A DNA stretch of 64,000 nucleotides, from NCBI RefSeq assembly GCF_022818495.1, contig NZ_CP089291.1:3737501-3801500 (forward strand), read 5' to 3'. A program made the position numbers and the translations under genes. This stretch comes from Fodinisporobacter ferrooxydans. Its GTDB lineage: Bacteria > Bacillota > Bacilli > Tumebacillales > MYW30-H2. Shown here in pieces: positions 1 to 64,000 of the stretch; within the stretch, counting starts at the first letter, position 1, and every line of letters begins with the position of its first letter. The notes below the pieces were generated by a model, which ran no database searches, was not told where the DNA came from, and worked only from the letters and a program-made list of their open reading frames with translations.

Positions 1-550
1 CATTTGACTGTTTGCAGCGATCCATGTGTACAACCCGGCCGTTTTCCAGTGAGAATCCCATACAATTGCTTGCTTCCGCGGCTGTCAGCCGCATTTCCTG
101 ATACAAAACGGTGATATCCGCACAACTCTCTTTATGCGACTGAACAAGCGGTTTAAAGTCGATGGGAAACAACATGTGCCCTTTTGTAACGATCACATAC
201 TCACCTTTACTGCGTTTAAAGAAATCAATATGTCCATAAAAATTTTGCAGATCCCCACGATACACACCGAAGGGGTACTCAACGGCCGGCGGCAGAATAA
301 ACAAGCCTCCGTCCTTCCGGTTTAAATCCCATTCTTTCCCCGATCCCAAGTGATCCATCAGCGATCTTGCATGGTTTAATGTGAATACCGCCACATTTCG
401 CACACCGGAATGAACGAGATTTGACAAGACAAAATCGATTAACCGATAGCGGCCTCCGAAAGGTACTGACGCGATCGAACGATTTTGCGTCAGCGGTCCC
501 AAAAAGGAAGACGTATCTCCAAGATTAATGACGCCAATCACCTGATTCAT
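1..550 (-). CDS. glgD: GlgD, ADP-glucose pyrophosphorylase-like subunit (3' end beyond window)
   Basis: Translating the minus strand from the ATG at 550 gives MNQVIGVINLGD, then a nucleotidyltransferase signature (SVPFGGRYRLIDFVLSNLV). In place of the glucose-1-phosphate adenylyltransferase loop GGEGRRLG seen in neighbouring GlgC it has NLGDTSSFLG, which is typical of the GlgD subunit. In Bacillota GlgD is usually catalytically weak and forms a hetero-oligomer with GlgC to make ADP-glucose for glycogen. About 183 residues are visible and the C-terminal half, with the beta-helix domain, lies outside the window. It starts 6 bases after the glgC stop, so it is the third gene of the glgB-glgC-glgD operon. 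The family is clear; regulation is not visible. Confidence 0.9.
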   Translation of the reverse strand, partial: MNQVIGVINLGDTSSFLGPLTQNRSIASVPFGGRYRLIDFVLSNLVHSGVRNVAVFTLNHARSLMDHLGSGKEWDLNRKDGGLFILPPAVEYPFGVYRGDLQNFYGHIDFFKRSKGEYVIVTKGHMLFPIDFKPLVQSHKESCADITVLYQEMRLTAAEASNCMGFSLENGRVVHMDRCKQSN

Positions 551-555
551 TCCTG

Positions 556-1749
556 TCACGCCTTTCCTTCATCGCTTGTTATGATCGAATCATCCGGAAT
601 CATCGTTTCTTCACCAATCACCACAATCGGTGCATATTCAGATGCATCTTCCCGCCAATCCTTTTGGCCGCCGATCTGGCAGTTGTCGCCAATCACGGTG
701 CCGGCGCCGATAATCGCCTTATGAATGCGGACATTCTTGCCGATGATAACATTCGGCATAATGACGGAATGGGTAATTTTCGTATCCGTACCCACATGTA
801 CTCCGTAAAATAATACGGAGTGCGCCACATCTCCAAAAACCATGCAGCCTTCATTGATCAGACTGTGTTGAACATTTGCGGCAGCTGCCAAATATTGCGG
901 CGGTTGATTCGGATTGACCGAATAAATGCGCCATGTACTGTCATTCATATCAAGCTGCGGCTGATTCGATACAATATCCATATGCGCTTCGTATAAACTT
1001 TCAATGGTTCCGACATCCTTCCAATACCCCTGAAAAAGATGACAATTCATTTTCATTCCCGCTTTCAGCATGGCGGGCAATACATCTTTGCCAAAGTCAT
1101 GGCTGGACAGTTGCTCACTATTATCTAGCAATAAATGTTCATGAAGCAGTTTCCAGTTGAATATGTAAATGCCCATGGATGCCAAATTCGTTTTCGGATT
1201 TTCCGGCTTTTCTTCAAATCCTGTGATCCACTGCTCCTCATCTACGTTGATGATGCCGAAGCGCGACGCTTCTTCCCACGGGACGCGGATCGCTGCGATG
1301 GTGACAGCCGCGCCTTTTGCTTTATGTTCTTGCAGCATTTCATCGTAGTTCATTTTATAGATATGATCACCTGATAGAACGAGAACATAATCCGGATCAT
1401 ACGTTTGTATATACGGGATATTTTGATAGATGGCATTTGCCGTTCCTGCATACCATGTTCCGCCGTTTTTTTGCTGAAAGGGCGGCAATACGGTTACTCC
1501 CCCATGTTTTCGGTCAAGATCCCAGGGACTGCCGATCCCAAGATACGTATGCAAGACAAGGGGCTGATACTGTGTCAATACACCGACTGTATCGATTCCC
1601 GAATTGGTGCAATTGCTAAGGGCAAAATCGATGATTCGATATTTTCCGCCGAAGGGAACGGCCGGCTTTGCCAGCTTATGCGTAAGAACTCCCAGCCTTC
1701 TGCCCTCGCCTCCTGCCAAAAGCATCGCAATGCATTCTTTTTTGCTCAT
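556..1749 (-). CDS. glgC: Glucose-1-phosphate adenylyltransferase
   Basis: This enzyme makes ADP-glucose and PPi from ATP and glucose-1-phosphate, the committed step of glycogen synthesis. The protein is about 397 residues. Its N-terminus carries the nucleotide-binding loop [13 protein letters not shown] and [18 protein letters not shown], followed by [10 protein letters not shown] and [15 protein letters not shown]. The C-terminal left-handed beta-helix has the hexapeptide pattern ([20 protein letters not shown]). I chose the ATG at 1749, giving [10 protein letters not shown], because AGGGGA sits just upstream; an in-frame extension to 1845 overlaps glgB and has no family match. The start overlaps the glgB stop by 4 bases (ATGA), so the two genes are likely translationally coupled. 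Confidence 0.96.
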
Positions 1750-3665
1750 ATGGTAGTCCCCTTTCCGCCTCTGGCAGATTTCTTTAACACGACCATCGCT
1801 AACGGCGGCAAGCAGATATGGATACTTTTTTTCCGATTGTGCCATGGAATCCCTTCACTCTGGATACAACCGCGATTGACTTGTCCCGACCCTCCATATA
1901 TATGCTTGTCGCTGTTGAAAACTTCCTCGTATGCTCCAGACTTTGGAACGCCGATTCGATACTGCGGATACAATATGGGTGTAAAATTGCAGATAATAAT
2001 GAGGAATTCTTTTGCAACTTTGCCTTTGCGCATATATGTAATCACACTTTGGTTGCGATCATGCGGATCGATCCATTCAAATCCGGACGCTGTGTGATCC
2101 AACTGCCAAAGAGAGGTTTGCTTTCGATACAAGTAATTCAGATCCCGGACATAGGAAAATAACTGCCGGTGTTGCTCAAAATCAAGCAAGCTCCATTTCA
2201 GTTGCTCATCTTCGTTCCATTCTTCAAATTGTCCAAATTCTCCACCCATGAACAAAAGCTTTTTGCCCGGATGTGTCATTTGATAACCCAAAAGCAGACG
2301 AAGATTGGAAAACTTTTCCCAATAATCTCCCGGCATCTTGTCGATGAGCGAACGTTTGCCATGCACCACTTCGTCATGGGACAAAGGCAAGAGAAAGCGC
2401 TCGGAAAACGCGTATACAATCGAAAATGTCAATAAATCGTGTTGATCGTTGCGATATAGGGGATCTATTTCAAAATAGCGCAATGTGTCATTCATCCAGC
2501 CCATGTTCCATTTCAGCGGAAAACCCAATCCGCCGGCAGCCACATCGCCTGTAACAGGCAAGCAAGCGGTAGATTCTTCCGCCATTACAAGAGTGTCAGG
2601 ATACTCCTGTCGAATGACCGCATTTAATTTTTTCAAAAATGATATGGCTTCAAGGTGCTCCCGTCCTCCATAGGCGTTGGGCGTCCACTCGCCCTCTTGT
2701 TTGGAGAAATCCAGATATAACATGCTGGAGACGGCATCGACCCGCAAACCGTCAATATGGTATTGATCCAGCCAAAACAAGGCATTGGAAAGCAAAAAAC
2801 TGACGACTTCCGGTTTCCCATAGTCAAAACCCAGCGTGCCCCAATCCGTTTTTTCCGCCTTCCTTGAATCTGCCGACTCATATTGGGGAGAGCCGTCAAA
2901 CCTGCGAAGACCATGTGCATCTTTGGCAAAATGGCCTGGAACCCAATCCAGAATCACTCCTAAACCTGCCTGATGGCATTGATCGACAAAATACATAAAA
3001 TCACAAGGGTCTCCATAGCGGCTGGTAACGGAAAAAAATCCGGTAATTTGATAGCCCCAGGAACGATCATAAGGATGTTCCGAGAGTGGCATGCATTCAA
3101 TATGTGTGTAGCCCAAATCGTTGACATAAGGGATCAGTTCTCTTGCCAATTCACGATATGTATAAAATGTCCCATTGTCTTTTCGTTTCCAGGAACCCAT
3201 GTGCATCTCATAAATATTTACAGGGCGGTTCAAAAAACCGTTTGCCGTATTGCTTTTCTTTTTTTGCCACTCCTTGTCGCCCCATTGATACGTCGCCAAA
3301 TCGTACACAATCGACGCGGTATGCGGTCGTACTTCCGAAAAAAAGGCATACGGATCTGCTTTTAAAACAATCCCTTCCTCTGTATGAATTTCGTATTTGT
3401 AAATACAACCCGCAGCAAGCCCAGGGACAAATGTCATCCAAATGCCTGCCATGTTCAGACGCTGCAACTCGTGATTTCGTCCGTTCCAGCCATTAAAATC
3501 ACCGACCAACCGGACAGATTTGGCACGAGGTGCCCAAACGCCAAATCGCACGCCCCGTTGTCCGGCGCTTTCACAAACGTGGGAGCCTAATAAGCGGTAA
3601 CTTCGAAGCAAATTCCCTTCATGAAACAAATATATTTCATAATCATGAAAGCCATTATAAGTCAT
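1746..3665 (-). CDS. glgB: 1,4-alpha-glucan branching enzyme
   Basis: GlgB introduces alpha-1,6 branches into glycogen. The protein of about 639 residues has an N-terminal CBM48 domain ([19 protein letters not shown]) and a GH13 barrel. Visible barrel motifs are [21 protein letters not shown] with the nucleophile Asp, VMAEES with the acid/base Glu, and [14 protein letters not shown]-terminal beta-domain follows. I chose the ATG at 3665 ([17 protein letters not shown]) because AGGCAGGTAG precedes it and family members begin near here; the open frame runs further upstream without homology. It is the first gene of the glg operon and lies downstream of ndk and its terminator. Confidence 0.95.
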
Positions 3666-3730
3666 GCTGCTACCTGCCTTTTTTACCAATACATTAGCAT
3701 TATATAACATTTGACGAATCCTGACAGTGC

Positions 3731-3761
3731 AAAAAAAGACCTGGCAAATCATTGCCAAGTC
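3731..3761 (-). terminator. Intrinsic terminator after ndk
   Basis: On the minus strand an 11-bp stem with one mismatch (GACTTGGCAA pairs with TTGCCAGGTC) closes a short loop and runs into seven T residues. It lies 28 bases past the ndk stop and separates ndk from the glycogen operon. Confidence 0.85.
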
Positions 3762-3788
3762 GTTTGATTGCAAAATATTCAATTACGA

Positions 3789-4232
3789 TTACACCCACCG
3801 ATTGATTGTTTTCTCAAACGAGAGAACATCGCCCGCCGTAAACCAAAGGGAAATTTCCCGTTCCGCGTTTTCCGGACTATCGGAACCGTGAATGATGTTA
3901 TTTGTCACACTCAATGCGTAATCGCCGCGAATCGTGCCGGGAGCAGCATCAACCGGCTTCGTTTTACCCATCATGAGACGGCTGATGGCAATTGCATCAT
4001 TGCCCTGCCAAACCATTGCGAACACCGGTCCGGATGTGATAAAGTCGACCAATTCCCCAAAAAACGGCTTCTCGCTGTGTTCTGCATAATGTTGTTCCGC
4101 CAATTCGCGGGAAACGTTCATCAACTTTGCTCCTACAAGCTGCAGACCTTTGCTTTCAAAGCGGCGAACGATCTCCCCGATCAATCCCCGTTGTACTCCA
4201 TCCGGCTTCACCATAATAAACGTCTTTTGCAT
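3789..4232 (-). CDS. ndk: Nucleoside diphosphate kinase
   Basis: Ndk equilibrates NDP and NTP pools through a phospho-histidine intermediate. The 147-residue protein is full length for the family. It shows [21 protein letters not shown] at the start and the active-site signature [16 protein letters not shown], whose His is the phosphoacceptor. It is the last gene of the hbs-mtrB-hepS-hepT-ndk order known from Bacillus subtilis, 111 bases after hepT, and is followed by a strong terminator. Assignment is firm. Confidence 0.97.
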
Positions 4233-4343
4233 AGTAAATCATTAACCTCCATTTATTCCGACAGATCAAATTATGTATGTGCGTAACCCATACGCCTAAT
4301 CTATTGTATACGAATCCCGAGCATTGGGGCAAGCTGCCATTCG

Positions 4344-5309
4344 TCAATACTCCCGTTTGCTGATAAAAATGGCGATTTGGCGAAGCTTCTCTTTCCATTC
4401 CAAGTTCGGAAGCGCATCAAGGTGTTTTAATGCTCGCGCCAAATACCGGTCTGCCAGTGCTTGTGATTGTTCAATCGCCCCGACGGAACGGATCCGGGAA
4501 ATGGCAGATGCCACTTCCTGATCAGTCATATCCCGATGAATCAGCCTCCGCAGCGTGTTTGCCGTCTCCGGAACCCGACACGCATACAGCACAGGCAACG
4601 TGATATTGCCTTGCCGCAAATCACTGCCGACGGGTTTTCCCAACTTCTTTTCCGTTGCAGTCATATCCAGGATGTCATCCGTGATTTGAAACGCCATGCC
4701 AAGGTTATACGCATACTTGCCAAGCGCTTGCACAACCGTTTCTTTACAGTTTGCCGCAAGCGCCCCAAGTGTACAGCTCACCGACAGCAAAAGAGCTGTT
4801 TTGCGTTTAATTCTCCGCAGATATGTACGCAGATGTTGATCAAATCGGTAAAAATCACGGACTTGCTCAATTTCCCCTTCGCACATTTGCACAATCGAGT
4901 CTGCCAAGATCTGATGGCTTCTGAGATCGGGAACATCCGCGAGAATTTGCAGCGCCCGGGCAAGAATAAAATCCCCGGTATACATGGCAATCCGGTTGCC
5001 CCATGCGGATTTGACGGTCGGAGATCCCCTGCGTTTGTCAGCGTCGTCAATCACATCATCATGCACAAGTGTGGCCATATGGATGAGTTCCAAAGCAACC
5101 GCAACCCGAGACAAGCGCTCCAAATCATATTCGCCAAATTTTGCAGCCAACAGCACAAATACAGGCCGGATTCGCTTTCCTCCGGCTTTTAGCAAATGGG
5201 CAGATGCTTTTTGCAGTACTTTTTCATTGGATTGCACTTCTTTTAACAATCGTTTTTCAACAATTTCGAGATCTGCGCGCAAATCGTAATAGATTTCAAT
5301 CAAATTCAT
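4344..5309 (-). CDS. hepT: Heptaprenyl diphosphate synthase component II
   Basis: This is the catalytic subunit of the two-component trans-prenyltransferase that builds the C35 side chain of menaquinone-7. The 321-residue sequence has both aspartate-rich motifs: first LVHDDVIDDADKRRG (around residues 82-96), second FQITDDILDMT. It also has GGKRIRPVFVLL near the N-terminus. The start at 5309 follows AAGGTGGATCCTCC. It lies downstream of hepS, but menG, which separates the two in Bacillus subtilis, is absent; a terminator-like hairpin occupies the gap instead. Confidence 0.96.
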   Translation of the reverse strand: MNLIEIYYDLRADLEIVEKRLLKEVQSNEKVLQKASAHLLKAGGKRIRPVFVLLAAKFGEYDLERLSRVAVALELIHMATLVHDDVIDDADKRRGSPTVKSAWGNRIAMYTGDFILARALQILADVPDLRSHQILADSIVQMCEGEIEQVRDFYRFDQHLRTYLRRIKRKTALLLSVSCTLGALAANCKETVVQALGKYAYNLGMAFQITDDILDMTATEKKLGKPVGSDLRQGNITLPVLYACRVPETANTLRRLIHRDMTDQEVASAISRIRSVGAIEQSQALADRYLARALKHLDALPNLEWKEKLRQIAIFISKREY

Positions 5310-5340
5310 GGAGGATCCACCTTAAACGTCGTAGTTCGAT

Positions 5341-5403
5341 AAAAAAACCTCACAATTCATTCATGCCATGCCTCCGAATGGAAGAACATCGATGAAACGT
5401 GAG
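5341..5403 (-). terminator. Terminator-like hairpin between hepS and hepT
   Basis: On the minus strand CCTCAC (5398-5403) pairs with GTGAGG (5347-5352), with partial extension toward the loop (TTTCAT with ATGAAT), and is followed by a run of T (5341-5346). The form is that of a Rho-independent terminator. It sits between two genes whose products form one enzyme, so it may be leaky or an attenuator. Confidence 0.6.
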
Positions 5404-5414
5404 GAATCGTTTTG

Positions 5415-6311
5415 TCATACTTCTTCTACTTTCCGTTTCCTGCTTGATAATTCGTATTCGATACATGCGACCAAATTCGACAGTGCCTCGTCCAAACGAG
5501 AGACTGAACCCCTTTTCACTTGCTCGCAAGTCATACGAATCTTTTGTGTGACATCGTTCAACATGTGCTCCAATGTCCGCTTGGTATTGTATTTGATAAA
5601 CCAAGAGGATATTTTGCCGTCAAACGAGTGGCCGTACTTTAATTTTTTTAAATATCGCCGTTCTTCCATGCTTGCAGCCTGCCAAAGCAAACGTTCATGA
5701 ACATGAAACGACACATAATTCCCCGGTCCCGATTCATATGCATGAATAAGCGGAATCGAGTCTGACACCAATTGCAGCAAATGATGCCCTTCCGGCACTG
5801 AGATTTGTTTATGATCATAGAGTGCATCAAACAAGCAAAACGTCGTTGCGCCTAATGCCCGAACATGATCATCGACGGAAACGGAATCATGCAATTCATT
5901 CATACGCATATCTGTTTTAATTTCATTGATGCGCTGGATGGCATTGGCAAGACGTGAAACGAATGAGAGCATGCCGTTTTTAACCAAAATCCAATAGTAT
6001 TTGCTGCTGAAGTAATCCCCTGCCAATACAGTCAACTGCCTGTCCTGTTCATGCAATTGGATCGGCTGATCAGGGATGATTGCGTGTACATGCAACCCGC
6101 GGTGGGCCAATAAAATTGCCAGGACTTCAGGATACCAGTCTGCAACTTCCTGATTCATCATGGCTGCCAAGACATCCGCGAGCGCTACAAGCACAAAATC
6201 CGTGGATCGTATGTAATTGGTCAGATCCAGATTCGGATGCGACATCTCCCGATACAGATCCCGGATAAAGACTCGATATTGTTCTTGATTGGTTATGCTA
6301 TAACTCAGCAC
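5415..6311 (-). CDS. hepS: Heptaprenyl diphosphate synthase component I
   Basis: This is the non-catalytic regulatory subunit of the C35 prenyl diphosphate synthase. The protein is 298 residues, longer than the roughly 250 of Bacillus subtilis HepS. The recognisable family core is RQLTVLAGDYFSSKYYWIL followed by LANAIQRINEIK, which matches the conserved centre of the HEPPP_synt_1 family as I recall it. The rest is divergent, with about 50 extra residues mainly at the C-terminus. The start is GTG at 6311 with GGGAG eight bases upstream. Its position next to hepT supports the call. Confidence 0.85.
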   Translation of the reverse strand: MLSYSITNQEQYRVFIRDLYREMSHPNLDLTNYIRSTDFVLVALADVLAAMMNQEVADWYPEVLAILLAHRGLHVHAIIPDQPIQLHEQDRQLTVLAGDYFSSKYYWILVKNGMLSFVSRLANAIQRINEIKTDMRMNELHDSVSVDDHVRALGATTFCLFDALYDHKQISVPEGHHLLQLVSDSIPLIHAYESGPGNYVSFHVHERLLWQAASMEERRYLKKLKYGHSFDGKISSWFIKYNTKRTLEHMLNDVTQKIRMTCEQVKRGSVSRLDEALSNLVACIEYELSSRKRKVEEV

Positions 6312-6400
6312 CTGATCAACTCCCGTCAGGTGAACATGCCGGAAAGGCGGTTACTCACCAAAATACATCTACACGATGAAGGATACCTATCATATTTTAT

Positions 6401-6449
6401 AAGAGGATGTTCAAAAAGCGACCAAAATTCCACTTTCTGAACACGAACT
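6401..6449. repeat. Short palindromic repeat, copy 1
   Basis: Left arm AAGAGGATGTTCAAAAAG and right arm CTTTCTGAACACGAACTT-like form an imperfect inverted repeat. The same unit recurs at 21842, 37225 and 56051. This copy lies 90 bases upstream of hepS, in an AT-rich gap (6312-6609) that otherwise shows no gene. Confidence 0.75.
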
Positions 6450-6609
6450 ATAATAAGTATTTATATTCTGTATAAAAAAGCAACTATATATAGCTTGGAT
6501 ATATATAGCAAGCACTGCAACAGTATACCACAAATCGTATCGGCAAAGTGTAGAAATTCACATGTAGTATAGCATATATTTGCAGTGACAAAACAAAGGT
6601 TTCTTTATA

Positions 6610-7074
6610 TTAATTATACTCGATTTGAAAATGCTGTTTGACAAATTCAACAATTTGTTCACGATTTGGCAACGGATTTTTGAAATCTTTATTTTCCCCG
6701 TACACACTTCCTACTTTCTGATTCGACAGCACATTGACAAACCGGATCTCGGCAGCTTCAATGGCAGATCGTTGAGTCAACTGATATAGAATTGTATAGG
6801 CATCACGCAAACAATTGGCATCCAGGTTGCGTTGCCCGGCGGAAACTGTCACATATATTTTTCCGTTTTTCCGTTCAATCCGCTCAATTCTTCCATATGT
6901 TCGAACATTTGATAAAATTCGGATGGAGCGTTCCAATGGATTCGATGAGACCAAATGGGATGCAGAAGGCAACATCCAATCGACTGACAAATGATGAACT
7001 GGCAGAAACGTCAAACCAATGGATAAAAAGATCGAAAGAATAAATGCGAAACTAACTCCTTTTAACAAGTCCAC
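6610..7074 (-). CDS. Hypothetical protein with one N-terminal membrane segment
   Basis: I do not recognise this family. The protein of 154 residues has a hydrophobic segment at about residues 5-24 (LLKGVSFAFILSIFLSIGLTFL) and then a soluble region rich in charged residues, probably outside the membrane. I chose the GTG at 7074 because GGGGGG lies seven bases upstream; an ATG at 7089 overlaps that ribosome-binding site. It sits between mtrB and hepS where Bacillus subtilis has no gene. It could be a membrane-anchored sporulation or envelope protein, but nothing in the sequence decides this. Confidence 0.6.
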   Translation of the reverse strand: MDLLKGVSFAFILSIFLSIGLTFLPVHHLSVDWMLPSASHLVSSNPLERSIRILSNVRTYGRIERIERKNGKIYVTVSAGQRNLDANCLRDAYTILYQLTQRSAIEAAEIRFVNVLSNQKVGSVYGENKDFKNPLPNREQIVEFVKQHFQIEYN

Positions 7075-7180
7075 GGACAATCCCCCCATTATTTATTCGT
7101 ATGGGGAAGTGCCAACAGACATGCAAAAGAAAATGAAATGTTGCATGCCATGCGAGCAAAACAGAAACCGTCTCGCCTCG

Positions 7181-7408
7181 TTACTCGTTCGCTGCGTCGA
7201 TTTCTCCATGACTTGTCAAAATTTTTGCTTTTCCGCGAATTTTAATTGCAGATGTGTGTTCCGTAAACTGGGCAATCATCACTTCACCTTTGTCCAATTT
7301 TTCGGAATGATGAAAACGGGTATCTTGTCCTCTTGTCAATCCAATCACTTGAACCCCATTTTCTTTTGCCTGAACGACAAAATATTCTCCATTGCAGTTC
7401 GTTCCCAT
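7181..7408 (-). CDS. mtrB: TRAP, tryptophan RNA-binding attenuation protein
   Basis: TRAP is an 11-mer ring that binds (G/U)AG repeats in trp leader RNA when loaded with tryptophan. The 75-residue protein contains the nearly invariant core [20 protein letters not shown] and then [21 protein letters not shown]. This holds the Thr and His of the tryptophan pocket and the Lys/Glu/Arg RNA-contact residues. I chose the ATG at 7408 ([12 protein letters not shown]), with GAGG nine bases upstream, since the upstream open frame does not resemble the family. folE (mtrA), its usual operon partner, is instead at 42.1-42.6 kb. Confidence 0.95.
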
Positions 7409-7535
7409 TGCATGATTCCTCGCTCTCAATTTCGCTGATCTATTATACCACGATCCATTGTTGAATAAAAGAAACAGACATTCACAAACAACTATCTGTG
7501 AATGTCCAAACATGCGAAAGGTTATTGATTCCTGT

Positions 7536-9119
7536 TCATTGCGTCCGCAATTCCACTCTGCGAATTTTTCCACTCGGGGTTTTCGGCAATTCGGCTACGA
7601 ATTCAATGATTCTCGGATATTTATACGGTGCGGTTATTGCTTTCACATGCTCTTGCAATTCTCGCATCAATTGCTCGCTTGGTTCTATATTTTGTTTCAA
7701 AACGACGAACGCTTTTACAACCGCACCGCGAATTTCATCCGGACTTGCAACAGCCGCACATTCTGCGACTGTCGGATGTTTCACTAATGCGTCTTCCACT
7801 TCAAAAGGGCCAATCGTATAGCCGGAACTGATGATAATGTCATCCGACCGGCCGCTGAACCAAAAATATCCCTCTTCATCATAGTAGCCTCTGTCCCCTG
7901 TAATGTACCATTCTCCGCGCAGCGCCGCCTGTGTCCGCTCGGGATCGTATAAGTATTCTTGAAAGAGACTCAGGTCGGAACGGTGAACAGCTATATCGCC
8001 AACTGTATTCGCTTCTACCGGATTGCCATCTCCATCGATGATGCCAATGCGTCTGCCTGGTATGACTTTTCCCATGGAACCTGGCCGAATGGTCATATTG
8101 GTCAAATTGCCGATCAACAGGCTATTCTCCGTTTGCCCATACCCATCGCGGACAGAAATTCCAAATTCCCTTTGAAATGTATCGATTACTTCCCGATTTA
8201 ACGGTTCGCCGGCACTGCATGCACTGCGCAGCGCTTTCGGCTTGAATTCCGACAATCCGTCCACTTTTGCCATCAATCGGTATTCTGTAGGTGTAGCGCA
8301 CAATACGGAGATGGGATACTCTTTCAATATGCTCAAATATGTTTTCGGATCAAAACGACCTTTATAAATAAACGCACAACCGCCGTTGCCGATGATCGAA
8401 ACAAATGGACTCCAAATCCATTTCGCCCAGCCCGGACCTGCAGTTGCCCAAGCAAGCTCCCCCTGCTGCACGTCAAACCAGTGCTTGGCGGCTACTGCCA
8501 AGTGTGTATGCGGCCACGCATATGTATGTACAACCCCTTTTGGCTTACCTGTGGTACCGGACGTATAGGATAAGAATGCCGTATCTGTTCTGGCTGTTTT
8601 GACGTTTTCAAAAGAACCGCTTGCCCCATCCAGCAATTGCTGCAACGATAGCCAATGTTCCTTTTCTTCAATTGAAATATAGAGTTTGACATTTGGCGCT
8701 TGCCGGCGAATCGAATCCACTTCATTCATGATCGCTCCGGTCGCTACAATTGCTTTCGCGCCTGCATGTTGCAGACGATACAAAATATCGGTGCTTCGCA
8801 GCATTTCGGAGCCCGGCATGATGACAGCACCTAATTTGAGTAAAGCCAAATACACCACATACGCCTCGATACTTCGCGTGCATAACACCATGACCCGGTC
8901 TTTCGCTTCAATCCCTTGTGATTTGAAAGCGTTTGCACAGCGATTCGCCAAAACTTGTAATTCTTTATAGCTTACTTGTCTATGGCGCCCGGTTTCATCC
9001 AGAAACAAAAGGGCTGACTGATCCGGAATATTCCCGACATGCGCATCGAATACATCAGCAAAATTATAAAACTCCGGTACGAGTACATCTTCCGGTTGTT
9101 CGCTTGTTAATTCAACCAT
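7536..9119 (-). CDS. Acyl-CoA synthetase (medium-chain/acetyl type, AMP-forming)
   Basis: The protein belongs to the ANL superfamily that activates carboxylic acids as acyl-AMP and then acyl-CoA. The 527 residues include the P-loop-like [17 protein letters not shown], the adenylate motif [33 protein letters not shown], and the C-terminal [10 protein letters not shown] with the catalytic Lys. The tail resembles bacterial medium-chain acyl-CoA synthetases (AcsA/YtcI-like) more than true acetyl-CoA synthetase, which is about 100 residues longer. The start has AAAGGAGGA upstream. It interrupts the usual hbs-folE-mtrB neighbourhood, so it is probably a lineage-specific insertion. The substrate cannot be told from sequence. 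Confidence 0.9.
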
Positions 9120-9252
9120 TCCTTTTCCTCCTTTTTCAATCCTGTGAGCTTTTCACATATCAATACTGTTATCTATTCGCTCGATCTGTTATGTATTCCT
9201 GCTCAAACCATCCGAATTTCGTAAAATCCCTCTGTATCGTGATACGCAAAAA

Positions 9253-9280
9253 AGAGCCATGCAATGACTTGCACAGCTCT
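9253..9280 (-). terminator. Intrinsic terminator after hbs
   Basis: On the minus strand AGAGCTGTGCAA pairs imperfectly with TTGCATGGCTCT, followed by a T run (9247-9253). It lies 34 bases after the hbs stop. Confidence 0.8.
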
Positions 9281-9313
9281 TGATCCAACTTTCAGCCGTT
9301 TTACAAATGCGCG

Positions 9314-9595
9314 CTAAGCATTTTGTTGAACTGTATCGCGAAACGCTTTTCCTGCTTTAAATGCCGGAATCCGGCTTGCTTCAATCGTGATCTCTTCTCC
9401 CGTCCTGGGGTTTCTTCCTTTTCTTGCAGAGCGCTCGCGAATCTCAAAACTACCGAAGCCAATCAATTGCACGCTGTCACCCTCTGACAATGCTTGCACG
9501 ATGCTATCGAATACAGCATCCACCGCTTTGCTTGCATCTTTTTTTGTCAAATCCGCCTTTTCTGATACTTGCTGAATCAAGTCTGTTTTATTCAT
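9314..9595 (-). CDS. hbs: DNA-binding protein HU
   Basis: This is a histone-like nucleoid protein acting as a dimer. The 93 residues start [21 protein letters not shown]. They contain the beta-arm signature [21 protein letters not shown] and the C-terminal [11 protein letters not shown], all typical of Bacillus HU. It lies between spoIVA and the metabolic genes as in Bacillus subtilis and has its own terminators on both sides, so it is probably a single-gene transcript. AGGAGCTGAAAAC precedes the start. Confidence 0.97.
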
Positions 9596-9691
9596 ATGTT
9601 TTCAGCTCCTTAACGACAATCTACAGAAAATAGTTCTTAATACAACGTTGTATCCATTTATTTGATTTTTATACGTATTTGCAGAAAAAAG

Positions 9692-9720
9692 AAGAGGATG
9701 CCGTTCATGAGCATCCTCTT
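9692..9720 (-). terminator. Intrinsic terminator after spoIVA
   Basis: A perfect 10-bp stem (AAGAGGATGC with GCATCCTCTT) is followed on the minus strand by CTTTTTT. It lies 36 bases after the spoIVA stop. Confidence 0.9.
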
Positions 9721-9755
9721 CTACGATATTTACTATTCAAGTATCGCCGATTCTA

Positions 9756-11234
9756 TTAAAGAATGATAGCGATCAGCCCGCCGCTGCCTTCATTGATAAT
9801 TCTTGAGAGCGTCTCTTTGAGTTTGTACTGGGCATTTTCCGGCATCATGGCCAATTTGGCAGAGATGCCTTCGCGAACGATAGCCGCCAACGATTTGCCG
9901 AAAATATCGGAATCCCAGATTTTCAAAGGATCCTCTTCAAAGTCTTGCATCAAGTACCGCACAAGCTCCTCGCTTTGTTTTTCCGTTCCTACGATCGGAG
10001 CGAATTCGGATTCCACATCGACGCGAATCATATGAATGGATGGAGCAGTTGCCCGCAAGCGAACGCCGAAACGGGTACCTTGCCGGATTAATTCGGGCTC
10101 ATCCAATGTCATTTCTTCAAGCACCGGCGGTGCAATGCCGTACCCCGTCAATTTTACCATGCGCAAAGCTTCCGCAACTTTATCGTACTCCCGTTTTGCG
10201 TATGTGAGATCTTTCATCAACTGCAGCAGTTGATCTTTGCCGCGAATCTCGATACCCACTACCTCTGTCAGGATCTGGTCGTATAAAGCATCCGGCGCAA
10301 CCAAATCAATATCCGCAACTCCATGCCCCATATCCATATTGGATAATCCGGCATGTGCGACAAAATCAAATTCGCTAAAATGGCCGACAACGCGGTCGAT
10401 GTCACGTAAACGGCGAATATCTTTTACGGTATCTCTAACGCACGTCTCAAAATTTACCCGCAGCCAATGGTCTTGATCGAGCACCATGACCCAGCTTGGC
10501 AAATTCACATTGACTTCGTGCACAGGGAATTCATATAGCGCCTCGCGCAGAACTCCCATAATATCATCTGTCGAGATATTTGCAACACTTAATGCGAGCA
10601 CAGGGATATCATATTTTTCCGCCAATTGGACGCGCAATTGCTCTGTTTCCACACTTGTCGGCCGGGTGGAATTGACAACCATGACAAACGGCTTGCCTAA
10701 TTCCTTCAACTCGGCGACTACCCGCTCTTCTGCTTCCACATAGGATTCGCGGCTAATCTCCGCAATTGTGCCGTCAGTTGTGATGACAAGTCCTAATGTG
10801 GAGTGATCAGAAATCACTTTGCGTGTGCCGACTTCCGCTGCTTCTTGAAAAGGAATGGGTTCGTCAAACCATGGAGTGGATACCATGCGCGGACCATTTT
10901 CATCCTCATATCCTCTGGCACCCTGTACCGTATATCCAACACAATCCACAACGCGTATACGAATGTCTAGCCCTTCACCGACATTTACTTCAATCGCTTG
11001 GTTCGGGATAAACTTAGGTTCGGTCGTCATAATCGTGCGACCAGCGGCACTTTGCGGCAGTTCATCCGTTGCGCGTATACGATCAGCCTCGCTTTTGATA
11101 TTCGGCAGTACGATCAATTCCATAAATTTTTTGATGAATGTGGATTTACCTGTACGCACCGGGCCGACTACGCCGAGGTATATGTCGCCCCCTGTTCTTT
11201 CTGCAATATCTTTAAAGATATCGAATTTTTCCAC
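9756..11234 (-). CDS. spoIVA: Stage IV sporulation protein A (spore coat ATPase)
   Basis: SpoIVA is made in the mother cell, hydrolyses ATP and polymerises into the coat basement layer on the forespore surface. The 492-residue protein is of family length. It carries the Walker A motif GPVRTGKSTFIKKF near the N-terminus, TEPKFIPNQ, a TRAFAC-like VVDCVGYTV, and the conserved C-terminal SGGLIAIIL tail that docks on SpoVM. The start is GTG at 11234 behind GGGAGGGAG. A SigE-like promoter can be proposed about 120 bases upstream. A dedicated terminator follows. Confidence 0.97.
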   Translation of the reverse strand: MEKFDIFKDIAERTGGDIYLGVVGPVRTGKSTFIKKFMELIVLPNIKSEADRIRATDELPQSAAGRTIMTTEPKFIPNQAIEVNVGEGLDIRIRVVDCVGYTVQGARGYEDENGPRMVSTPWFDEPIPFQEAAEVGTRKVISDHSTLGLVITTDGTIAEISRESYVEAEERVVAELKELGKPFVMVVNSTRPTSVETEQLRVQLAEKYDIPVLALSVANISTDDIMGVLREALYEFPVHEVNVNLPSWVMVLDQDHWLRVNFETCVRDTVKDIRRLRDIDRVVGHFSEFDFVAHAGLSNMDMGHGVADIDLVAPDALYDQILTEVVGIEIRGKDQLLQLMKDLTYAKREYDKVAEALRMVKLTGYGIAPPVLEEMTLDEPELIRQGTRFGVRLRATAPSIHMIRVDVESEFAPIVGTEKQSEELVRYLMQDFEEDPLKIWDSDIFGKSLAAIVREGISAKLAMMPENAQYKLKETLSRIINEGSGGLIAIIL

Positions 11235-11355
11235 GCTTCTCCCTCCCTATAAATATCGGCGTAGAATGCATCTTAACCTAGAGCTCATCCCTCCCCAAGT
11301 CAGTTGCAATCGTAAGAGCCCAGAACATCTATACATTCCACCGATGGACAATATA

Positions 11356-11383
11356 TGTATATGAAAGCTTTCTGGGATTATTC
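11356..11383 (-). promoter_or_regulatory. Candidate SigE-type promoter for spoIVA
   Basis: The minus strand has GAATAAT (11377-11383), a 13-base spacer and CATATACA (11356-11363). These resemble the SigE -35 (ATA core) and -10 (CATAYANT) elements. spoIVA is known to be SigE-controlled in Bacillus subtilis. The match is approximate and was made by eye. Confidence 0.4.
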
Positions 11384-11505
11384 CGGTTTGATCGCCAAGG
11401 ATTTCTTTGTCCAGAATTCTTTATCAGTATATGAGGGAGAAAAAGATTTAGAACGGAAAATATCATAATTGAAAGAAGGCCTGCCATTCGGATCGCAACA
11501 AAAAC

Positions 11506-11538
11506 AGCACACCGGGAGCCTAGACCTCCTGGTGTGCT
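11506..11538 (-). terminator. Intrinsic terminator after lipM
   Basis: A 13-bp stem (AGCACACC with GGTGTGCT, continued by GGAG with CTCC) is followed on the minus strand by GTTTTTG. It lies 25 bases after the lipM stop. Confidence 0.85.
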
Positions 11539-11563
11539 ATAAGGTATTCCCCGCAGGCTTCGT

Positions 11564-12394
11564 TCACCGCCGGAAATTCCATGAATCCTGGCTGTATTTA
11601 TCCCGGATCAATTGCTCGATGGCCTGCTGTTCATCATCTGTAAGTTCACCGGGCGCAAGTTTGATCTCCAGCCCTTTTTCAAATCCGTCAAAAAAGTGCT
11701 TGGAAACCTCTTCAAATGTATAGGTATTCCCGGTTAACTGTTTCAGGCTCACAGCACGCTCGGCAAATGCCTGCTTCATTCGTTCCCGCATCCGCTCATT
11801 GGAAAAGCGCAGCACATCGAATAACGCACCGATGTCGAGATCCAGCAAAATCGAACCGTGTTGCAAAACCGTTCCCAATTGCCGCAATTGGGCGCTGCCG
11901 ACGATTTTCCGCCCCTCGACGACCAATTCATACCAAGAGGGGGAGTCAAAACAGGCTGCTGAGCCCAAACTGTCATATTTTCCCCGCTCCTGCTCCTCTG
12001 CCAAGGACACCAGTTCCGCCTGCAAGCCAAGAGAGCGGAACCCTTCCAGAAGTCCCAGACTGATCGTACGATATGCTTCGATCACAGATGTTGACATCAG
12101 CCGATGGGATTCCGGGACGATGACGCTGTATGTCAATTCCGCATCGTGCAAAACCGCACGGCCGCCTGTCTGTCTCCTGACAAAGCCAAACCCTTTTTGT
12201 CCGAGACGTTCAAAATCGATATCCCGCCGCGCCTGCTGGAAATACCCGATGGACAGCGTGGGAGGCTGCCAACCGAAAAAGCGTATGGTCGGCGGCGCTT
12301 TCCCTTGACTGACTGCCTGCAAGACCGCCTCATCTGCTGCCATGTTAAACGCGGGGGACGAATTTCCAGTTGCCAGAAAACGCCAAGTTTCCAT
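11564..12394 (-). CDS. lipM: Octanoyl-[GcvH]:protein octanoyltransferase / lipoate ligase family
   Basis: LipM moves octanoate from ACP to GcvH in the first step of Bacillus-type lipoate synthesis. The 276 residues match the LipM type: ETWRFLATGNSSPAFNMAADEA, FGFVRRQTGGRAVLHDAELTYSV, and the block ACFDSPSWYELVVEGRKIVGSAQ. The Cys of that block is the acyl-carrying residue known in LipM. The ending (KYSQDSWNFRR) is also characteristic. The next gene upstream, gcvH, encodes its acceptor protein and is 12 bases away, so the pair forms an operon. Assignment over LplA or LipL rests on the Cys block and this neighbour. Confidence 0.93.
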   Translation of the reverse strand: METWRFLATGNSSPAFNMAADEAVLQAVSQGKAPPTIRFFGWQPPTLSIGYFQQARRDIDFERLGQKGFGFVRRQTGGRAVLHDAELTYSVIVPESHRLMSTSVIEAYRTISLGLLEGFRSLGLQAELVSLAEEQERGKYDSLGSAACFDSPSWYELVVEGRKIVGSAQLRQLGTVLQHGSILLDLDIGALFDVLRFSNERMRERMKQAFAERAVSLKQLTGNTYTFEEVSKHFFDGFEKGLEIKLAPGELTDDEQQAIEQLIRDKYSQDSWNFRR

Positions 12395-12406
12395 TTTGCC
12401 GCTGCC

Positions 12407-12790
12407 TTATTGGGAAACTTGTTGTTCGTACTGGGCAGGCGTCAATAGTTTGTCGAGTTCGGACGGGTCTTGTAACTCTACGACTACCATCCAACCGTCT
12501 TCATACGGAGATTCATTTACTTTTTCCGGAGCATCCGACAATGCTTCATTGACTTGCAAGATCTTCCCGCTCACCGGTGCATACAGATCGGAAACCGTCT
12601 TGACCGATTCCACCGTTCCAAACGTTGCTCCTGCACGTAAAGAATCGCCCGCTTGCGGCAATTCCACAAACACGATATCTCCAAGTTCTGCCTGTGCAAA
12701 ATCTGTAATTCCTATGTATGCTTGATTTCCTTCCACGCGCACCCACTCGTGCTCGGAACTGTATTTTACATTTGCTGGCACTTGACTCAT
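12407..12790 (-). CDS. gcvH: Glycine cleavage system H protein
   Basis: GcvH is the lipoyl-carrying shuttle of glycine cleavage. In bacteria with LipM/LipL it is also the hub from which lipoyl groups pass to 2-oxoacid dehydrogenases. The 127-residue protein has [27 protein letters not shown] and the lipoylation motif [15 protein letters not shown] with the target Lys. I chose the ATG at 12790, with GGAGG seven bases away; a GTG codon immediately before is possible but too close. No glycine riboswitch or gcvT/gcvP is present, which fits the lipoyl-relay role beside lipM. Confidence 0.96.
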
Positions 12791-12925
12791 CACATATCCT
12801 CCTTAATTTAACATTCGGCTATATCCATGTCTGAAAAACCCGTAACGCATGTTTTTGAAAAACGTGCGATTTTTCCGCTGATTCTTCGACATAGTAGTTA
12901 TTTTATCATTTGCAAAAGAAACAAG

Positions 12926-13969
12926 CTACATTTTCCATTTGGGATGAAACCGGTTTTTTGCAATGTCCTCAAGCTCATGTCGCTTGCCTCGCATCATTAA
13001 ATCATCAACCGCATCTTTGGGTGCTTTTCCTTCGAATAAAACCCTGTAGATCTCCGTGGTAATCGGCATTTCAACCTGATATTTTCGACTTAACAACATG
13101 GCCGCCTTTGTCGTGCGCACACCTTCCACTACCATTTTCATATTTGCCAATGTCTCATCTAACGTCTTTCCTTGCCCCAGCATATAGCCTGCCCGCCAAT
13201 TGCGGCTGTGCTTGCTGGTACAGGTGGCAATCAAATCGCCAACGCCGGCAAGTCCGGAAAAGGTGGATTGGGAAGCGCCCATGGCTGCACCCAGGCGGGA
13301 GATCTCTACAAGTCCCCGAGTCATTAAAGCTGCTTTTGCATTATCCCCATATCCCAAACCGTCGGAAATTCCCCCGCCAAGTGCAATAATGTTTTTCAAT
13401 GCGCCGCCAAGCTCTGTGCCGACAACATCCGGATTTGTGTACACGCGAAAATTTCCATTCATGAAATGATCCTGTACAAACTCCGCCGTATGTTTTGCGA
13501 CGCTTGCCACAACCACCGTAGTAGGGTAGCGCTCACTCACTTCTTCCGCATGGCTTGGTCCGGACAAAACAGCCGCCTGTTCCGGAGAGATCTGGGGAAT
13601 CTCCGACAGCAATACTTCAGACATCCGTTCCAGTGAATCCAAATCAAACCCTTTTGTCGCATGTGCCACTGTGACATCTTTGCCGATCAACGGTGCGATC
13701 ATGCGAGCCGTACTGCGAAAGACATGGGAAGGAATCACCAGCAAAACCATCGAGACATTTTCTAATGCATCTTCCAGTCGATGTGATGCGCGAATCCCGT
13801 CCGGCAAACAAACACCAGGGAGATAATCTTCTAACGTATGTTTGGAATTGATTTCCTCTGCTATTTCCGGGCGCCTTGCCCAAATGGTGACGTCATATCC
13901 ATTGTCAGCCAAGACAAGCGCCAACGCAGTTCCCCAACTGCCCGCACCGATCACCGAAACCTTGCTCAT
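12926..13969 (-). CDS. gpsA: Glycerol-3-phosphate dehydrogenase [NAD(P)+]
   Basis: GpsA reduces dihydroxyacetone phosphate to sn-glycerol-3-phosphate, the backbone of membrane phospholipids. The 347 residues start with the Rossmann motif VSVIGAGSWGTALALVLADNG. They include GPSHAEEV, the catalytic Lys region ELGGALKNIIALGGGISDGLGYGDNAKAAL, and NWRAGYMLGQG. plsY, 18 bases upstream, uses its product, so gpsA and plsY together supply lysophosphatidate. AGGAG lies very close to the ATG. Confidence 0.96.
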   Translation of the reverse strand: MSKVSVIGAGSWGTALALVLADNGYDVTIWARRPEIAEEINSKHTLEDYLPGVCLPDGIRASHRLEDALENVSMVLLVIPSHVFRSTARMIAPLIGKDVTVAHATKGFDLDSLERMSEVLLSEIPQISPEQAAVLSGPSHAEEVSERYPTTVVVASVAKHTAEFVQDHFMNGNFRVYTNPDVVGTELGGALKNIIALGGGISDGLGYGDNAKAALMTRGLVEISRLGAAMGASQSTFSGLAGVGDLIATCTSKHSRNWRAGYMLGQGKTLDETLANMKMVVEGVRTTKAAMLLSRKYQVEMPITTEIYRVLFEGKAPKDAVDDLMMRGKRHELEDIAKNRFHPKWKM

Positions 13970-13987
13970 ACTCCTGGCCGCCTTTCT

Positions 13988-14590
13988 TTAACGGTTTGCC
14001 TTTTTTCCCAATCGATTTTCTTGTCCTTTTGCTAACCGTTCGATATTTTTCCGATGCTTCCAATAGGAAACAAGCGCCAAAAATATCGTTGCAAATACAA
14101 GCATCATCGGTCGGTGAAACAATACGAGAAAAATCGGTACAAACGTGACAAAGGATAAAGAAGCCAATGAAACGTAACGGGTGACCAATAACAATGCGAT
14201 GGCGATTACGCCGGCGCATAAAGCAGGAACTGCTGCCAGCGTAAGCAAAACGCCAATCGTAGTGGCAACGCCTTTCCCGCCGCGAAAGCCAAAATACACG
14301 GGCCAGTTATGCCCAAAAATCGTAAATAAACCGGCCAGAACCATCGCAACAAGGTTTCCGCCTGTCAATACATTCGCGATCCAAACCATAAAAACGCCCT
14401 TCAACGCATCAAACAAGAAAACAAAAATGCCTGCTTTTACACCGAGAACCCGCATCGTATTGGTAGCGCCGGCATTGCCGCTGCCATGTTGGCGGATATC
14501 GATGCCGGCCACCCATTTTCCCATGAGATAACTGGGAGATATGGATCCAATCAAATAGGAAACAAGAATAATTCCAATCGTCCATCCCAT
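13988..14590 (-). CDS. plsY: Glycerol-3-phosphate acyltransferase (acyl-phosphate dependent)
   Basis: PlsY transfers an acyl group from acyl-phosphate to glycerol-3-phosphate at the membrane. The 200-residue protein is a five-helix membrane protein with the family motifs YLIGSISPSYLMGKW, the glycine-rich GSGNAGATNTMRVLG and FRGGKGVATTIGVLL. I chose the ATG at 14590 (MGWTIGIILVSYL) because GGGGAA lies upstream and the N-terminus then matches the family; the open frame extends further upstream toward der. The gene sits between der and gpsA as in Bacillus subtilis relatives. Confidence 0.95.
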   Translation of the reverse strand: MGWTIGIILVSYLIGSISPSYLMGKWVAGIDIRQHGSGNAGATNTMRVLGVKAGIFVFLFDALKGVFMVWIANVLTGGNLVAMVLAGLFTIFGHNWPVYFGFRGGKGVATTIGVLLTLAAVPALCAGVIAIALLLVTRYVSLASLSFVTFVPIFLVLFHRPMMLVFATIFLALVSYWKHRKNIERLAKGQENRLGKKANR

Positions 14591-14618
14591 GTAAAATTCC
14601 CCTATTTCTTCATTCTCT

Positions 14619-15950
14619 TCAATTTTTCTCTTTTGATGATTTTTGGCGAATAAACATCCGCATGGGCGTCCCTTCAAAGCCAAACGCACTGCGAAGCTTA
14701 TTTTCCAGATACCTTTCATAGGAAAAATGCATCAATTCCGGGTCATTGACAAATATCGCAAAAGCCGGCGGTTTGACGGCAACTTGTGTCGTATACAAGA
14801 CACGCAACCTCCGTCCCTTGTCCGTAGGCGGCGGTGTCATCGCAACCGCATCTTCAATGACAGAATTCAGCACAGCCGTCTGTATGCGCAGCGCATGGTT
14901 TTCCGCATTTTGCTTGACGATCTCCAGAATGCGGTGCACCCGCTGCTTCGTTTTGGCAGAAACAAACAGGATGGGAGCCCAGGCCATAAACGGAAATTGC
15001 TTGCGGACTTCCTGTTCAAACTTATGTGCCGTTTTATCATCTTTCTCAACGATGTCCCACTTGTTCACGACGATCATCATGGCACGCCCGGCTTCCAATG
15101 CGTATCCGGCAATCTTTTTATCCTGCTCGATAATCCCTTGCTCGCCATCGATCACAAGAACCGCCACATCACATCGTTCGATGGCCCGCAATGCACGCAG
15201 CACCGAATATTTTTCCGTCGTTTCATATACTTTGCCGCGCTTGCGCATTCCGGCCGTATCGATCAGGACATAATCCTGGTCTTCCGTAGAGAACGGCGTA
15301 TCAATGGCATCCCGCGTCGTCCCCGCTTCCGGACTCACCAAGACCCGGTCTGTGCCGAGAATCGCATTGACAAGGGACGATTTTCCGACATTCGGTCGTC
15401 CGATCAAGGCGACGCGAATCACATCTTCATCATACTCGGTTTCTTCAAAATCCTCGGGAATGTCAGCCATCACCTGATCCAGGAGATCTCCAATACCCGT
15501 GCCGTGCTCTGCGGAAATGGCAAAAGGCTCGCCAAGACCCAGTTCATAAAAGCTGTAAATGTTGTTGATTTGATCCGGGTTGTCCACTTTGTTGACAGCC
15601 AATGCTACCGGTTTGCGGGAACGAAATAAGATCTGCGCTACTTCTTGATCGGCCGGTGTTACTCCTTCCTTGCCGTCAGCGACAAAAATGATGGCATTCG
15701 CCTCTGCGATCGCCAATTCCGCCTGTTCCCGAATTCGAAACAAAATTTCATCTTCGCTTCCGACTTCAATCCCGCCCGTGTCGATGATGTGAAATTGGTG
15801 TGTCAACCACTCTGAACTGGCATATATGCGATCCCTTGTCACACCGGGCCTATCTTCGACAATTGCAATCCTGTTTCCTGCCAGACGATTGAACAAAGTC
15901 GATTTTCCGACATTCGGCCGACCAACGATCGCCACTACTGGCTTTGGCAT
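14619..15950 (-). CDS. der: Ribosome-assembly GTPase Der (EngA)
   Basis: Der has two tandem GTPase domains and a KH-like domain and helps mature the 50S subunit. The 443 residues show G1 motifs [14 protein letters not shown] (about residue 9) and [14 protein letters not shown] (about 186), with DTGGIE and DTAGMRKRG as G3, NKVD and NKWD as G4, and a C-terminal KH-like region ending [19 protein letters not shown] precedes the ATG. Length and order are standard. Confidence 0.97.
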
Positions 15951-16107
15951 AAAATCATCCTACCTTTCTGTGCAAGTGCTCCGTTTCAAACCTATCGAAT
16001 ATCCGTTTGCAATCCAATACGTATACCTGCATTCAAAAAACTCCTGTTGATATCGGACATATGTAAGTTTTGACACTCTGAAATTATGAATGTGTTCCGC
16101 ACTTCCG

Positions 16108-17121
16108 TCAAGCTTTGTTCTTATTTCCTCCATAGCGATTGCTTACATCGTTCACAAATGTCACGAGCCGTTCATACTGTCTTTGGATCGCGAACGCACT
16201 TACAATCCTCCCGAGCGTTACAAACCCGTATCTGCGAGACAATGCTCCGCCAATTCTCGCAAGGGAGTTAATATGAACCAAAGCTTCTTGCATGACAAGT
16301 TGGCTCGTGTCGCACCCGATTCGCTCCAAAAACGAAGCCAGCAGACGTTTCACGGTATATGGATCCGCGCCTAAGCCAATGGTATAAATGGCATTGCCAA
16401 AGGTGTCATACCCTTTAAAATTTAATGTTCCAATCTGCCAGGTCTCTGAACGATCATAATCCGTCAAAGCGATAATTTCATTCACATGCGGCCTGCGTTC
16501 ATTCGGCAGACGATTCAGATGAATGGCAGCAGACGTAATGGAAGAATGGGCGCTGCCATAACAATGGTAGACAATATGTCTGCCGTCCAACCGATGTAGA
16601 TCGCTTGTTTGGTTCGACGTATTGCCAACCGGTTCTTCCTCTTCATGGTTTCTTGAAACTCTTGCCCGAAACATCGGCACGTTTTGCCATACGACACTGC
16701 ATACTGCTGTCTGAATATGCGGAAACATGCGGGCAAACGTGGCATAAAGCTTTCTTGTCAATGCAATGCCGCTTTTATGGATGGGAATCGATGAACGTCG
16801 ATAGGGTTTTGCCAAAGAAATGGATGGCGTCCGAATAAACGCGTATTGCGTTTGATCCAATCGATATAAATTCACAAAATTCCGAAGGCATTTAATGGCA
16901 ATATGGGATTGCCGATGGCATCCCGCATATGCCACAAACGTTGGAGCATGAGAGATGTTCCCACATACATGTATCGTCCCGTCGCTCGGCCGGAATCGCC
17001 TGCTCAATTCCCGCAGTTGTTCAAAGCTTGGCATATTGTGAAAATCACAAGCGCCTGTCAGCATTTGCGCTGCAAGAAATGCACCAAATCCAAAATCATT
17101 GTCATAGAACACGACGGCATC
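16108..17121 (-). CDS. YphB/SeaA-like protein (DUF3189 family)
   Basis: The C-terminal half carries the DUF3189-type start IVYHCYGSAHSSITSAAIHL, followed by EIIALTDYD, YDTFGNAIYTIGLG and YTVKRLLASFLERIG. The protein is 337 residues. The N-terminal half (VVFYDNDFGFGAFLAAQMLTG, then IHVCGNISHAPTFVAYAG) looks like a second, degenerate copy of the same fold. The gene lies between der and yphA, exactly where Bacillus subtilis has yphB (seaA, spore envelope assembly), so an equivalent role is likely but inferred. The ATG at 17121 has AGGAGG six bases upstream and overlaps the yphA end by 20 bases. Confidence 0.65.
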   Translation of the reverse strand, partial: DAVVFYDNDFGFGAFLAAQMLTGACDFHNMPSFEQLRELSRRFRPSDGTIHVCGNISHAPTFVAYAGCHRQSHIAIKCLRNFVNLYRLDQTQYAFIRTPSISLAKPYRRSSIPIHKSGIALTRKLYATFARMFPHIQTAVCSVVWQNVPMFRARVSRNHEEEEPVGNTSNQTSDLHRLDGRHIVYHCYGSAHSSITSAAIHLNRLPNERRPHVNEIIALTDYDRSETWQIGTLNFKGYDTFGNAIYTIGLGADPYTVKRLLASFLERIGCDTSQLVMQEALVHINSLARIGGALSRRYGFVTLGRIVSAFAIQRQYERLVTFVNDVSNRYGGNKNKA

Positions 17122-17785
17122 CATCCGTATCCTCCTGTTCATGCAGGATGTGTCGCGTTTTTGCAATGGCAATCGGCTTTCTCTTGCGATAACGAAACCG
17201 CACTGCCATTGTGCTCAGCATATATAGAAACGCAAGGCTAAATGTAGCAAAAGCCACTATATCTTTCTCGGCAGAATTGCCAAACTCAAGATACTCAAAT
17301 GGAACATTGCGTATCCAAATGTCATCCACGAGCTGAATCACTATACTCGCTGACCAGGCAGCAGCAAAACGCTCTTTCCACGAACCTGCCAAAATCAAGC
17401 TTGTCAACAGGATCAGACACGCACTCGACCATATCAATTTTGCAGTCAGCACTTCCGACCCATGTAAAATCCATCGATTAAAAATCAGGACGACAGCGAG
17501 AATGCAAACACTCCGTACGGGAATCAAAATCTTCTTGTACCATCGGTCAACAAGGACAACAACCCAGACAGTTAGAAGGAGCGGTAGAAAAAATCCGGAG
17601 AACGACATTTGTTCTTTTAACAATCCGGGAATCATGACCGGGTATCCCAATACATATACTGCGATGATCCACTTGATGCTTTGAGGTTTGATATGAAATT
17701 CTTCGCATACGTTTCTTCCCCAACCGCTTACCGCCAAAATCAATCCGGCAATTCCCAAGATCATGCCGATGGAACCGGGAATCAT
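17102..17785 (-). CDS. YphA-like integral membrane protein
   Basis: This is a protein of 227 residues with about six hydrophobic segments (for example MILGIAGLILAVSG, IIAVYVLGYPVMIPGLL and FFLPLLLTVWVVVLV). It ends in a basic cytoplasmic tail (RFRYRKRKPIAIAK). It lies between fni and the yphB-like gene, the position of Bacillus subtilis yphA, a membrane protein of unknown function. I chose the ATG at 17785 because GGGAGG lies four bases upstream; an upstream in-frame extension lacks signals. Function unknown. Confidence 0.7.
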   Translation of the reverse strand: MIPGSIGMILGIAGLILAVSGWGRNVCEEFHIKPQSIKWIIAVYVLGYPVMIPGLLKEQMSFSGFFLPLLLTVWVVVLVDRWYKKILIPVRSVCILAVVLIFNRWILHGSEVLTAKLIWSSACLILLTSLILAGSWKERFAAAWSASIVIQLVDDIWIRNVPFEYLEFGNSAEKDIVAFATFSLAFLYMLSTMAVRFRYRKRKPIAIAKTRHILHEQEDTDGCRRVL

Positions 17786-17890
17786 ATTGCCTCCCCACTT
17801 TCTATACACAGTCAAGCATGCGTATCGATACACTCTTCTATAGGTTTGCCTGACTGTTCGGGGAATAAACAAAAAAGCATCCATTTCCTA

Positions 17891-18955
17891 TCAGGAAATG
17901 AAATGCCTTCGATTTGCATAATATTGCCGATCGATGTTACGGACTTCACACCAATCAGCCGTTTCTCCGCGAATCCATACCGGAATAGCATTCAATTCTT
18001 GCAAGGTTCGACAACCTAACATCGTCATGATGACTCGAACCTCATGCAACCAATGCTGCAAACAATCGATCAGTCCTTGTAATCCGGACGATCGATACGT
18101 TCGCAAAATAAAACCTGCCAACCCAACCCCTTGCGCTCCAAGCGCCAAACATTTGATACAATCCAACGGGTTGCGAACACCTCCGGAAGCGAGGAACGTC
18201 AGTTGGTTTTGGAAACCTTCCGCTTCAAGCAAACTGACTACCGTTGTTTGACCCCACAAACGCAAGTCATCCATTGGCCATTCGCTTCGTCGCTGATTCT
18301 CAATGGCAATAAAGTTGGTGCCGCCTCGTCCGCTTACATCTACAATCCTGGCGCCAATCTCCGTCAATTGACGATACGTTTCCCGACACATGCCAAAGCC
18401 AACTTCTTTGATAATGACAGGTACCGGACAATGGCGAATGATTGTTTCTACACCTTTTAATATTCCTTTGAAATTCCGATCCCCTTCCGGCATTACCAGT
18501 TCCTGGGGGGCATTTGCATGCAGTTGAATATACTGTGCATCCAACATGTCAACGGCTCGCAATACATCGTCAATCGTTGCTGCAGCAGACAGGTTGGCAA
18601 TCACAATACCTCCCGGATTTTCTTTCCTGACAACTGTATAAGATTCCCGCAGGGAATCATCCCGCAACGCTGCCCGCTGGCTGCCCACCGCCATTGCCAA
18701 TCCCAGTTCCCGAGCCGCAATGGCCAAATCCCGATTGACCTGTGCGGAAGGTTCAGAACCTCCTGTCATCGCATTGATCCAGAATGGAGCAGAAAAAAAC
18801 GTTCCGGCAACATTTGTCTGCAAAGATATTTCAGCAAACGATACTTCCGGAAATGTTCGATGTACAAACATCACATCGTCAAAACCTGATGCCATGGATT
18901 GGGGAAGCTCGGCAGCCAAACGCAAATGATCTATTTTTCTCGATTCAATCGACAC
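17891..18955 (-). CDS. fni: Isopentenyl-diphosphate delta-isomerase, type 2
   Basis: Fni is the FMN- and NADPH-dependent enzyme interconverting IPP and DMAPP, feeding hepS/hepT prenyl synthesis. The 354 residues contain FDDVMFVHRTFPEVSF, FWINAMTGGS, AVGSQRAAL, IVIANLSAAATIDD and the FMN-phosphate loop SGRGGTNFIAIE, ending in FLASGGVRNPLDCIKCLALGAQGVG. I chose the GTG at 18955 with AGGAG eight bases upstream, which gives the family N-terminus. It overlaps nothing and follows the S1-domain gene by 25 bases. Confidence 0.94.
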   Translation of the reverse strand: MSIESRKIDHLRLAAELPQSMASGFDDVMFVHRTFPEVSFAEISLQTNVAGTFFSAPFWINAMTGGSEPSAQVNRDLAIAARELGLAMAVGSQRAALRDDSLRESYTVVRKENPGGIVIANLSAAATIDDVLRAVDMLDAQYIQLHANAPQELVMPEGDRNFKGILKGVETIIRHCPVPVIIKEVGFGMCRETYRQLTEIGARIVDVSGRGGTNFIAIENQRRSEWPMDDLRLWGQTTVVSLLEAEGFQNQLTFLASGGVRNPLDCIKCLALGAQGVGLAGFILRTYRSSGLQGLIDCLQHWLHEVRVIMTMLGCRTLQELNAIPVWIRGETADWCEVRNIDRQYYANRRHFIS

Positions 18956-18980
18956 GTATGTAACTCCTAAATCCTTACGC

Positions 18981-20129
18981 CTATTTATTTTGCTTAAAAA
19001 GATCACCAAAAAGATCGCCTAATGTAACGCCTGTACCGCTTGTGGACTGTTTTTCCACGTATTTTTCCACTTCTTTATCGTTTTTTGCGCTCTCGGCTTC
19101 CCGAATCGATAAAGAGATGCGCTTTTCTTGTGCATTTACATCAAGAACTTTGACTTTTACAGACTGACCGACTTCCAATACTTCAGCAGGATTGGCAATA
19201 TGCCGGTTGGAAATTTGGGAAATGTGGACAAGTCCCTCAATCCCAGGTGCAACTTCTACAAATGCCCCGAAATTTGCCAAACGCTTGACAGTTCCATCGA
19301 TAATCGCTCCCGGTTGGAAGGATGCATTCACCGACTCCCACGGCCCTTTTTGAGCTGCCCGAATCGATAAAGAAATACGGCCGGCAGCAGGATCGACTTT
19401 CAACACTTTTACTTGAACCGCATCTCCTTCCTTGACGACTTCAGACGGGTGTTTCACATGCTGATGAGACAATTCGGAGATATGCACAAGTCCGTCCACA
19501 CCGCCAATATTTACAAACACCCCAAAGTCTGTCAGGCGCTGAACGGTTCCAGTCAGGATTTGTCCTGCCTGCAACGATGTGATTACATGCTGTTTTTCCC
19601 GTTCTTCCTGCTCTTCGACTACAGCTTTATGAGAAAGCACGACTTTCTTTTGCTCCGGATCAAATTCCGCGATCTTGACCGCAAGCGTCTGCCCTTTGTA
19701 ACTCGAAAAATCTTCAACAAAATGCCGTTCCACCAAGGAAGCAGGGATAAACCCGCGGACGCCGATATCTGCCACCAAGCCGCCTTTCACGACATCCACA
19801 ATGACCACATCAAAAATTTCGCCTGCCTGATACAGTTTTTCCAGTCGTCCCCATGCTTGCTCAGCGTCGACCGCACGTTTTGATACAATCAATGTTCCTG
19901 CTTCGTCATTGACAGATTTCACCTTTACTTCCACTTCATCACCTGCTTGCAGCACATCGGAAACTTTCTCAATCCGCAAGCTGGAAACTTCGGCAATGGG
20001 AAGTACTCCCTCATATTTATAGCCTACATCAACAAATGCCTGTCCGTCCTCTATTTTCGTAATGCGACCTTTTACTACGTCTCCAGGCTGAATCGTATGC
20101 ACTTCATGCAAGTTTGTCATCTCATCCAT
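18981..20129 (-). CDS. ypfD: S1-domain RNA-binding protein (YpfD, RpsA homologue)
   Basis: The protein of 382 residues is made of four S1 OB-fold repeats at roughly residues 15-85, 98-168, 187-255 and 272-340. Each has the pattern G(D/Q/A)xxxGxVxx...GxFVxV...GLVHISE. This is the Bacillus-type protein annotated as 30S ribosomal protein S1 homologue, which is shorter than the six-domain proteobacterial S1. It lies between plsC/cmk and fni as in Bacillus subtilis. I chose the ATG at 20129 (MDEMTNLHEV) with AGGAGG nine bases upstream. Confidence 0.93.
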   Translation of the reverse strand: MDEMTNLHEVHTIQPGDVVKGRITKIEDGQAFVDVGYKYEGVLPIAEVSSLRIEKVSDVLQAGDEVEVKVKSVNDEAGTLIVSKRAVDAEQAWGRLEKLYQAGEIFDVVIVDVVKGGLVADIGVRGFIPASLVERHFVEDFSSYKGQTLAVKIAEFDPEQKKVVLSHKAVVEEQEEREKQHVITSLQAGQILTGTVQRLTDFGVFVNIGGVDGLVHISELSHQHVKHPSEVVKEGDAVQVKVLKVDPAAGRISLSIRAAQKGPWESVNASFQPGAIIDGTVKRLANFGAFVEVAPGIEGLVHISQISNRHIANPAEVLEVGQSVKVKVLDVNAQEKRISLSIREAESAKNDKEVEKYVEKQSTSGTGVTLGDLFGDLFKQNK

Positions 20130-20220
20130 AGGAAAAGACCTCCTTATAACATTATTTTTTTGCATGGTACAGAAGGAATCCTGTTTATGGAAAGTGCTTC
20201 TGTCAGCACCAGCAATCCGT

Positions 20221-20520
20221 TTACGAATCCCTTAACACCGAACGAATCTTCTTCATGATCAGCAGAAAAGCACAAAACAAAATGAGCAAACACCCATAAA
20301 AAACTGTGTTGGAAAAATGGAAATACTGATTCAATGATGAAACAATTGCCATCAATAGTAACAATAGTATGAATCGGATTGTGATATTCAATACGGTTTT
20401 TTTGGCATAGTCTGGATTTTGCGTCTTTTGCATGCAATGAACATATAATACTCGGCCGTATAATGCAATTCCCAAACAGCCAAACAAGAGAAAAGCGAGT
20501 GTCTCGACAATGGAATGCAC
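20221..20520 (-). CDS. Small membrane protein, unknown
   Basis: This 99-residue protein has three hydrophobic segments (about residues 5-25, 46-64 and 72-90) and a basic C-terminus. I do not recognise the family. The GTG start shares a base with the plsC stop (TAGTG), so translation is probably coupled to plsC. Its place in the cmk-plsC-ypfD group suggests an envelope role, but that is only context. Confidence 0.6.
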   Translation of the reverse strand: MHSIVETLAFLLFGCLGIALYGRVLYVHCMQKTQNPDYAKKTVLNITIRFILLLLLMAIVSSLNQYFHFSNTVFYGCLLILFCAFLLIMKKIRSVLRDS

Positions 20521-21122
20521 TACGATACGCTCCGTTCTTGTCGAATCAATCGGCCGATGTGATCCATGATGATTTGTGTTACTTCTTCCATCTGCTTGCT
20601 TGTTATTTTTTGTTGCCTGTATGATTCCAGCTCAATCGGTTGTCCAAACCGTATTTTTATCGTTCCAAACAACCGCTTGTACGAGCCCACAATTGCCACT
20701 GGAATGACTGCCGCATCCGACTTTAATGCAAACATCGCCGCACCCGGTTTCCCCGGCCCAAGTTCACCCGTTTTGCTGCGGGTCCCTTCCGGAAAAATGC
20801 CGATCACCTGGTTTTCTTTTAAAAGCTCCAATGTTTTGCGAATCGCCGCCCGGTCTCCTGATCCCCTTTGAACCGGATATGTCCCGAATTGACGCAGTAA
20901 AAATCCGACAACCGGAATCTTGAATAATTCTTCTTTCGCCATATAGCGAATCTTACGCGGACAAGAAACGCCAAGAAGAGGAGGATCCCAATTGGATGTA
21001 TGATTGCAGCATAGAATGACAGGCCCATCTTTTGGGACATGATATGCATCAATAATTTCTACGCGATAATAAAATTTATAATGCATTTTAAATAAAAAAT
21101 GAAACAAGCCATACCATGACAT
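20520..21122 (-). CDS. plsC: 1-acyl-sn-glycerol-3-phosphate acyltransferase
   Basis: PlsC makes phosphatidic acid by acylating the sn-2 position. The 200-residue protein has an N-terminal hydrophobic region, the catalytic CCNHTSNWDPPLL motif (HX4D), YMAKEELFKIP, FPEGTRSKTGELGPGKPGAA and VAIVGSY. Together with gpsA and plsY in this window it completes the phosphatidate pathway. It starts two bases after the cmk stop. Confidence 0.93.
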   Translation of the reverse strand: MSWYGLFHFLFKMHYKFYYRVEIIDAYHVPKDGPVILCCNHTSNWDPPLLGVSCPRKIRYMAKEELFKIPVVGFLLRQFGTYPVQRGSGDRAAIRKTLELLKENQVIGIFPEGTRSKTGELGPGKPGAAMFALKSDAAVIPVAIVGSYKRLFGTIKIRFGQPIELESYRQQKITSKQMEEVTQIIMDHIGRLIRQERSVS

Positions 21123-21124
21123 AC

Positions 21125-21820
21125 TTATGCCTGTCCCCCTTTGGAAACAGTTGCGGTTGCATCGTAATAGATTGTCAGAATCTGCTTCACCACTTCCTCA
21201 ATCGTCTTGTTTGTGGTATCGACCACTTGCGCATCACTTGCCTGCCGTAACGGTGCAATTTCCCGCTCCATATCCATTTGGTCTCGTTTCACTAATTCCT
21301 GTCGCACCTCGTCAATCGTGATCGCATACCCTTTGTTTTGCAATTCCGCCACCCTGCGTTCGGCACGTTCCTCGATCGAAGCAGTCAAAAAAATCTTTAC
21401 TTTGGCATCCGGCAAGACATTTGATCCAATATCCCGTCCATCCATGACAACCGCCTGTTGTTTGGCGTATTGCCGCTGCAACGCAACGAGCCGGTCTCTC
21501 ACTTGCCTGAATCGGGAAACATGTGACACAAGTCGGGTAACTTCCGGTGAACGTATGTCTTGCGTAACATCCTGTCCATCGACAAGCACACGCAAACGTC
21601 CGTTCTCATCGGAGAGTCTGATATCCAAGTCTTGAACAATCTCGCCGATTGTTGAATTGTCTTCCAAAGATACCCCTGCCTGCAACAGCTTCCAAGTCAC
21701 CGCACGATACATGGCGCCTGTATCGATATACATCAAATGCAGGCATTCAGCCACTTGTTTGGCAACCGTGCTCTTCCCGGCTCCTGCAGGTCCGTCAATC
21801 GCAATGGAGATATATTGCAT
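21125..21820 (-). CDS. cmk: Cytidylate kinase
   Basis: Cmk phosphorylates CMP and dCMP. The 231 residues begin with the P-loop IDGPAGAGKSTVAKQVAE and include YIDTGAMYRAVTW, the CMP-binding VMDGRDIGSNVLPDA and RVAELQNKGY. Length and order are standard. It is probably the first gene of the cmk-plsC-ypfD-fni group. A palindromic repeat lies directly upstream. Confidence 0.96.
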   Translation of the reverse strand: MQYISIAIDGPAGAGKSTVAKQVAECLHLMYIDTGAMYRAVTWKLLQAGVSLEDNSTIGEIVQDLDIRLSDENGRLRVLVDGQDVTQDIRSPEVTRLVSHVSRFRQVRDRLVALQRQYAKQQAVVMDGRDIGSNVLPDAKVKIFLTASIEERAERRVAELQNKGYAITIDEVRQELVKRDQMDMEREIAPLRQASDAQVVDTTNKTIEEVVKQILTIYYDATATVSKGGQA

Positions 21821-21841
21821 GCTACTGTTCCTACTCTCTTT

Positions 21842-21954
21842 AAGAGGATGTTCAAAATGCAGTCAAAACTCCACCTTCACCACTTTTTATACGAAAATAA
21901 CATTTTCATATCATATGGTAGCCATAAGGCCATGTTGGTTTTGAACACGCACTT
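21842..21954. repeat. Short palindromic repeat, copy 2 (extended)
   Basis: The left arm AAGAGGATGTTCAAAA and right arm TTTTGAACACGCACTT match the other copies. About 75 bases of unrelated AT-rich sequence sit between the arms, making this copy 113 bases. It lies 22 bases upstream of cmk. Confidence 0.75.
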
Positions 21955-22000
21955 TTATTATGTTGAAAAATGATGGTGAAATCCCCGGTGAATCATCTCT

Positions 22001-22027
22001 AAAAAAAAAGCAGGCACAGCCCGCTTT
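22001..22027 (-). terminator. Intrinsic terminator
   Basis: On the minus strand AAAGCGGGC pairs with GCCTGCTTT around a 3-base loop and runs into nine T residues. It ends the transcript of the gene at 22127-22588. Confidence 0.85.
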
Positions 22028-22126
22028 TTCTCAATCCTTATAAAAAATCCAAAACCCGACAGGTGTGACAGTAACTCAATAGTACCATATGGTAAAGTTG
22101 GGGTGCAAGCTGTCGGGACTTTGATC

Positions 22127-22588
22127 CTACTTGCCTTGCGGTTGAACAAATTCGACTTTTTGAAAGGTAAACGGATGGTTGTCATCCACCGCAATCGTAT
22201 ATCCGGGAGCCGGATAAAACAATTGCGGATCGTCATGATCCACCATCACATGAATCGATTTGGCAGCACCATTCGTTTGAATGGAAACTACATCCCCTTC
22301 ATGCAACTGCACTGTCATGGAAGATGTAGAGAACGCGCCTTTCGTCACACCATTCACCGACAGCAACACACGTTGGTTTTGCAAATCCGCATCTGCAAGT
22401 TCAAAATTGACATCTGCCGCCAACGATGCTTGTCCTTGCACAGAGGATTGTGCAGTTGATGCAGGCATCATGCTGAATTTATACCCAAAGCCTAACATCA
22501 ATTGGCTTGCCAGTGTAAGTACAATACCCAAAACCAATAGTCGTTTCGGCCATTTTTGTCTGCCATCAAGAAAACGCATGAAAAACAT
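22127..22588 (-). CDS. Membrane-anchored hypothetical protein
   Basis: This 153-residue protein has a basic N-terminus, one membrane segment (about residues 17-34, RLLVLGIVLTLASQLMLGFG) and an exported domain of about 115 residues predicted to be beta-rich. Visible there are VLLSVNGVTKGAFS, SMTVQLHEGDVVSIQTNG and IHVMVDHDDPQLFYPAPGY. The exported part is reminiscent of small beta-sandwich domains, but I cannot name a family. The start has GGAGG seven bases upstream. It lies between ypfA and cmk, where Bacillus subtilis has the tiny ypfB. Confidence 0.65.
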   Translation of the reverse strand: MFFMRFLDGRQKWPKRLLVLGIVLTLASQLMLGFGYKFSMMPASTAQSSVQGQASLAADVNFELADADLQNQRVLLSVNGVTKGAFSTSSMTVQLHEGDVVSIQTNGAAKSIHVMVDHDDPQLFYPAPGYTIAVDDNHPFTFQKVEFVQPQGK

Positions 22589-22641
22589 GGTTGTCCCTCC
22601 ATTCCCAATACCATCCTATGTACGGGAATGTAAAAACATAC

Positions 22642-23319
22642 CTACAGTTGGTCCAGTTTTTTGCTGATTTCAATCTGTCTCTGAAATGTAAACCGGACGA
22701 TTCGCTGCCGATTTTGATCGGAAATATCGAAAAAGCGAACAGATATTACTTTTTTTACATTTTTTTCTGATAAATCCAACACTCGCAAAACGATTCCTTT
22801 GCCGAGGACTTCAGTCATGGAACCGTCAATCGGGATGGTAAATCGAAACCCGATCACATCTTCCGCATGCACAGAAATGGAAGATTCCACGGTAAACGCC
22901 AAACCTCCGCCGCTAATATCTTTGCTCATTCCCTTGCAAGTAACCGGGCGTTTCGTATAAGAATCAAGAAATGCCAGTTCAACGGGGATATTAATCGGAA
23001 CACGCAAATATTCCCGGCGTTGGATTCGCGTAATTGCGGACATTTTCGGTTTATAAATTTCCAGTACGGGAATTTCCTTGACCACCCGCTTCACAACATT
23101 TGAGAAAAACCGGCACTCTGCTCCATCCAAAGCACGATAGACTACCTCAAAATCAATCCCTACATCAAAAGTAACAGGCACCGTCGAATTTAATCGCAAC
23201 GGTGTTTCTATGGAAAGGGTAGATTGCCCATGATCTACAACTCTGCATTGGTAGCGTCCCGCTAAAGGTCCGCTTCGCACATCTAAAAAAACCGTTTGCC
23301 CGACCCGCGGCAAAGCCAT
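22642..23319 (-). CDS. ypfA: c-di-GMP receptor, PilZ/YcgR family (YpfA/MotI-like)
   Basis: The 225-residue protein has an N-terminal YcgR-like flagellar brake domain (residues 1-95) and a C-terminal PilZ domain. The PilZ domain has the c-di-GMP binding residues RIQRREYLRVPI (RxxxR) and DISGGGLAF (D/NxSxxG). In Bacillus subtilis the orthologue binds c-di-GMP and brakes the flagellar stator. GGGGGC lies upstream of the ATG at 23319. Position downstream of ypeB is as in Bacillus subtilis. Confidence 0.9.
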   Translation of the reverse strand: MALPRVGQTVFLDVRSGPLAGRYQCRVVDHGQSTLSIETPLRLNSTVPVTFDVGIDFEVVYRALDGAECRFFSNVVKRVVKEIPVLEIYKPKMSAITRIQRREYLRVPINIPVELAFLDSYTKRPVTCKGMSKDISGGGLAFTVESSISVHAEDVIGFRFTIPIDGSMTEVLGKGIVLRVLDLSEKNVKKVISVRFFDISDQNRQRIVRFTFQRQIEISKKLDQL

Positions 23320-23474
23320 TGTCTAGCCCCCTAAACGAAAATCTGCATGCCCATCAATAGGTAAAATTATACCCGATTTGGCAACCTTTTGCATCTTTTT
23401 CACCAGATCTGCCAAACAAGACTCCCACTTGTCGAAACATTGCAAAAATGTTCGAATTTATCTGTCTTGGACGG

Positions 23475-24827
23475 TTAAGCTGTACTTGTTTGATTTGTAA
23501 GTTTTTCTACACCGATTTCCTCTCCCGTATTCGCATTGACGTATACTTTATACGTATCCCGATCCATTGTGCCCAAAAATTCATAGGCAAGCACCTCTTT
23601 TCCTTTCTCATCCGGTACGACAACAAGATTGCTTTGTTGGATCTGCAGATGTCCATTGACTTTTGCCCGGGCGTTTGCCTCTGTCAATTTGGGCTGTAGA
23701 GAAAGCCCCGGTGTTTGATGAAACAAATAATCTTTTGCTTGAAAACCGATAATGTCTCCGTTGTCGAGAGCAACTTTTACCGCCATTTTTTCTGAATAAT
23801 GAACAATTCCTTGCGGCGCATAGCAGAATTGATAGACGCCAATATTGTCGTATTGCTCAATCGATACGGGCTGCATATCTGAATATTGATGGTCCTTTAA
23901 CCATTTCGCGGCAAGTTCTTCACCGCGGTTCAAATCGATGGTCGGTTTACCTGAGCTTCTGTCATGTAAAAACCAGGTGACATGCGCACCCTTTTGTGCC
24001 AGCTCAAGATAGGAATTGACGCCATCTGCCGTCGTCGCAGTTACACTGTACGCCGGATATGGCATTCCCGGCCCATTTTTTACAACTGTCAAGTTTTCCA
24101 AATCGGTACGACCCAAAAATTTTGCAGCTTGTTGTTTCGCCTGTTCCGCATTTACCATACTGCCCGTCAAATGACTGGTATCCGGCTTTTCCGATCGAAC
24201 GGTTTGCTGATTTTCCGTCGGTCCCCAATGAATTTCCGGGAATTGCGACACCTTTTTTTCCAACTGTTGAAAACCGTCGATAATCACATTATCTTGTTTT
24301 TGACCTTGCGCGGCCAGTGCTTGCTCCGCATCTGTCCAACGCGCCCCATCGTTTAACACAGCCGTTTGGACATGTTTCACATTTGCTTCCATGGCTTTCG
24401 ATTCCTGATAAAATTGTTTTAATTGCCTCCATTGCTGCTCTGTTACCTGTGCAGCATCCAGTGGTTTGGCTGCTGCTGCTTGATACGCAAATGTCCCCAG
24501 GTCATGCAAGAACGCTTGCGTTTTATGAAACGGCATTAACGTCAGCGGCAATTCTCCGACATCATTTTGCGCCATATAGGTCATTCTCCATATGCTGTTC
24601 ATCGATTTTTTAAACTGATTTTCCGAGCCTACCGCCAAGGATTTGCCCAATTCATTTTGCAGTTGATCCATTTGGTACGCAAGATCATGAAACGCCTGTT
24701 GGTAATGATTTTCACTCTGAATCAAAAGTGCTGACTTTTGCCTCGATTGCTGAAATCCCCAAATGCCTGTAATCATAAGTCCAATTGCCAAAACAGGAAG
24801 GAGCCAATTTGCCATTCGTCTGTACAT
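23475..24827 (-). CDS. ypeB: Germination protein YpeB
   Basis: YpeB is a spore membrane protein needed to localise and stabilise the cortex-lytic enzyme SleB. The 450-residue protein has an N-terminal membrane anchor (WLLPVLAIGLMITGIWGF), a helical domain, and repeated PepSY-type segments toward the C-terminus (EQAKQAAKFLG, GEELAAKWLKDHQYSDM, and ANARAKVNGHLQIQ with YKVYVNANTGEEIGVEKL). I chose the ATG at 24827, with AGGAGG upstream, as the family start. sleB, its invariable upstream partner in Bacillus, is not present here. Confidence 0.9.
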   Translation of the reverse strand: MYRRMANWLLPVLAIGLMITGIWGFQQSRQKSALLIQSENHYQQAFHDLAYQMDQLQNELGKSLAVGSENQFKKSMNSIWRMTYMAQNDVGELPLTLMPFHKTQAFLHDLGTFAYQAAAAKPLDAAQVTEQQWRQLKQFYQESKAMEANVKHVQTAVLNDGARWTDAEQALAAQGQKQDNVIIDGFQQLEKKVSQFPEIHWGPTENQQTVRSEKPDTSHLTGSMVNAEQAKQQAAKFLGRTDLENLTVVKNGPGMPYPAYSVTATTADGVNSYLELAQKGAHVTWFLHDRSSGKPTIDLNRGEELAAKWLKDHQYSDMQPVSIEQYDNIGVYQFCYAPQGIVHYSEKMAVKVALDNGDIIGFQAKDYLFHQTPGLSLQPKLTEANARAKVNGHLQIQQSNLVVVPDEKGKEVLAYEFLGTMDRDTYKVYVNANTGEEIGVEKLTNQTSTA

Positions 24828-24940
24828 TACACGACCTCCTAAATCACTTACATGGAAAAGGCAGAAACATTTGTTTCCGATCTTTTTCAAATTATTTTTA
24901 GTTTGGCAAGCCTCCCTCCTGAATATGCGGACAAAAAATA

Positions 24941-24968
24941 AAAAAACCACCTGATCCAATGCAGGCGG
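24941..24968 (-). terminator. Intrinsic terminator
   Basis: On the minus strand CCGCCTG pairs with CAGGTGG around an 8-base loop and is followed by TTTTTTTATTTTTT. It ends the transcript of the small gene at 24986. Confidence 0.88.
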
Positions 24969-24985
24969 CTGGTAGTTGTGCGTTA

Positions 24986-25189
24986 TTAGTGGATCTGCTC
25001 GATGTCAAACAAATCCTCATTATCGCAAAGACAACGTTTAAATCCGGTTTCTATATGTCCCGAACGGCTTTTTGATCCACGTAAAATATAACTTTCTCCA
25101 CAATTGCGGCACCGTATGAAAACTTTTACCCGATCTTGGCCCGACATTTCATAGGAATGATTTTGTTCCTCTATCACATGTATATTCAC
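24986..25189 (-). CDS. Small protein with Cys pairs (possible zinc binding)
   Basis: This is a 67-residue protein. The distinctive part is VKVFIRCRNCGESYILRGSK followed by ETGFKRCLCDNEDLFDI, two Cys pairs (CRNC and CLC) that could bind zinc. I chose the GTG at 25189 with GGGG about ten bases upstream. The family is unknown to me. It is a single-gene unit with its own terminator, placed where sleB might be expected. Confidence 0.6.
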   Translation of the reverse strand: MNIHVIEEQNHSYEMSGQDRVKVFIRCRNCGESYILRGSKSRSGHIETGFKRCLCDNEDLFDIEQIH

Positions 25190-25516
25190 AATTCCAATTC
25201 CCCTTTCAAACATCTCAGAAGTAGTATCGACGATTGCAGTAAAAAATAGACACATTCCGGGCAAAATCTATATTCCCTTACCGATGCGAACTTGGCACTT
25301 GTTAGCACTTGAATCGAGACGTATTCCTTGAGGCTTTTACGATCAACCTCCAACATTTATCCCAACAGTAAAATAAAAGGATGAATCGGATGAAATCGTA
25401 ACATTGACAGATCGTCCTGTCATCCTTAATAATACGAAATGTCTATAAATCCATCGCCCATACTATCGACCTGTAAAATTTATACTTTCCGATCGTACAA
25501 TAAAGGAGATGCCTGT
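25190..25516. other. Intergenic region between divergent genes
   Basis: No gene was seen in these 327 bases. A SigA-like promoter for the asparaginase gene is proposed at 25404-25432. The part nearest the small minus-strand gene shows no clear promoter. Confidence 0.6.
25404..25432 (+). promoter_or_regulatory. Candidate SigA promoter for ansA
   Basis: TTGACA (25404-25409), a 17-base spacer and TAATAA (25427-25432) lie 85 bases before the asparaginase start. The -35 is perfect and the -10 matches at four of six positions. Confidence 0.5.
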
Positions 25517-26512
25517 GTGAAACATGTTCTGATTCTTACCACTGGCGGAACAATCGCAATGGTTGAGTCAAAAGAAAAAGGCATTTTGCCAAAGGCGGAT
25601 GCCAGCACTTTGATTCAATCGATTCCGCAAATTTCCGAATATGCAAATATATCTACAATCGAATTCACAAATTTGCCCAGTCCTCATATAACACCAAAGC
25701 ACATGTTGGAGTTGTCGCAAAAAATCAGGCAATACATCGATTCAGGTTCCTACCATGGCATTGTGGTAACGCATGGTACAGACACGCTTGAAGAAACTGC
25801 TTATTTTTTGGATCTTACGATTGCATCCGATCTGCCAATCGTAGTTACAGGAGCCATGCGTTCGAGCAATGAATTAGGCGCAGATGGACCGATCAATGTA
25901 GTAAATGCGGTTCGCGTCGCTGCACATCCCAAAGCAAAAGGGTTTGGTACGCTTGTTGTATTTAACGACGAAATTCATGCAGCACGGGATGTGACAAAAA
26001 CACATACCAGCAATGTATCCACGTTTCAGTCCCCTGGAATTGGTCCAGTGGGTGCAATCGATAAAAAACATGTACACATGATTCATGGGATATTGGATAG
26101 AAAAACAGTTCCTGTAGAAACCATCCGGGAGCATGTGGGGCTCGTTAAATTTGCTGCAGGGATCGGCGGTGAATTGATCGATTGCCTGCGGGAAAAAAAG
26201 GTCTCCGGCATTGTAATCGAAGCGTTGGGACAAGGAAATGTACCGCCGCAAAGCGTACCTGCGATCAAACGATGTATCGAAGAACACATCCCGATCGTCA
26301 TGGTATCCCGCTGTTATAACGGCGTAGTATCCGATTTTTATGCATATGAGGGCGCCGGTCGACAACTGAAAGAAATGGGGGTCATTTTCAGCAACGGGTT
26401 AAATGGACAAAAAGCCAGGATCAAATTGATGATCGGACTTGAAATCTGTCAATCGGAACAAGAATTGCGCGCTTTCTTTGAAGATGAATCGGATATCGGG
26501 GATCAAGGATAG
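25517..26512 (+). CDS. ansA: L-asparaginase, type I-like
   Basis: This enzyme hydrolyses asparagine to aspartate and ammonia. The 331-residue protein has both threonine motifs: VLILTTGGTIAMVES at the N-terminus and GIVVTHGTDTLEETAYFL. It also has the family segments GAMRSSNELGADGP and GVVIEALGQGNVP-like (GIVIEALGQGNVPPQ). No signal peptide is visible, so it is cytoplasmic. I chose the GTG at 25517 (MKHVLILTTGG), preceded by AAAGGAG. It is the only strongly supported plus-strand gene of the first 33 kb and is followed by a terminator shared with the convergent gdh. Confidence 0.92.
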   Translation: MKHVLILTTGGTIAMVESKEKGILPKADASTLIQSIPQISEYANISTIEFTNLPSPHITPKHMLELSQKIRQYIDSGSYHGIVVTHGTDTLEETAYFLDLTIASDLPIVVTGAMRSSNELGADGPINVVNAVRVAAHPKAKGFGTLVVFNDEIHAARDVTKTHTSNVSTFQSPGIGPVGAIDKKHVHMIHGILDRKTVPVETIREHVGLVKFAAGIGGELIDCLREKKVSGIVIEALGQGNVPPQSVPAIKRCIEEHIPIVMVSRCYNGVVSDFYAYEGAGRQLKEMGVIFSNGLNGQKARIKLMIGLEICQSEQELRAFFEDESDIGDQG

Positions 26513-26560
26513 TACATAACGACAAAGATGTTTTACAAACGTTTGTTCCTGGCCGAATAA

Positions 26561-26590
26561 AAAGTGGCGAGCATCCGCTTGCCACTTTTT
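26561..26590 (+). terminator. Bidirectional terminator between ansA and glutamate dehydrogenase
   Basis: AAAGTGGCGAGC pairs with GCTTGCCACTTT around a short loop and is flanked by A and T runs, so it could act on both strands. Confidence 0.85.
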
Positions 26591-26684
26591 ATATCGGATA
26601 TGGAATAATGGTGGAAAATAAAAAAGTCCTCGCATTGGCCAACTTTCGGTCTTTTCAGCTCTTTCGGTCGGATAGGTGAAAGGA

Positions 26685-27968
26685 TTATACCCAGCCCCGC
26701 AGTTCAACAGCTTCCGCCATCCGGCGAATCCCGACCATATATGCAGCCAAACGCATATCGACACGGCGTGTTCGAGCCGTTTCATAAACCGTATGGAAGG
26801 AACGGATCAACAGTTCTTCCAGGCGGTCTTCCACTTCTTCTTCTGTCCAATAAAACCCTTGATTGTTTTGCACCCATTCAAAATAACTCACAATCACGCC
26901 GCCGGAGTTTGCCAATACGTCTGGCACGAGCAAAATGCCGCGATCTGTCAAAATCTTCGTAGCTTCCAATGTCGTTGGACCGTTAGCTGCTTCGACGACA
27001 ATTTTCGCTTTAATATCATGTGCATTTTTAATGGTGATTTGGTTTTCAATCGCTGCCGGCACCAAAATATCGCAATCACGAACCAATACATCCTGATTGC
27101 TGATCGTATTTTTGAACAGCTTTGTAACGGTGCCGAAGGAATCCCGCCGCTCCAGCAGATAATCGATATCCAAGCCTTCTTCTGAATAAAGCGCACCATA
27201 TGCGTCAGAGATACCGACAATTTTGGCGCCGACATCATGCATGAATTTTGCCAAATAACTTCCGGCATTGCCAAATCCCTGAACGATCACCCGTGCTCCC
27301 TGCAATTCAATTCCTTTTACTTTGGCAGCCTCGGCAATCGCAATGGCCACACCGCGGGCCGTAGATGTGTTGCGACCTAAAGAACCGCCGAGGGCCAGCG
27401 GCTTTCCTGTAATAAAACCTGGAGAATCAAACTCCCGAATGCGGCTGTACTCATCCATCATCCATGCCATCGTTTGCGAATTGGTAAATACGTCCGGTGC
27501 CGGTATGTCTTTTGTCGGTCCTACGATTTGGCTGATGGCGCGAACATAGCCGCGGCTCAAACGCTCCAATTCGCGGAAAGACATTTCCCGCGGATCACAA
27601 ACGATCCCGCCCTTGCCGCCTCCGTATGGCAAATTGGCAATCCCGCACTTGACACTCATCCAGATGCTTAATGCCTTTACTTCATCTTCCGTAACATCCG
27701 GATGAAAACGGATGCCGCCTTTTGTCGGTCCAACAGCATCGTTGTGTTGTGCACGGTACCCGGTAAATACTTTTACCGTTCCATCATCCATCCGCACGGG
27801 AATTCGAACGGTCAGCACACGCAACGGGTCTTTCACCAGTTCGTACATCTCTTGTCCATATCCAAGTTTGATCAATGCATCCTTGATTACAAGCTGAGTA
27901 CTCGTTAATACGTTTAAATTCTCTTGCTCTTCCTTATTCGGATCCGCAGTATTTTGTTCTGCACTCAT
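26685..27968 (-). CDS. gudB: NAD-type glutamate dehydrogenase
   Basis: The enzyme interconverts glutamate and 2-oxoglutarate plus ammonia; the Bacillus enzymes work mainly in the catabolic direction. The 427-residue protein shows [24 protein letters not shown], the catalytic Lys in [33 protein letters not shown] and the dinucleotide motif [15 protein letters not shown] chose the ATG at 27968 with AGGTGG upstream. Whether it is the GudB or RocG equivalent cannot be settled by sequence alone; the position near ypeB and the cmk region resembles gudB. gltB, the opposing activity, lies 20 kb away. Confidence 0.93.
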
Positions 27969-28135
27969 CGATTCAACCACCTTTAAGCAATTCAAAAGAG
28001 TCGCAAGCAAAAATCAAAACTCTTCTTTCAAGGCAAGTATATCGAAATTGTACAAGCTCGAAAAGTTGCTTGTTTTCCATTTTTAAGTATTAAACCGGAT
28101 TTATCCCCATTTTTTTCACGTCAAGTTCCAAATCC

Positions 28136-28357
28136 TTATTTTTTGCTGAAATTTGCGTCGATATCATCCGGTTGATCAACGCGCGTAAACTGGCTTGCTT
28201 GTTGTTCGCGTGTTGTTCCTTTATTTTCAGAATTGTCATCATTCAAAAACTGTCCCGGCATCTTTCCCTCGAACGGTACATCGTCAGGGCTGTCAATTTT
28301 CACAAGTGATGGAACATCATGGCGTTGCGGACCTTGTAAATGATGTTTGCGACCCAA
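28136..28357 (-). CDS. Small hydrophilic protein, unknown
   Basis: The protein has 73 residues, is strongly hydrophilic, and is rich in Asp, Gln, Lys and Pro (SLVKIDSPDDVPFEGKMPG, TRVDQPDDIDANFSKK). It has no Cys and no membrane segment. The start is TTG at 28357 with GGAGGGG seven bases upstream. The composition recalls small acid-soluble or other small spore proteins, but there is no SASP signature, so no function is assigned. Confidence 0.5.
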   Translation of the reverse strand: MGRKHHLQGPQRHDVPSLVKIDSPDDVPFEGKMPGQFLNDDNSENKGTTREQQASQFTRVDQPDDIDANFSKK

Positions 28358-28430
28358 GGCAATTCCCCTCCTACGATTTGTCCGTAGAAGTATTGCCTTG
28401 ACGATAAATTTTATGCGAAATCCGTTGATC

Positions 28431-29564
28431 TTAACGCAGCGCTTGTTCGAGATCGGCGAGCAGATCTTCCGAATGTTCCAGTCCCACAGAAAAGCGCAAA
28501 AGTGTATCTGTTACACCGATGGCATTTCTGACGTCTTCAGGAATGTCGGCATGCGTCTGCCGTGCCGGAAATGTGATCATGGATTCAGGACCGCCAAGAC
28601 TTTCAGCAAATGCGATCAATTGAATTCGTTCGAGAATTTGCGGGACGAATTCCGGTTTTTTGACATAAAAGGAAATCATGCCGCCAAATCCCGTACTTTG
28701 CTGTGCTTGCACCAAATGTCCAGGATGATCCGCGAGGCCCGGATAAAGCACTTTTTCGATTTTTGGATGGTTTTGCAAAAATTCCGCGAGAATACGGGCA
28801 TTTGCATCATGTCGCTGCATCCGTAATGCCAATGTTTTCATTCCCCGCATGACCAGCCAGCAATCCTGCGGTCCCAATACCGCACCGATGGAATTTTGCA
28901 GAAAAAACAATCGTTCTGCCAAGTCTTCGGACTTTGCAACAACCAATCCGGCCAATACGTCATTATGACCGCCCAAATACTTTGTTGCACTATGAAAGAC
29001 AATATCCGCTCCCAATTCCAGCGGTCTTTGGAAGTAGGGGCTTAAAAACGTGTTGTCCACAATTGTCAAAATGTCGTGCTCTTGCGCGATTTTTACAACT
29101 CCGCGAAGATCGGTAATTTTCATCAACGGATTTGTCGGCGTTTCGATAAAAACCGCCTTTGTATTTTCAGAAATGGCATCCCGCACAGCGGACAAATCCC
29201 CTGTATCTACATATGTGCCTGAAATTCCATACTGGCGGAACATTTGCTCCATCACGCGATAGGTGCCGCCATATAAATCATCCGATAACACGAGATGATC
29301 TCCCGGTTGAAATAACGTTAAAATTCCTACAACCGCCGCCATCCCGGAGGCATACGCAAATCCCCGCACCCCGCCTTCCAAATCGGCAATGGCGTCTTCG
29401 AGGATTTGGCGAGTCGGATTCTTTGTCCTTGTATAATCAAATCCCGTACTTTCACCCAAGCGCGGATGACGATATGTCGTCGAATGGTGAATGGGCGGAT
29501 TAAATGCTCCTGTTGCCGGATCTTTCCGATTTCCAATTTGCGCAAGTTTTGTTTCTAGATTCAT
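28431..29564 (-). CDS. Cystathionine gamma-synthase / beta-lyase family (MetI/MetC-like)
   Basis: This is a PLP-dependent transsulfuration enzyme acting on O-acetylhomoserine/cysteine or on cystathionine. The 377-residue protein has FDYTRTKNPTRQILEDAIADLEGG, YASGMAAVVGIL, DDLYGGTYR, IETPTNPLMKITD and the PLP-lysine motif SATKYLGGHND, ending SVGLEHSEDLLADLEQAL. The synthase and lyase members are too similar to separate here. I chose the ATG at 29564 with GGGAG upstream. No S-box or T-box leader fits in the 66 bases to the next gene, so it is probably co-transcribed with the M20 gene. Confidence 0.88.
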   Translation of the reverse strand: MNLETKLAQIGNRKDPATGAFNPPIHHSTTYRHPRLGESTGFDYTRTKNPTRQILEDAIADLEGGVRGFAYASGMAAVVGILTLFQPGDHLVLSDDLYGGTYRVMEQMFRQYGISGTYVDTGDLSAVRDAISENTKAVFIETPTNPLMKITDLRGVVKIAQEHDILTIVDNTFLSPYFQRPLELGADIVFHSATKYLGGHNDVLAGLVVAKSEDLAERLFFLQNSIGAVLGPQDCWLVMRGMKTLALRMQRHDANARILAEFLQNHPKIEKVLYPGLADHPGHLVQAQQSTGFGGMISFYVKKPEFVPQILERIQLIAFAESLGGPESMITFPARQTHADIPEDVRNAIGVTDTLLRFSVGLEHSEDLLADLEQALR

Positions 29565-29630
29565 ATCGCCGTTCTCCCTTTCCATCTGCTCTCTCTCTAC
29601 TTTTACCATACGTTTATCTGCAAAATAGGT

Positions 29631-30815
29631 TTACTTGTTTAAAAAATAATCCACAATCACATCCAAAAGCAAGCGAATGGGCAGCAAATACGCCGTTTCC
29701 AGATCGACAACGCGAAAATCCCTGGTGTGTGTCATTCCTTGGGTTCCGCCAATCAGCGGTTGGCAAACTGCCAGGCGATTGCTTAAAAAACCCAGATCCG
29801 TGTATCCATCCATGTGCTGTTGCCGCGATTTTATTTTAAACCCGACAGCCTCCGCATGCCGCATCACCATGCGCTCCAATTCCCGGTTTTGCTTCAGCGG
29901 AGCATACGCATCACAGAGATCGAGAACGGTCAACAAGTGATTTCCAAAATGTTCGGCAAGCAATTGTGGGATGTATTCTGCCACTTCCATGACGCAAGGG
30001 AAATCGGACGGGTGATTTCCTAACACAAAAAGAACCATGACTCCGGAAGACAAACCTGACAAATCAAAGCGGACATTACACTCCCGCATCCCTTTCCCAT
30101 GTGCATGCTGAAAAGTCCGAGCCTCTTTTTCAATAATCCGAATGATCTGCTGGGAGAGCCGGAATATGCCCCCCCCTGCCGTATCTGCGATGTGCAGTGT
30201 AATCACTGCACATCCGTTTGTCTGGTATCCCATCACCATTGTCCGACTTGGCAGATTATCTGCCAAATGACAACAAATGAGAGTTTGCAGCGGTTGAAAG
30301 ACTTGCGCTTCATCCAGGCACTTTTTTCCTGAACGTGAAGAAACCAGCCCTTCCATCATTGAAAGTTCTCGTTGCAAGGAAAATCCTAACTCCTCAGCCG
30401 GTGCTGCAATCATGCGGATGCCAAAGTGAAAAGATTCCGGTTGTACCGTTGCCAGCACCCGCATAACTCCCAAAAGATGAGTCAGTTGGGCATGATGTCC
30501 GCATGCATGCAAAACACTCCCTGCAACTTCCATTGCATCCATGTCTGCGATCAATCCGAAACGGGGTTCTTGCATCCCCACATCGGCATACACCGCTGTC
30601 TTTGCCACCCGTCGCGGATTGAGTCCGGCATCGCAAAATGCCTGAAAGATATAATCAGACGTATGTGTTTCATCAAATGCCAATTCCGGATGCGTTTGTA
30701 AATATTCGGCATCTTGCAATATTTGCGGCGATTGTTTTTGCAATTCTTTGAAAAGCAAACGGGACAGAAAGCGCTGCTGTGCTTCCCGCATTCCTCCGTA
30801 CACCCTTTCTGTCAA
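29631..30815 (-). CDS. M20 family metallohydrolase with altered metal-binding motif
   Basis: The protein of up to 394 residues has the M20 amidohydrolase layout: HPELAFDETHTSDYI, GLIADMDAMEVAG, APAEELG with the catalytic Glu pair, and a lid domain around residues 200-300. The usual CGHDxH metal motif reads ACGHHAQ (about residues 104-110): the bridging Asp is His and the second His is Gln. Activity may therefore be altered. The start is uncertain. A TTG at 30815 overlaps the ppc stop by 4 bases, and an ATG at 30791 has AAAGGG about eleven bases upstream. The substrate is unknown. Confidence 0.75.
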   Translation of the reverse strand: MTERVYGGMREAQQRFLSRLLFKELQKQSPQILQDAEYLQTHPELAFDETHTSDYIFQAFCDAGLNPRRVAKTAVYADVGMQEPRFGLIADMDAMEVAGSVLHACGHHAQLTHLLGVMRVLATVQPESFHFGIRMIAAPAEELGFSLQRELSMMEGLVSSRSGKKCLDEAQVFQPLQTLICCHLADNLPSRTMVMGYQTNGCAVITLHIADTAGGGIFRLSQQIIRIIEKEARTFQHAHGKGMRECNVRFDLSGLSSGVMVLFVLGNHPSDFPCVMEVAEYIPQLLAEHFGNHLLTVLDLCDAYAPLKQNRELERMVMRHAEAVGFKIKSRQQHMDGYTDLGFLSNRLAVCQPLIGGTQGMTHTRDFRVVDLETAYLLPIRLLLDVIVDYFLNK

Positions 30816-33634
30816 CCCGTATTTCGGAGTCCGGCGGCAATTCCGTTAATTGTCAGCATGACCTCGTAAATAATTTCTGCATCATCCGCATCTTGTTCGG
30901 TCAGTCCTTGCGGCTCACGCAGATCTTTTAACAATTGTACTTGCAAATAACTCAAAGGATCCACGTACGGGTTGCGCAAACGGATCGATTCCTGAATGAC
31001 AGGACTCGAATCGAGAATATGTTTTTGTTCTGTAATTGATAAAATAATGTCACGTGTATGCACATACTCATCTGTAATCCGTGTAAAAATTCGTTGCCGA
31101 TCTGTTTCATCCGGCAGAAGTTCCGAATATTCTCTTGCAATCATCATATCTGCCTTCGCCAATGCCATTTGCAAGTTTTCGATCAATGCACGGAAAAAAT
31201 ACCAGGAACGATACATATTCCGCAAAATTTGGATATTATCAGGATTTTCATCGACAAAAGCAGATAATGCCGTCCCGGTCGCATACCACGCAGGGAGCAG
31301 ATGCCTGTTTTGCGTCCAGGAAAATACCCACGGAATGGCCCGCAAATCCCGTATATCATTGGAATTCTTGCGTTTTGCCGGACGGGAACCGATTTTCAGT
31401 TCGGCAATCTCGTTGATCGGTGTGCTAGTCTGGAAATACTTGATAAACGCTTCCTCTCCATACACCAACCCTTGATAAAAATGAAAGGCATGTTCGGAAA
31501 TCTGCTCCATCACCCGTTCCCATTGATCTTGTTGGGCGTGGCGCTCGTATCGTTTGAGTCCGGAATTCGCAACTGCCCAGATGGATGACTCGAGACTTCG
31601 ATAAGCGATCCCCGGCATGGAATATCGGGAAGAAATCACTTCTCCTTGTTCTGTTATTTTCACACGGCCATGTAAGGCTTCCGGCGGTTGCGCCAGAATG
31701 GAACGGGTCAGCGGTCCGCCGCCGCGGCCAAGAGCGCCGCCGCGGCCATGAAAGAATGTAATTTTCACTCCGTAGCGTTTCGCCATGCGATGAATGGAGA
31801 TTTGCGCCTTATACAACTCCCAGTTCGCCGTCAGGTATCCGCCGTCCTTGTTGCTGTCAGAATATCCAAGCATGATCTCCTGATGATAGCCGCGAGCTGC
31901 TAATTGGGCCTTGTATACCGAATGTTGAAAAAGGGATTCCATGACATCGGCTGCCCCGCGCAAATCTTCAATCGTCTCAAACAGCGGCACGACATTCAAT
32001 GTGCTTGCTGCTGTGCCGTCTTGCTTCCACTGGAACAATCCCGCTTCTTTTGCCAATACCAATACTTCCAGCAGGTCACTGGCGCCTTGCGTCATACTGA
32101 TCAAATAGTTTTCAATGCAATGCTCGCCAAATTGTTGCTGGCACGCTCGCACAGTTTTCACAAGCCCCAGTGACTGCACGGTTTGTGAAGAATACTCTGC
32201 GCCCGGAAGCGTCACCAAGCGCCGATCTTGCAGAACTTGCGTCAGCCAATTGATTTTTTGTTCTTCGCTGTATGTGGTATAGTATGGATTTCCCAATTGG
32301 TTGGCCAAATCGGCAATGGCACTTTCATGAGCGCCGCTATGTTGACGAATATCCAGCGAAGCGACATGAAAACCAAACAGTTTTACTTTCCAGATAAAAG
32401 GTTTTAGAACGGTTTCTGCAATTTGTTCCCCTTTATTCAAGCGAAGGCTTCTGTCAATCAATGTCAATTCATGCAACAATTCGGACGGTGAACGGTATAC
32501 AATTGATTCCATCGCTCTTTCACCTGCAGATTGCAACAAATGATCCAATGTATATTTCAGCTTGAAATCAATTTGGTGCAGCTTTCTGCGATATGGTTCA
32601 AAAAACGTTTGAGCATCTTCTTCCACTTGATTTAATAAACGATCATCAACTTCAATCGATTTTAATAGTTCTTCACTGACAGCCGCTTGCCGGGTCGAGA
32701 CACTCAGCACTTTGTTGATCTTTTCGATTTCCCGACGGTATTGTTGCAAAGCTGTCTGACAGTGCATGCGCATTGCCTCGTACGTAATTTCATTTGTCAC
32801 ATACGGGTTTCCATCCCGATCTCCACCGATCCATGAACCGAATGTTACAATCGGCTGCAATTTCCAACCGATATCCGGATAGGATTGTTTCAACAGAGAT
32901 TCCAGCTCCATATGGATGGTCGGCAGTACATCAAACAATGTCTCGTCAAAATAGTACAGTCCGTTTTGCACTTCATCCATGACCGTCAAACGCCGGGACC
33001 GTATTTCATCCGTCTGCCAAAGTGCAACGATATCTGCCAGCAAGCGCTGTTTTAACCGTTCTTTCTCCTTTGGTGTAAGCCTTTGGTCAAACTGCGAGGC
33101 AGAGAGGGCAATCGAATGATGTTTATCAAGTACACTCCTGCGCATGGCTTCTGTCGGATGTGCGGTCAGAACCAAATTGATCCGCATGTCCGCAAACATT
33201 TGCACGACTTCTTCCTCTGTCACGCCTGCTGTTTTCAAATCTGCGATGGTCTGCTCGAGAGAATCCCGCTGTGGCTTGTCATTTGTCAGCTCATACTCGC
33301 GTTTTCTGCGTACGCGATGATTTTGTTCGGCAATATTTACAAGCTGAAAATAAATGGCAAATGCCCGAATGACATGTCGCCTTTTATCCATTGGAATTGC
33401 TGCAATTTTTTGTTGGAATTCCTGTCTGACTGCCGGAGAAAAATCAGAACGCATCCGTTTTGCGAGTTGGCGGATTTCTTCTACCAAGTCCAGCAATTCC
33501 TTTCCTTCCTGCTGCTGCATGACATCTCCCAACAGATGCCCCAAAATTCGGACATCCCGCCTAAGCGGAGTCGAAGGTGCCGAAAATTCACTGTCTTCCG
33601 AAATGCGCGCGTAATCTGTAATAAAATCTTCCAT
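30812..33634 (-). CDS. ppc: Phosphoenolpyruvate carboxylase
   Basis: Ppc carboxylates PEP to oxaloacetate, replenishing the TCA cycle. The 940 residues are full length and contain the active-site regions VLTAHPTEAMRRS, GSWIGGDRDGNPYV, MLGYSDSNKDGGYLTANW and FHGRGGALGRGGGP, and the C-terminal RNTG tetrapeptide that closes on the active site. AGGTGAAGG precedes the ATG. It may be co-transcribed with the M20 and cystathionine genes downstream. Confidence 0.97.
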   Translation of the reverse strand: MEDFITDYARISEDSEFSAPSTPLRRDVRILGHLLGDVMQQQEGKELLDLVEEIRQLAKRMRSDFSPAVRQEFQQKIAAIPMDKRRHVIRAFAIYFQLVNIAEQNHRVRRKREYELTNDKPQRDSLEQTIADLKTAGVTEEEVVQMFADMRINLVLTAHPTEAMRRSVLDKHHSIALSASQFDQRLTPKEKERLKQRLLADIVALWQTDEIRSRRLTVMDEVQNGLYYFDETLFDVLPTIHMELESLLKQSYPDIGWKLQPIVTFGSWIGGDRDGNPYVTNEITYEAMRMHCQTALQQYRREIEKINKVLSVSTRQAAVSEELLKSIEVDDRLLNQVEEDAQTFFEPYRRKLHQIDFKLKYTLDHLLQSAGERAMESIVYRSPSELLHELTLIDRSLRLNKGEQIAETVLKPFIWKVKLFGFHVASLDIRQHSGAHESAIADLANQLGNPYYTTYSEEQKINWLTQVLQDRRLVTLPGAEYSSQTVQSLGLVKTVRACQQQFGEHCIENYLISMTQGASDLLEVLVLAKEAGLFQWKQDGTAASTLNVVPLFETIEDLRGAADVMESLFQHSVYKAQLAARGYHQEIMLGYSDSNKDGGYLTANWELYKAQISIHRMAKRYGVKITFFHGRGGALGRGGGPLTRSILAQPPEALHGRVKITEQGEVISSRYSMPGIAYRSLESSIWAVANSGLKRYERHAQQDQWERVMEQISEHAFHFYQGLVYGEEAFIKYFQTSTPINEIAELKIGSRPAKRKNSNDIRDLRAIPWVFSWTQNRHLLPAWYATGTALSAFVDENPDNIQILRNMYRSWYFFRALIENLQMALAKADMMIAREYSELLPDETDRQRIFTRITDEYVHTRDIILSITEQKHILDSSPVIQESIRLRNPYVDPLSYLQVQLLKDLREPQGLTEQDADDAEIIYEVMLTINGIAAGLRNTG

Positions 33635-33923
33635 AATCCTTCACCTAATTTTCTGGTCAGTTTTATTCACAATAATAAAACTTGTTCGGAAAATCGTCAA
33701 ACGTTATGTTTACGTCAACGTTTTTCACATTCAAGAGAATTGTAATTTTTTCCATACCATTTTTTATTTTTCTTGCGATTGGGCACCCTCTTCTTCCTGC
33801 TCGCATACCTTATCGAAGATGTATCAAGAACACATATCCACGATTCATCCATGTATGTGTCAATGGCTGAATCGCATCGACCCGCAAGCCCTAACGGATG
33901 AATGGAAAGGAGCTTCTTCCCCT

Positions 33924-34778
33924 ATGACAGGCCCATTTGCATGGCAGAATATTGTATTGCCTCCTCTTGCCGATCGCACGAAAAGCAAGCCTAGAAAAGA
34001 CGGTGTGACGATGGTGATCGATACCGGACTCGGGCTGCAAGAAACAAGAGATCTCCTGAACCTCGCAGGAAATTTTATCGATATCATAAAATTAGGATTC
34101 GGTTCCGCCTACTTGTATCCCGAAACGATTTTACGCGAAAAAATCGCGCTCTTGAAAGAGCATCAAATTGAGATCTGTCCAGGTGGTACATTTTTGGAAA
34201 TTGCCGTCTTGCAAGATGTATGGAAACAATGGATGGAACGTTGTGCAGAAATCGGATTTACTTGCGTTGAAGTTTCTGATGGAACTATTGATTTGCCGAG
34301 ACCCTTGCGCAACCAATTGATACGATACGCACAGAAACTTGATTTTCAGGTATTTGGCGAAATAGGGAAAAAAGAAGATGGTTCACATTTGCCTGTCGCT
34401 GAACAGCTTCAACAAATCGAAGAAGATTTGGCGCATGGAGCAAAACTTGTGATCATCGAAGGCCGTGAATCAGGCAAGAATGTCGGCATGTACGAAAAAG
34501 ACGGAAGCCTGCGTTTTGCCGATGTGGAACAGTTGATGAAAAGCGGAATCGATAAAACTTTGGTCATTTGGGAAGCTCCATTAAAATCCCAACAAGTGCA
34601 GTTTATCAAATATTTTGGAGCAAACGTAAATATAGGAAATATAGCACCGACAGCCGTCCTTTCCCTGGAATGTTTACGGCAAGGCCTGCGCAGTGATACG
34701 ATACCCAAAAAAGTAGTCAAGCCACAACAAATGGAAGAACATCCGGCAAATCTTAGCATTTCATCTCTTATTTTATAA
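33924..34778 (+). CDS. Phosphosulfolactate synthase (YitD/ComA-like)
   Basis: The enzyme adds sulfite to PEP to give (2R)-phosphosulfolactate. In archaea this is the first step of coenzyme M synthesis; in Bacillus the homologue leads to sulfolactate, a spore solute. The 284 residues include [58 protein letters not shown] and [18 protein letters not shown], matching the (beta/alpha)8 family. I chose the ATG at 33924 with AAAGGAG eleven bases upstream. The companion phosphatase and dehydrogenase genes are not adjacent. The divergent gap to ppc (33635-33923) holds two similar cgtcaa(a)cgtt words at 33695 and 33713. Confidence 0.88.
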
Positions 34779-34891
34779 TACATTTCGATTTATTGCACGA
34801 ATCAGCAGGAGATGAAATAACTCGGCCGAATGTTTCCCGTGCGTGTCCCATATATTTGGTAAGGAATGCAGGAAGAATGGGGCGACGTGCA

Positions 34892-35344
34892 ATGTCTGGA
34901 GAAATGATGCTTGTGATTTTGATTGTTATCGGGATAATTGGGCGGGCAAGTGTTCTCGCGACTGCAGCCAGTGTTTTACTGGTCATGAAATTGAGTCATT
35001 TGGATCGTTTTTTTCCGACGCTCGAGCGCAGAGGTCTGGAACTGGGGCTGCTATGCCTCATGCTGGTTGTTTTGATTCCTCTATTATCTGACCGGGTTTC
35101 AACAAAGGAAATTATCAATTCCTTTTTTACCATACCGGGAGTCTTGGGAATTGTCGGAGGTTTGCTGGCGACATATTTCAACGGGCAAGGGTTAGGTCTC
35201 TTGCGTTCTTCTCCCCAGTTGATGGTTTCCATAGTCATCGGATCGATTCTTGGCATCGTTTTTTTAAAAGGAATCCCTGTAGGCCCGTTGATGGCTGCCG
35301 CAATTACCGCTTTATTTTTAAAATTGGTACAAATGTTTTTATAA
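34892..35344 (+). CDS. DUF441 membrane protein (YtwI/YeaL-like)
   Basis: This protein of about 150 residues has four hydrophobic segments: [59 protein letters not shown] and [31 protein letters not shown]. It resembles the uncharacterised UPF0756/DUF441 family. The start is uncertain: an ATG at 34892 (MSGEMMLV) has GGGGCGACG upstream, while GGAG sits just before the next ATG. It probably shares a transcript with the phosphosulfolactate synthase gene and ends at a strong terminator. Confidence 0.75.
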
Positions 35345-35347
35345 AGG

Positions 35348-35381
35348 AAAAACCACCCGCCATTGCTAGCGAGTGGTTTTT
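35348..35381. terminator. Bidirectional terminator between DUF441 gene and mecA
   Basis: AAAAACCAC pairs with GTGGTTTTT, extended by CCGC with GCGAG imperfectly. A runs on one side and T runs on the other suit both convergent genes. Confidence 0.85.
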
Positions 35382-35409
35382 CAATCGATATATGAAAAAC
35401 AAGAAAGAT

Positions 35410-36006
35410 TTATGAGAAATATCGCAATATGGTCAAAAACGGATACCCGTCCACAATGACTTTGCCATAGTCATCGAGAAAAGCTTTGGTAACATTGGAA
35501 TGTGCACCATATTCCAATAAAATGGTCCAAACAGACTCAAACCATTCCTCTTCCATTTCATCTTCATGTATATAGAGATAATATTTTTGGTCATTCGCGT
35601 AAAGTGTACTTTTTATATCGGCATGATCTCCAATTGCGGCTGCAGCGCGAATTACATCTTCAAAATCGAAGAAAACCACAACGACAGAAGTCATATTGAC
35701 TTGTACCTCAAATGTCTCCTCCTGATCGTCTCCATCCTCTTCCTCATACTGCCCGAGCGGCAAAGAAGGTACTTGCGTAACAATGACGATAATGCCTTCT
35801 GTGGGCATGGTAAACGCTTCAATCGAAATGGGACCGGCAACTTCAAATCCTACTTCTGCATAGGCATATTCCATCATATCCCAAAAAAGTTCTTGCACCT
35901 TGCGTCCGTTTTGCCACATTTCTTCACGATCAATGCCTCGTTTTTCAAGGTCGTCATAACTAATGAATATCTTGACTTTGTTATCCGCTAATCTCTCCAC
36001 GCGCAT
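35410..36006 (-). CDS. mecA: Adaptor protein MecA
   Basis: MecA targets ComK and other substrates to ClpC-ClpP. The 198-residue protein has the N-terminal substrate domain (MRVERLADNKVKIFISYDDLEKRGI and WDMMEYAYAEVGFEV), an acidic linker (QYEEEDGDDQEE) and the C-terminal ClpC-binding domain (FDFEDVIRAA through ILLEYG). A perfect GAAGGAG lies upstream of the ATG. It is shorter than the 218-residue Bacillus subtilis MecA, mainly in the linker. Confidence 0.92.
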   Translation of the reverse strand: MRVERLADNKVKIFISYDDLEKRGIDREEMWQNGRKVQELFWDMMEYAYAEVGFEVAGPISIEAFTMPTEGIIVIVTQVPSLPLGQYEEEDGDDQEETFEVQVNMTSVVVVFFDFEDVIRAAAAIGDHADIKSTLYANDQKYYLYIHEDEMEEEWFESVWTILLEYGAHSNVTKAFLDDYGKVIVDGYPFLTILRYFS

Positions 36007-36165
36007 AATCGGTCAACTCCTTCGCAGAGAGGATAAAAACTTCATTTGTTACAGTATAGCAGAAAGTATTAGAAAAATCAGTGTTCTTCCAGAGATTTTT
36101 CTATCATAGTATATTCTGTTATATGCACAAACGGTTCTCACAAGCGCCTTTACAAGTCCGACTTT

Positions 36166-37158
36166 TTAAAACGTGGAATGCCGTATGACCATGTCATGTG
36201 GCAATACTACACTATACGTCTCAACCGGCTCGTCTTGCAAAAACTTGGTCAACAAGCGCATGGAAACAGCTCCAATATCATACAATGGCTGCGAGATCGT
36301 CGTCAACTGCGGGCGTGACATCAACGCGAGCCGTGTATTATCGTAGCCAATGATTTGCACATCTTCCGGCACTTTAAACCCTCGATCTTGCAACGCATGC
36401 ATCATCGCAAGCCCAACTTCGTCGCTGACCGCAATAATTCCGTTGGGAACCGGGTGGCTGTCCAGGAAATAGTCCATTTCTTTATAACTGGTTTCGTATG
36501 TCAGGTCGGACAATTCGAGAATGTCAATCGAAATACCGCTGTCTTTTCCAGCCTCTTTAAATCCTTTTACCCGTGCTTGACTGCTGATGGAAGCAGCAGC
36601 CGGATCGCCGACATACAACAATCGATTCGCGTTATGATCGATGAGATAACGAGCGCCGTCAAATATAGCTTTGGTATAATCGATGTTGACAGATGGGATC
36701 CTGCGCTCCGGATCCTCAGTGGCACATAAAACAACAGGAATCTGCGCTTGTATAAATGTTTCAATGTGGTCCGGCAAAACTTGTTTGGACATAAACACAA
36801 TACCATCCACCTGTTTTTCCCACATCGTTCCTATCAAATCAATTTCTCGTTCCAATTGTGCGTCCGAATTCACCAATATGATATGATAGCGGTACATAAC
36901 TGCAATATCTTCAATACCGCGAACAATTTCCGAGATATACAATGCAGATACATCCGGAACGATCACACCAATCGTCTTTGTCCGCTTGCTGGCAAGGCCG
37001 CGAGCCACTGCATTCGGTCTGTATCCAAGACGTTCGATGGCTTGTTTGACTTTTTGTTTGGTTTCCTCTTTTACAACAGCCGTCCCATTCAATACGCGCG
37101 ATACGGTAGCCATTGAAACACCGGCTTCCCGAGCTACATCATAAATCGTTACATTCAT
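36166..37158 (-). CDS. ccpA: Catabolite control protein A
   Basis: CcpA is the LacI-family master regulator of carbon catabolite repression, binding cre sites with HPr-Ser46-P. The 330 residues begin with the helix-turn-helix TIYDVAREAGVSMATVSRVLNG and hinge YRPNAVARGLASKRTKTIGV. They continue with the periplasmic-binding-protein core (VDGIVFMSK, YDNTRLALMSRPQLTTISQP) ending PHDMVIRHST. Length and the MATVSRVLNG hinge fit CcpA better than sugar-specific LacI members. AGGAG lies upstream. A palindromic repeat lies 67 bases before the start. Confidence 0.92.
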   Translation of the reverse strand: MNVTIYDVAREAGVSMATVSRVLNGTAVVKEETKQKVKQAIERLGYRPNAVARGLASKRTKTIGVIVPDVSALYISEIVRGIEDIAVMYRYHIILVNSDAQLEREIDLIGTMWEKQVDGIVFMSKQVLPDHIETFIQAQIPVVLCATEDPERRIPSVNIDYTKAIFDGARYLIDHNANRLLYVGDPAAASISSQARVKGFKEAGKDSGISIDILELSDLTYETSYKEMDYFLDSHPVPNGIIAVSDEVGLAMMHALQDRGFKVPEDVQIIGYDNTRLALMSRPQLTTISQPLYDIGAVSMRLLTKFLQDEPVETYSVVLPHDMVIRHSTF

Positions 37159-37224
37159 ACTTTCATCTCCTGTTCAGTCTCATTCGGATATCTATACTTC
37201 GATACCTAGACGCATTTCTCCTTG

Positions 37225-37272
37225 AAGAGGATGTTCAAAAAGCAGTCAAGGCCACTTTTTGAACACGCACTT
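37225..37272. repeat. Short palindromic repeat, copy 3 (compact)
   Basis: AAGAGGATGTTCAAAAAG and its inverted partner CTTTTTGAACACGCACTT, separated by 12 bases, make a 48-base hairpin unit. This is the cleanest copy of the family. It lies upstream of ccpA. Confidence 0.8.
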
Positions 37273-37474
37273 GAAATAAATTGCAAGCCATCCAAGTAAC
37301 AAGCACATTCAGAACTTCAGAATTTTCACAAACGTTGCAGTCGGATATTTGCAGACATTCCTATGTAAAACATCCCTTATTTTACAATATACCTGAAAAT
37401 CATAACAAATTTACATCAGAAAATAAAAAAAATAAAATTCCACTGCAAATATGTAAAAAAGATGTGACAAATAT

Positions 37475-37507
37475 GTAAAAAAAGAGTGCAGTGAAAACTC
37501 TGCACTC
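37475..37507 (-). terminator. Terminator of the tRNA operon
   Basis: On the minus strand the perfect 8-bp stem GAGTGCAG/CTGCACTC, with loop AGTTTTCA-like, is followed by seven T residues, nine bases after the tRNA-Gly gene. Confidence 0.92.
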
Positions 37508-37516
37508 CTTTGATCC

Positions 37517-37591
37517 TGGAGCGGAAAACGGGACTCGAACCCGCGGCCCTCGCCTTGGCAAGGCGATGCTCTACCACTGAGCTATTTCCGC
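37517..37591 (-). tRNA. tRNA-Gly (GCC)
   Basis: The minus strand folds as a cloverleaf. The acceptor GCGGAAA pairs with TTTCCGC, the D-arm is AGCTCAGTGGTAGAGC, the anticodon loop is TTGCCAA, and the T-arm is GCGGGTTCGAGTCCCGT-like. CCA is encoded. It is the last gene of a seven-tRNA operon. Confidence 0.96.
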
Positions 37592-37596
37592 AAATC

Positions 37597-37672
37597 TGGT
37601 GGGCGCTGACGGGATCGAACCGCCGACCCCCTGCTTGTAAGGCAGGTGCTCTCCCAGCTGAGCTAAGCGCCC
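37597..37672 (-). tRNA. tRNA-Val (TAC)
   Basis: On the minus strand the acceptor GGGCGCT pairs with the 3' AGCGCCC, the anticodon loop is CTTACAA, the T-loop is GGTTCGATCCC and CCA is encoded. It is five bases before tRNA-Gly in the operon. Confidence 0.96.
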
Positions 37673-37747
37673 GTGTCGAATGATAACCGCTTCACCATTC
37701 GTTTGGACGGAAACATGAAACAACTTTGGCTTCCGGCCTCTGTCAAA

Positions 37748-37819
37748 TGACCCCAAGGGGATTCGAACCCCTGTTACCGCCGTGAAAGGGCGGTGTCTTA
37801 ACCGCTTGACCATGGGGCC
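37748..37819 (-). tRNA. tRNA-Glu (TTC)
   Basis: On the minus strand the acceptor GGCCCCA pairs with TGGGGTC (one G-T), the anticodon loop is CTTTCAC, and the T-arm is AGGGGTTCGAATCCCCT. The gene ends at the discriminator A and CCA is not encoded. A 75-base gap separates it from tRNA-Val. Confidence 0.95.
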
Positions 37820-37823
37820 ATGA

Positions 37824-37898
37824 TGGCTCCCCGAGCAGGATTCGAACCTGCGACCCTCCGGTTAACAGCCGGATGCTCTACCGCTGAGCTATCGAGGA
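37824..37898 (-). tRNA. tRNA-Asn (GTT)
   Basis: On the minus strand the acceptor TCCTCGA pairs with TCGGGGA, the D-arm is AGCTCAGCGGTAGAGC, the anticodon loop is CTGTTAA and CCA is encoded. It is four bases upstream of tRNA-Glu. Confidence 0.95.
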
Positions 37899-37902
37899 AT
37901 AC

Positions 37903-37978
37903 TGGTGGAGGTAAGCGGATTCGAACCGCTGACCCCCTGCTTGCAAGGCAGGTGCTCTCCCAACTGAGCTATACCCCC
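37903..37978 (-). tRNA. tRNA-Ala (TGC)
   Basis: On the minus strand the acceptor GGGGGTA pairs with TACCTCC, the anticodon loop is CTTGCAA, the T-loop is GGTTCGAATCC and CCA is encoded. It is four bases upstream of tRNA-Asn. Confidence 0.96.
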
Positions 37979-37983
37979 AAATA

Positions 37984-38060
37984 TGGCGTGCCCTGAGAGA
38001 TTCGAACTCCCGACCTTTTGATTCGTAGTCAAACGCTCTATCCAGCTGAGCTAAGGGCAC
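37984..38060 (-). tRNA. tRNA-Arg (ACG)
   Basis: On the minus strand the acceptor GTGCCCT pairs with AGGGCAC, the anticodon loop is CTACGAA and the T-arm is GGGAGTTCGAATCTCTC. CCA is encoded. A34 would be converted to inosine by TadA. Confidence 0.96.
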
Positions 38061-38101
38061 AGGCAACAAATGCCATTTTATCGCATGACAAATGGATATG
38101 A

Positions 38102-38181
38102 TGCGGGTGGAGGGACTTGAACCCCCACGGTCGCCCGCTGGAACCTAAATCCAGTGCGTCTGCCAATTCCGCCACACCCGC
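38102..38181 (-). tRNA. tRNA-Leu (TAG)
   Basis: On the minus strand the acceptor GCGGGTG pairs with CACCCGC, there is a long variable arm as expected for class II tRNAs, the anticodon loop is ATTTAGG and the T-loop is GGTTCAAGTCC. It ends at the discriminator A; CCA is not encoded. It is the first gene of the operon. Confidence 0.96.
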
Positions 38182-38219
38182 TTGTCCTCATAACGAGCAC
38201 ATGATTAACGACAGAAATT

Positions 38220-38248
38220 AATATATCATGTCTTATCTATTTATGCAA
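38220..38248 (-). promoter_or_regulatory. Promoter of the tRNA operon
   Basis: The minus strand has TTGCAT (38243-38248), a 17-base spacer and TATATT (38220-38225), 39 bases before tRNA-Leu. Spacing is ideal for SigA, with four of six and five of six matches. Confidence 0.65.
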
Positions 38249-38312
38249 TACATGTTTTGGAATTTTGTTTGGAATTTTTTTTGATATTTTTGATTGCGTT
38301 TTACATTGTGTT

Positions 38313-40376
38313 TTATGAAGTGTTTGAAACTGTTCGGGCTTCCCTTTCATCTTCAGCCAATTCCTGAACAAACATGGAAGGCGCAGATTTTTTGCCTAGA
38401 TACTGCTTCGGAACACTCACGTATAAATGTTTTTTTGCACGTGTGCAAGCTACGTAAAACAAACGGCGCTCTTCTTCTAATGCCTGTTGGTATTTTTCTT
38501 GTTCTTTGTCATTGATTTTCCCTATCTTACGTCCGTGAATGTTCCCGTCCGATGTGTTTCCATTACTGTGTTGAAAGGCCTTAGGATGCGGAGTCATGCC
38601 CTCCACTGCGCCAACAATATATACATCTTCGAATTCCAAACCTTTCGCACGGTGAAACGTCATAAATTGCACACCAACTGTTCGATTGCGAACAGATTCC
38701 GCAATTGTTTTGCGTGCATCTGTAATATGTACAAGAAACTCCTGAAGCGTTTGAAATGGTTCTGCCATTTCCATTAATTCTTCCAACTCGGATGCAATTT
38801 CCGTACTGTCCTGGCCGACTTGGCCCGTATAATCTTCGATGTACCTGAAATAGCCGATCGATTGCAGCACATAGCGAATCGCCGCTTTGGGCGGCAATTT
38901 TTGCAATGTATAAATATCTGACCGCAAGTCCTCCAGTTTACGAATCTGATACGGCTCGAGTGGACGAATTTGCGGCAAAACATCAACTGCGTGACGTTTC
39001 GATTGCCCGCATAAGCGGAGCAGCTCTGTACGGATATGCGCCCCGTATACGTAGCGTTTGGGGCGATTCAGAATATCGAACAAGCTTTCGATGTCATTTG
39101 GATTTGCCGCTGCCTGCAAGTATTGCAAGACATTGCGCACATACCAAATATCATAGAAGTTCCCGTCATCATGCAGAAAAAACGGCAGATTTTCTTTTAT
39201 GCAAACATCCACGATACTTCTCGCCTGGACATGTGTGCGATACAATACCGCACATTGATGCGCATCCGCCCCTTGATTTATACGTTTTTTTATCGCATCG
39301 ACAATTGTTTGCGCTTCTTCCTTCATGGAAGCCGGCCGGATCAGTTTCAGCTTTCCGCCATTTCGTCCGATTCCTTGCAATTGTTTATATTGGCGGATTT
39401 GATTTTTTCCAATCAGATTGGATGTATGCCCGATCAAGGAATCAGTCGAACGGTAATTGGTACCCAAAATGATTTGCGTTGTGTTCGGGAAATCAGACTG
39501 AAAGTTCAGCAGAAATTTGACATCTGCGCCGCGAAAGCCGTAAATCGCTTGATCATCATCGCCAACCACGAAAATATTTTGTTCTTGCGCCAGCATTTGC
39601 AAAAGTTTATATTGAACAAAATTGGTGTCCTGAAATTCATCGACGACAAGAAACGGATATTGTCCGGATAAGAAAGCCCGGGACGTATGATCCTGTCTCA
39701 ACCACTCCAACGTATAAAGCAATACATCATCATAATCCATCTTGTTTGCTTTCAATCGCAGCGCTTCATACATGGCGTACATTTTTTTAAACTTTATATT
39801 TTCCGTTTTCTTCACTTGCAATGTTTGCGGTAGAATATAATAACTTTTACACAAACCAATTTGCGTTAAGATCAGCTTGATTTGCTCATCTGTTGTATCA
39901 TCCGCAACCGTACGGACGGCTTCCCGAATGCATTGATTCTGCTCCTGCGCTGTCATAATATCCGGCAATTCTTGCTTGCCGCGCAGCAAGAAGCGATAAA
40001 ATACCGAATGAAATGTCCCGATTGTCATCCGTGCTACATCCCGTTCGAACATGCCCGGGAAACCCAATAACCGCTCTTTCATTTCCTGTGCCGCCGCCTT
40101 GGTAAATGTCATCACAAGGCAATTCTTCAACGAAATCCCGCAAACCAGATGCATGTATGCGAGGCGACAGACCAGTACGGTGGTTTTGCCGCTCCCCGGC
40201 CCTGCAAAAACAGAAACGGGCCCATACACCGTGCGAACAGCCGTCATTTGTTCTTTATTCAAACAAACTCCCGATTGCGCCAAAACAGAAAAAAATTGTT
40301 CGTCTGTCATATCTGCTCCCCAATTGATCATCCGTGAACCATTTTCATCAAAAACAAAAGAAACCGGACGTTTCAT
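38313..40376 (-). CDS. UvrD/PcrA-type superfamily 1 DNA helicase
   Basis: The protein of about 687 residues is an ATP-dependent 3'-5' helicase of SF1A. It has the Walker A motif VFAGPGSGKTTVLVCRL, motif Ia MTFTKAAAQEMKERL, motif II FLVVDEFQDTN, motif III VGDDDQAIYGFRGA, motif IV LGTNYRST, motif V FMTFHRAKGLEFEDVYIVG and motif VI EERRLFYVACTRAKKHLYVS. It is smaller than standard PcrA and lacks its C-terminal Tudor-like extension, so it is probably a separate paralogue. The ATG at 40376 has AGGAG eight bases upstream. It lies 37 bases after a small coiled-coil gene and probably shares a transcript with the HARE-HTH gene. Confidence 0.88.
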   Translation of the reverse strand: MKRPVSFVFDENGSRMINWGADMTDEQFFSVLAQSGVCLNKEQMTAVRTVYGPVSVFAGPGSGKTTVLVCRLAYMHLVCGISLKNCLVMTFTKAAAQEMKERLLGFPGMFERDVARMTIGTFHSVFYRFLLRGKQELPDIMTAQEQNQCIREAVRTVADDTTDEQIKLILTQIGLCKSYYILPQTLQVKKTENIKFKKMYAMYEALRLKANKMDYDDVLLYTLEWLRQDHTSRAFLSGQYPFLVVDEFQDTNFVQYKLLQMLAQEQNIFVVGDDDQAIYGFRGADVKFLLNFQSDFPNTTQIILGTNYRSTDSLIGHTSNLIGKNQIRQYKQLQGIGRNGGKLKLIRPASMKEEAQTIVDAIKKRINQGADAHQCAVLYRTHVQARSIVDVCIKENLPFFLHDDGNFYDIWYVRNVLQYLQAAANPNDIESLFDILNRPKRYVYGAHIRTELLRLCGQSKRHAVDVLPQIRPLEPYQIRKLEDLRSDIYTLQKLPPKAAIRYVLQSIGYFRYIEDYTGQVGQDSTEIASELEELMEMAEPFQTLQEFLVHITDARKTIAESVRNRTVGVQFMTFHRAKGLEFEDVYIVGAVEGMTPHPKAFQHSNGNTSDGNIHGRKIGKINDKEQEKYQQALEEERRLFYVACTRAKKHLYVSVPKQYLGKKSAPSMFVQELAEDEREARTVSNTS

Positions 40377-40413
40377 CCAGTCTCTCCTATCACCGAAACA
40401 AATCGGCATGCAT

Positions 40414-40677
40414 TTAGTCATCATTCATAATGGAAGAATGCCTATGTTCCCATTTTTCAATAAACAGTCGCACATGCTCGATTCTGCGGCGTAACATATG
40501 GTATTCCTTCATAAGATGTTGGATTCTGTCCAGATCCTCTTCCGAAAACGCCATTGGTACCTGCCCTTTCAGGAAATCCATGGTTTTTCCCCACTCCAAA
40601 AGGAAATCGCGCATACGATCAAAACGATCCTCTACGATTCCCCGAATGCGCGAATGGACGTTTATGCGCTCATCCAT
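40414..40677 (-). CDS. Small helical protein in the helicase operon
   Basis: This 87-residue protein is charged and almost wholly helical, with heptad-like spacing (RMRDFLLEWGKTMDFL, LDRIQHLMKEYHMLRRRIEHVRLFIEKW). I do not recognise it. It starts inside the end of the HARE-HTH gene (16-base overlap), so the two are translationally coupled. Its sequence resembles the helical tail of that neighbour, hinting at a related or interacting fold. Confidence 0.65.
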   Translation of the reverse strand: MDERINVHSRIRGIVEDRFDRMRDFLLEWGKTMDFLKGQVPMAFSEEDLDRIQHLMKEYHMLRRRIEHVRLFIEKWEHRHSSIMNDD

Positions 40678-41117
40678 TTGTCGAGGAACTCACGAAGATC
40701 TGCAGAAAATTGAGCAAATTGTTTCTTTTGTTCCATCAGATTTTGAATTCCCTGAATGTCTTCCGATTCAAACAGTGAGATGACTTGACTTGGAATATCC
40801 TGCTCCGAATTTTGAATTTGTGATAGTGTTTCAGACATTAACTGTAATAAAGGTGCGATAACATCGTTTTTCAACATACGTTCCTCTCCTTGCCTGTAAT
40901 CATTATGTAAGAGTTGATGATTCCAATCCGCTAGCCCCCACAATTGATCCGAAATCCGGATAAATCGTGAATCATTCTCCAAATTTATTCTTGACATTAA
41001 TTCCCCACGGCTGCGACGGGTTGTATCCTGTAGATGTTCAAGAATATCTGCAAAGGTACACGCTCGATGTGTCTGTTCAAGATATGTAACAATGACTGTA
41101 TGCAAATCAGACGCCAT
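40662..41117 (-). CDS. HARE-HTH domain protein (RpoE delta-like N-terminus)
   Basis: The 151-residue protein has an N-terminal winged-helix (about residues 5-68: YLEQTHRACTFADILEHL, then RFIRISDQLWGLADW). This matches the N-terminus of the RNA polymerase delta subunit, where the same SDQxWGL(R/A)xW ending is seen. The acidic delta tail is absent; instead there is a helical C-terminus (LLQLMSETLSQIQN, LMEQKKQFAQFSADLREFLDKW). HARE-HTH domains are thought to contact DNA or chromatin-like complexes. It is the first gene of the set leading to the UvrD-type helicase. Function is inferred only from the domain. Confidence 0.7.
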   Translation of the reverse strand: MASDLHTVIVTYLEQTHRACTFADILEHLQDTTRRSRGELMSRINLENDSRFIRISDQLWGLADWNHQLLHNDYRQGEERMLKNDVIAPLLQLMSETLSQIQNSEQDIPSQVISLFESEDIQGIQNLMEQKKQFAQFSADLREFLDKWMSA

Positions 41118-41330
41118 CAGCCGTCCACCTCCATATTTTCATATTTGCAATTAGTTAATTCGACATTTTTTTCCCTTTCCCTGCCCATCGCCAAAAATCC
41201 TTGCATGAAAACACTGCAATGATCCATTATCAACGTACATGAACATCGGATTTCCCCCGAATCGCAATTACATGTTACAATGCATGTAGGAACTGCATCA
41301 TTCGGAAAGATCATAAGAAAGAGTGACACT

Positions 41331-42020
41331 ATGTCTATTTACGCGATTGGAGATTTGCATTTATCATTTGCTGCCGATAAGCCGATGGATGTGTTCGGGA
41401 AACAATGGTCCAATCACCCCGAACGCATTGCAAAGGCCTGGAAACAACAAATAAAAGAGCATGACATAGTGCTGCTGCCCGGAGATATCTCTTGGGCGAT
41501 GAACTATGAAGAAGCAGCGCCGGATCTGCAATTTATCGCAGACTTGCCGGGACATAAAATCATGATTAAAGGCAATCACGATTATTGGTGGTCAACGATC
41601 AAAAAAGTCCGCGAACATCTTCCGGCATCGATTTTCGCCATCCAAAACGATGCCATTGCTGTCGGCGACTATGTAGTTGCCGGTACAAGAGGTTGGAATA
41701 CTCCTTCCATGAAAGGTTTCACCTTGGAAGACCACAAACTATATAGTCGTGAATTGGGGCGCCTGCGTCTTTCCCTTGAACAGGCGAAACAGGCGAAACT
41801 TCCGATCCTTTGCATGCTTCATTATCCGCCGACGGACGAGACATTTGCCCGAACAGAAGTTATCGATTTATTAGAAGAGTTCGAAGTCATTTATTGTGTC
41901 TATGGACATTTGCATGGTGAAGCTGTTTTCCATGCGATGCCGAAAAATCTGTATAAAGTTCCTTGCGAACTTGTTTCGGCTGATGCGATTTCATTTGCGC
42001 CAAAATGTATTTTGAAATAG
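41331..42020 (+). CDS. Calcineurin-like metallophosphoesterase
   Basis: This 229-residue protein has the dimetal phosphoesterase motifs in order: IYAIGDLHLSF (D-x-H), VLLPGDISWAMNYEE (GDxxW), IMIKGNHDYWW (GNHD), MLHYPP and CVYGHLHGEAVF (GHxH). No signal peptide is seen. The substrate is unknown. I chose the ATG at 41331 with AAAGAGTG upstream. It is divergent from the HARE-HTH gene and convergent with folE. Confidence 0.88.
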   Translation: MSIYAIGDLHLSFAADKPMDVFGKQWSNHPERIAKAWKQQIKEHDIVLLPGDISWAMNYEEAAPDLQFIADLPGHKIMIKGNHDYWWSTIKKVREHLPASIFAIQNDAIAVGDYVVAGTRGWNTPSMKGFTLEDHKLYSRELGRLRLSLEQAKQAKLPILCMLHYPPTDETFARTEVIDLLEEFEVIYCVYGHLHGEAVFHAMPKNLYKVPCELVSADAISFAPKCILK

Positions 42021-42027
42021 CAAAAAA

Positions 42028-42046
42028 CCATCCGGCAATCGGATGG
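42028..42046 (-). terminator. Terminator between phosphoesterase gene and folE
   Basis: The perfect 7-bp stem CCATCCG/CGGATGG is followed on the minus strand by TTTTTTG (folE side) and on the plus strand by CAAAAAGG. It is therefore mainly a folE terminator, possibly used by both. Confidence 0.8.
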
Positions 42047-42075
42047 CAAAAAGGATAGTAAAAAGGTTGCCAGGA

Positions 42076-42639
42076 TTAGTTGCGCAATAAAGACAATACT
42101 TCACTGCGCGCTTCTTTATCTTCGCGGTACAGACCCCGAAAAGCCGTCGTAACAGTCTTGCTGCCTGGTTTATTGACACCTCGCATCGCCATGCATAAAT
42201 GCTCCGCTTCCACAAGCACCGCGACACCTGATGCCTGCAGTTTTTCTGCCACCGTATCGGCAATCGTACTGGTAATTCGTTCTTGTAACTGTGGCCGTCT
42301 TGCTACTGTCTCGACCAAGCGCGCCAGTTTGCTCAAACCGGTTACCTTTCCGTTATTGGGCAGATAGGCTACGTGGGCATATCCGAAAAATGGAATCAAA
42401 TGATGCTCGCACATGCTATAGAAAGGAATATCCCGAACGATCACCAACTCATCATGATCTTCGTTAAAAATCGCATTTAATTGTTCAGAAGGGTCTTTAT
42501 GTAATCCTGCAAATACTTCCTCATACATTCTGGCAACGCGCGCAGGCGTATCTTGCAAGCCCTCACGTTCCGGATCTTCTCCTACCGCTTCCAGGATCAT
42601 CCTTACAGCTTCTCGTATTTTCGAATGGTCAACTTCCAT
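42076..42639 (-). CDS. folE: GTP cyclohydrolase I
   Basis: FolE makes dihydroneopterin triphosphate from GTP, the first step of folate synthesis. The 187 residues contain [20 protein letters not shown] with the zinc Cys and His, [23 protein letters not shown] and [21 protein letters not shown] with the second zinc Cys. GGAGG precedes the ATG. In Bacillus subtilis it is the mtrA gene next to mtrB; here it is a lone gene 35 kb from mtrB. Confidence 0.97.
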
Positions 42640-42738
42640 ATTAAACCTCCGTGCACGTTCAAAAATCTTTCATAAATCAGAACAGTGCTAACTATACCAT
42701 ATACGTTAAGAATTGCCAATCACATCGATTTTAGAAAA

Positions 42739-42761
42739 TCCCCGTACACGGGGTACGGGGA
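42739..42761 (-). terminator. Intrinsic terminator
   Basis: The 9-bp perfect stem TCCCCGTAC/GTACGGGGA is followed on the minus strand by TTTTCT. It terminates the small gene at 42791-43045. Confidence 0.82.
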
Positions 42762-42790
42762 TACTATCATACACTGAATGTCAGAGCCAT

Positions 42791-43045
42791 TCACCGATTT
42801 TCATTATGTGCCTGTGCCTGATAGGAACGGGCGTGGCGCGCATCTTCATAAAGGTTCGTCAACTCCGATGAAGCTTCTCCCGCGAGTGCCTGCAGCCGTT
42901 GTAAACCCTCCGCTTGCCGTTCACAATCATTATTGACAGCGCCCAATTCACTTGCCATTTCATTCAATGACCGGGCGAGCTGCGTCACTTGTTTGGCACG
43001 CTGCTGAATGCTTTGAAAACGTTGGCTTTGTTCCTTGTTTTGCAT
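42791..43045 (-). CDS. Small coiled-coil protein, unknown
   Basis: This is an 84-residue hydrophilic, helical protein (RAKQVTQLARSLNEMASELG, GLQRLQALAGEASSELTNLYED) with a likely coiled coil and no Cys pair. The ATG at 43045 has GGAGGG seven bases upstream. It lies between the class A PBP gene and folE and has its own terminator. I do not recognise it. Confidence 0.65.
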   Translation of the reverse strand: MQNKEQSQRFQSIQQRAKQVTQLARSLNEMASELGAVNNDCERQAEGLQRLQALAGEASSELTNLYEDARHARSYQAQAHNENR

Positions 43046-43168
43046 TGGGAACCCTCCAAACATCAGTTTTTCGATAGCAGAGCTAGTTTCCCACAGGCAT
43101 GTTCTCATCATGCATCATGACAAAGCACAAAAAGCGGCTTTTCTTCCTCAGACTTTCAGGTATTCGGG

Positions 43169-45622
43169 TCAGGGTTTCTTTTTTCCCTCTGTATTTGTTG
43201 CCGGCGGCGTCTGCAGATTCCCTGAAGGCGGCAGTACCGCACCTTGTGAACCAGTATCTCCGCTCTTCGGAAGATTCGTATTTGTATTTCCTGTGCCTGT
43301 ATTGCCCACATTCGTATTGCCCGTACTATTTTGTTGCGGCGGTTCAGAAGAACCTCCCGGCTGCAAGGAGCTTCCGCCTGGCTGGCTTTGCTGATCCCCT
43401 GCAGGAGTATTGCCGTTCGAATTTCCTGGAAGGTTCCCGGCCGGCTGTTGGGATGATGGATTCTGTGCCGCGGGTTGATCTGTTTTGACGTCAACCGTAT
43501 TGGATTGTATATTTTTATTGCCAATGGTCGCGACGACAATATACACTACATCTTGGTTCAGCGGCGGATTGCGATCAATGAACATTGGCGCATTGATCGT
43601 GCCAATCGCTTGCGTCGTGCCTTTTCGGAACACAGAATATTGCACGCCGCTTTGCTCCAGCCGATTCCATGTCAGCGTGACAGAATTGCTTTGCGGATCC
43701 CACTGTCCTTGCAGCTGCAATGTTTGATTGGCAGCTGCAGGCGGTTGCTGTACAGGCTGCTCTTGTGGTGCAGCCGGAAACTGCCCTTGATTTTGTCCTT
43801 TTATGACAGGCGCCAAGATCGTAGAGAAAATTCCTGCCGGATATCCGCTCTCGCCTGTCATGTAGTGCTTCGCATCGGTATTTGGGTATCCCATCCAAAT
43901 GGCGCCGACCACTTGCGGCGTATACCCTACAAACCATGCATCGCGGTCACCGTTATAGTTATATTCGGACGTACCTGTTTTACCTGCTACCGGAACTCCC
44001 GGAATCTGCGCGCGAACGCCTGTCCCCGATTTTACAACTGTCGTCATCAAGTCAGTCATAACGGCGGCTGTACTTGACTTCATCACCCGCGTGGGATTTG
44101 GTTGAAATTGATACAATACATCCCCTGTACTATTCACAACTTTTTCAATGGCATGTGCCTTGTTCAAAATTCCGCTGTTATCAAACGGACTGTATGCCTG
44201 GGCCATCTGCAAAGGCGAGACGCCGTATTTCATACCGCCAATGGCTACACTTAAATTGTCGTCACTGGGATCAAATGTGAGTCCCAACCGCTTCGCAAAT
44301 GCAATCCCTTTTTCCGGCCCTCCCAATATATGATCCATTGTCCATACCGCCGGAACGTTCCATGATTCTCGCAGAGCTTCACGAACGGTCACCATACCTG
44401 GTTTATGAACCGTCCAATTGTCCCAATCATGCGGTCGATACCCGTTGCCAAACGTCATTGGCTTATCGACGAGCATGTCGTTTGGACTAAGCAAACCCAA
44501 ATCAATGGCCGGACCATAATCGACTAACGGTTTGATGGCAGAGCCTGGAGATCGCCTTGACATCGTAGCATAATCAAACCCCTCCTGATGAAATGCGCCA
44601 CGAGCGCCGACGATTGCCAAGATGCCGCCGGACTTCGGATCCACGAAGACAGCGCCGCTTTGTATCAATTGGTCACTTGCGCTTTTCGGGAAATTTGCAT
44701 TATTTTGATATGCTTTTTCGGCAGACGCTTGCATCGCTTGATCCATATTCGTATAGACGGTGACACCGCCCCGTAAAATCTGCTGCGGATCGATTCCATC
44801 CGCTTTCGCTTCTTCCAAAATATAATCGAGGTAATACCCATAATTGGTCGTTGCATTGTTGTTTCCTTGACCTGTTTTTTTTCTTAATCCCAATGGTTGT
44901 GCTTCTGCCTGCTGCCGCTGTTGATCCGTAATATATCCGTATTTATACATCAAATCCAAAACCGTATTTCGGCGGTCCAAAGCAGCTTTCGGATTGACAA
45001 AAGGATCATAGTAGGAAGGAGCTTTCGGCAATCCTGCCAATACAGCCGCCTGATCAAGGGTCAAATCTTTTGCCGATACGCCAAAATAATCTTTCGCGGC
45101 ATCTTGGACACCTGTCTGTCCATCCCCGAGATATACGACATTTAGATATTTCTCCAAAATCTCATCTTTTGAAAAATTGTGTTCGATTTGTGCGGCAAGG
45201 ATTGCTTCATGAATTTTTCTGGAAATGGTTTTCGATTGATTGAGATAGACCATTTTTGCCAATTGCTGTGTAATGGTGCTGCCTCCTTCTGCAGCTCCTC
45301 CATGCCATATATCAACCAATAAAGCACGTGCAATCCCGCGAATATCAATTCCGCCATGATCGTAAAATCGATTGTCTTCTGTTGCAACAATTGCATGCTT
45401 CATGTTGCTGGAAATTTGATCAAACGTTACATAATCACTCGCTCCCGTATCGATCTTGATTGCCACATTGCCGTTCTTATCAAGGATCGTAGACGGTTGG
45501 GAGTGAAACTCCAGTTTTGATTTGTCAAATTTCGGAATTGCAATGGCACCACCGACAAGAACAACAACAATGCCCACGAGTAAAACGATAACCAATATAG
45601 CCCGTATAAAATGTTTCCACAC
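43169..45622 (-). CDS. Class A penicillin-binding protein (PBP1-like)
   Basis: This bifunctional peptidoglycan glycosyltransferase/transpeptidase has 817 residues. It has a membrane anchor (about 8-30), a GT51 domain with ATEDNRFYDHGGI (catalytic Glu) and GGSTITQQLAKMVYL, and a transpeptidase domain with RSPGSAIKPL (SxxK Ser), RESWNVPAV (SxN) and VAGKTGTSE (KTG). A fibronectin type III-like domain follows (about 640-720: WNRLEQSGVQYSVFRKG). The last 95 residues are low-complexity, rich in Gln, Asn, Gly, Pro and Thr. The GTG start follows GAGGTGAGAGG. It resembles Bacillus PonA or PbpF types; which one cannot be fixed. Confidence 0.93.
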   Translation of the reverse strand: MWKHFIRAILVIVLLVGIVVVLVGGAIAIPKFDKSKLEFHSQPSTILDKNGNVAIKIDTGASDYVTFDQISSNMKHAIVATEDNRFYDHGGIDIRGIARALLVDIWHGGAAEGGSTITQQLAKMVYLNQSKTISRKIHEAILAAQIEHNFSKDEILEKYLNVVYLGDGQTGVQDAAKDYFGVSAKDLTLDQAAVLAGLPKAPSYYDPFVNPKAALDRRNTVLDLMYKYGYITDQQRQQAEAQPLGLRKKTGQGNNNATTNYGYYLDYILEEAKADGIDPQQILRGGVTVYTNMDQAMQASAEKAYQNNANFPKSASDQLIQSGAVFVDPKSGGILAIVGARGAFHQEGFDYATMSRRSPGSAIKPLVDYGPAIDLGLLSPNDMLVDKPMTFGNGYRPHDWDNWTVHKPGMVTVREALRESWNVPAVWTMDHILGGPEKGIAFAKRLGLTFDPSDDNLSVAIGGMKYGVSPLQMAQAYSPFDNSGILNKAHAIEKVVNSTGDVLYQFQPNPTRVMKSSTAAVMTDLMTTVVKSGTGVRAQIPGVPVAGKTGTSEYNYNGDRDAWFVGYTPQVVGAIWMGYPNTDAKHYMTGESGYPAGIFSTILAPVIKGQNQGQFPAAPQEQPVQQPPAAANQTLQLQGQWDPQSNSVTLTWNRLEQSGVQYSVFRKGTTQAIGTINAPMFIDRNPPLNQDVVYIVVATIGNKNIQSNTVDVKTDQPAAQNPSSQQPAGNLPGNSNGNTPAGDQQSQPGGSSLQPGGSSEPPQQNSTGNTNVGNTGTGNTNTNLPKSGDTGSQGAVLPPSGNLQTPPATNTEGKKKP

Positions 45623-45766
45623 GTACCTCTCACCTCATTTGTTAAAACGATTCGTTTCCAATCCGAGTCCCCAATATTTCTTCAACATTTCAATCCTACA
45701 AATTGTATCTAGCCAAACCGTTGCATATACAGGATCCTTAACAGAGTTCGATTCGCAAACAAAAAA

Positions 45767-45786
45767 AATGACCATAGCCGGTCATT
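45767..45786 (-). terminator. Intrinsic terminator
   Basis: The 7-bp perfect stem AATGACC/GGTCATT is followed on the minus strand by a long T run. It lies 60 bases after the methyltransferase gene. Confidence 0.82.
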
Positions 45787-45846
45787 GTTGGAATATTTCC
45801 TGAAAAACGATCATTTTCATTATAAGAGCATGTTGCAAAACAAACC

Positions 45847-46590
45847 CTATAACGATGATTCAGCCGTTAAAACTGTATAAGCCAAATAGGGCCCCGTTTT
45901 TTCCAACAAATCTGCGTTTTTTTGTAACACTCGTTGAATGTCGTTCATTTCATGTGGTAGGATCGTAATCATTTGGTTTTGATCCCAATCATCCGCATTT
46001 CCAAATGCACTCTCTTCCCCCGGTGCAACACCTGCCATCATCAGACTGCGGACATTCTGAAAACCTGCTTTTTGCAATTGGCGTTTCCATTCTCCTATGG
46101 TAGGGACCTGTTTTGCCTCATAAAATTCCTGAATTTCTGTCAACAACACATCCGGGATATGAAATAGCCGTGTCATTTCCACATCGATGATTTTGCCGCC
46201 CGGTCGCAACATCCGATATATTTCAGAAAATAAAAGCTCCACATCCATAAAGACAGAAACGGATTCCATATATACCAAATCGACCGAACGGTTTGGCACT
46301 GGCAGTGCATGTGCATCCGCAACGAAAAACTCGATCTGTTTTTTTATGGAAGTGTTTTTCGCCCGCCGTTTTGCTTTCTCAATCATTAATGGACGAGAAT
46401 CGAAACCCGTCACGCGCAAATCATATACACTTGCCAAATGACATGCAGTTCGCCCTGTTCCGCATCCGATTTCCACCACTTCTTTTATCAAAGGCCAATT
46501 TACATGTTGAATCCACTGCCGTGTCGTTTGAAAGCCTCCGGGATGTGCAACACCTATACCCAATTTGGCCAATGTATCGTGATAATTCAT
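45847..46590 (-). CDS. Class I SAM-dependent methyltransferase
   Basis: The 247-residue protein has the Rossmann SAM motifs: VVEIGCGTGRTACHLA (motif I), VTGFDSRPLMIEKAKRRA, FFVADAHALPVPNRSVDLVYMESV (motifs II-III) and MLRPGGKIIDVEMT. The substrate cannot be inferred; the layout is that of the broad UbiE/COQ5-like group. I chose the ATG at 46590 with GAGGAGGAAGG upstream. It is not close enough to a known pathway gene for a functional guess. Confidence 0.82.
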   Translation of the reverse strand: MNYHDTLAKLGIGVAHPGGFQTTRQWIQHVNWPLIKEVVEIGCGTGRTACHLASVYDLRVTGFDSRPLMIEKAKRRAKNTSIKKQIEFFVADAHALPVPNRSVDLVYMESVSVFMDVELLFSEIYRMLRPGGKIIDVEMTRLFHIPDVLLTEIQEFYEAKQVPTIGEWKRQLQKAGFQNVRSLMMAGVAPGEESAFGNADDWDQNQMITILPHEMNDIQRVLQKNADLLEKTGPYLAYTVLTAESSL

Positions 46591-46827
46591 CCGCCTTCCT
46601 CCTCTCTCCGCCTTCATTATGCTATGAAAGAGAGGGGGAATATGGCAATCAAAAAGAACAATTGCTCCAAGGATGACCTCAGAGCAAAACGAACGGCTAT
46701 CATTATAAAAGATGTTTTTGAACTCGATTTGGTTCGCTAATCTTGCAACTTCCATAGAGAAAGGTTACAGTATTCTCTAGCCAGTACTTATCTTATATCA
46801 GCGTTATAGGTTCGTCAAACTATATGG

Positions 46828-47208
46828 ATGGGAGAAACGAACGATAGAATGATAAAAACAAAACAAGACCCGCGAATCCACGAAGTATTCGTATTATACA
46901 TAGAAGAATCGGGAGATATTATATTCCGGGCGGAAGCTGTTGTTTTTTTCCTTGATCAGGTTCTGCCAAAAATTTATTGCCAAGACTCAAAATTTAACTT
47001 TATTCGCAATGTGACAAACCGCTTTTCAATCGAAGAACTGAAAAAAGGCGTAATATTCCGTGAACATCACATCGAACTCCGCCCATTGCCGACAGGAATC
47101 GATGTCGAGTTGCCCATGAAAATTTCCGAAATACCCAATCTCTTGGAACGCATGCACAAACAAAACACAAAGTTATTTTGGTTTTTGGAAAAATTCATGA
47201 TCCGTTAA
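46828..47208 (+). CDS. Hypothetical protein
   Basis: This protein of 119-126 residues has charged and hydrophobic stretches mixed (VFVLYIEESGDIIFRAEAVVFFLDQVLP, ELRPLPTGIDVELPMKI) and no membrane segment. I do not recognise it. The start is unsure: the ATG at 46828 has no ribosome-binding site, whereas GGGAG lies about 14 bases before the internal ATG at 46849. Its 3' end overlaps the end of the convergent NlpC/P60 gene by 14 bases. Confidence 0.55.
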   Translation: MGETNDRMIKTKQDPRIHEVFVLYIEESGDIIFRAEAVVFFLDQVLPKIYCQDSKFNFIRNVTNRFSIEELKKGVIFREHHIELRPLPTGIDVELPMKISEIPNLLERMHKQNTKLFWFLEKFMIR

Positions 47209-48136
47209 CGGTGTGCGTGCTCATTCTTCGTATCCCAAACAGCCGTTTTGCGTAATATGGATCGTCTAGCCGGGAAAGTACAACACCCGTATTGGCGTTT
47301 AGACTGTGAATAAATGTTCCTTGTCCGATATAGATCCCAACATGGCTGGCTCCGCTTGCATATGTCGTAAAAAAGACCAGGTCGCCCACTTCCAGGTCCC
47401 GCGCTTGTACGCTTCTGCCTATCTGATATTGTTCAAATGTCGTTCGTGGCAGTTGAATGCCGACACGCTGGAACACATATTGGGTAAAACCGGAACAATC
47501 AAAACCTGTACCTGGAGTTGTTCCGCCCCATTGGTACCTTGAACCTAACAGGCGTTGTGCGATGCCTTTGATCTGCAATTGGACGGCCGTTCCCTGCAAA
47601 TGTTTCTCATTGTCATTCCCAATGTACGATTGTGATTGTGATTGTGATTGTGATTGTGATTGTGATTGTGATTGTGATTGTGATTGTGATTGTGATTGTG
47701 ATTGTGATTGTGATTGTGATTGTGATTGTGATTCATTGCCCGCCGCAGATGACGGACTGGCAGATTCCGGTTGACCCAACTGTATTGCGGCAAGCATTCC
47801 TTCCGAGCGGGAACTTACATGTTTCTGCGGTTCGACAGAAGGCGCCGGGTTCTGTGGGTTCTGTTTCCATACAATCTTTTCAAGATTCGAACGGACGGCA
47901 AGATCATACGCATGTTCTTCCATCAGATTCATTCTTCGATTCGAATTTGATGTTGCATTCGATGATGGATTCCATTTTTGCAGCAATAGCTTTTTCATAG
48001 GGCGAACCAGCATCCGTTTATTCGGATCGCTTCCATGGATCGTCGTGCTGCCAAGACTCATTTGTGTCTGGGAGGTAGGAAGCGTTGCAAGGAATAGGCA
48101 GCATACGGTGACGGGCAGTCTTTTTTTCCTTTTCAT
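47195..48136 (-). CDS. NlpC/P60 cell-wall hydrolase with Ser-Gln repeat linker
   Basis: The 313-residue protein is exported: a basic N-terminus and hydrophobic stretch (MKRKKRLPVTVCCLFLATLP) look like a signal peptide. A linker contains about 18 alternating Ser-Gln pairs (around residues 136-170). The C-terminal NlpC/P60 domain shows TGFDCSGFTQYVFQ with the catalytic Cys, VGDLVFFTTYASGASHVGIYIG with the His, and HSLNANTGV. It probably cleaves the gamma-D-Glu-diamino acid bond of peptidoglycan. No SH3 or LysM domain is seen, so the polar repeat may act as a spacer. GGAG precedes the ATG. Confidence 0.88.
   Translation of the reverse strand: MKRKKRLPVTVCCLFLATLPTSQTQMSLGSTTIHGSDPNKRMLVRPMKKLLLQKWNPSSNATSNSNRRMNLMEEHAYDLAVRSNLEKIVWKQNPQNPAPSVEPQKHVSSRSEGMLAAIQLGQPESASPSSAAGNESQSQSQSQSQSQSQSQSQSQSQSQSQSQSQSQSQSYIGNDNEKHLQGTAVQLQIKGIAQRLLGSRYQWGGTTPGTGFDCSGFTQYVFQRVGIQLPRTTFEQYQIGRSVQARDLEVGDLVFFTTYASGASHVGIYIGQGTFIHSLNANTGVVLSRLDDPYYAKRLFGIRRMSTHTVNGS
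47628..47733. repeat. Hexanucleotide tandem repeat (GATTGT)n
   Basis: Nearly perfect units of GATTGT fill 106 bases, about 17.7 copies. On the minus strand they read ACAATC and encode alternating Ser and Gln in the NlpC/P60 gene. Because the unit is six bases, copy-number change would alter linker length without a frameshift. Confidence 0.97.
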
Positions 48137-48270
48137 ATTCCAACTCCATTCACAAGATGTTCCACTTGCATTCTATGCCGGGTTCTTGCAATTTAGAAGT
48201 TTTTTCAGCCAGTTCCCGCCTGCAGAAAATAACATATCTGTGCGGCGCTCGTTCAAAAATTCCGATTGTA

Positions 48271-48320
48271 AAAAAACAAGAAGACCGACTCCCATTGCCG
48301 GGAAATCGGCCTTCTTGTTT
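48271..48320 (-). terminator. Terminator after gltB
   Basis: The long imperfect stem AACAAGAAGGCCGA/TCGGTCTTCTTGTT on the minus strand is followed by TTTTTTT. It lies 34 bases past the gltB stop. Confidence 0.88.
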
Positions 48321-48353
48321 CTGCTGATTATTTTGTTGCATCTCTGCTGCCGA

Positions 48354-51300
48354 TCATTCTGTCGCAATGTCTTGATCTGTTTGCAGCATTCCTGGCTTGA
48401 TCATCATAAAGTGATGATCCGATTGTTCCATCAATGTTTGTACCATGTCTGCTTCTACTGTTTGCCCGCTTTTTACCAATTCGTTCTTGTACACGGTCAG
48501 AAGTTCCACTACATCCCGTTTCCCTTGAATATCCAGAGGCTGCAGCGTGACTTTGGCACCTTTTGCAATCCGCCTGCGCAATGCTTCTACATCAAGGCCC
48601 AGCTCGGGTTGAAGCCGCAAATACACGGTACCGCCCGTCATGCCGGAACAAATCCACGGACCTGGATCACCCAAGACGATTGCGCGGCCATTTGTCATAT
48701 ATTCAAATGCAAAACCTTTAATATTGGCGCGTGCTCCGATCATCCCAAACTGATCTTGCACCGGCGCCGCCAATTGTCCGCCGAAGATCATATCGGCGCC
48801 GGAAAGGCGTATCCCCGCACGGGAATCGGCATTTCCCTGAACGATAAAGAGGCCTCGTTGCGCGCCATATCCCAGTCCCTTGCCGACAGACCCATTTAGA
48901 CGCTGGCCATATTTATTTTTCCCTTTCAAAATGATCACTTTGCCGCCAAATGACGTTTTACCGACGCCATCTTGGGCGCCGCCTTCGACCCGTAAATGCA
49001 AGCCTGTTCCGTTATATGCCGCAAAACCGTTGCCGGCAATCGATCCTTTGTCAAATTTCACATTGGCTTTTTCGAAGGATGCAAACTGGCCTTGATATTT
49101 TGCGCGAACGATCGATCCGGATAAAAATGTGCCTAATACCCGATCATGGCTGGAAACATTGCTGACCTGGTGAGCGACCGATTCGCTGCCGGCAGCCACT
49201 TCCAACACTGCTTCCGCCGCCAATTTTTCTGTCAGCGAATCTTTCCCGACGCTGCTGATTCGTACAGATGGTATGACAAATCTGTCCGCCTGCCATTGCT
49301 GGTGTTGTTGCAGCATATCCGCCAAATCGATTCGATCGAATTCACGAGCTTGCTGCAGCAAATCCACACGTCCAACCAAATCCTGCAAACGATGCGCGCC
49401 GAGTTTTGCCGCCTGGGCTTTCAATTCCTCACCTAACGTATCGAAGAAATTCATGAGGTTCGAGACAGCAAGGTCGAATTCCCTTGGCACAAAGCTTTTC
49501 AAACCTTTTTCTTTGGCCTCATGCAGATCCATTTGCGTCGCGATTCCCACATGGCATGTGTCTTTGTGGCAGCCGCGACAACTGGTACAGCCGACTGCCA
49601 CCATTGCCATCGTACCAAAGCCTGCACGATTGGCTCCAAGCAAAATCATTTTCAGCACATCAATGCCTGTCTTCAATCCGCCGTCACACCAAATCTCGAC
49701 AGAATCCCGCAAACCTGCTTCAATCAATTCCCGATGTGCTGCTGCAACGCCGATTTCTACAGGCAAGCCCACATGTTTGAGCGCATGTGAACGCGCCGCG
49801 CCTGTTCCGCCATCATAACCGCTCAATGTGATGATATCCGCACCCGCTTTTGCGATACCCACTGCGATCGTTCCAATATTCGGCACAACAGGGACTTTCA
49901 CGGATACGCGTGCATTCGGATTGATTGTTTTCAGCTCGTCAATCATTTGCGCGAGATCTTCAATCGAATAAATATCGTGGTTATTCGATGGTGAGATCAG
50001 GTCGATTCCCGGCTGTGCATTCCGCGCTGCCGCCACTTTTACAGAAACTTTAGATCCTGGCAGGTGTCCGCCTTCTCCAGGTTTTGCACCTTGACCAATC
50101 TTGATTTCCAACAGATTGGAAGAATTGCACAGCTCTACATTGACGCCGAAACGTCCGGAAGCAATCTGATGTCCCCGATGATTCGGATATTTGCCGAGCA
50201 TATCTTTGATTTCCCCGCCTTCTCCGTTTAGGGAAATCATATTCAAACGGAATGCAGCTTCCGCATATGCCCGGAATGCCGTCTCACTTTGCGAACCAAA
50301 GGACATGGAGCTGATCAAAAACGGCAGTGAATGCATCCCGATCGTAAGATCAACATCTGCCGGATCGATTGGCGTTTCACTTTCCTTGATATCTAATGCA
50401 TGCCGCAGTGAAATAGGCGTTTGCTTTTCGAGCTCGATTAATTTTTCAAAAAACTCCTGATACGCAGATTCATTTCCATTTGCAATGTCGCCGGCCGCTT
50501 TCCAAACCCGCGGATAATAGCGGAAAGGACGCACCAGTTTTCCTTTTTCTGAACCACTGGCAATTTGATAGCGGTCCATGGCATCTTTGAGCAGCTCTTC
50601 AAATCCCATTCCTGCATGTTTGGAACCGTAAAAATTCGGCGCCCCCAGCATTCGGGCCAACTCTTCCCGCAAACCGATCGACGAGAACAAACGATCGTAT
50701 CCGCGCAACTCGTGAATTCCGATGGTGGAAATCACTTTTTCCAACCCTTTTTGATACGCGGAATACGCATTTTCTATCCCCTTGATATTCCCATCCTCAC
50801 TGACGATCTCCCAAAGCATGTATGGATTAACCGCATCTGCTCCAAGGCCGATTGCAATGACAATATCGTGTAAATTGCGGATGCCGGCAGAACGTAACAC
50901 GATGCTTACACGCCGGCGAAGATTCTCGGCATTTGCCGGCACAGCGTGATATTTTAACGCGAGATCCACAGCGGATACCACCAGATGGGGATCCAGCCAA
51001 TGCAGCCCGTCTGTAAATGCATGGCAATCATCGATTACGAGCAAATGGGAGCCGGCAACCACTGCTTCCACGGCTTCTTTTTGCAACCGTTCCAGCGCTT
51101 GTGGAATGGTTTCTTCTTCCGGACGGAATACGGAATACAACTCATAGACGGAATAAGGGCCTACCTGAAATTCATTTAACAAATCCTCAAACAGATAACT
51201 CCCGAGTTTGTGCGCAATCGAGCGGTATACATCCCCTTCGATGCCGGACCAGCCGCTATGCCCGCCAAGCAAGAGCGGCGTTTGCAATTCGACCCGACGC

Positions 51301-52928
51301 TTCTTGGGCGCTTTGCCAGGCATAATATGCGGACGAGGACCCAATACCACACGTGTAGAAAAGTGTTCGATTTCCCGTTCCCGATCAATCGCCGGATTCG
51401 TAACGACAGCAACCGTCTCTTTGAAGTAATCCGCAATATTCTGACGCTCCCTCGATAATGCGGCGAGCGGCCCGTCATAGCCAAGAGACTGGATCGGCTC
51501 CGCACCTGTATTCATTTGATGCTCCAAAATTTTCAGATCTTCTGCATCAAACGCCAAAGCGGCCATCATGCGATTGCGTACATTCCGATCCAACTTTGCT
51601 TTTGGTACGCCCAAATCGCCTGCATCATCCCGCATAGCAACCGAGGAAGTGCCAAATCCAATGGAGCGGCGGAAATCTGCAAAATTGTATTTTTGCTTCG
51701 CCGCTTCCAATACTCTTCGCTGCAAAGCATGATAGGGAATAACTTCTGCAAATTGATTCCGGTGCACGAACACGCCGATTTTTTCGCCCGGCGCCAGCGA
51801 CTTCGGCTCGCAGATCATCTCTTCCATCGGAACGATGCCTTGTTCGGAGGAAAAGAATATGGATTGTTCCGTTTCTACACACCAAAGCGGCCGCAATCCC
51901 AAAGCATCCACGCCAAACAAACAATGATCGCCATAGCGGGATACAATCCCGGCGGGACCTTGGGCAAATGGGCCCCAAACGGAGCGATAGAACATATAGA
52001 GATCCTGCAGGTCCGGTTGGAACTGCTTGATCTCGTTTACGATCGGCGGAAACATCATTTCCATTGCTTCAAAAAGGGAACATCCATAGCGATGAATGAG
52101 CCCCTCCAAACTCCGGTTTAAGTCTTGGGAATCACTTCCGCCCTCTACTAATGGAATCCCGATCATTTCCGTCTCTTCCCGAAGTTTTTTGATCGTGTTG
52201 ATCTCGCCGTTATGTCCAAGCAAAGTAAACGGTTGAACGCGTTCAAAAACGGTAGAGGTATTCGTCGAATACCGGTTATGCCCAATCGCAATCGCCGAAC
52301 GGCAATCCTTTGACTGCAGATCCAAATAATATTCCCGCAGCGCCGGGGCAGAACCGCGAACCTTATAGACAACCGTCTCTTTATTTAAAGAAGCTACATG
52401 GTAGGACGTTTCTTTTTCGATTTGAATATGCAGCTCAAACAATACTTTTGCTATATCATCGTTTTCGGCTGTGCGCATAAGACCGGCAATTTGCCAGAAT
52501 ACCGGTTCATCCGCCCGTCCCTGCGGACCTAGTGCATCCGAATTGACATGTCCCGTCTGTTCCAACAAAATTTCGCCGCCGGCAGCCTGCAAAAGATTGC
52601 GAACGATTTGAGCTTGATCTTCCGGCATTTGGCCATCAACCGGACGTATAAACAAATGGCCGATAAAAAATCGCGCATCATCTGCCAAAGATCCTGGAAT
52701 CCCTTGTCTTGTCAAACGCTTCGCCCAAAGTCTGCGGGGAATATCCATAAGAATTCCGCAGCCATCGCCTTCACCGTCAACAAATCCCGCCCTGTGCGAC
52801 ATTTTGATCAACGCTTCGAGAATTTTGTCAACATTATCCGGTGACGGGGTACCGTTTTTTTGAACACAAGCCACAATTCCGCAAGCGTCATGCTCTGTCG
52901 GCAAATGGTAATTACGAGCCTCTATCAT
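48354..52928 (-). CDS. gltB: Glutamate synthase large subunit
   Basis: GltB transfers the amide of glutamine to 2-oxoglutarate, giving two glutamates. The 1524-residue protein has the class II amidotransferase domain with nucleophile Cys16 (EHDACGIVACVQK, after removal of a short propeptide), the FMN domain (GYDGGTGAARSHALKHVGLP and GANRAGFGTMAMVAVGC), the 3Fe-4S cysteines (CTSCRGCHKDTCHVGIATQ) and the C-terminal beta-helix. I chose the ATG at 52928 with GGGGAG upstream. The small subunit gene gltD is not next to it, so it lies elsewhere or ferredoxin serves as donor. A terminator follows. Confidence 0.95.
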   Translation of the reverse strand: MIEARNYHLPTEHDACGIVACVQKNGTPSPDNVDKILEALIKMSHRAGFVDGEGDGCGILMDIPRRLWAKRLTRQGIPGSLADDARFFIGHLFIRPVDGQMPEDQAQIVRNLLQAAGGEILLEQTGHVNSDALGPQGRADEPVFWQIAGLMRTAENDDIAKVLFELHIQIEKETSYHVASLNKETVVYKVRGSAPALREYYLDLQSKDCRSAIAIGHNRYSTNTSTVFERVQPFTLLGHNGEINTIKKLREETEMIGIPLVEGGSDSQDLNRSLEGLIHRYGCSLFEAMEMMFPPIVNEIKQFQPDLQDLYMFYRSVWGPFAQGPAGIVSRYGDHCLFGVDALGLRPLWCVETEQSIFFSSEQGIVPMEEMICEPKSLAPGEKIGVFVHRNQFAEVIPYHALQRRVLEAAKQKYNFADFRRSIGFGTSSVAMRDDAGDLGVPKAKLDRNVRNRMMAALAFDAEDLKILEHQMNTGAEPIQSLGYDGPLAALSRERQNIADYFKETVAVVTNPAIDREREIEHFSTRVVLGPRPHIMPGKAPKKRRVELQTPLLLGGHSGWSGIEGDVYRSIAHKLGSYLFEDLLNEFQVGPYSVYELYSVFRPEEETIPQALERLQKEAVEAVVAGSHLLVIDDCHAFTDGLHWLDPHLVVSAVDLALKYHAVPANAENLRRRVSIVLRSAGIRNLHDIVIAIGLGADAVNPYMLWEIVSEDGNIKGIENAYSAYQKGLEKVISTIGIHELRGYDRLFSSIGLREELARMLGAPNFYGSKHAGMGFEELLKDAMDRYQIASGSEKGKLVRPFRYYPRVWKAAGDIANGNESAYQEFFEKLIELEKQTPISLRHALDIKESETPIDPADVDLTIGMHSLPFLISSMSFGSQSETAFRAYAEAAFRLNMISLNGEGGEIKDMLGKYPNHRGHQIASGRFGVNVELCNSSNLLEIKIGQGAKPGEGGHLPGSKVSVKVAAARNAQPGIDLISPSNNHDIYSIEDLAQMIDELKTINPNARVSVKVPVVPNIGTIAVGIAKAGADIITLSGYDGGTGAARSHALKHVGLPVEIGVAAAHRELIEAGLRDSVEIWCDGGLKTGIDVLKMILLGANRAGFGTMAMVAVGCTSCRGCHKDTCHVGIATQMDLHEAKEKGLKSFVPREFDLAVSNLMNFFDTLGEELKAQAAKLGAHRLQDLVGRVDLLQQAREFDRIDLADMLQQHQQWQADRFVIPSVRISSVGKDSLTEKLAAEAVLEVAAGSESVAHQVSNVSSHDRVLGTFLSGSIVRAKYQGQFASFEKANVKFDKGSIAGNGFAAYNGTGLHLRVEGGAQDGVGKTSFGGKVIILKGKNKYGQRLNGSVGKGLGYGAQRGLFIVQGNADSRAGIRLSGADMIFGGQLAAPVQDQFGMIGARANIKGFAFEYMTNGRAIVLGDPGPWICSGMTGGTVYLRLQPELGLDVEALRRRIAKGAKVTLQPLDIQGKRDVVELLTVYKNELVKSGQTVEADMVQTLMEQSDHHFMMIKPGMLQTDQDIATE

Positions 52929-53402
52929 TCTCTTCACTCCCCACAAAATACAGAATTTTCTTTATTATCAATTATATAAAAATACCGAATAAACTCCATC
53001 GGTACATGCTTGAACGCTTTTCCTCTTCTCTTTAAAAATACTATACTCAAGATAGTATAAAAATGCAATACGTTATGTATTCCAGCAAACTATTGTCAAG
53101 TCCTTCTTATATGGACATTTCAATCCATTTTGTAGCACATCTTGATCCAATTAATAAATTTTTCAATATTGGATTATAATTTTCGAAATCCAATTTTATA
53201 ATAAATGCATAAACCCTATATTTTAATGAATAAATATGTATGAAATCGCATCCCTATGCCCGTTTCAAAAGACATATGTCTCCTGTATAAAGACATAAAC
53301 ATTTTTTGAAAATTCTATGAACAAAAATGCAGGGATTCGCTGATTTTCCAAATCCCCACATTCATTTTCCGATTGATTCACTTTTTGCAGGATAGAAACG
53401 GT
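52929..53402. other. AT-rich intergenic region upstream of gltB
   Basis: No gene was seen in these 474 bases. They contain an inverted repeat ATACTAT/ATAGTAT at 53038-53058, a second ATTGGATT/AATCCAAT at about 53162-53190, and a weak terminator-like GGGATT/AATCCC hairpin at about 53330-53357 that could end the split protease transcript. The gltB promoter presumably lies here but no site is decisive. Confidence 0.5.
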
Positions 53403-53672
53403 CTATATGCGTTTCATCATTTCGGCAACCGCTTTTCGCACAACATCGATGGAAATGGCAAATCCAATTCCTTGGGAACTCTGGCTGACGGCCGTGTTGA
53501 CACCGATCACTTCCCCGCGCAAATTGATGAGGGGACCTCCGCTGTTCCCTCGATTAATCGCCGCATCTGTCTGGATCAAACGGGGATAATGCCGATCGCC
53601 GATCGTAATCGGGCGTTCCTTTGCACTGACGATACCAACGGTTACCGAGTGATCCAATCCTAATGGATTCCC
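53403..53672 (-). CDS. Split HtrA-like serine protease, 3' segment
   Basis: This is the last third of a trypsin-fold protease: [16 protein letters not shown], then [17 protein letters not shown] with the catalytic Ser, and [19 protein letters not shown]. It has no PDZ domain. Upstream of the conserved IGNP the reading frame enters unrelated sequence (ending at 53762), so this segment cannot make a working protease alone. The missing His and Asp portion is at 57943-58530. Joining the two at the shared core restores one frame of 256 residues, with Ser as about residue 211. As the locus stands it is silent or truncated. Confidence 0.9.
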
Positions 53673-53695
53673 GATTGAAACAAATTGACACAATG
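53664..53695. other. attL-like junction of the intervening element
   Basis: Core TGGATTCCC (53664-53672) is followed, on the element side, by a 6-base gap and the arm AACAAATTGACACAATG (53679-53695). The host side carries the protease 3' sequence. The arm is the inverted counterpart of that at 57997-58015. Confidence 0.8.
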
Positions 53696-53758
53696 CATCC
53701 TCTATTATTACAGATTCACAGGATCCAATAGTTTTCTTGCCCACTTTTAAAAGCTGTC

Positions 53759-55306
53759 TCAATTTTTAAATCGATAGAAAATCGATAGTTTTATAGTCGT
53801 CTCGCTGCGTTCCAGAATATGAATCGAATGTACGAGATTTCGAAGAAGTTCTCTGGTTTGTGCTTTATCAGGTGTGGAATTGCGGAGCAGTTGTTCAAAT
53901 GTGTGCAAAACGTCTTGCAGTCGTTCATCAGAGGAATCTTTCAGACTTCGCAATTTTCTTTGTGTGCCGACATATGTTTGATGTAATCCTTGAATTTGCC
54001 CGGTTACGATTTGATTCATTTGTGCAAACTGATCTTCCGAAATTTTCTCTTCCATCCAACGTTCCAACAACAGCGTTGCTTTCTGTTTTTCCCGTTCCAA
54101 CTGAGTCTGGATCGTTTGCAATTGTTGTTCCAGAATTTGAACGGGATTTTTGATTTGCAAGAACGAACGGTACGTGCCCGCCTGCAATCGGTCCATGATT
54201 TCTGTGCGAATGTGCTGCAAAACCGATTGTTCCAGCCATTCTGCGCGAATTGACTTTTGTTTGCATTTGCCCGCACCGGGAAGAGTGCGATGACTGCAAT
54301 AATAATAGGCCACATCCCGATGGTTGACTTTTACACGCATGCGCGCACCACATGCACAGTGGAGAATTCCTTTTGACAAGATATGCTCGCGGCCACGCCT
54401 CCCCTGCTTGGTTCGCCGTTCTGCAATCAGGGAATTGGCTCGCTGAAAGTTCTCTTTTGATACAATTGCCGTGTGCGCATTTGTACAGATCGCCAAATTC
54501 GCTTCATTGTCTGTTACAACGGTGCGTCTTTTTCGCGTCAGCAAATCTTGCTCATGTGCGAAAGCTAGTTTTTGCTCCCGCCTTCCATAGATCACATCCC
54601 CGACATACACACGGTTTGTAATGATTTCACGAATTCTCTTTGCCGTATAATGAGCCCCGCGCTTTGTCAAAATTCCTTGCCGATTGAGCTCGGAAGCAAT
54701 CGTCCAAAACCCTTTTCCCTTCAAGTATTCGGAAAAAATGAACTGAATCAGCCAGCTTCGCGAAGGATCGGGGATCAATCGCTTTGTATCCGGATCAAGG
54801 GCATATCCTTCCGGAACGGCACCACACCATTTACCGGAACGCGCTTTTTCAAAATTTCCGATCCGTACACGGATGCCTGTTTTTTCCGATTCATATTGCG
54901 CAACTGCAGAGTGCATCGTAAAAATAAGTTCTGTATGATCCCGTTGCGAGTCAAAATTTTCTTCAAAACTGATGATTCGTACTCCGCAGATTTTCAGGGT
55001 CTGCAACATCAAAAGCGCGTCCACTGTATTGCGGGCAAAGCGGCTGATTCCTTTAAACAAAACAATATCAAAGCGCTTGCACTTTGCATCTTCAATCATC
55101 TGCAACACATTGGGCCGTTTCAACATGCTCGTACCGGTGATCCCGTCATCCCGATACACCAAATCGTCCGGAGTCAGCCAATTTTCACCCGATTCTTCGG
55201 AACGGCGTCTGGCAAATTCCCGCATAAAACTGATTTGGTGATCGACCGACTCTCCTTTTGTTTGCATCTCATCACTCACTCGTGCATAAATGGCACAGAT
55301 CGGCAT
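53759..55306 (-). CDS. Large serine recombinase (site-specific integrase/excisionase)
   Basis: The 515-residue protein has a resolvase catalytic domain: [10 protein letters not shown] with nucleophile Ser11, [27 protein letters not shown]-like (residues 80-92) and the helix E region [16 protein letters not shown] recombinase domain follows ([32 protein letters not shown]), then a zinc ribbon with Cys317, Cys319, Cys337 and Cys348, and a coiled-coil segment (about 390-470) typical of integrases that control directionality. The ATG at 55306 follows GGGAGGTGAC. The gene ends about 86 bases inside the attL core. It is the obvious candidate to catalyse both insertion and excision of the element. 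Confidence 0.95.
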
Positions 55307-55367
55307 AGAGTCACCTCCCTACGAAACGGAAACGAGAACTTCGCATTCTATCAATCTGAATATCGTT

Positions 55368-55487
55368 TCATGAATGACTTTCGTTTCCATTTATGAAATC
55401 AGACAAAATAGCGGCGATGATCCTGTCAAACTCTTCATCGCCGTACGTCACTTGATCCACATAAATTTCCGGTGGTTTTTTTGCCAT
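55368..55487 (-). CDS. 39-residue ORF upstream of the recombinase (possible directionality factor)
   Basis: Minus-strand translation from the ATG at 55487 gives MAKKPPEIYVDQVTYGDEEF and continues to a TGA at 55368 (39 residues in all). GGGGTGAAGG lies just upstream and the ORF is 61 bases before the recombinase, so the two likely share a transcript. No homologue is recognised. Its small size and position fit a recombination directionality factor, but that is a guess; it is acidic in the middle and basic only at the start. Confidence 0.55.
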   Translation of the reverse strand: MAKKPPEIYVDQVTYGDEEFDRIIAAILSDFINGNESHS

Positions 55488-55496
55488 TTTCCTTCA

Positions 55497-55523
55497 CCCC
55501 GCTGCTTATTTTATGCAGCAGGG
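55497..55523 (-). promoter_or_regulatory. Hairpin overlapping the leader of the 39-residue ORF
   Basis: A 9-bp stem (CCCTGCTGC with GCAGCGGGG, one G-T pair) with a 9-base AT-rich loop sits directly before the ORF. Its 3' strand includes the first Gs of the ribosome-binding site. There is no T run, so it is less likely a terminator than a translation or RNA-stability element. Confidence 0.45.
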
Positions 55524-55541
55524 ATTGTCCGTTTGCATGGT

Positions 55542-55937
55542 TTACGTTAAACCGCCTTGTTGTTTTATTATGTCAACGCTTTTTTCTACAAGTGAATCTT
55601 TCGTTACAACTGTCAATAAATAATTATAACTGGTCAACGAATTTGGTCCGAATTCGTCCATCCCATCTGTCATGCCGCTGGCATCCGGTTTTACGGCGTT
55701 TAAAATGGCAGCGTCACGGCTTGTCGGCATATAGCCAAATGTCAATGAATTCAAACTCGGAATATGTCCTGTTATGGGATTCATAAGATGATCTGTCTCT
55801 TCCACATGGGAATATGCGCTTGTCTCAGCGACCTGTGTGGTTTCCACACCGATTCCTTGCAGCGCCCGAACCGCTTTTTCCGCTTCCGATCGGGATTTAA
55901 ACCAGGATAAAATGGCACGTTCCTTTTCCGTGTTCAT
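55542..55937 (-). CDS. Conserved hypothetical, general-stress-protein-like
   Basis: This 131-residue protein has an N-terminal ferredoxin-like segment (AILSWFKSRSEAEKAVRALQGIGVETTQVAE) and a C-terminal counterpart (SYNYLLTVVTKDSLVEKSVDIIKQQGG). This layout is common in YflT/GSP17M-like stress proteins. The middle is polar and flexible. GGGGAG lies seven bases before the ATG. It is inside the intervening element, upstream of the small ORF and recombinase. Function unknown. Confidence 0.6.
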   Translation of the reverse strand: MNTEKERAILSWFKSRSEAEKAVRALQGIGVETTQVAETSAYSHVEETDHLMNPITGHIPSLNSLTFGYMPTSRDAAILNAVKPDASGMTDGMDEFGPNSLTSYNYLLTVVTKDSLVEKSVDIIKQQGGLT

Positions 55938-56253
55938 GAAAGCTCCCCACCCTTCCCTTACTAAAGCTCAAGAATGGCTGTTCCTGTTCCATTCAAACGT
56001 TAGCTTATCCTTTTTCAGGGCAAGTTACGCACAATGTCTGCTTCCGCACCTTAAAGAGGCTGTTCAAAAAGCCTAAAGTACCTTCGGGTAGGTGCGAGCA
56101 ACTCATGTAAAGCGCGAGTTTGCAAATTGTTTTGCCACCTCTTATAAGTTCTTAATTAGGCAAAACGATTTGCCCTGTTTGAGCGACTACATGAGTGCTC
56201 GCACCTGCCCCTGCACAGAGCCTTTTTGAACACGCTCTTAAAGATGATCCCCC
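55938..56253. other. Gene-free region inside the element
   Basis: These 316 bases hold the long palindromic repeat at 56051-56243. The remainder (55938-56050) is the leader of the stress-protein-like gene and shows no clear promoter. Confidence 0.6.
56051..56243. repeat. Long nested palindrome (MITE-like), copy 4 of the repeat family
   Basis: The outer arms (TTAAAGAGGCTGTTCAAAAA and TTTTTGAACACGCTCTTAAA) match the short repeats elsewhere. Inside them lie GGTAGGTGCGAGCAACTCATG, paired with CATGAGTGCTCGCACCTGCC, and an inner GCAAATTGTTTTGCC paired with GGCAAAACGATTTGC. The whole 193 bases could fold into one long hairpin. There is no coding capacity. Confidence 0.85.
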
Positions 56254-56850
56254 TCAAACCTTTTCTATAGCATAAAGAACAGGAGGAACGCCGGATGGAT
56301 TGACAAATGTATACGAGAGAACGCGATATTCTGCCATCGGCAACCGTTTCACATAATCGTTTACTGCGTCAGCCTCTGCTTGTCCGCCCTCGTGGCCCAG
56401 ATACGCTACCATCGCCATGATTCCATGTTGCCGCAAATACGGAAGCAATGTCTCAATCATGGGAATTGTCGTCTCCGCACGCGTCAGGATCGATTTATCG
56501 CTGCGGGGCAAATATCCCAGATTGCCCATAATTGCCGTGACTTGTCCCTGCCAAGATGGATCGAGCAACGTGTGCAGACAATCGTGGGAAATCTGATGCA
56601 ATTGGACACGGGAAGATATTTTTTTTTGCTGCAATACGGCAGTTGTTGTATATAACGCTTGCGTTTGCACATCACAGCCGACTACACATCCCTTTGATCC
56701 TACATGTTCTGCCAAAAAAACCGTATCATGCCCGTTGCCGACCGTAACATCGATGGCAAACCGCGGTACATCCTTTGGTGCCTGTGCAAATGCCTGCCGT
56801 ACCAGAGTATGTGTGAAATGTAGGATCGGCTGCAAGATCAAGGGGTTCAT
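56254..56850 (-). CDS. ytqB: tRNA wobble-uridine methyltransferase YtqB (MnmM-like)
   Basis: This is a class I methyltransferase of 198 residues: FAIDVTVGNGHDTVFLAEHVG (SAM motif I), VVGCDVQTQALYTT, and IMGNLGYLPRSDKSILTRAETT with the NLGYLP signature of the YtqB/rRNA-methylase-like family. The Bacillus subtilis homologue is assigned as MnmM, which methylates nm5(s2)U34 of tRNA to mnm5(s2)U. The ATG overlaps the ytqA stop by 4 bases, so the pair is a coupled operon. Finding this housekeeping pair between att sites is unusual. Confidence 0.88.
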   Translation of the reverse strand: MNPLILQPILHFTHTLVRQAFAQAPKDVPRFAIDVTVGNGHDTVFLAEHVGSKGCVVGCDVQTQALYTTTAVLQQKKISSRVQLHQISHDCLHTLLDPSWQGQVTAIMGNLGYLPRSDKSILTRAETTIPMIETLLPYLRQHGIMAMVAYLGHEGGQAEADAVNDYVKRLPMAEYRVLSYTFVNPSGVPPVLYAIEKV

Positions 56851-57923
56851 GTCAAATCACCTTTCATCGCATTCTGAAAACGATGTGCGACGCCATGCGG
56901 AACAAATACCGGATATTTGGCCCTAAGGCCGCCACCGATACTCGCTTGAACGGCATGAAAATCAACATCTCCCCAATCTTTTGGGTGATCGCGGCAAATT
57001 CCATTATAAAATTTTCCTTGCCAAGAGTCCCTGCGCTTTAATTCTTCGTCAATCCCATTCAACACTTCCCATTTTTTACGGCTCCAGAATGGTCCTAACA
57101 ACGTCTCTGGCGGTCCATCTCCTGTCAATCGATGAATCGCCATCGCAGGCGGCAAAATTTCCAACGTATCACAAATTAACTGAATGTACCGTTCTTTTGT
57201 CAAAAGTTCGAATTTTCCCTCTATATATTCGTTTGCCAATGGGGTTCCATGCAACACGTGCAACAAATGCAGCTTTACGCCTTCTGTCGGAAGCATAGCA
57301 ACAATTTCTGCCGTCTGCATCATCATTTCATCCGTCTCGCCGGGCAGTCCATAGATCATGTGCGTGCAAGTCTGGATTCCGCGTTTCTTTAATTCGAATA
57401 AACCAGCCAAAAACGTCGGTGTATCATGTGCCCGGTTGATACGTTTGGACGTTTGCTCATGAACGGTTTGCAATCCCAATTCTACTATGAGAAATGTACG
57501 TGTATGCAACTCTGCCAACAAGTCGAGAACATCTCCCGGCAGACAATCCGGTCTTGTGGCAATCGAGATCCCGATTACATCCGGCAGCGCCAACACCGCT
57601 TCATACATCTCCCGCAATTCTTCGACTGGTGCGTACGTATTGCTAAATGCTTGAAAGTATGCGATATACTTGGCTTTTGGCCACTTTTTATGCAATGTTC
57701 CGCGCACATCTTCAAATTGCTGAACAAGATTGCGCCGACGGGATCCTGCAAAATCACCGGAGCCTCGTGCACTGCAAAACGTACAGCCGCCAAAAGCAAC
57801 TGTACCATCCCGATTGGGGCAGGTAAAACCGGCATCCAAAGGCACTTTAAATACTTTTCCGCCAAACTGTTTTCGCAAATCAAAATTCCATGTGTGATAT
57901 CGTTTATCGCCCCATAGGTTCAT
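56847..57923 (-). CDS. ytqA: Radical SAM protein YtqA (MnmL-like)
   Basis: The 358-residue protein has the 4Fe-4S radical SAM triad in CPNRDGTVAFGGCTFCSARG, with the wider-spaced form used by the YtqA/YhcC family. It also has YFQAFSNTYAPVEELREMY, GISIATRPDCLPGDVLDLL, VELGLQTVHEQTSKRINRAHD, HMIYGLPGETDEMM and KLHLLHVLHGTPLA. As recalled from recent work, Bacillus YtqA acts with YtqB in forming mnm5(s2)U34 of tRNA; the exact step is family knowledge, not seen here. It is the first element gene after attR. Confidence 0.88.
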   Translation of the reverse strand: MNLWGDKRYHTWNFDLRKQFGGKVFKVPLDAGFTCPNRDGTVAFGGCTFCSARGSGDFAGSRRRNLVQQFEDVRGTLHKKWPKAKYIAYFQAFSNTYAPVEELREMYEAVLALPDVIGISIATRPDCLPGDVLDLLAELHTRTFLIVELGLQTVHEQTSKRINRAHDTPTFLAGLFELKKRGIQTCTHMIYGLPGETDEMMMQTAEIVAMLPTEGVKLHLLHVLHGTPLANEYIEGKFELLTKERYIQLICDTLEILPPAMAIHRLTGDGPPETLLGPFWSRKKWEVLNGIDEELKRRDSWQGKFYNGICRDHPKDWGDVDFHAVQASIGGGLRAKYPVFVPHGVAHRFQNAMKGDLT

Positions 57924-57942
57924 TCTTTTTCACCACAGCCTC

Positions 57943-58530
57943 TCATGCTACTGCAACTTGATGGTTTCTCCAAATAAAGGTAGAATCTGCAACAAACATT
58001 GTGTGACAAATTGTTCCCATTGGATTCCCAATTGCCAATACCCATTCTCCGACTCGTATGTCTTTCGAATGGCCAAGCGGCAAAATCACGGTTCGCTTTG
58101 GAATTTTTGCTTTTAGAATCGCCAAATCAAGATCATAATTGGTCGCTACCACTTTTGCAGATACCGTTTTTTTCACATCGTACAATCGCAGCTTGACATC
58201 TTCCGAGCCATGTATCACATGTTCATTCGTCAGAATATATCCATCCTCGTGAAAGACAAAGCCTGTGCCAATATTCATGGCTTGAGGACGTGCTTGCTGC
58301 TCTTGTCTGGGCGTGGAAAAAAATAGCTCCCACGGACTTGAGGGACGATTGCCAGCAAACGTACGTTCCGATTTTTGCATGACTTCTATATTGACAACCG
58401 CTTCTTTGTACCGATCGACAATGTCGGCGAAACTCGTTGCAAATCCTCCAAAGATTGGCTTTCTTTTTCTTCCAGCAGGCGTTTTTGTTGCTTGGTTCCC
58501 TTGGGATTGTTTTGAACGATTGGTTTTCAC
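57943..58530 (-). CDS. Split HtrA-like serine protease, 5' segment
   Basis: The first 170 residues are protease: a basic N-terminus without signal peptide, ADIVDRYKEAVVNIEV, MNIGTGFVFHEDGYILTNEHVIHG with His104, NYDLDLAILKAK with Asp135, and VGEWVLAIGNP. After the core at 58021-58029 the frame continues for 25 unrelated residues and stops at 57943. The Ser-bearing part is at 53403-53672. Family members of this type are cytoplasmic HtrA-like proteins lacking PDZ domains. The GTG start at 58530 follows GGGGTGAG. The segment alone would lack the catalytic Ser. Confidence 0.9.
   Translation of the reverse strand: MKTNRSKQSQGNQATKTPAGRKRKPIFGGFATSFADIVDRYKEAVVNIEVMQKSERTFAGNRPSSPWELFFSTPRQEQQARPQAMNIGTGFVFHEDGYILTNEHVIHGSEDVKLRLYDVKKTVSAKVVATNYDLDLAILKAKIPKRTVILPLGHSKDIRVGEWVLAIGNPMGTICHTMFVADSTFIWRNHQVAVA
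57997..58029. other. attR-like junction of the intervening element
   Basis: The arm CATTGTGTGACAAATTGTT (57997-58015), a 5-base gap and the core TGGATTCCC (58021-58029) lead directly into the protease 5' segment. The arm mirrors the attL arm except for a 2-base insertion and one mismatch. Confidence 0.8.
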
Positions 58531-58591
58531 CGTATCTCACCCCGCTGACAATGGCATCACACTCATTTCAAGCGTGTCGTTCCTGACTTTC

Positions 58592-58609
58592 TAGTATTAC
58601 GTAGTACTA
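58592..58609. promoter_or_regulatory. Near-perfect palindrome upstream of the split protease
   Basis: TAGTATTACGTAGTACTA matches its own reverse complement at 16 of 18 positions and is centred on TACGTA, 62 bases before the protease start. It could be an operator. No repressor partner is identified, and no clean sporulation-sigma promoter was found beside it. Confidence 0.4.
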
Positions 58610-58703
58610 TGGTATTCCTTTTGCCTGCCGTTTAGTGAGTACACGAATGTCCTATAGGGCAAACACCCAGAGCAAACTTGGCTTCATCAAGGAATCGTTC
58701 AAT

Positions 58704-58727
58704 AAAAAACCGACCCGTTACGGTCGG
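58704..58727 (-). terminator. Intrinsic terminator
   Basis: The 6-bp perfect stem CCGACC/GGTCGG with a 6-base loop is followed on the minus strand by TTTTTT. It ends the gene at 58738. Confidence 0.85.
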
Positions 58728-58737
58728 ATTGGATTCC

Positions 58738-58998
58738 TTACGATTGCTCCTGTTCGGGTTTCAAGTATTCCATACCTTTTAGTACTTTATAATACAAATC
58801 CCTGGCATCCCGACCGTGGATAATCGCATTATTCCGCAACAAAAACGGCACATCGGAACATATGCCGCAGAATTCCTGCCCTACACAATCTTCCACTTCA
58901 ATCGGTTGATTCGGATACTCTTTTTGTAATAAATCATAAACAGGCTGGGAAAATTTCTCCATATTTTTCTTGCACATTTTTATTGAAATGACTGACAC
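58738..58998 (-). CDS. YuzB-like (DUF1450) small protein
   Basis: This 86-residue protein shows the DUF1450 pattern: a beta-strand with Cys near the N-terminus (ISIKMCKKN), a helix, then VEDCVGQEFCGICSDVPFLLRNNAIIHGRDARDL. The Cys-rich CxxxxxCxxC stretch is followed by the FxLxNNxxIxGxDA ending. These proteins look like thioredoxin-fold or metal-binding small proteins of unknown role. The GTG start at 58998 has GGGG upstream. A second family member lies at 59631. Confidence 0.7.
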   Translation of the reverse strand: MSVISIKMCKKNMEKFSQPVYDLLQKEYPNQPIEVEDCVGQEFCGICSDVPFLLRNNAIIHGRDARDLYYKVLKGMEYLKPEQEQS

Positions 58999-59182
58999 CG
59001 ATTACATCCCCTTGTCAAATTCTTCTCCCCATAATAGTACATCATTCTGCAAAAAATGTCTCTTTCATTCAGCGAGTTTCTTACGACTTGTATACATCCC
59101 TGTCCAATCGCGTTTGCTTCATATGGAAACATCCATTAGGAAACGCCTGCAAATGCAACTGGGAACATCTACCGCAAATTTG

Positions 59183-59425
59183 TTACGCTTGCATTGCTGC
59201 AATCGGAATTCTGATATCGTATCCGCATCTCCCGCAACTGAATAAATGCACACAGACGGCATTCTCCATATTTCCCTTAACCTTAAGGATCCAATCGTTT
59301 TCATAAGGGGCGTATGGACCCAACCAATCAATAACGGGACCCATATTCTGCAACTGTTCCAGACACCTTGGACAAGTTGTTTCCAACGTTTGAAGCCCGT
59401 TGCATATCGGACAAATCACATCCAT
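59183..59425 (-). CDS. Small double zinc-ribbon-like protein
   Basis: The 80 residues contain two Cys pairs at each end: MDVICPICNG and TTCPRCLEQL near the start, and FSCGRCGYDIRIP near the end. This suggests bound zinc. I do not recognise the family. The ATG at 59425 has AGGAG eight bases upstream. It lies between two YuzB-like genes. Confidence 0.6.
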   Translation of the reverse strand: MDVICPICNGLQTLETTCPRCLEQLQNMGPVIDWLGPYAPYENDWILKVKGNMENAVCVHLFSCGRCGYDIRIPIAAMQA

Positions 59426-59630
59426 TTCCACCACTCCTAAACGTTACTCTGACGATACCTGCAAAATTTGTAGTTATAGAGTAACCAAGGGATGCAACAG
59501 ATACTCGGATTTTTCCGATAAAGACATATCATTTGATGCTGTTTTGACGAAATGATGTTGTATGGTGTATCGTAAGGACATTCCTTTTTCTTGTACTATA
59601 ATGAGGTGAATTCCAATCGGTATTGTACTT

Positions 59631-59852
59631 GTGGAAGTTTGTGACATCAATCCAATATGCCTGCTGGATATCGAGGCTCTTGAACAAGAATATCCGGGAG
59701 TTTCCGTTCTGAAAACATCCTGTTTAAGCAATTGTTCCATTTGTGCGGAAACACCTTTTGCGTATGTAAATGGTGAAATGCTGACGGCCGATTCGCCTGA
59801 ACTCCTCCTTGCACAGATACGCAAACAGATTGAAGAGGAACTCGTGCAATAG
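59631..59852 (+). CDS. YuzB-like (DUF1450) small protein, start uncertain
   Basis: From the GTG at 59631 this gives 73 residues: MEVCDINPICLLDIEAL, then VLKTSCLSNCSICAETPFAYVNGEMLTADSPELL, a close match to the YuzB pattern (CLxxCxxC and FAxVNGExxxADSPEEL). GAGGTGA sits 21 bases before this GTG, which is too far. In-frame ATT at 59622 would place the site at normal distance and add three residues (VLV) that suit the family, so a non-standard start is possible. It converges on the DUF2797 gene. Confidence 0.7.
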   Translation: MEVCDINPICLLDIEALEQEYPGVSVLKTSCLSNCSICAETPFAYVNGEMLTADSPELLLAQIRKQIEEELVQ

Positions 59853-59861
59853 CAGATAAAA

Positions 59862-59890
59862 ATGAGCCGATTGCGGAACCGCCGGCTCAT
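59862..59890. terminator. Bidirectional terminator
   Basis: ATGAGCCG pairs perfectly with CGGCTCAT, flanked by AAAAA on one side and TTTC on the other. It lies between the convergent YuzB-like and DUF2797 genes. Confidence 0.78.
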
Positions 59891-59952
59891 TTCATCTTAC
59901 TTTACATAATGACTTACTTAATATTACGACTCCCAACCGGCAATAAATTCCC

Positions 59953-60777
59953 CTACGAAGCGGAAGATTCTTCGACTTGGATTTTTTCAAATCGAATTTC
60001 TACTTTATATCCCGCATGTTTTTTAATATTAAGTACACCCGTATCAAGCAGCAGGTACTGTCCCTTAATGCCGATCAGCCTTCCTTCCAGGCTCTCCAGC
60101 TTATCAAAGCTTAATGATTTCACCTTATCAATTTGTTCCAACAACGGGTACGTAAACTCGTAAATCTGCTCTTCCGACAGCAAATACGGCTGGAATTCTG
60201 CAGGTACAATTGTTTTCACATGCGCAAGTGTTTCCAGAAGGTCCACATCCGCAAAATCGCCTTTTAACATTTTTCTCCAATCGGTTTTATCAGGAATATG
60301 TTGGCTGATCGATACTTCCAATTCACCGGCCATTTTGCGTGTCGGCAATTCGGCAATCGGTATGGCTTGAATGGCGCCTTGATCCATCCAACGCGCCATA
60401 TAGCGGCTTTTACGCGTTAAGCCAACCTTCACATGGTTGCTGAATGCCAGATATACATAATGAGGAACCATACAATGGCTCATGGCAAACGATTCGTCTC
60501 TGCATGTCCCTTGATCAAAATGACACTCATGTGGTTTTACAATGCATAAGTCACATTCTGCCAACGATGTAAAACATGGATAACAATAGCCGCTATTGTA
60601 TAATTTTTTCACATTTCTGCCACATGCGATACAAGACCGTTGACCGTGAAAAACAAATTGGACATGGTGTCCGATCCATTCATTCATGGGAATGATCTGA
60701 TCATCCAAGAGTAAAGAATATTGAACCGGAGTTTCCGGAAGGTGCATCATTGCTTTTAAAAATCCTATCTTCTGCAT
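59953..60777 (-). CDS. DUF2797 protein
   Basis: This 274-residue protein has an N-terminal zinc-ribbon area with many Cys (CIACGRNVKKLYNSGYCYPC, LAECDLCIVKPHECHFDQGTC) and the DUF2797 block PHYVYLAFSNHVKVGLTRKSRYMARWMDQGA. This last is similar to a GIY-YIG-like VYLAxSxxVKVGxTR fold. Function is unknown; the family resembles nuclease-fold proteins. It starts at an ATG with GGGAACAG upstream. Confidence 0.8.
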   Translation of the reverse strand: MQKIGFLKAMMHLPETPVQYSLLLDDQIIPMNEWIGHHVQFVFHGQRSCIACGRNVKKLYNSGYCYPCFTSLAECDLCIVKPHECHFDQGTCRDESFAMSHCMVPHYVYLAFSNHVKVGLTRKSRYMARWMDQGAIQAIPIAELPTRKMAGELEVSISQHIPDKTDWRKMLKGDFADVDLLETLAHVKTIVPAEFQPYLLSEEQIYEFTYPLLEQIDKVKSLSFDKLESLEGRLIGIKGQYLLLDTGVLNIKKHAGYKVEIRFEKIQVEESSAS

Positions 60778-60931
60778 TCGCTGTTCCCTTTCTATATACG
60801 AGGTTGTTTACGAGTAGTGTATCATATTTTCTTGCAAAGCTGTGCAGGAAATGGCAGCCGCCTCGATGCAGAGCAACGCGGCTGTTGGGGTAAACTAGTG
60901 AAAAAGAAAAATAAGCACAGGAGGGATACCT

Positions 60932-61588
60932 TTGAGTATTCTGATATATAGTGCGATTGCACCGGCAATTGTTTTAATGATATGGATCTATACGCGGGAC
61001 AAACTTCATCCGGAACCAAAACACCAGGTTTTGCGTTTATTTGTGTTGGGTGCAGTCATTGTGTTTCCCGCAGGTCTGATTGAACGTTGGCTTTTGATTA
61101 CGCATTTCATCCACGGAAATGATGGCCTCTATACCATTCTGCTAACCGCATTTTTTGTCGCCGGCATGGTCGAAGAGTTTTTAAAAGCAGGTATTTTTCA
61201 CAGAGGTGTTTTCTTGCATAAAGAATTTGACGAGCCCATTGACGGAATTGTATACGCAGTCGCCATCGCCCTGGGCTTTGCGATGGTAGAGAATCTCATG
61301 TATGTGACAAGTTACGGTTTATCGACAGCTTTTTTGCGATCTGTCACGGCCGTCCCGGCACACATGTTTTTTGGAATTTCAATGGGATACCACTTTACCC
61401 GTGTAAAACAAGGAAAAAGTCCCATGTATACCGCTTACCTTGTCCCTGCTTTATATCATGGCATATATGATTCATTTGCAATGATCGATGGATTCTGGGG
61501 CAATCTTGCATTAACCGGATATCTGACATATCTGATTCTGTTAAGCGCCGCCCGCGTACGTCAATTACAGCGGGAAGTGCTGGTTTAG
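60932..61588 (+). CDS. prsW: PrsW-type intramembrane glutamic protease
   Basis: PrsW makes the first cut in the anti-sigma factor RsiW, releasing SigW in the envelope stress response. The 218-residue protein has eight or so hydrophobic segments and the signature residues: MVEEFLKAGIF (EExxK), GFAMVENLMYV, PAHMFFGISMGYHF and YHGIYDSFAM (HxxxD). The start is TTG at 60932 behind GGAGGG. In Bacillus subtilis prsW lies beside sleB-ypeB; here it is 36 kb from ypeB. Confidence 0.92.
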   Translation: MSILIYSAIAPAIVLMIWIYTRDKLHPEPKHQVLRLFVLGAVIVFPAGLIERWLLITHFIHGNDGLYTILLTAFFVAGMVEEFLKAGIFHRGVFLHKEFDEPIDGIVYAVAIALGFAMVENLMYVTSYGLSTAFLRSVTAVPAHMFFGISMGYHFTRVKQGKSPMYTAYLVPALYHGIYDSFAMIDGFWGNLALTGYLTYLILLSAARVRQLQREVLV

Positions 61589-61977
61589 GAAAACAAGTTG
61601 CCGGTCATTTGCAAACGACGGTCAATTTCCTCGCTTGCCCGTTGCATTCGGTTTTTTATTTGCTCGTTCCGTGTATATTGAAACGCAAATCGATAACATC
61701 TGCCAGCCGCCCGCAAATACGCTTCGTATGTTTCCTTTTGTTTTGCGGTAAGCGCCATACTGGCTGACATTTCGTACTCTTGTCCGAGTGCAATCAACTT
61801 CGCAAGGAGTTCATCCAGTGTTCGCGCTTGCCGCACCGCTATCGTACAAGCATTCCAAATGTTCGGATCTTGTGTGGAACCAAACCAGTTGACAATCCTT
61901 GATGACCAAATGTTGCGAACGAAGGGAAACCCGATCGTGCGAAAAAAAGGTCCGGTGAATCGTTTTGAGTTTCTCAT
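61585..61977 (-). CDS. Hypothetical protein
   Basis: This 130-residue, basic, mostly helical protein (RQARTLDELLAKLIALGQEYE, YLRAAGRCYRFAFQYTRNEQIKNRMQRASEEIDRRL) has no membrane segment. The ATG at 61977 has AAAGGACA upstream; an ATG at 61998 is an alternative. Its end overlaps the prsW end by 4 bases (convergent). Family unknown. Confidence 0.6.
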   Translation of the reverse strand: MRNSKRFTGPFFRTIGFPFVRNIWSSRIVNWFGSTQDPNIWNACTIAVRQARTLDELLAKLIALGQEYEMSASMALTAKQKETYEAYLRAAGRCYRFAFQYTRNEQIKNRMQRASEEIDRRLQMTGNLFS

Positions 61978-62032
61978 GTCCGATTGTCCTTTATTCATCT
62001 GTTTCTCGAATATTTGTTTATCGAATATTTGT

Positions 62033-62392
62033 CTATCGCATATCGTGGCCTTGCGAACCGAAAGGCTTGGGACCTGCCGGAACTCCTTCAAACACCAGCA
62101 TCCAGCCGTTTTCCGCACGGTACATGCGCATATCTGCCTTGTCATCCATCATGAGCATCTGGAATAAATTCATATCTGTTTTCATAAAAGGGCTTAAATA
62201 CTCATCGTGAATCCGCAAATTTAAAATTCGGTATTTATCTTCCTGGCGGACCAGAATTCCGTCTTTCACCGCATACTCGGCCACCATTTCTTCCCCTGTC
62301 AGTTTGCGATTGCGATGGTGCCGCAAAGATTCATATACGTTGCGGGCAGCTTTTGCTTTCCTGCTTGCTTCCGTTATCAGAACATATTTCAT
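62033..62392 (-). CDS. Hypothetical protein
   Basis: This 119-residue protein starts MKYVLITEASRKAKAARNVYESLRHHRNRKLTGEEMVAEYAVKDG and continues with FQMLMMDDKADMRMYRAENGWMLVFEGVP. I do not recognise it. The ATG at 62392 follows GAGGGATAG. It is 55 bases upstream of the gene at 61585-61977 and may be co-transcribed. Confidence 0.6.
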   Translation of the reverse strand: MKYVLITEASRKAKAARNVYESLRHHRNRKLTGEEMVAEYAVKDGILVRQEDKYRILNLRIHDEYLSPFMKTDMNLFQMLMMDDKADMRMYRAENGWMLVFEGVPAGPKPFGSQGHDMR

Positions 62393-62489
62393 GTTTCTAT
62401 CCCTCTTTATCCCTGTATCAAACCTGTTTGAAATCCCCACTCTGATCAATCAAATCATTGTCATGAAGTTTTCAACCCTATCATAGCAT

Positions 62490-62511
62490 AAAAAAAGCCC
62501 GTGTGGCGGGC
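62490..62511 (-). terminator. Intrinsic terminator pointing leftward
   Basis: The 5-bp perfect stem GCCCG/CGGGC with loop CCACA is followed by seven T residues on the minus strand. The only minus-strand gene upstream of it is at 62821-63045, so a transcript ending here would run antisense through the gene at 62596. Confidence 0.75.
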
Positions 62512-62595
62512 ATCCAAATCAAATATCAATCCGAATAACACGGATCGATTCGTTTCATACAATAGGAATATACAGAAACTCCGGAGGTGAGTCAT

Positions 62596-62787
62596 GTGTT
62601 TGAAAAACTCATACAAGAAAAGCAAAAAGTTGACATTATGTATGCAAAAGGAACCGATTACGATTTTTTTATCGGAATCATTACAGAGTTCGATTCTACG
62701 AGTGGCCTGATTCGTATTACATGCAAAGATCAAGAATATATACTGCCTCTTGCATCCATTCGGCGCATTCGAATTATCACAAATTAA
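62596..62787 (+). CDS. Small beta-rich protein, unknown
   Basis: This 63-residue protein (MFEKLIQEKQKVDIMYAKG, then FFIGIITEFDSTSGLIRITCKDQEYILPLASIRRIRI) has a pattern of five short strands reminiscent of an Sm-like or OB barrel. The start is GTG at 62596 with GGAGGTGA five bases upstream, a very strong site. Family not identified. Confidence 0.65.
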   Translation: MFEKLIQEKQKVDIMYAKGTDYDFFIGIITEFDSTSGLIRITCKDQEYILPLASIRRIRIITN

Positions 62788-62820
62788 CGGCTTGGCACAA
62801 GAAGGGTCAATAAAGGTCAA

Positions 62821-63045
62821 TTACACGTCCGACGCGTCTGATGATTCATGTATCGTTGATAAATAGGGATATGCAATGGTTTTTTCAAAAATACTTTTAA
62901 TTTCCTCAAATACTTGTTTGTTCGATTTCCCGCAATATCCTTCACTGGCAAGAATGGCAAATAAAGTTGCAAGCAGATCTTTCGCTTCTTCTTCTTTCAT
63001 TTCATTCACACGTTTTGTAATTTCTTCAAATAGTTTTTTGCTCAT
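62821..63045 (-). CDS. Small hydrophilic helical protein
   Basis: This 74-residue protein (MSKKLFEEITKRVNEMKEEE, AKDLLATLFAILASEGYCGKSNKQVFEEIKSIFEK) has amphipathic helices. GAGGTG lies eleven bases before the ATG at 63045. Family unknown; no function can be proposed. Confidence 0.55.
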   Translation of the reverse strand: MSKKLFEEITKRVNEMKEEEAKDLLATLFAILASEGYCGKSNKQVFEEIKSIFEKTIAYPYLSTIHESSDASDV

Positions 63046-63254
63046 TTGCCTGACACACCTCAACGTATGATAAAGTATATAGAAAAAGACTATGGGTGTA
63101 TCCATTTCGTTCGTCATCTGGAAAATTTTTTCGATACACCCGCTTCTCATCAGCATCTCTCCCCACCGTAAAGATGCCATGCTTTCCCATAAGCACGGAA
63201 AGCGCCCGTCCGTCAGCCCCAATCATCTTTATCCTTTTATCGGAAATGAGACAA

Positions 63255-63428
63255 TCAATGGTGCTCTCGATAAAATTCCTGCAGCAATTGTCCATCTCTC
63301 CACATTTCAACCTTGTAAAATTTTTCTTCATTCAAATATACTTTGACCACTTCATAATCTGTACCAATATACTCATTCCAGATAACAGTTCCTTCTAGCT
63401 GATCGTCCAAAAAAACAACCGCATACAT
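63255..63428 (-). CDS. Small protein of 57 residues, unknown
   Basis: Minus-strand translation from the ATG at 63428 starts MYAVVFLDDQLEGTVIWNEY and ends in LLQEFYREHH (57 residues). It is rich in Tyr, Glu and Asp. The upstream ribosome site (AAGTGATC) is weak. A competing longer frame in this stretch is less convincing in composition. Confidence is moderate. Confidence 0.45.
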   Translation of the reverse strand: MYAVVFLDDQLEGTVIWNEYIGTDYEVVKVYLNEEKFYKVEMWRDGQLLQEFYREHH

Positions 63429-63665
63429 GATCACTTTACATTCACCCTTACTCTACAATATTCATAAACTAATAGAATCGCTATAAACGAAAGTCATTCC
63501 TATGAGAGTATTGCAGACAAACAGGCTTGCCAATGTGTGTACGTAAACCGAATCCAAATATCAGAATAGGCTATGGCGTAAAAATACGGAGACTAGGTAA
63601 ATGCCCTTCCAGATAAAAACCTAAAACATAAGATATTTCATCTAACCTAGAAGGGAGAAATGATT

Positions 63666-63773
63666 ATGTTCGGTACATTTGGCGGATATACACATTGGGC
63701 GATCGTATTCTTAATCATCTTCGTGCTGTTTTTCTTGTTAGTCCCTGGTGCAATGGGAGCAGGCGCTGCTTAA
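63666..63773 (+). CDS. YjcZ-like sporulation miniprotein
   Basis: The 35 residues start MFGTFGGYTHWAIVFLIIFV and continue with one hydrophobic helix, ending in PGAMGAGAA. This is the layout of the Gly-rich, single-helix YjcZ/tiny-TM proteins of Bacilli, several of which are spore-associated. AAGGGAG precedes the ATG and a strong terminator follows, so it is a single-gene unit. Confidence 0.65.
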   Translation: MFGTFGGYTHWAIVFLIIFVLFFLLVPGAMGAGAA

Positions 63774-63801
63774 CTTGTTAATGGAATAGCGAAAAAGAAA
63801 A

Positions 63802-63832
63802 AGACCAGCCAGTTTGCCTAACTGGTTGGTCT
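63802..63832 (+). terminator. Intrinsic terminator after the miniprotein gene
   Basis: The 13-bp stem AGACCAGCCAGTT/AACTGGTTGGTCT (one G-T wobble) with a 5-base loop is followed by CTTG. It also lies beyond the end of the minus-strand fragment at 63912, so it could act for either. Confidence 0.75.
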
Positions 63833-63911
63833 CTTGTCAAACGCATTCAAATCGGCTTTTTTCCAATACAACCATTCAATGTCAGAAAGCAAATTCATTC
63901 TAAATTCCGCT

Positions 63912-64000
63912 TTATGACTTCATCGTATAAATCAAGTGCGGAGGATTGTCTTTATTCAAGACGACTTCAACCGTTTTATGAGAGGTATCCCCTTTTACCT
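63912..64000 (-). CDS. C-terminal fragment of a gene entering from the right edge
   Basis: The minus strand is open from the window edge to a TAA at 63912, giving VKGDTSHKTVEVVLNKDN, then PPHLIYTMKS (about 29 residues). Too little is visible to name it. Confidence 0.4.
   Translation of the reverse strand, partial: VKGDTSHKTVEVVLNKDNPPHLIYTMKS

Follow-up and report, generated by a model that had tools for sequence, protein, structure and literature searches.

The locus described here, from Fodinisporobacter ferrooxydans, raises the question how a gene for a predicted cell wall hydrolase came to contain a long and perfect hexanucleotide repeat, and what the Ser-Gln tract encoded by this repeat does in the protein. 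The repeat lies in a stretch of 64,000 nucleotides, referred to as the window. In the available text of the genome report, strain MYW30-H2 of this species is described as an acidophile that came from a polymetallic mine heap and is a close relative of Tumebacillus and Effusibacillus, with a genome of 4.86 Mb in one contig, 44.2% G+C and 12 16S genes (PMC11123200). The genome analysed consists of one contig of 4,856,687 bp, with 44.2% G+C in the 459 kb sampled, and harbours 11 full 16S genes and one in pieces.

The array and the gene that carries it

A preliminary description of this DNA had noted 17.7 perfect GATTGT units at 47628-47733, and tandem repeat analysis (TRF) returned exactly these coordinates, with period 6, 17.7 copies and 100% matches. 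With this number of perfect units the array has the form of a VNTR, being a perfect multi-copy array of a short unit. Read on the minus strand, its codons are TCA CAA seventeen times followed by TCG, which gives 17 Ser-Gln pairs and a final Ser (residues 136-170). The alternation of Ser and Gln ahead of an NlpC/P60 domain was also described correctly: it is in frame in an ORF of 313 amino acids with PF00877 at residues 198-304 (Table 1). The same holds for the artificial frames ascribed to the repeat, all three of which are present as ORFs, namely Ile-Val (122 amino acids, 47632-48000, plus strand), Cys-Asp (105 amino acids, 47457-47774, plus strand) and Asn-His (82 amino acids, 47545-47793, minus strand). 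They are regarded as arising incidentally from the repeat; the third plus-strand frame, as read from the sequence, has TGA in each unit. At least five tandem units were found in none of 100 dinucleotide shuffles of the window, and the array is the only site with at least four tandem GATTGT units in the whole genome.

Table 1 Features of the hydrolase locus (positions in the window)
Feature	Position	Strand	Basis
Convergent 126-aa gene, marker of the conserved neighbourhood	46828..47208	+	No Pfam match; in 34/299 genomes
NlpC/P60 hydrolase gene, 313 aa	47195..48136	-	ORF, Pfam, PDB similarity, 15 syntenic orthologues
NlpC/P60 domain, residues 198-304	47225..47545	-	Pfam, motif positions, PDB alignment
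Hexanucleotide array (GATTGT on +, TCACAA in frame on -)	47628..47733	-	TRF, pattern search, codon listing
VSSRS, residues 107-111, start of the long spacer	47804..47818	-	Motif-to-Cys distances
Signal-peptide-like N-terminus	48074..48136	-	Translation, judged by eye
RBS-like GGAGTTG ahead of ATG	48141..48147	-	Read from sequence
Terminator-like hairpin between gltB and the hydrolase gene	48285..48310	both	Consensus scan, not evidence of function

NLPC_P60 is the sole Pfam match of the 313-amino-acid protein (E <= 0.001); it scores 111.8 bits against a curated cut-off of 23 and covers profile positions 1-105 of 105, while no LysM, SH3, anchor, wall-binding or other domain was found at this threshold. 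The PDB chains similar to the protein include MepS/Spr, LytE and CwlO. In the alignment to MepS, Cys214, His265 and His277 fall in the DCSGF, HVGIY and FIHS segments, and Cys-His-His is intact; such a triad is stated for Listeria p60 in the accessible part of its description (PMC3207947). By family the protein is a predicted D,L-endopeptidase acting as a peptidoglycan hydrolase. Judged by eye, its N-terminus has a Lys/Arg-rich start and about 13 hydrophobic residues, with no clear AxA cleavage site, and the protein is probably exported. Two further two-copy repeats were detected in the gene by TRF (a 12-mer x2.3 and a 9-mer x2.0), and no RNA family scored above threshold at 46700-48500.

The genomes with the 126-amino-acid gene include the present one, and in 15 of the 33 other carriers an NlpC/P60 gene adjoins this gene or lies near it. 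These 15 syntenic orthologues (L130, L132-L141, L144, L150, L159 and L161; in L150, L159 and L161 the 126-amino-acid gene was detected in the trace through 299 genomes, not in the neighbourhood comparison) resemble the window gene in neighbourhood, in domain, in having a variable spacer and in carrying an SR motif each. At least one further neighbour is common to the window and every one of these loci: a penicillin-binding protein in 7, a methyltransferase in 8 and gltB in 4. In the remaining 18 relatives that keep the 126-amino-acid gene no hydrolase match was found in the fetched neighbourhood, where some of the contigs end. This pattern suggests that the hydrolase has long belonged to the locus but can be dispensed with. 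The 126-amino-acid gene itself often has a penicillin-binding protein gene, a methyltransferase gene or gltB in its neighbourhood.

That the copy number is an artefact of assembly or sequencing, or that the gene is not expressed, is hardly credible. An array of 106 bp is far shorter than a PacBio read, which counts against an artefact, and an intact domain, an RBS-like sequence and conserved synteny are found at the locus. Some room for an error is left by the platform named for the genome, PacBio Sequel, with no mention of Illumina or Nanopore in the available part of the report; the coverage of 328.8x given there argues against it (PMC11123200).

Origin of the Ser-Gln tract

The codons of the pairs are uniform. 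All 17 Ser codons are TCA, which makes up 81 of 743 Ser codons (11%) in the background, and all 17 Gln codons are CAA (background 406 of 627, 65%), the background consisting of 28 other long ORFs of the window, some of which may not be genes, with the hydrolase gene left out. Under independent codon choice, a run of 34 codons this uniform would arise with a probability of about 3e-20. The rest of the hydrolase gene uses mixed codons (TCA for 5 of 26 Ser, CAA for 11 of 20 Gln). This uniformity indicates expansion at the level of DNA, for which replication slippage is the most likely mechanism. Slippage in steps of 6 bp preserves the reading frame. None of the 15 syntenic orthologues contains a perfect repeat of a short unit or a Ser-Gln tract in its spacer, and at a TRF score of at least 30 none has a comparable array, L150 having one two-copy repeat. 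As an account of origin, the in-frame expansion by two residues at a time that had been proposed earlier is thus borne out, both by the uniform codons and by the lack of the tract in 15 of 15 orthologues. Folding of the array as DNA, a check on hairpin-driven expansion, gave an MFE of 0 on both strands; the MFE of shuffles was also 0, and the folding thus lends such expansion no support.

It could be imagined that the DNA repeat is secondary to selection on the protein, with the Ser-Gln tract serving as a platform for modification (e.g. O-glycosylated Ser) or as a protease-resistant spacer. Msp1/p75 of Lactobacillus rhamnosus, an NlpC/P60 hydrolase, is indeed reported to be glycosylated on Ser in the accessible text (PMC3281093). 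However, the uniform codons point to expansion of the DNA repeat itself and the 15 orthologues do without a Ser-Gln tract, which makes this explanation very improbable.

The part of the protein in which the tract lies appears to be loosely constrained. From the SR motif to the catalytic Cys the orthologues have 36-60 residues, compared to 102 in the window gene. The latter comprise 35 residues of tract and 67 others, so with the tract removed the spacer is still 7-31 residues longer than those of the orthologues and the array accounts for only part of the lengthening. The orthologue spacers vary in sequence and are dissimilar to one another. The [AS]SR[SG] motif before the Cys is clean in 12 of the 15 orthologues and was relaxed for the other three (AARS in L136, SRG in L141, SRE in L150); VSSRS is judged to be its probable counterpart in the window protein. 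Motifs of the (L)[AS]SR[SG] type were also seen in some other NlpC/P60 proteins: of 42 frames read at 40 loci, 13 had a hit. A motif of the [AS]SR[SG] type might be a processing site.

Taken as a whole, a microsatellite grown by slippage and tolerated as a flexible Ser-Gln tether is a likely explanation. A conserved, often absent NlpC/P60 gene would have gained a hexanucleotide microsatellite in a loosely constrained spacer, in this lineage only among those examined. Slippage by whole 6-bp units would then have lengthened the tract with the frame intact, and ongoing gain and loss of units would keep it pure. The resulting Ser-Gln tract would form a flexible, uncharged tether from the N-terminal part to the catalytic domain, the length of which the protein would tolerate. 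Disorder of the tract and its present instability are predicted along with this, and length polymorphism between isolates is expected, one genome of the species having been examined. In the staphylococcal fbl gene, an array of 18-bp units was stable over 30 subcultures according to the available text (PMC6533592), so length alone does not imply frequent change.

Occurrence of the repeat in the same and other genomes

A comparable repeat was found neither in the 9 further NlpC/P60 loci that this genome contains nor in any of 29 loci of relatives chosen by similarity, some of which are the same genes as the orthologues. Perfect arrays were defined as at least 24 bp of units of 2-12 bp in at least three copies: 395 kb of sampled own sequence contained three others, with units of 10 or 11 bp and none hexameric, and 400 kb of the relatives' neighbourhoods contained one by the same 24-bp definition. 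In a collection of 84,980 species genomes, which may exclude the window's own genome, at least five tandem GATTGT units occur in 33 stretches (34 arrays). Only one locus, in a metagenome bin, exceeds the window array; its two arrays have 21.5 and 22.2 units and are separated by unread bases. None of the 33 loci gave an NlpC/P60 domain match (tblastn, E <= 1e-3) or showed a DCSG-type motif in a frame that spans the array. At 15 of them (three in part) the longest frames encode Asn-His, Ser-Gln or other pairs; the Asn-His cases include several His-rich proteins that look metal-handling, the Ser-Gln cases unrelated proteins. Furthermore, 97 stretches of the collection that matched a peptide pattern were considered as candidate relatives and rejected, none encoding one (tblastn).

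Other repeats were seen elsewhere in the same genome. The 10-mer TGTGAGGAAT is repeated perfectly eight times (L096:2242-2321, equal to G000:C1:4182242-4182321, minus strand) in the interval that separates a glycine riboswitch (RF00504, 68.1 bits, L096:2603-2706, minus strand) from the first codons of a gene resembling gcvT, named by eye; this array could change the length of the riboswitch leader in steps of 10 bases. The 11-mer AGGAAACGAAT is present in 4.2 perfect copies (L094:3513-3558, equal to G000:C1:3703513-3703558, minus strand) between dapB-like and mgsA-like genes, also named by eye; every copy carries a Shine-Dalgarno-like AGGAAA. At L093:5156-5184 of this genome, 2.9 copies of the 10-mer AGCAGGCAAG are followed by GCCTGCTTTTTTT, which could pair with AGCAGGCAAG as a terminator.

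Role of the linker and comparison with known systems

Most likely the tract is a tolerated flexible tether. The preliminary description had suggested that its length tunes the reach of the hydrolase at the cell surface. For reach to be tuned, one end of the tether must be anchored; no domain for anchoring or wall binding is found in the protein by Pfam, so this claim is left unsupported, and the orthologues have shorter, dissimilar and repeat-free spacers. If the N-terminal signal is cleaved, the length of the spacer cannot set the distance from the membrane, whereas retention of the signal as a membrane anchor would keep the idea alive. The shortness of the hydrophobic stretch favours cleavage; the lack of a clear cleavage site speaks against it. 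A fully stretched chain measures 0.36 nm per residue, or about 0.7 nm for one Ser-Gln unit.

A broader form of the idea is that the array is a contingency locus, where selection acts on linker length and a change of length adjusts access of the hydrolase to peptidoglycan or its release. The unit is in frame and inside a wall-hydrolase gene, as such a locus would have it, and the repeat number of staphylococcal ClfA is said, in the accessible text of a study citing others, to affect adherence and clumping (PMC6533592). Nevertheless this is considered unlikely, in view of the domain content just given, the lack of the repeat in all 15 syntenic orthologues, the 18 of 33 relatives without a hydrolase match near the neighbour gene (some contigs ending nearby) and the size of one unit, which is two residues only. 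For p60, moreover, a difference of two units was expected to have almost no influence on the domains, according to the part of the study available (PMC3917698).

The staphylococcal R-domains of ClfA and Fbl, of the Ser-Asp type, are likewise encoded by in-frame tandem repeats and give a surface protein a stalk that is flexible and polar; the number of repeats ranged from 9 to 52 among 240 isolates of S. lugdunensis in the accessible text (PMC6533592). Unlike the window array, they are built of 18-bp units of many sequences and belong to a wall-attached adhesin, not a hydrolase. Their stalk has a defined attachment, so that reach is meaningful there. Msp1/p75 of L. rhamnosus is a secreted member of the NlpC/P60 hydrolases whose sequence is repetitive (Ala-Ala-Ala-Ser-Gln); it differs in its repeat and in being Ser-glycosylated, and the available text describes no DNA microsatellite for it (PMC3281093). 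A literature search for NlpC with hexanucleotide returned no related work, most subscription papers being outside its coverage, and among results for NlpC, peptidoglycan hydrolase, tandem repeat, linker length and slipped-strand none combined four of these five.

The array looks like a new example of a type of repeat long known in p60 of Listeria monocytogenes, the product of iap, in which the hexanucleotide ACAAAT encodes Thr-Asn repeats. In six strains the copy number was 5 (EGDe), 7 (36-25-1), 3 (three strains) and 2 (one strain), as far as the available text goes (PMC3917698). The repeats stand directly before the NlpC/P60 domain in the accessible map of PMC3207947, which is followed here; PMC3917698 places them between the LysM and SH3 parts. 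Common to p60 and the window protein are an in-frame hexanucleotide array and an alternating polar dipeptide before NlpC/P60. The window array has another hexamer and encodes Ser-Gln in 17.7 units in one genome, compared to Thr-Asn in 2-7 copies across strains, and p60 has two LysM domains and one SH3 domain while the window protein has neither (Pfam, E <= 0.001). The protein may therefore be likened to p60 in its repeat region, yet would not be classed as a p60 on its Pfam domains. A convergent design, in which an acid-loving mine bacterium has a strain-variable, hexanucleotide-encoded tether whose repeat number adjusts release or activity, is quite unlikely; if true, adjustable tethers would be a recurring feature of wall hydrolases, also outside pathogens. 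Should the tract vary between cells, it would provide wall-hydrolase tethers of naturally graded length and might serve for typing in a species that has been little studied; should it not, it would be an ordinary neutral microsatellite. Together with p60 of Listeria, the window array hints that the spacer before the NlpC/P60 domain tolerates in-frame microsatellites.
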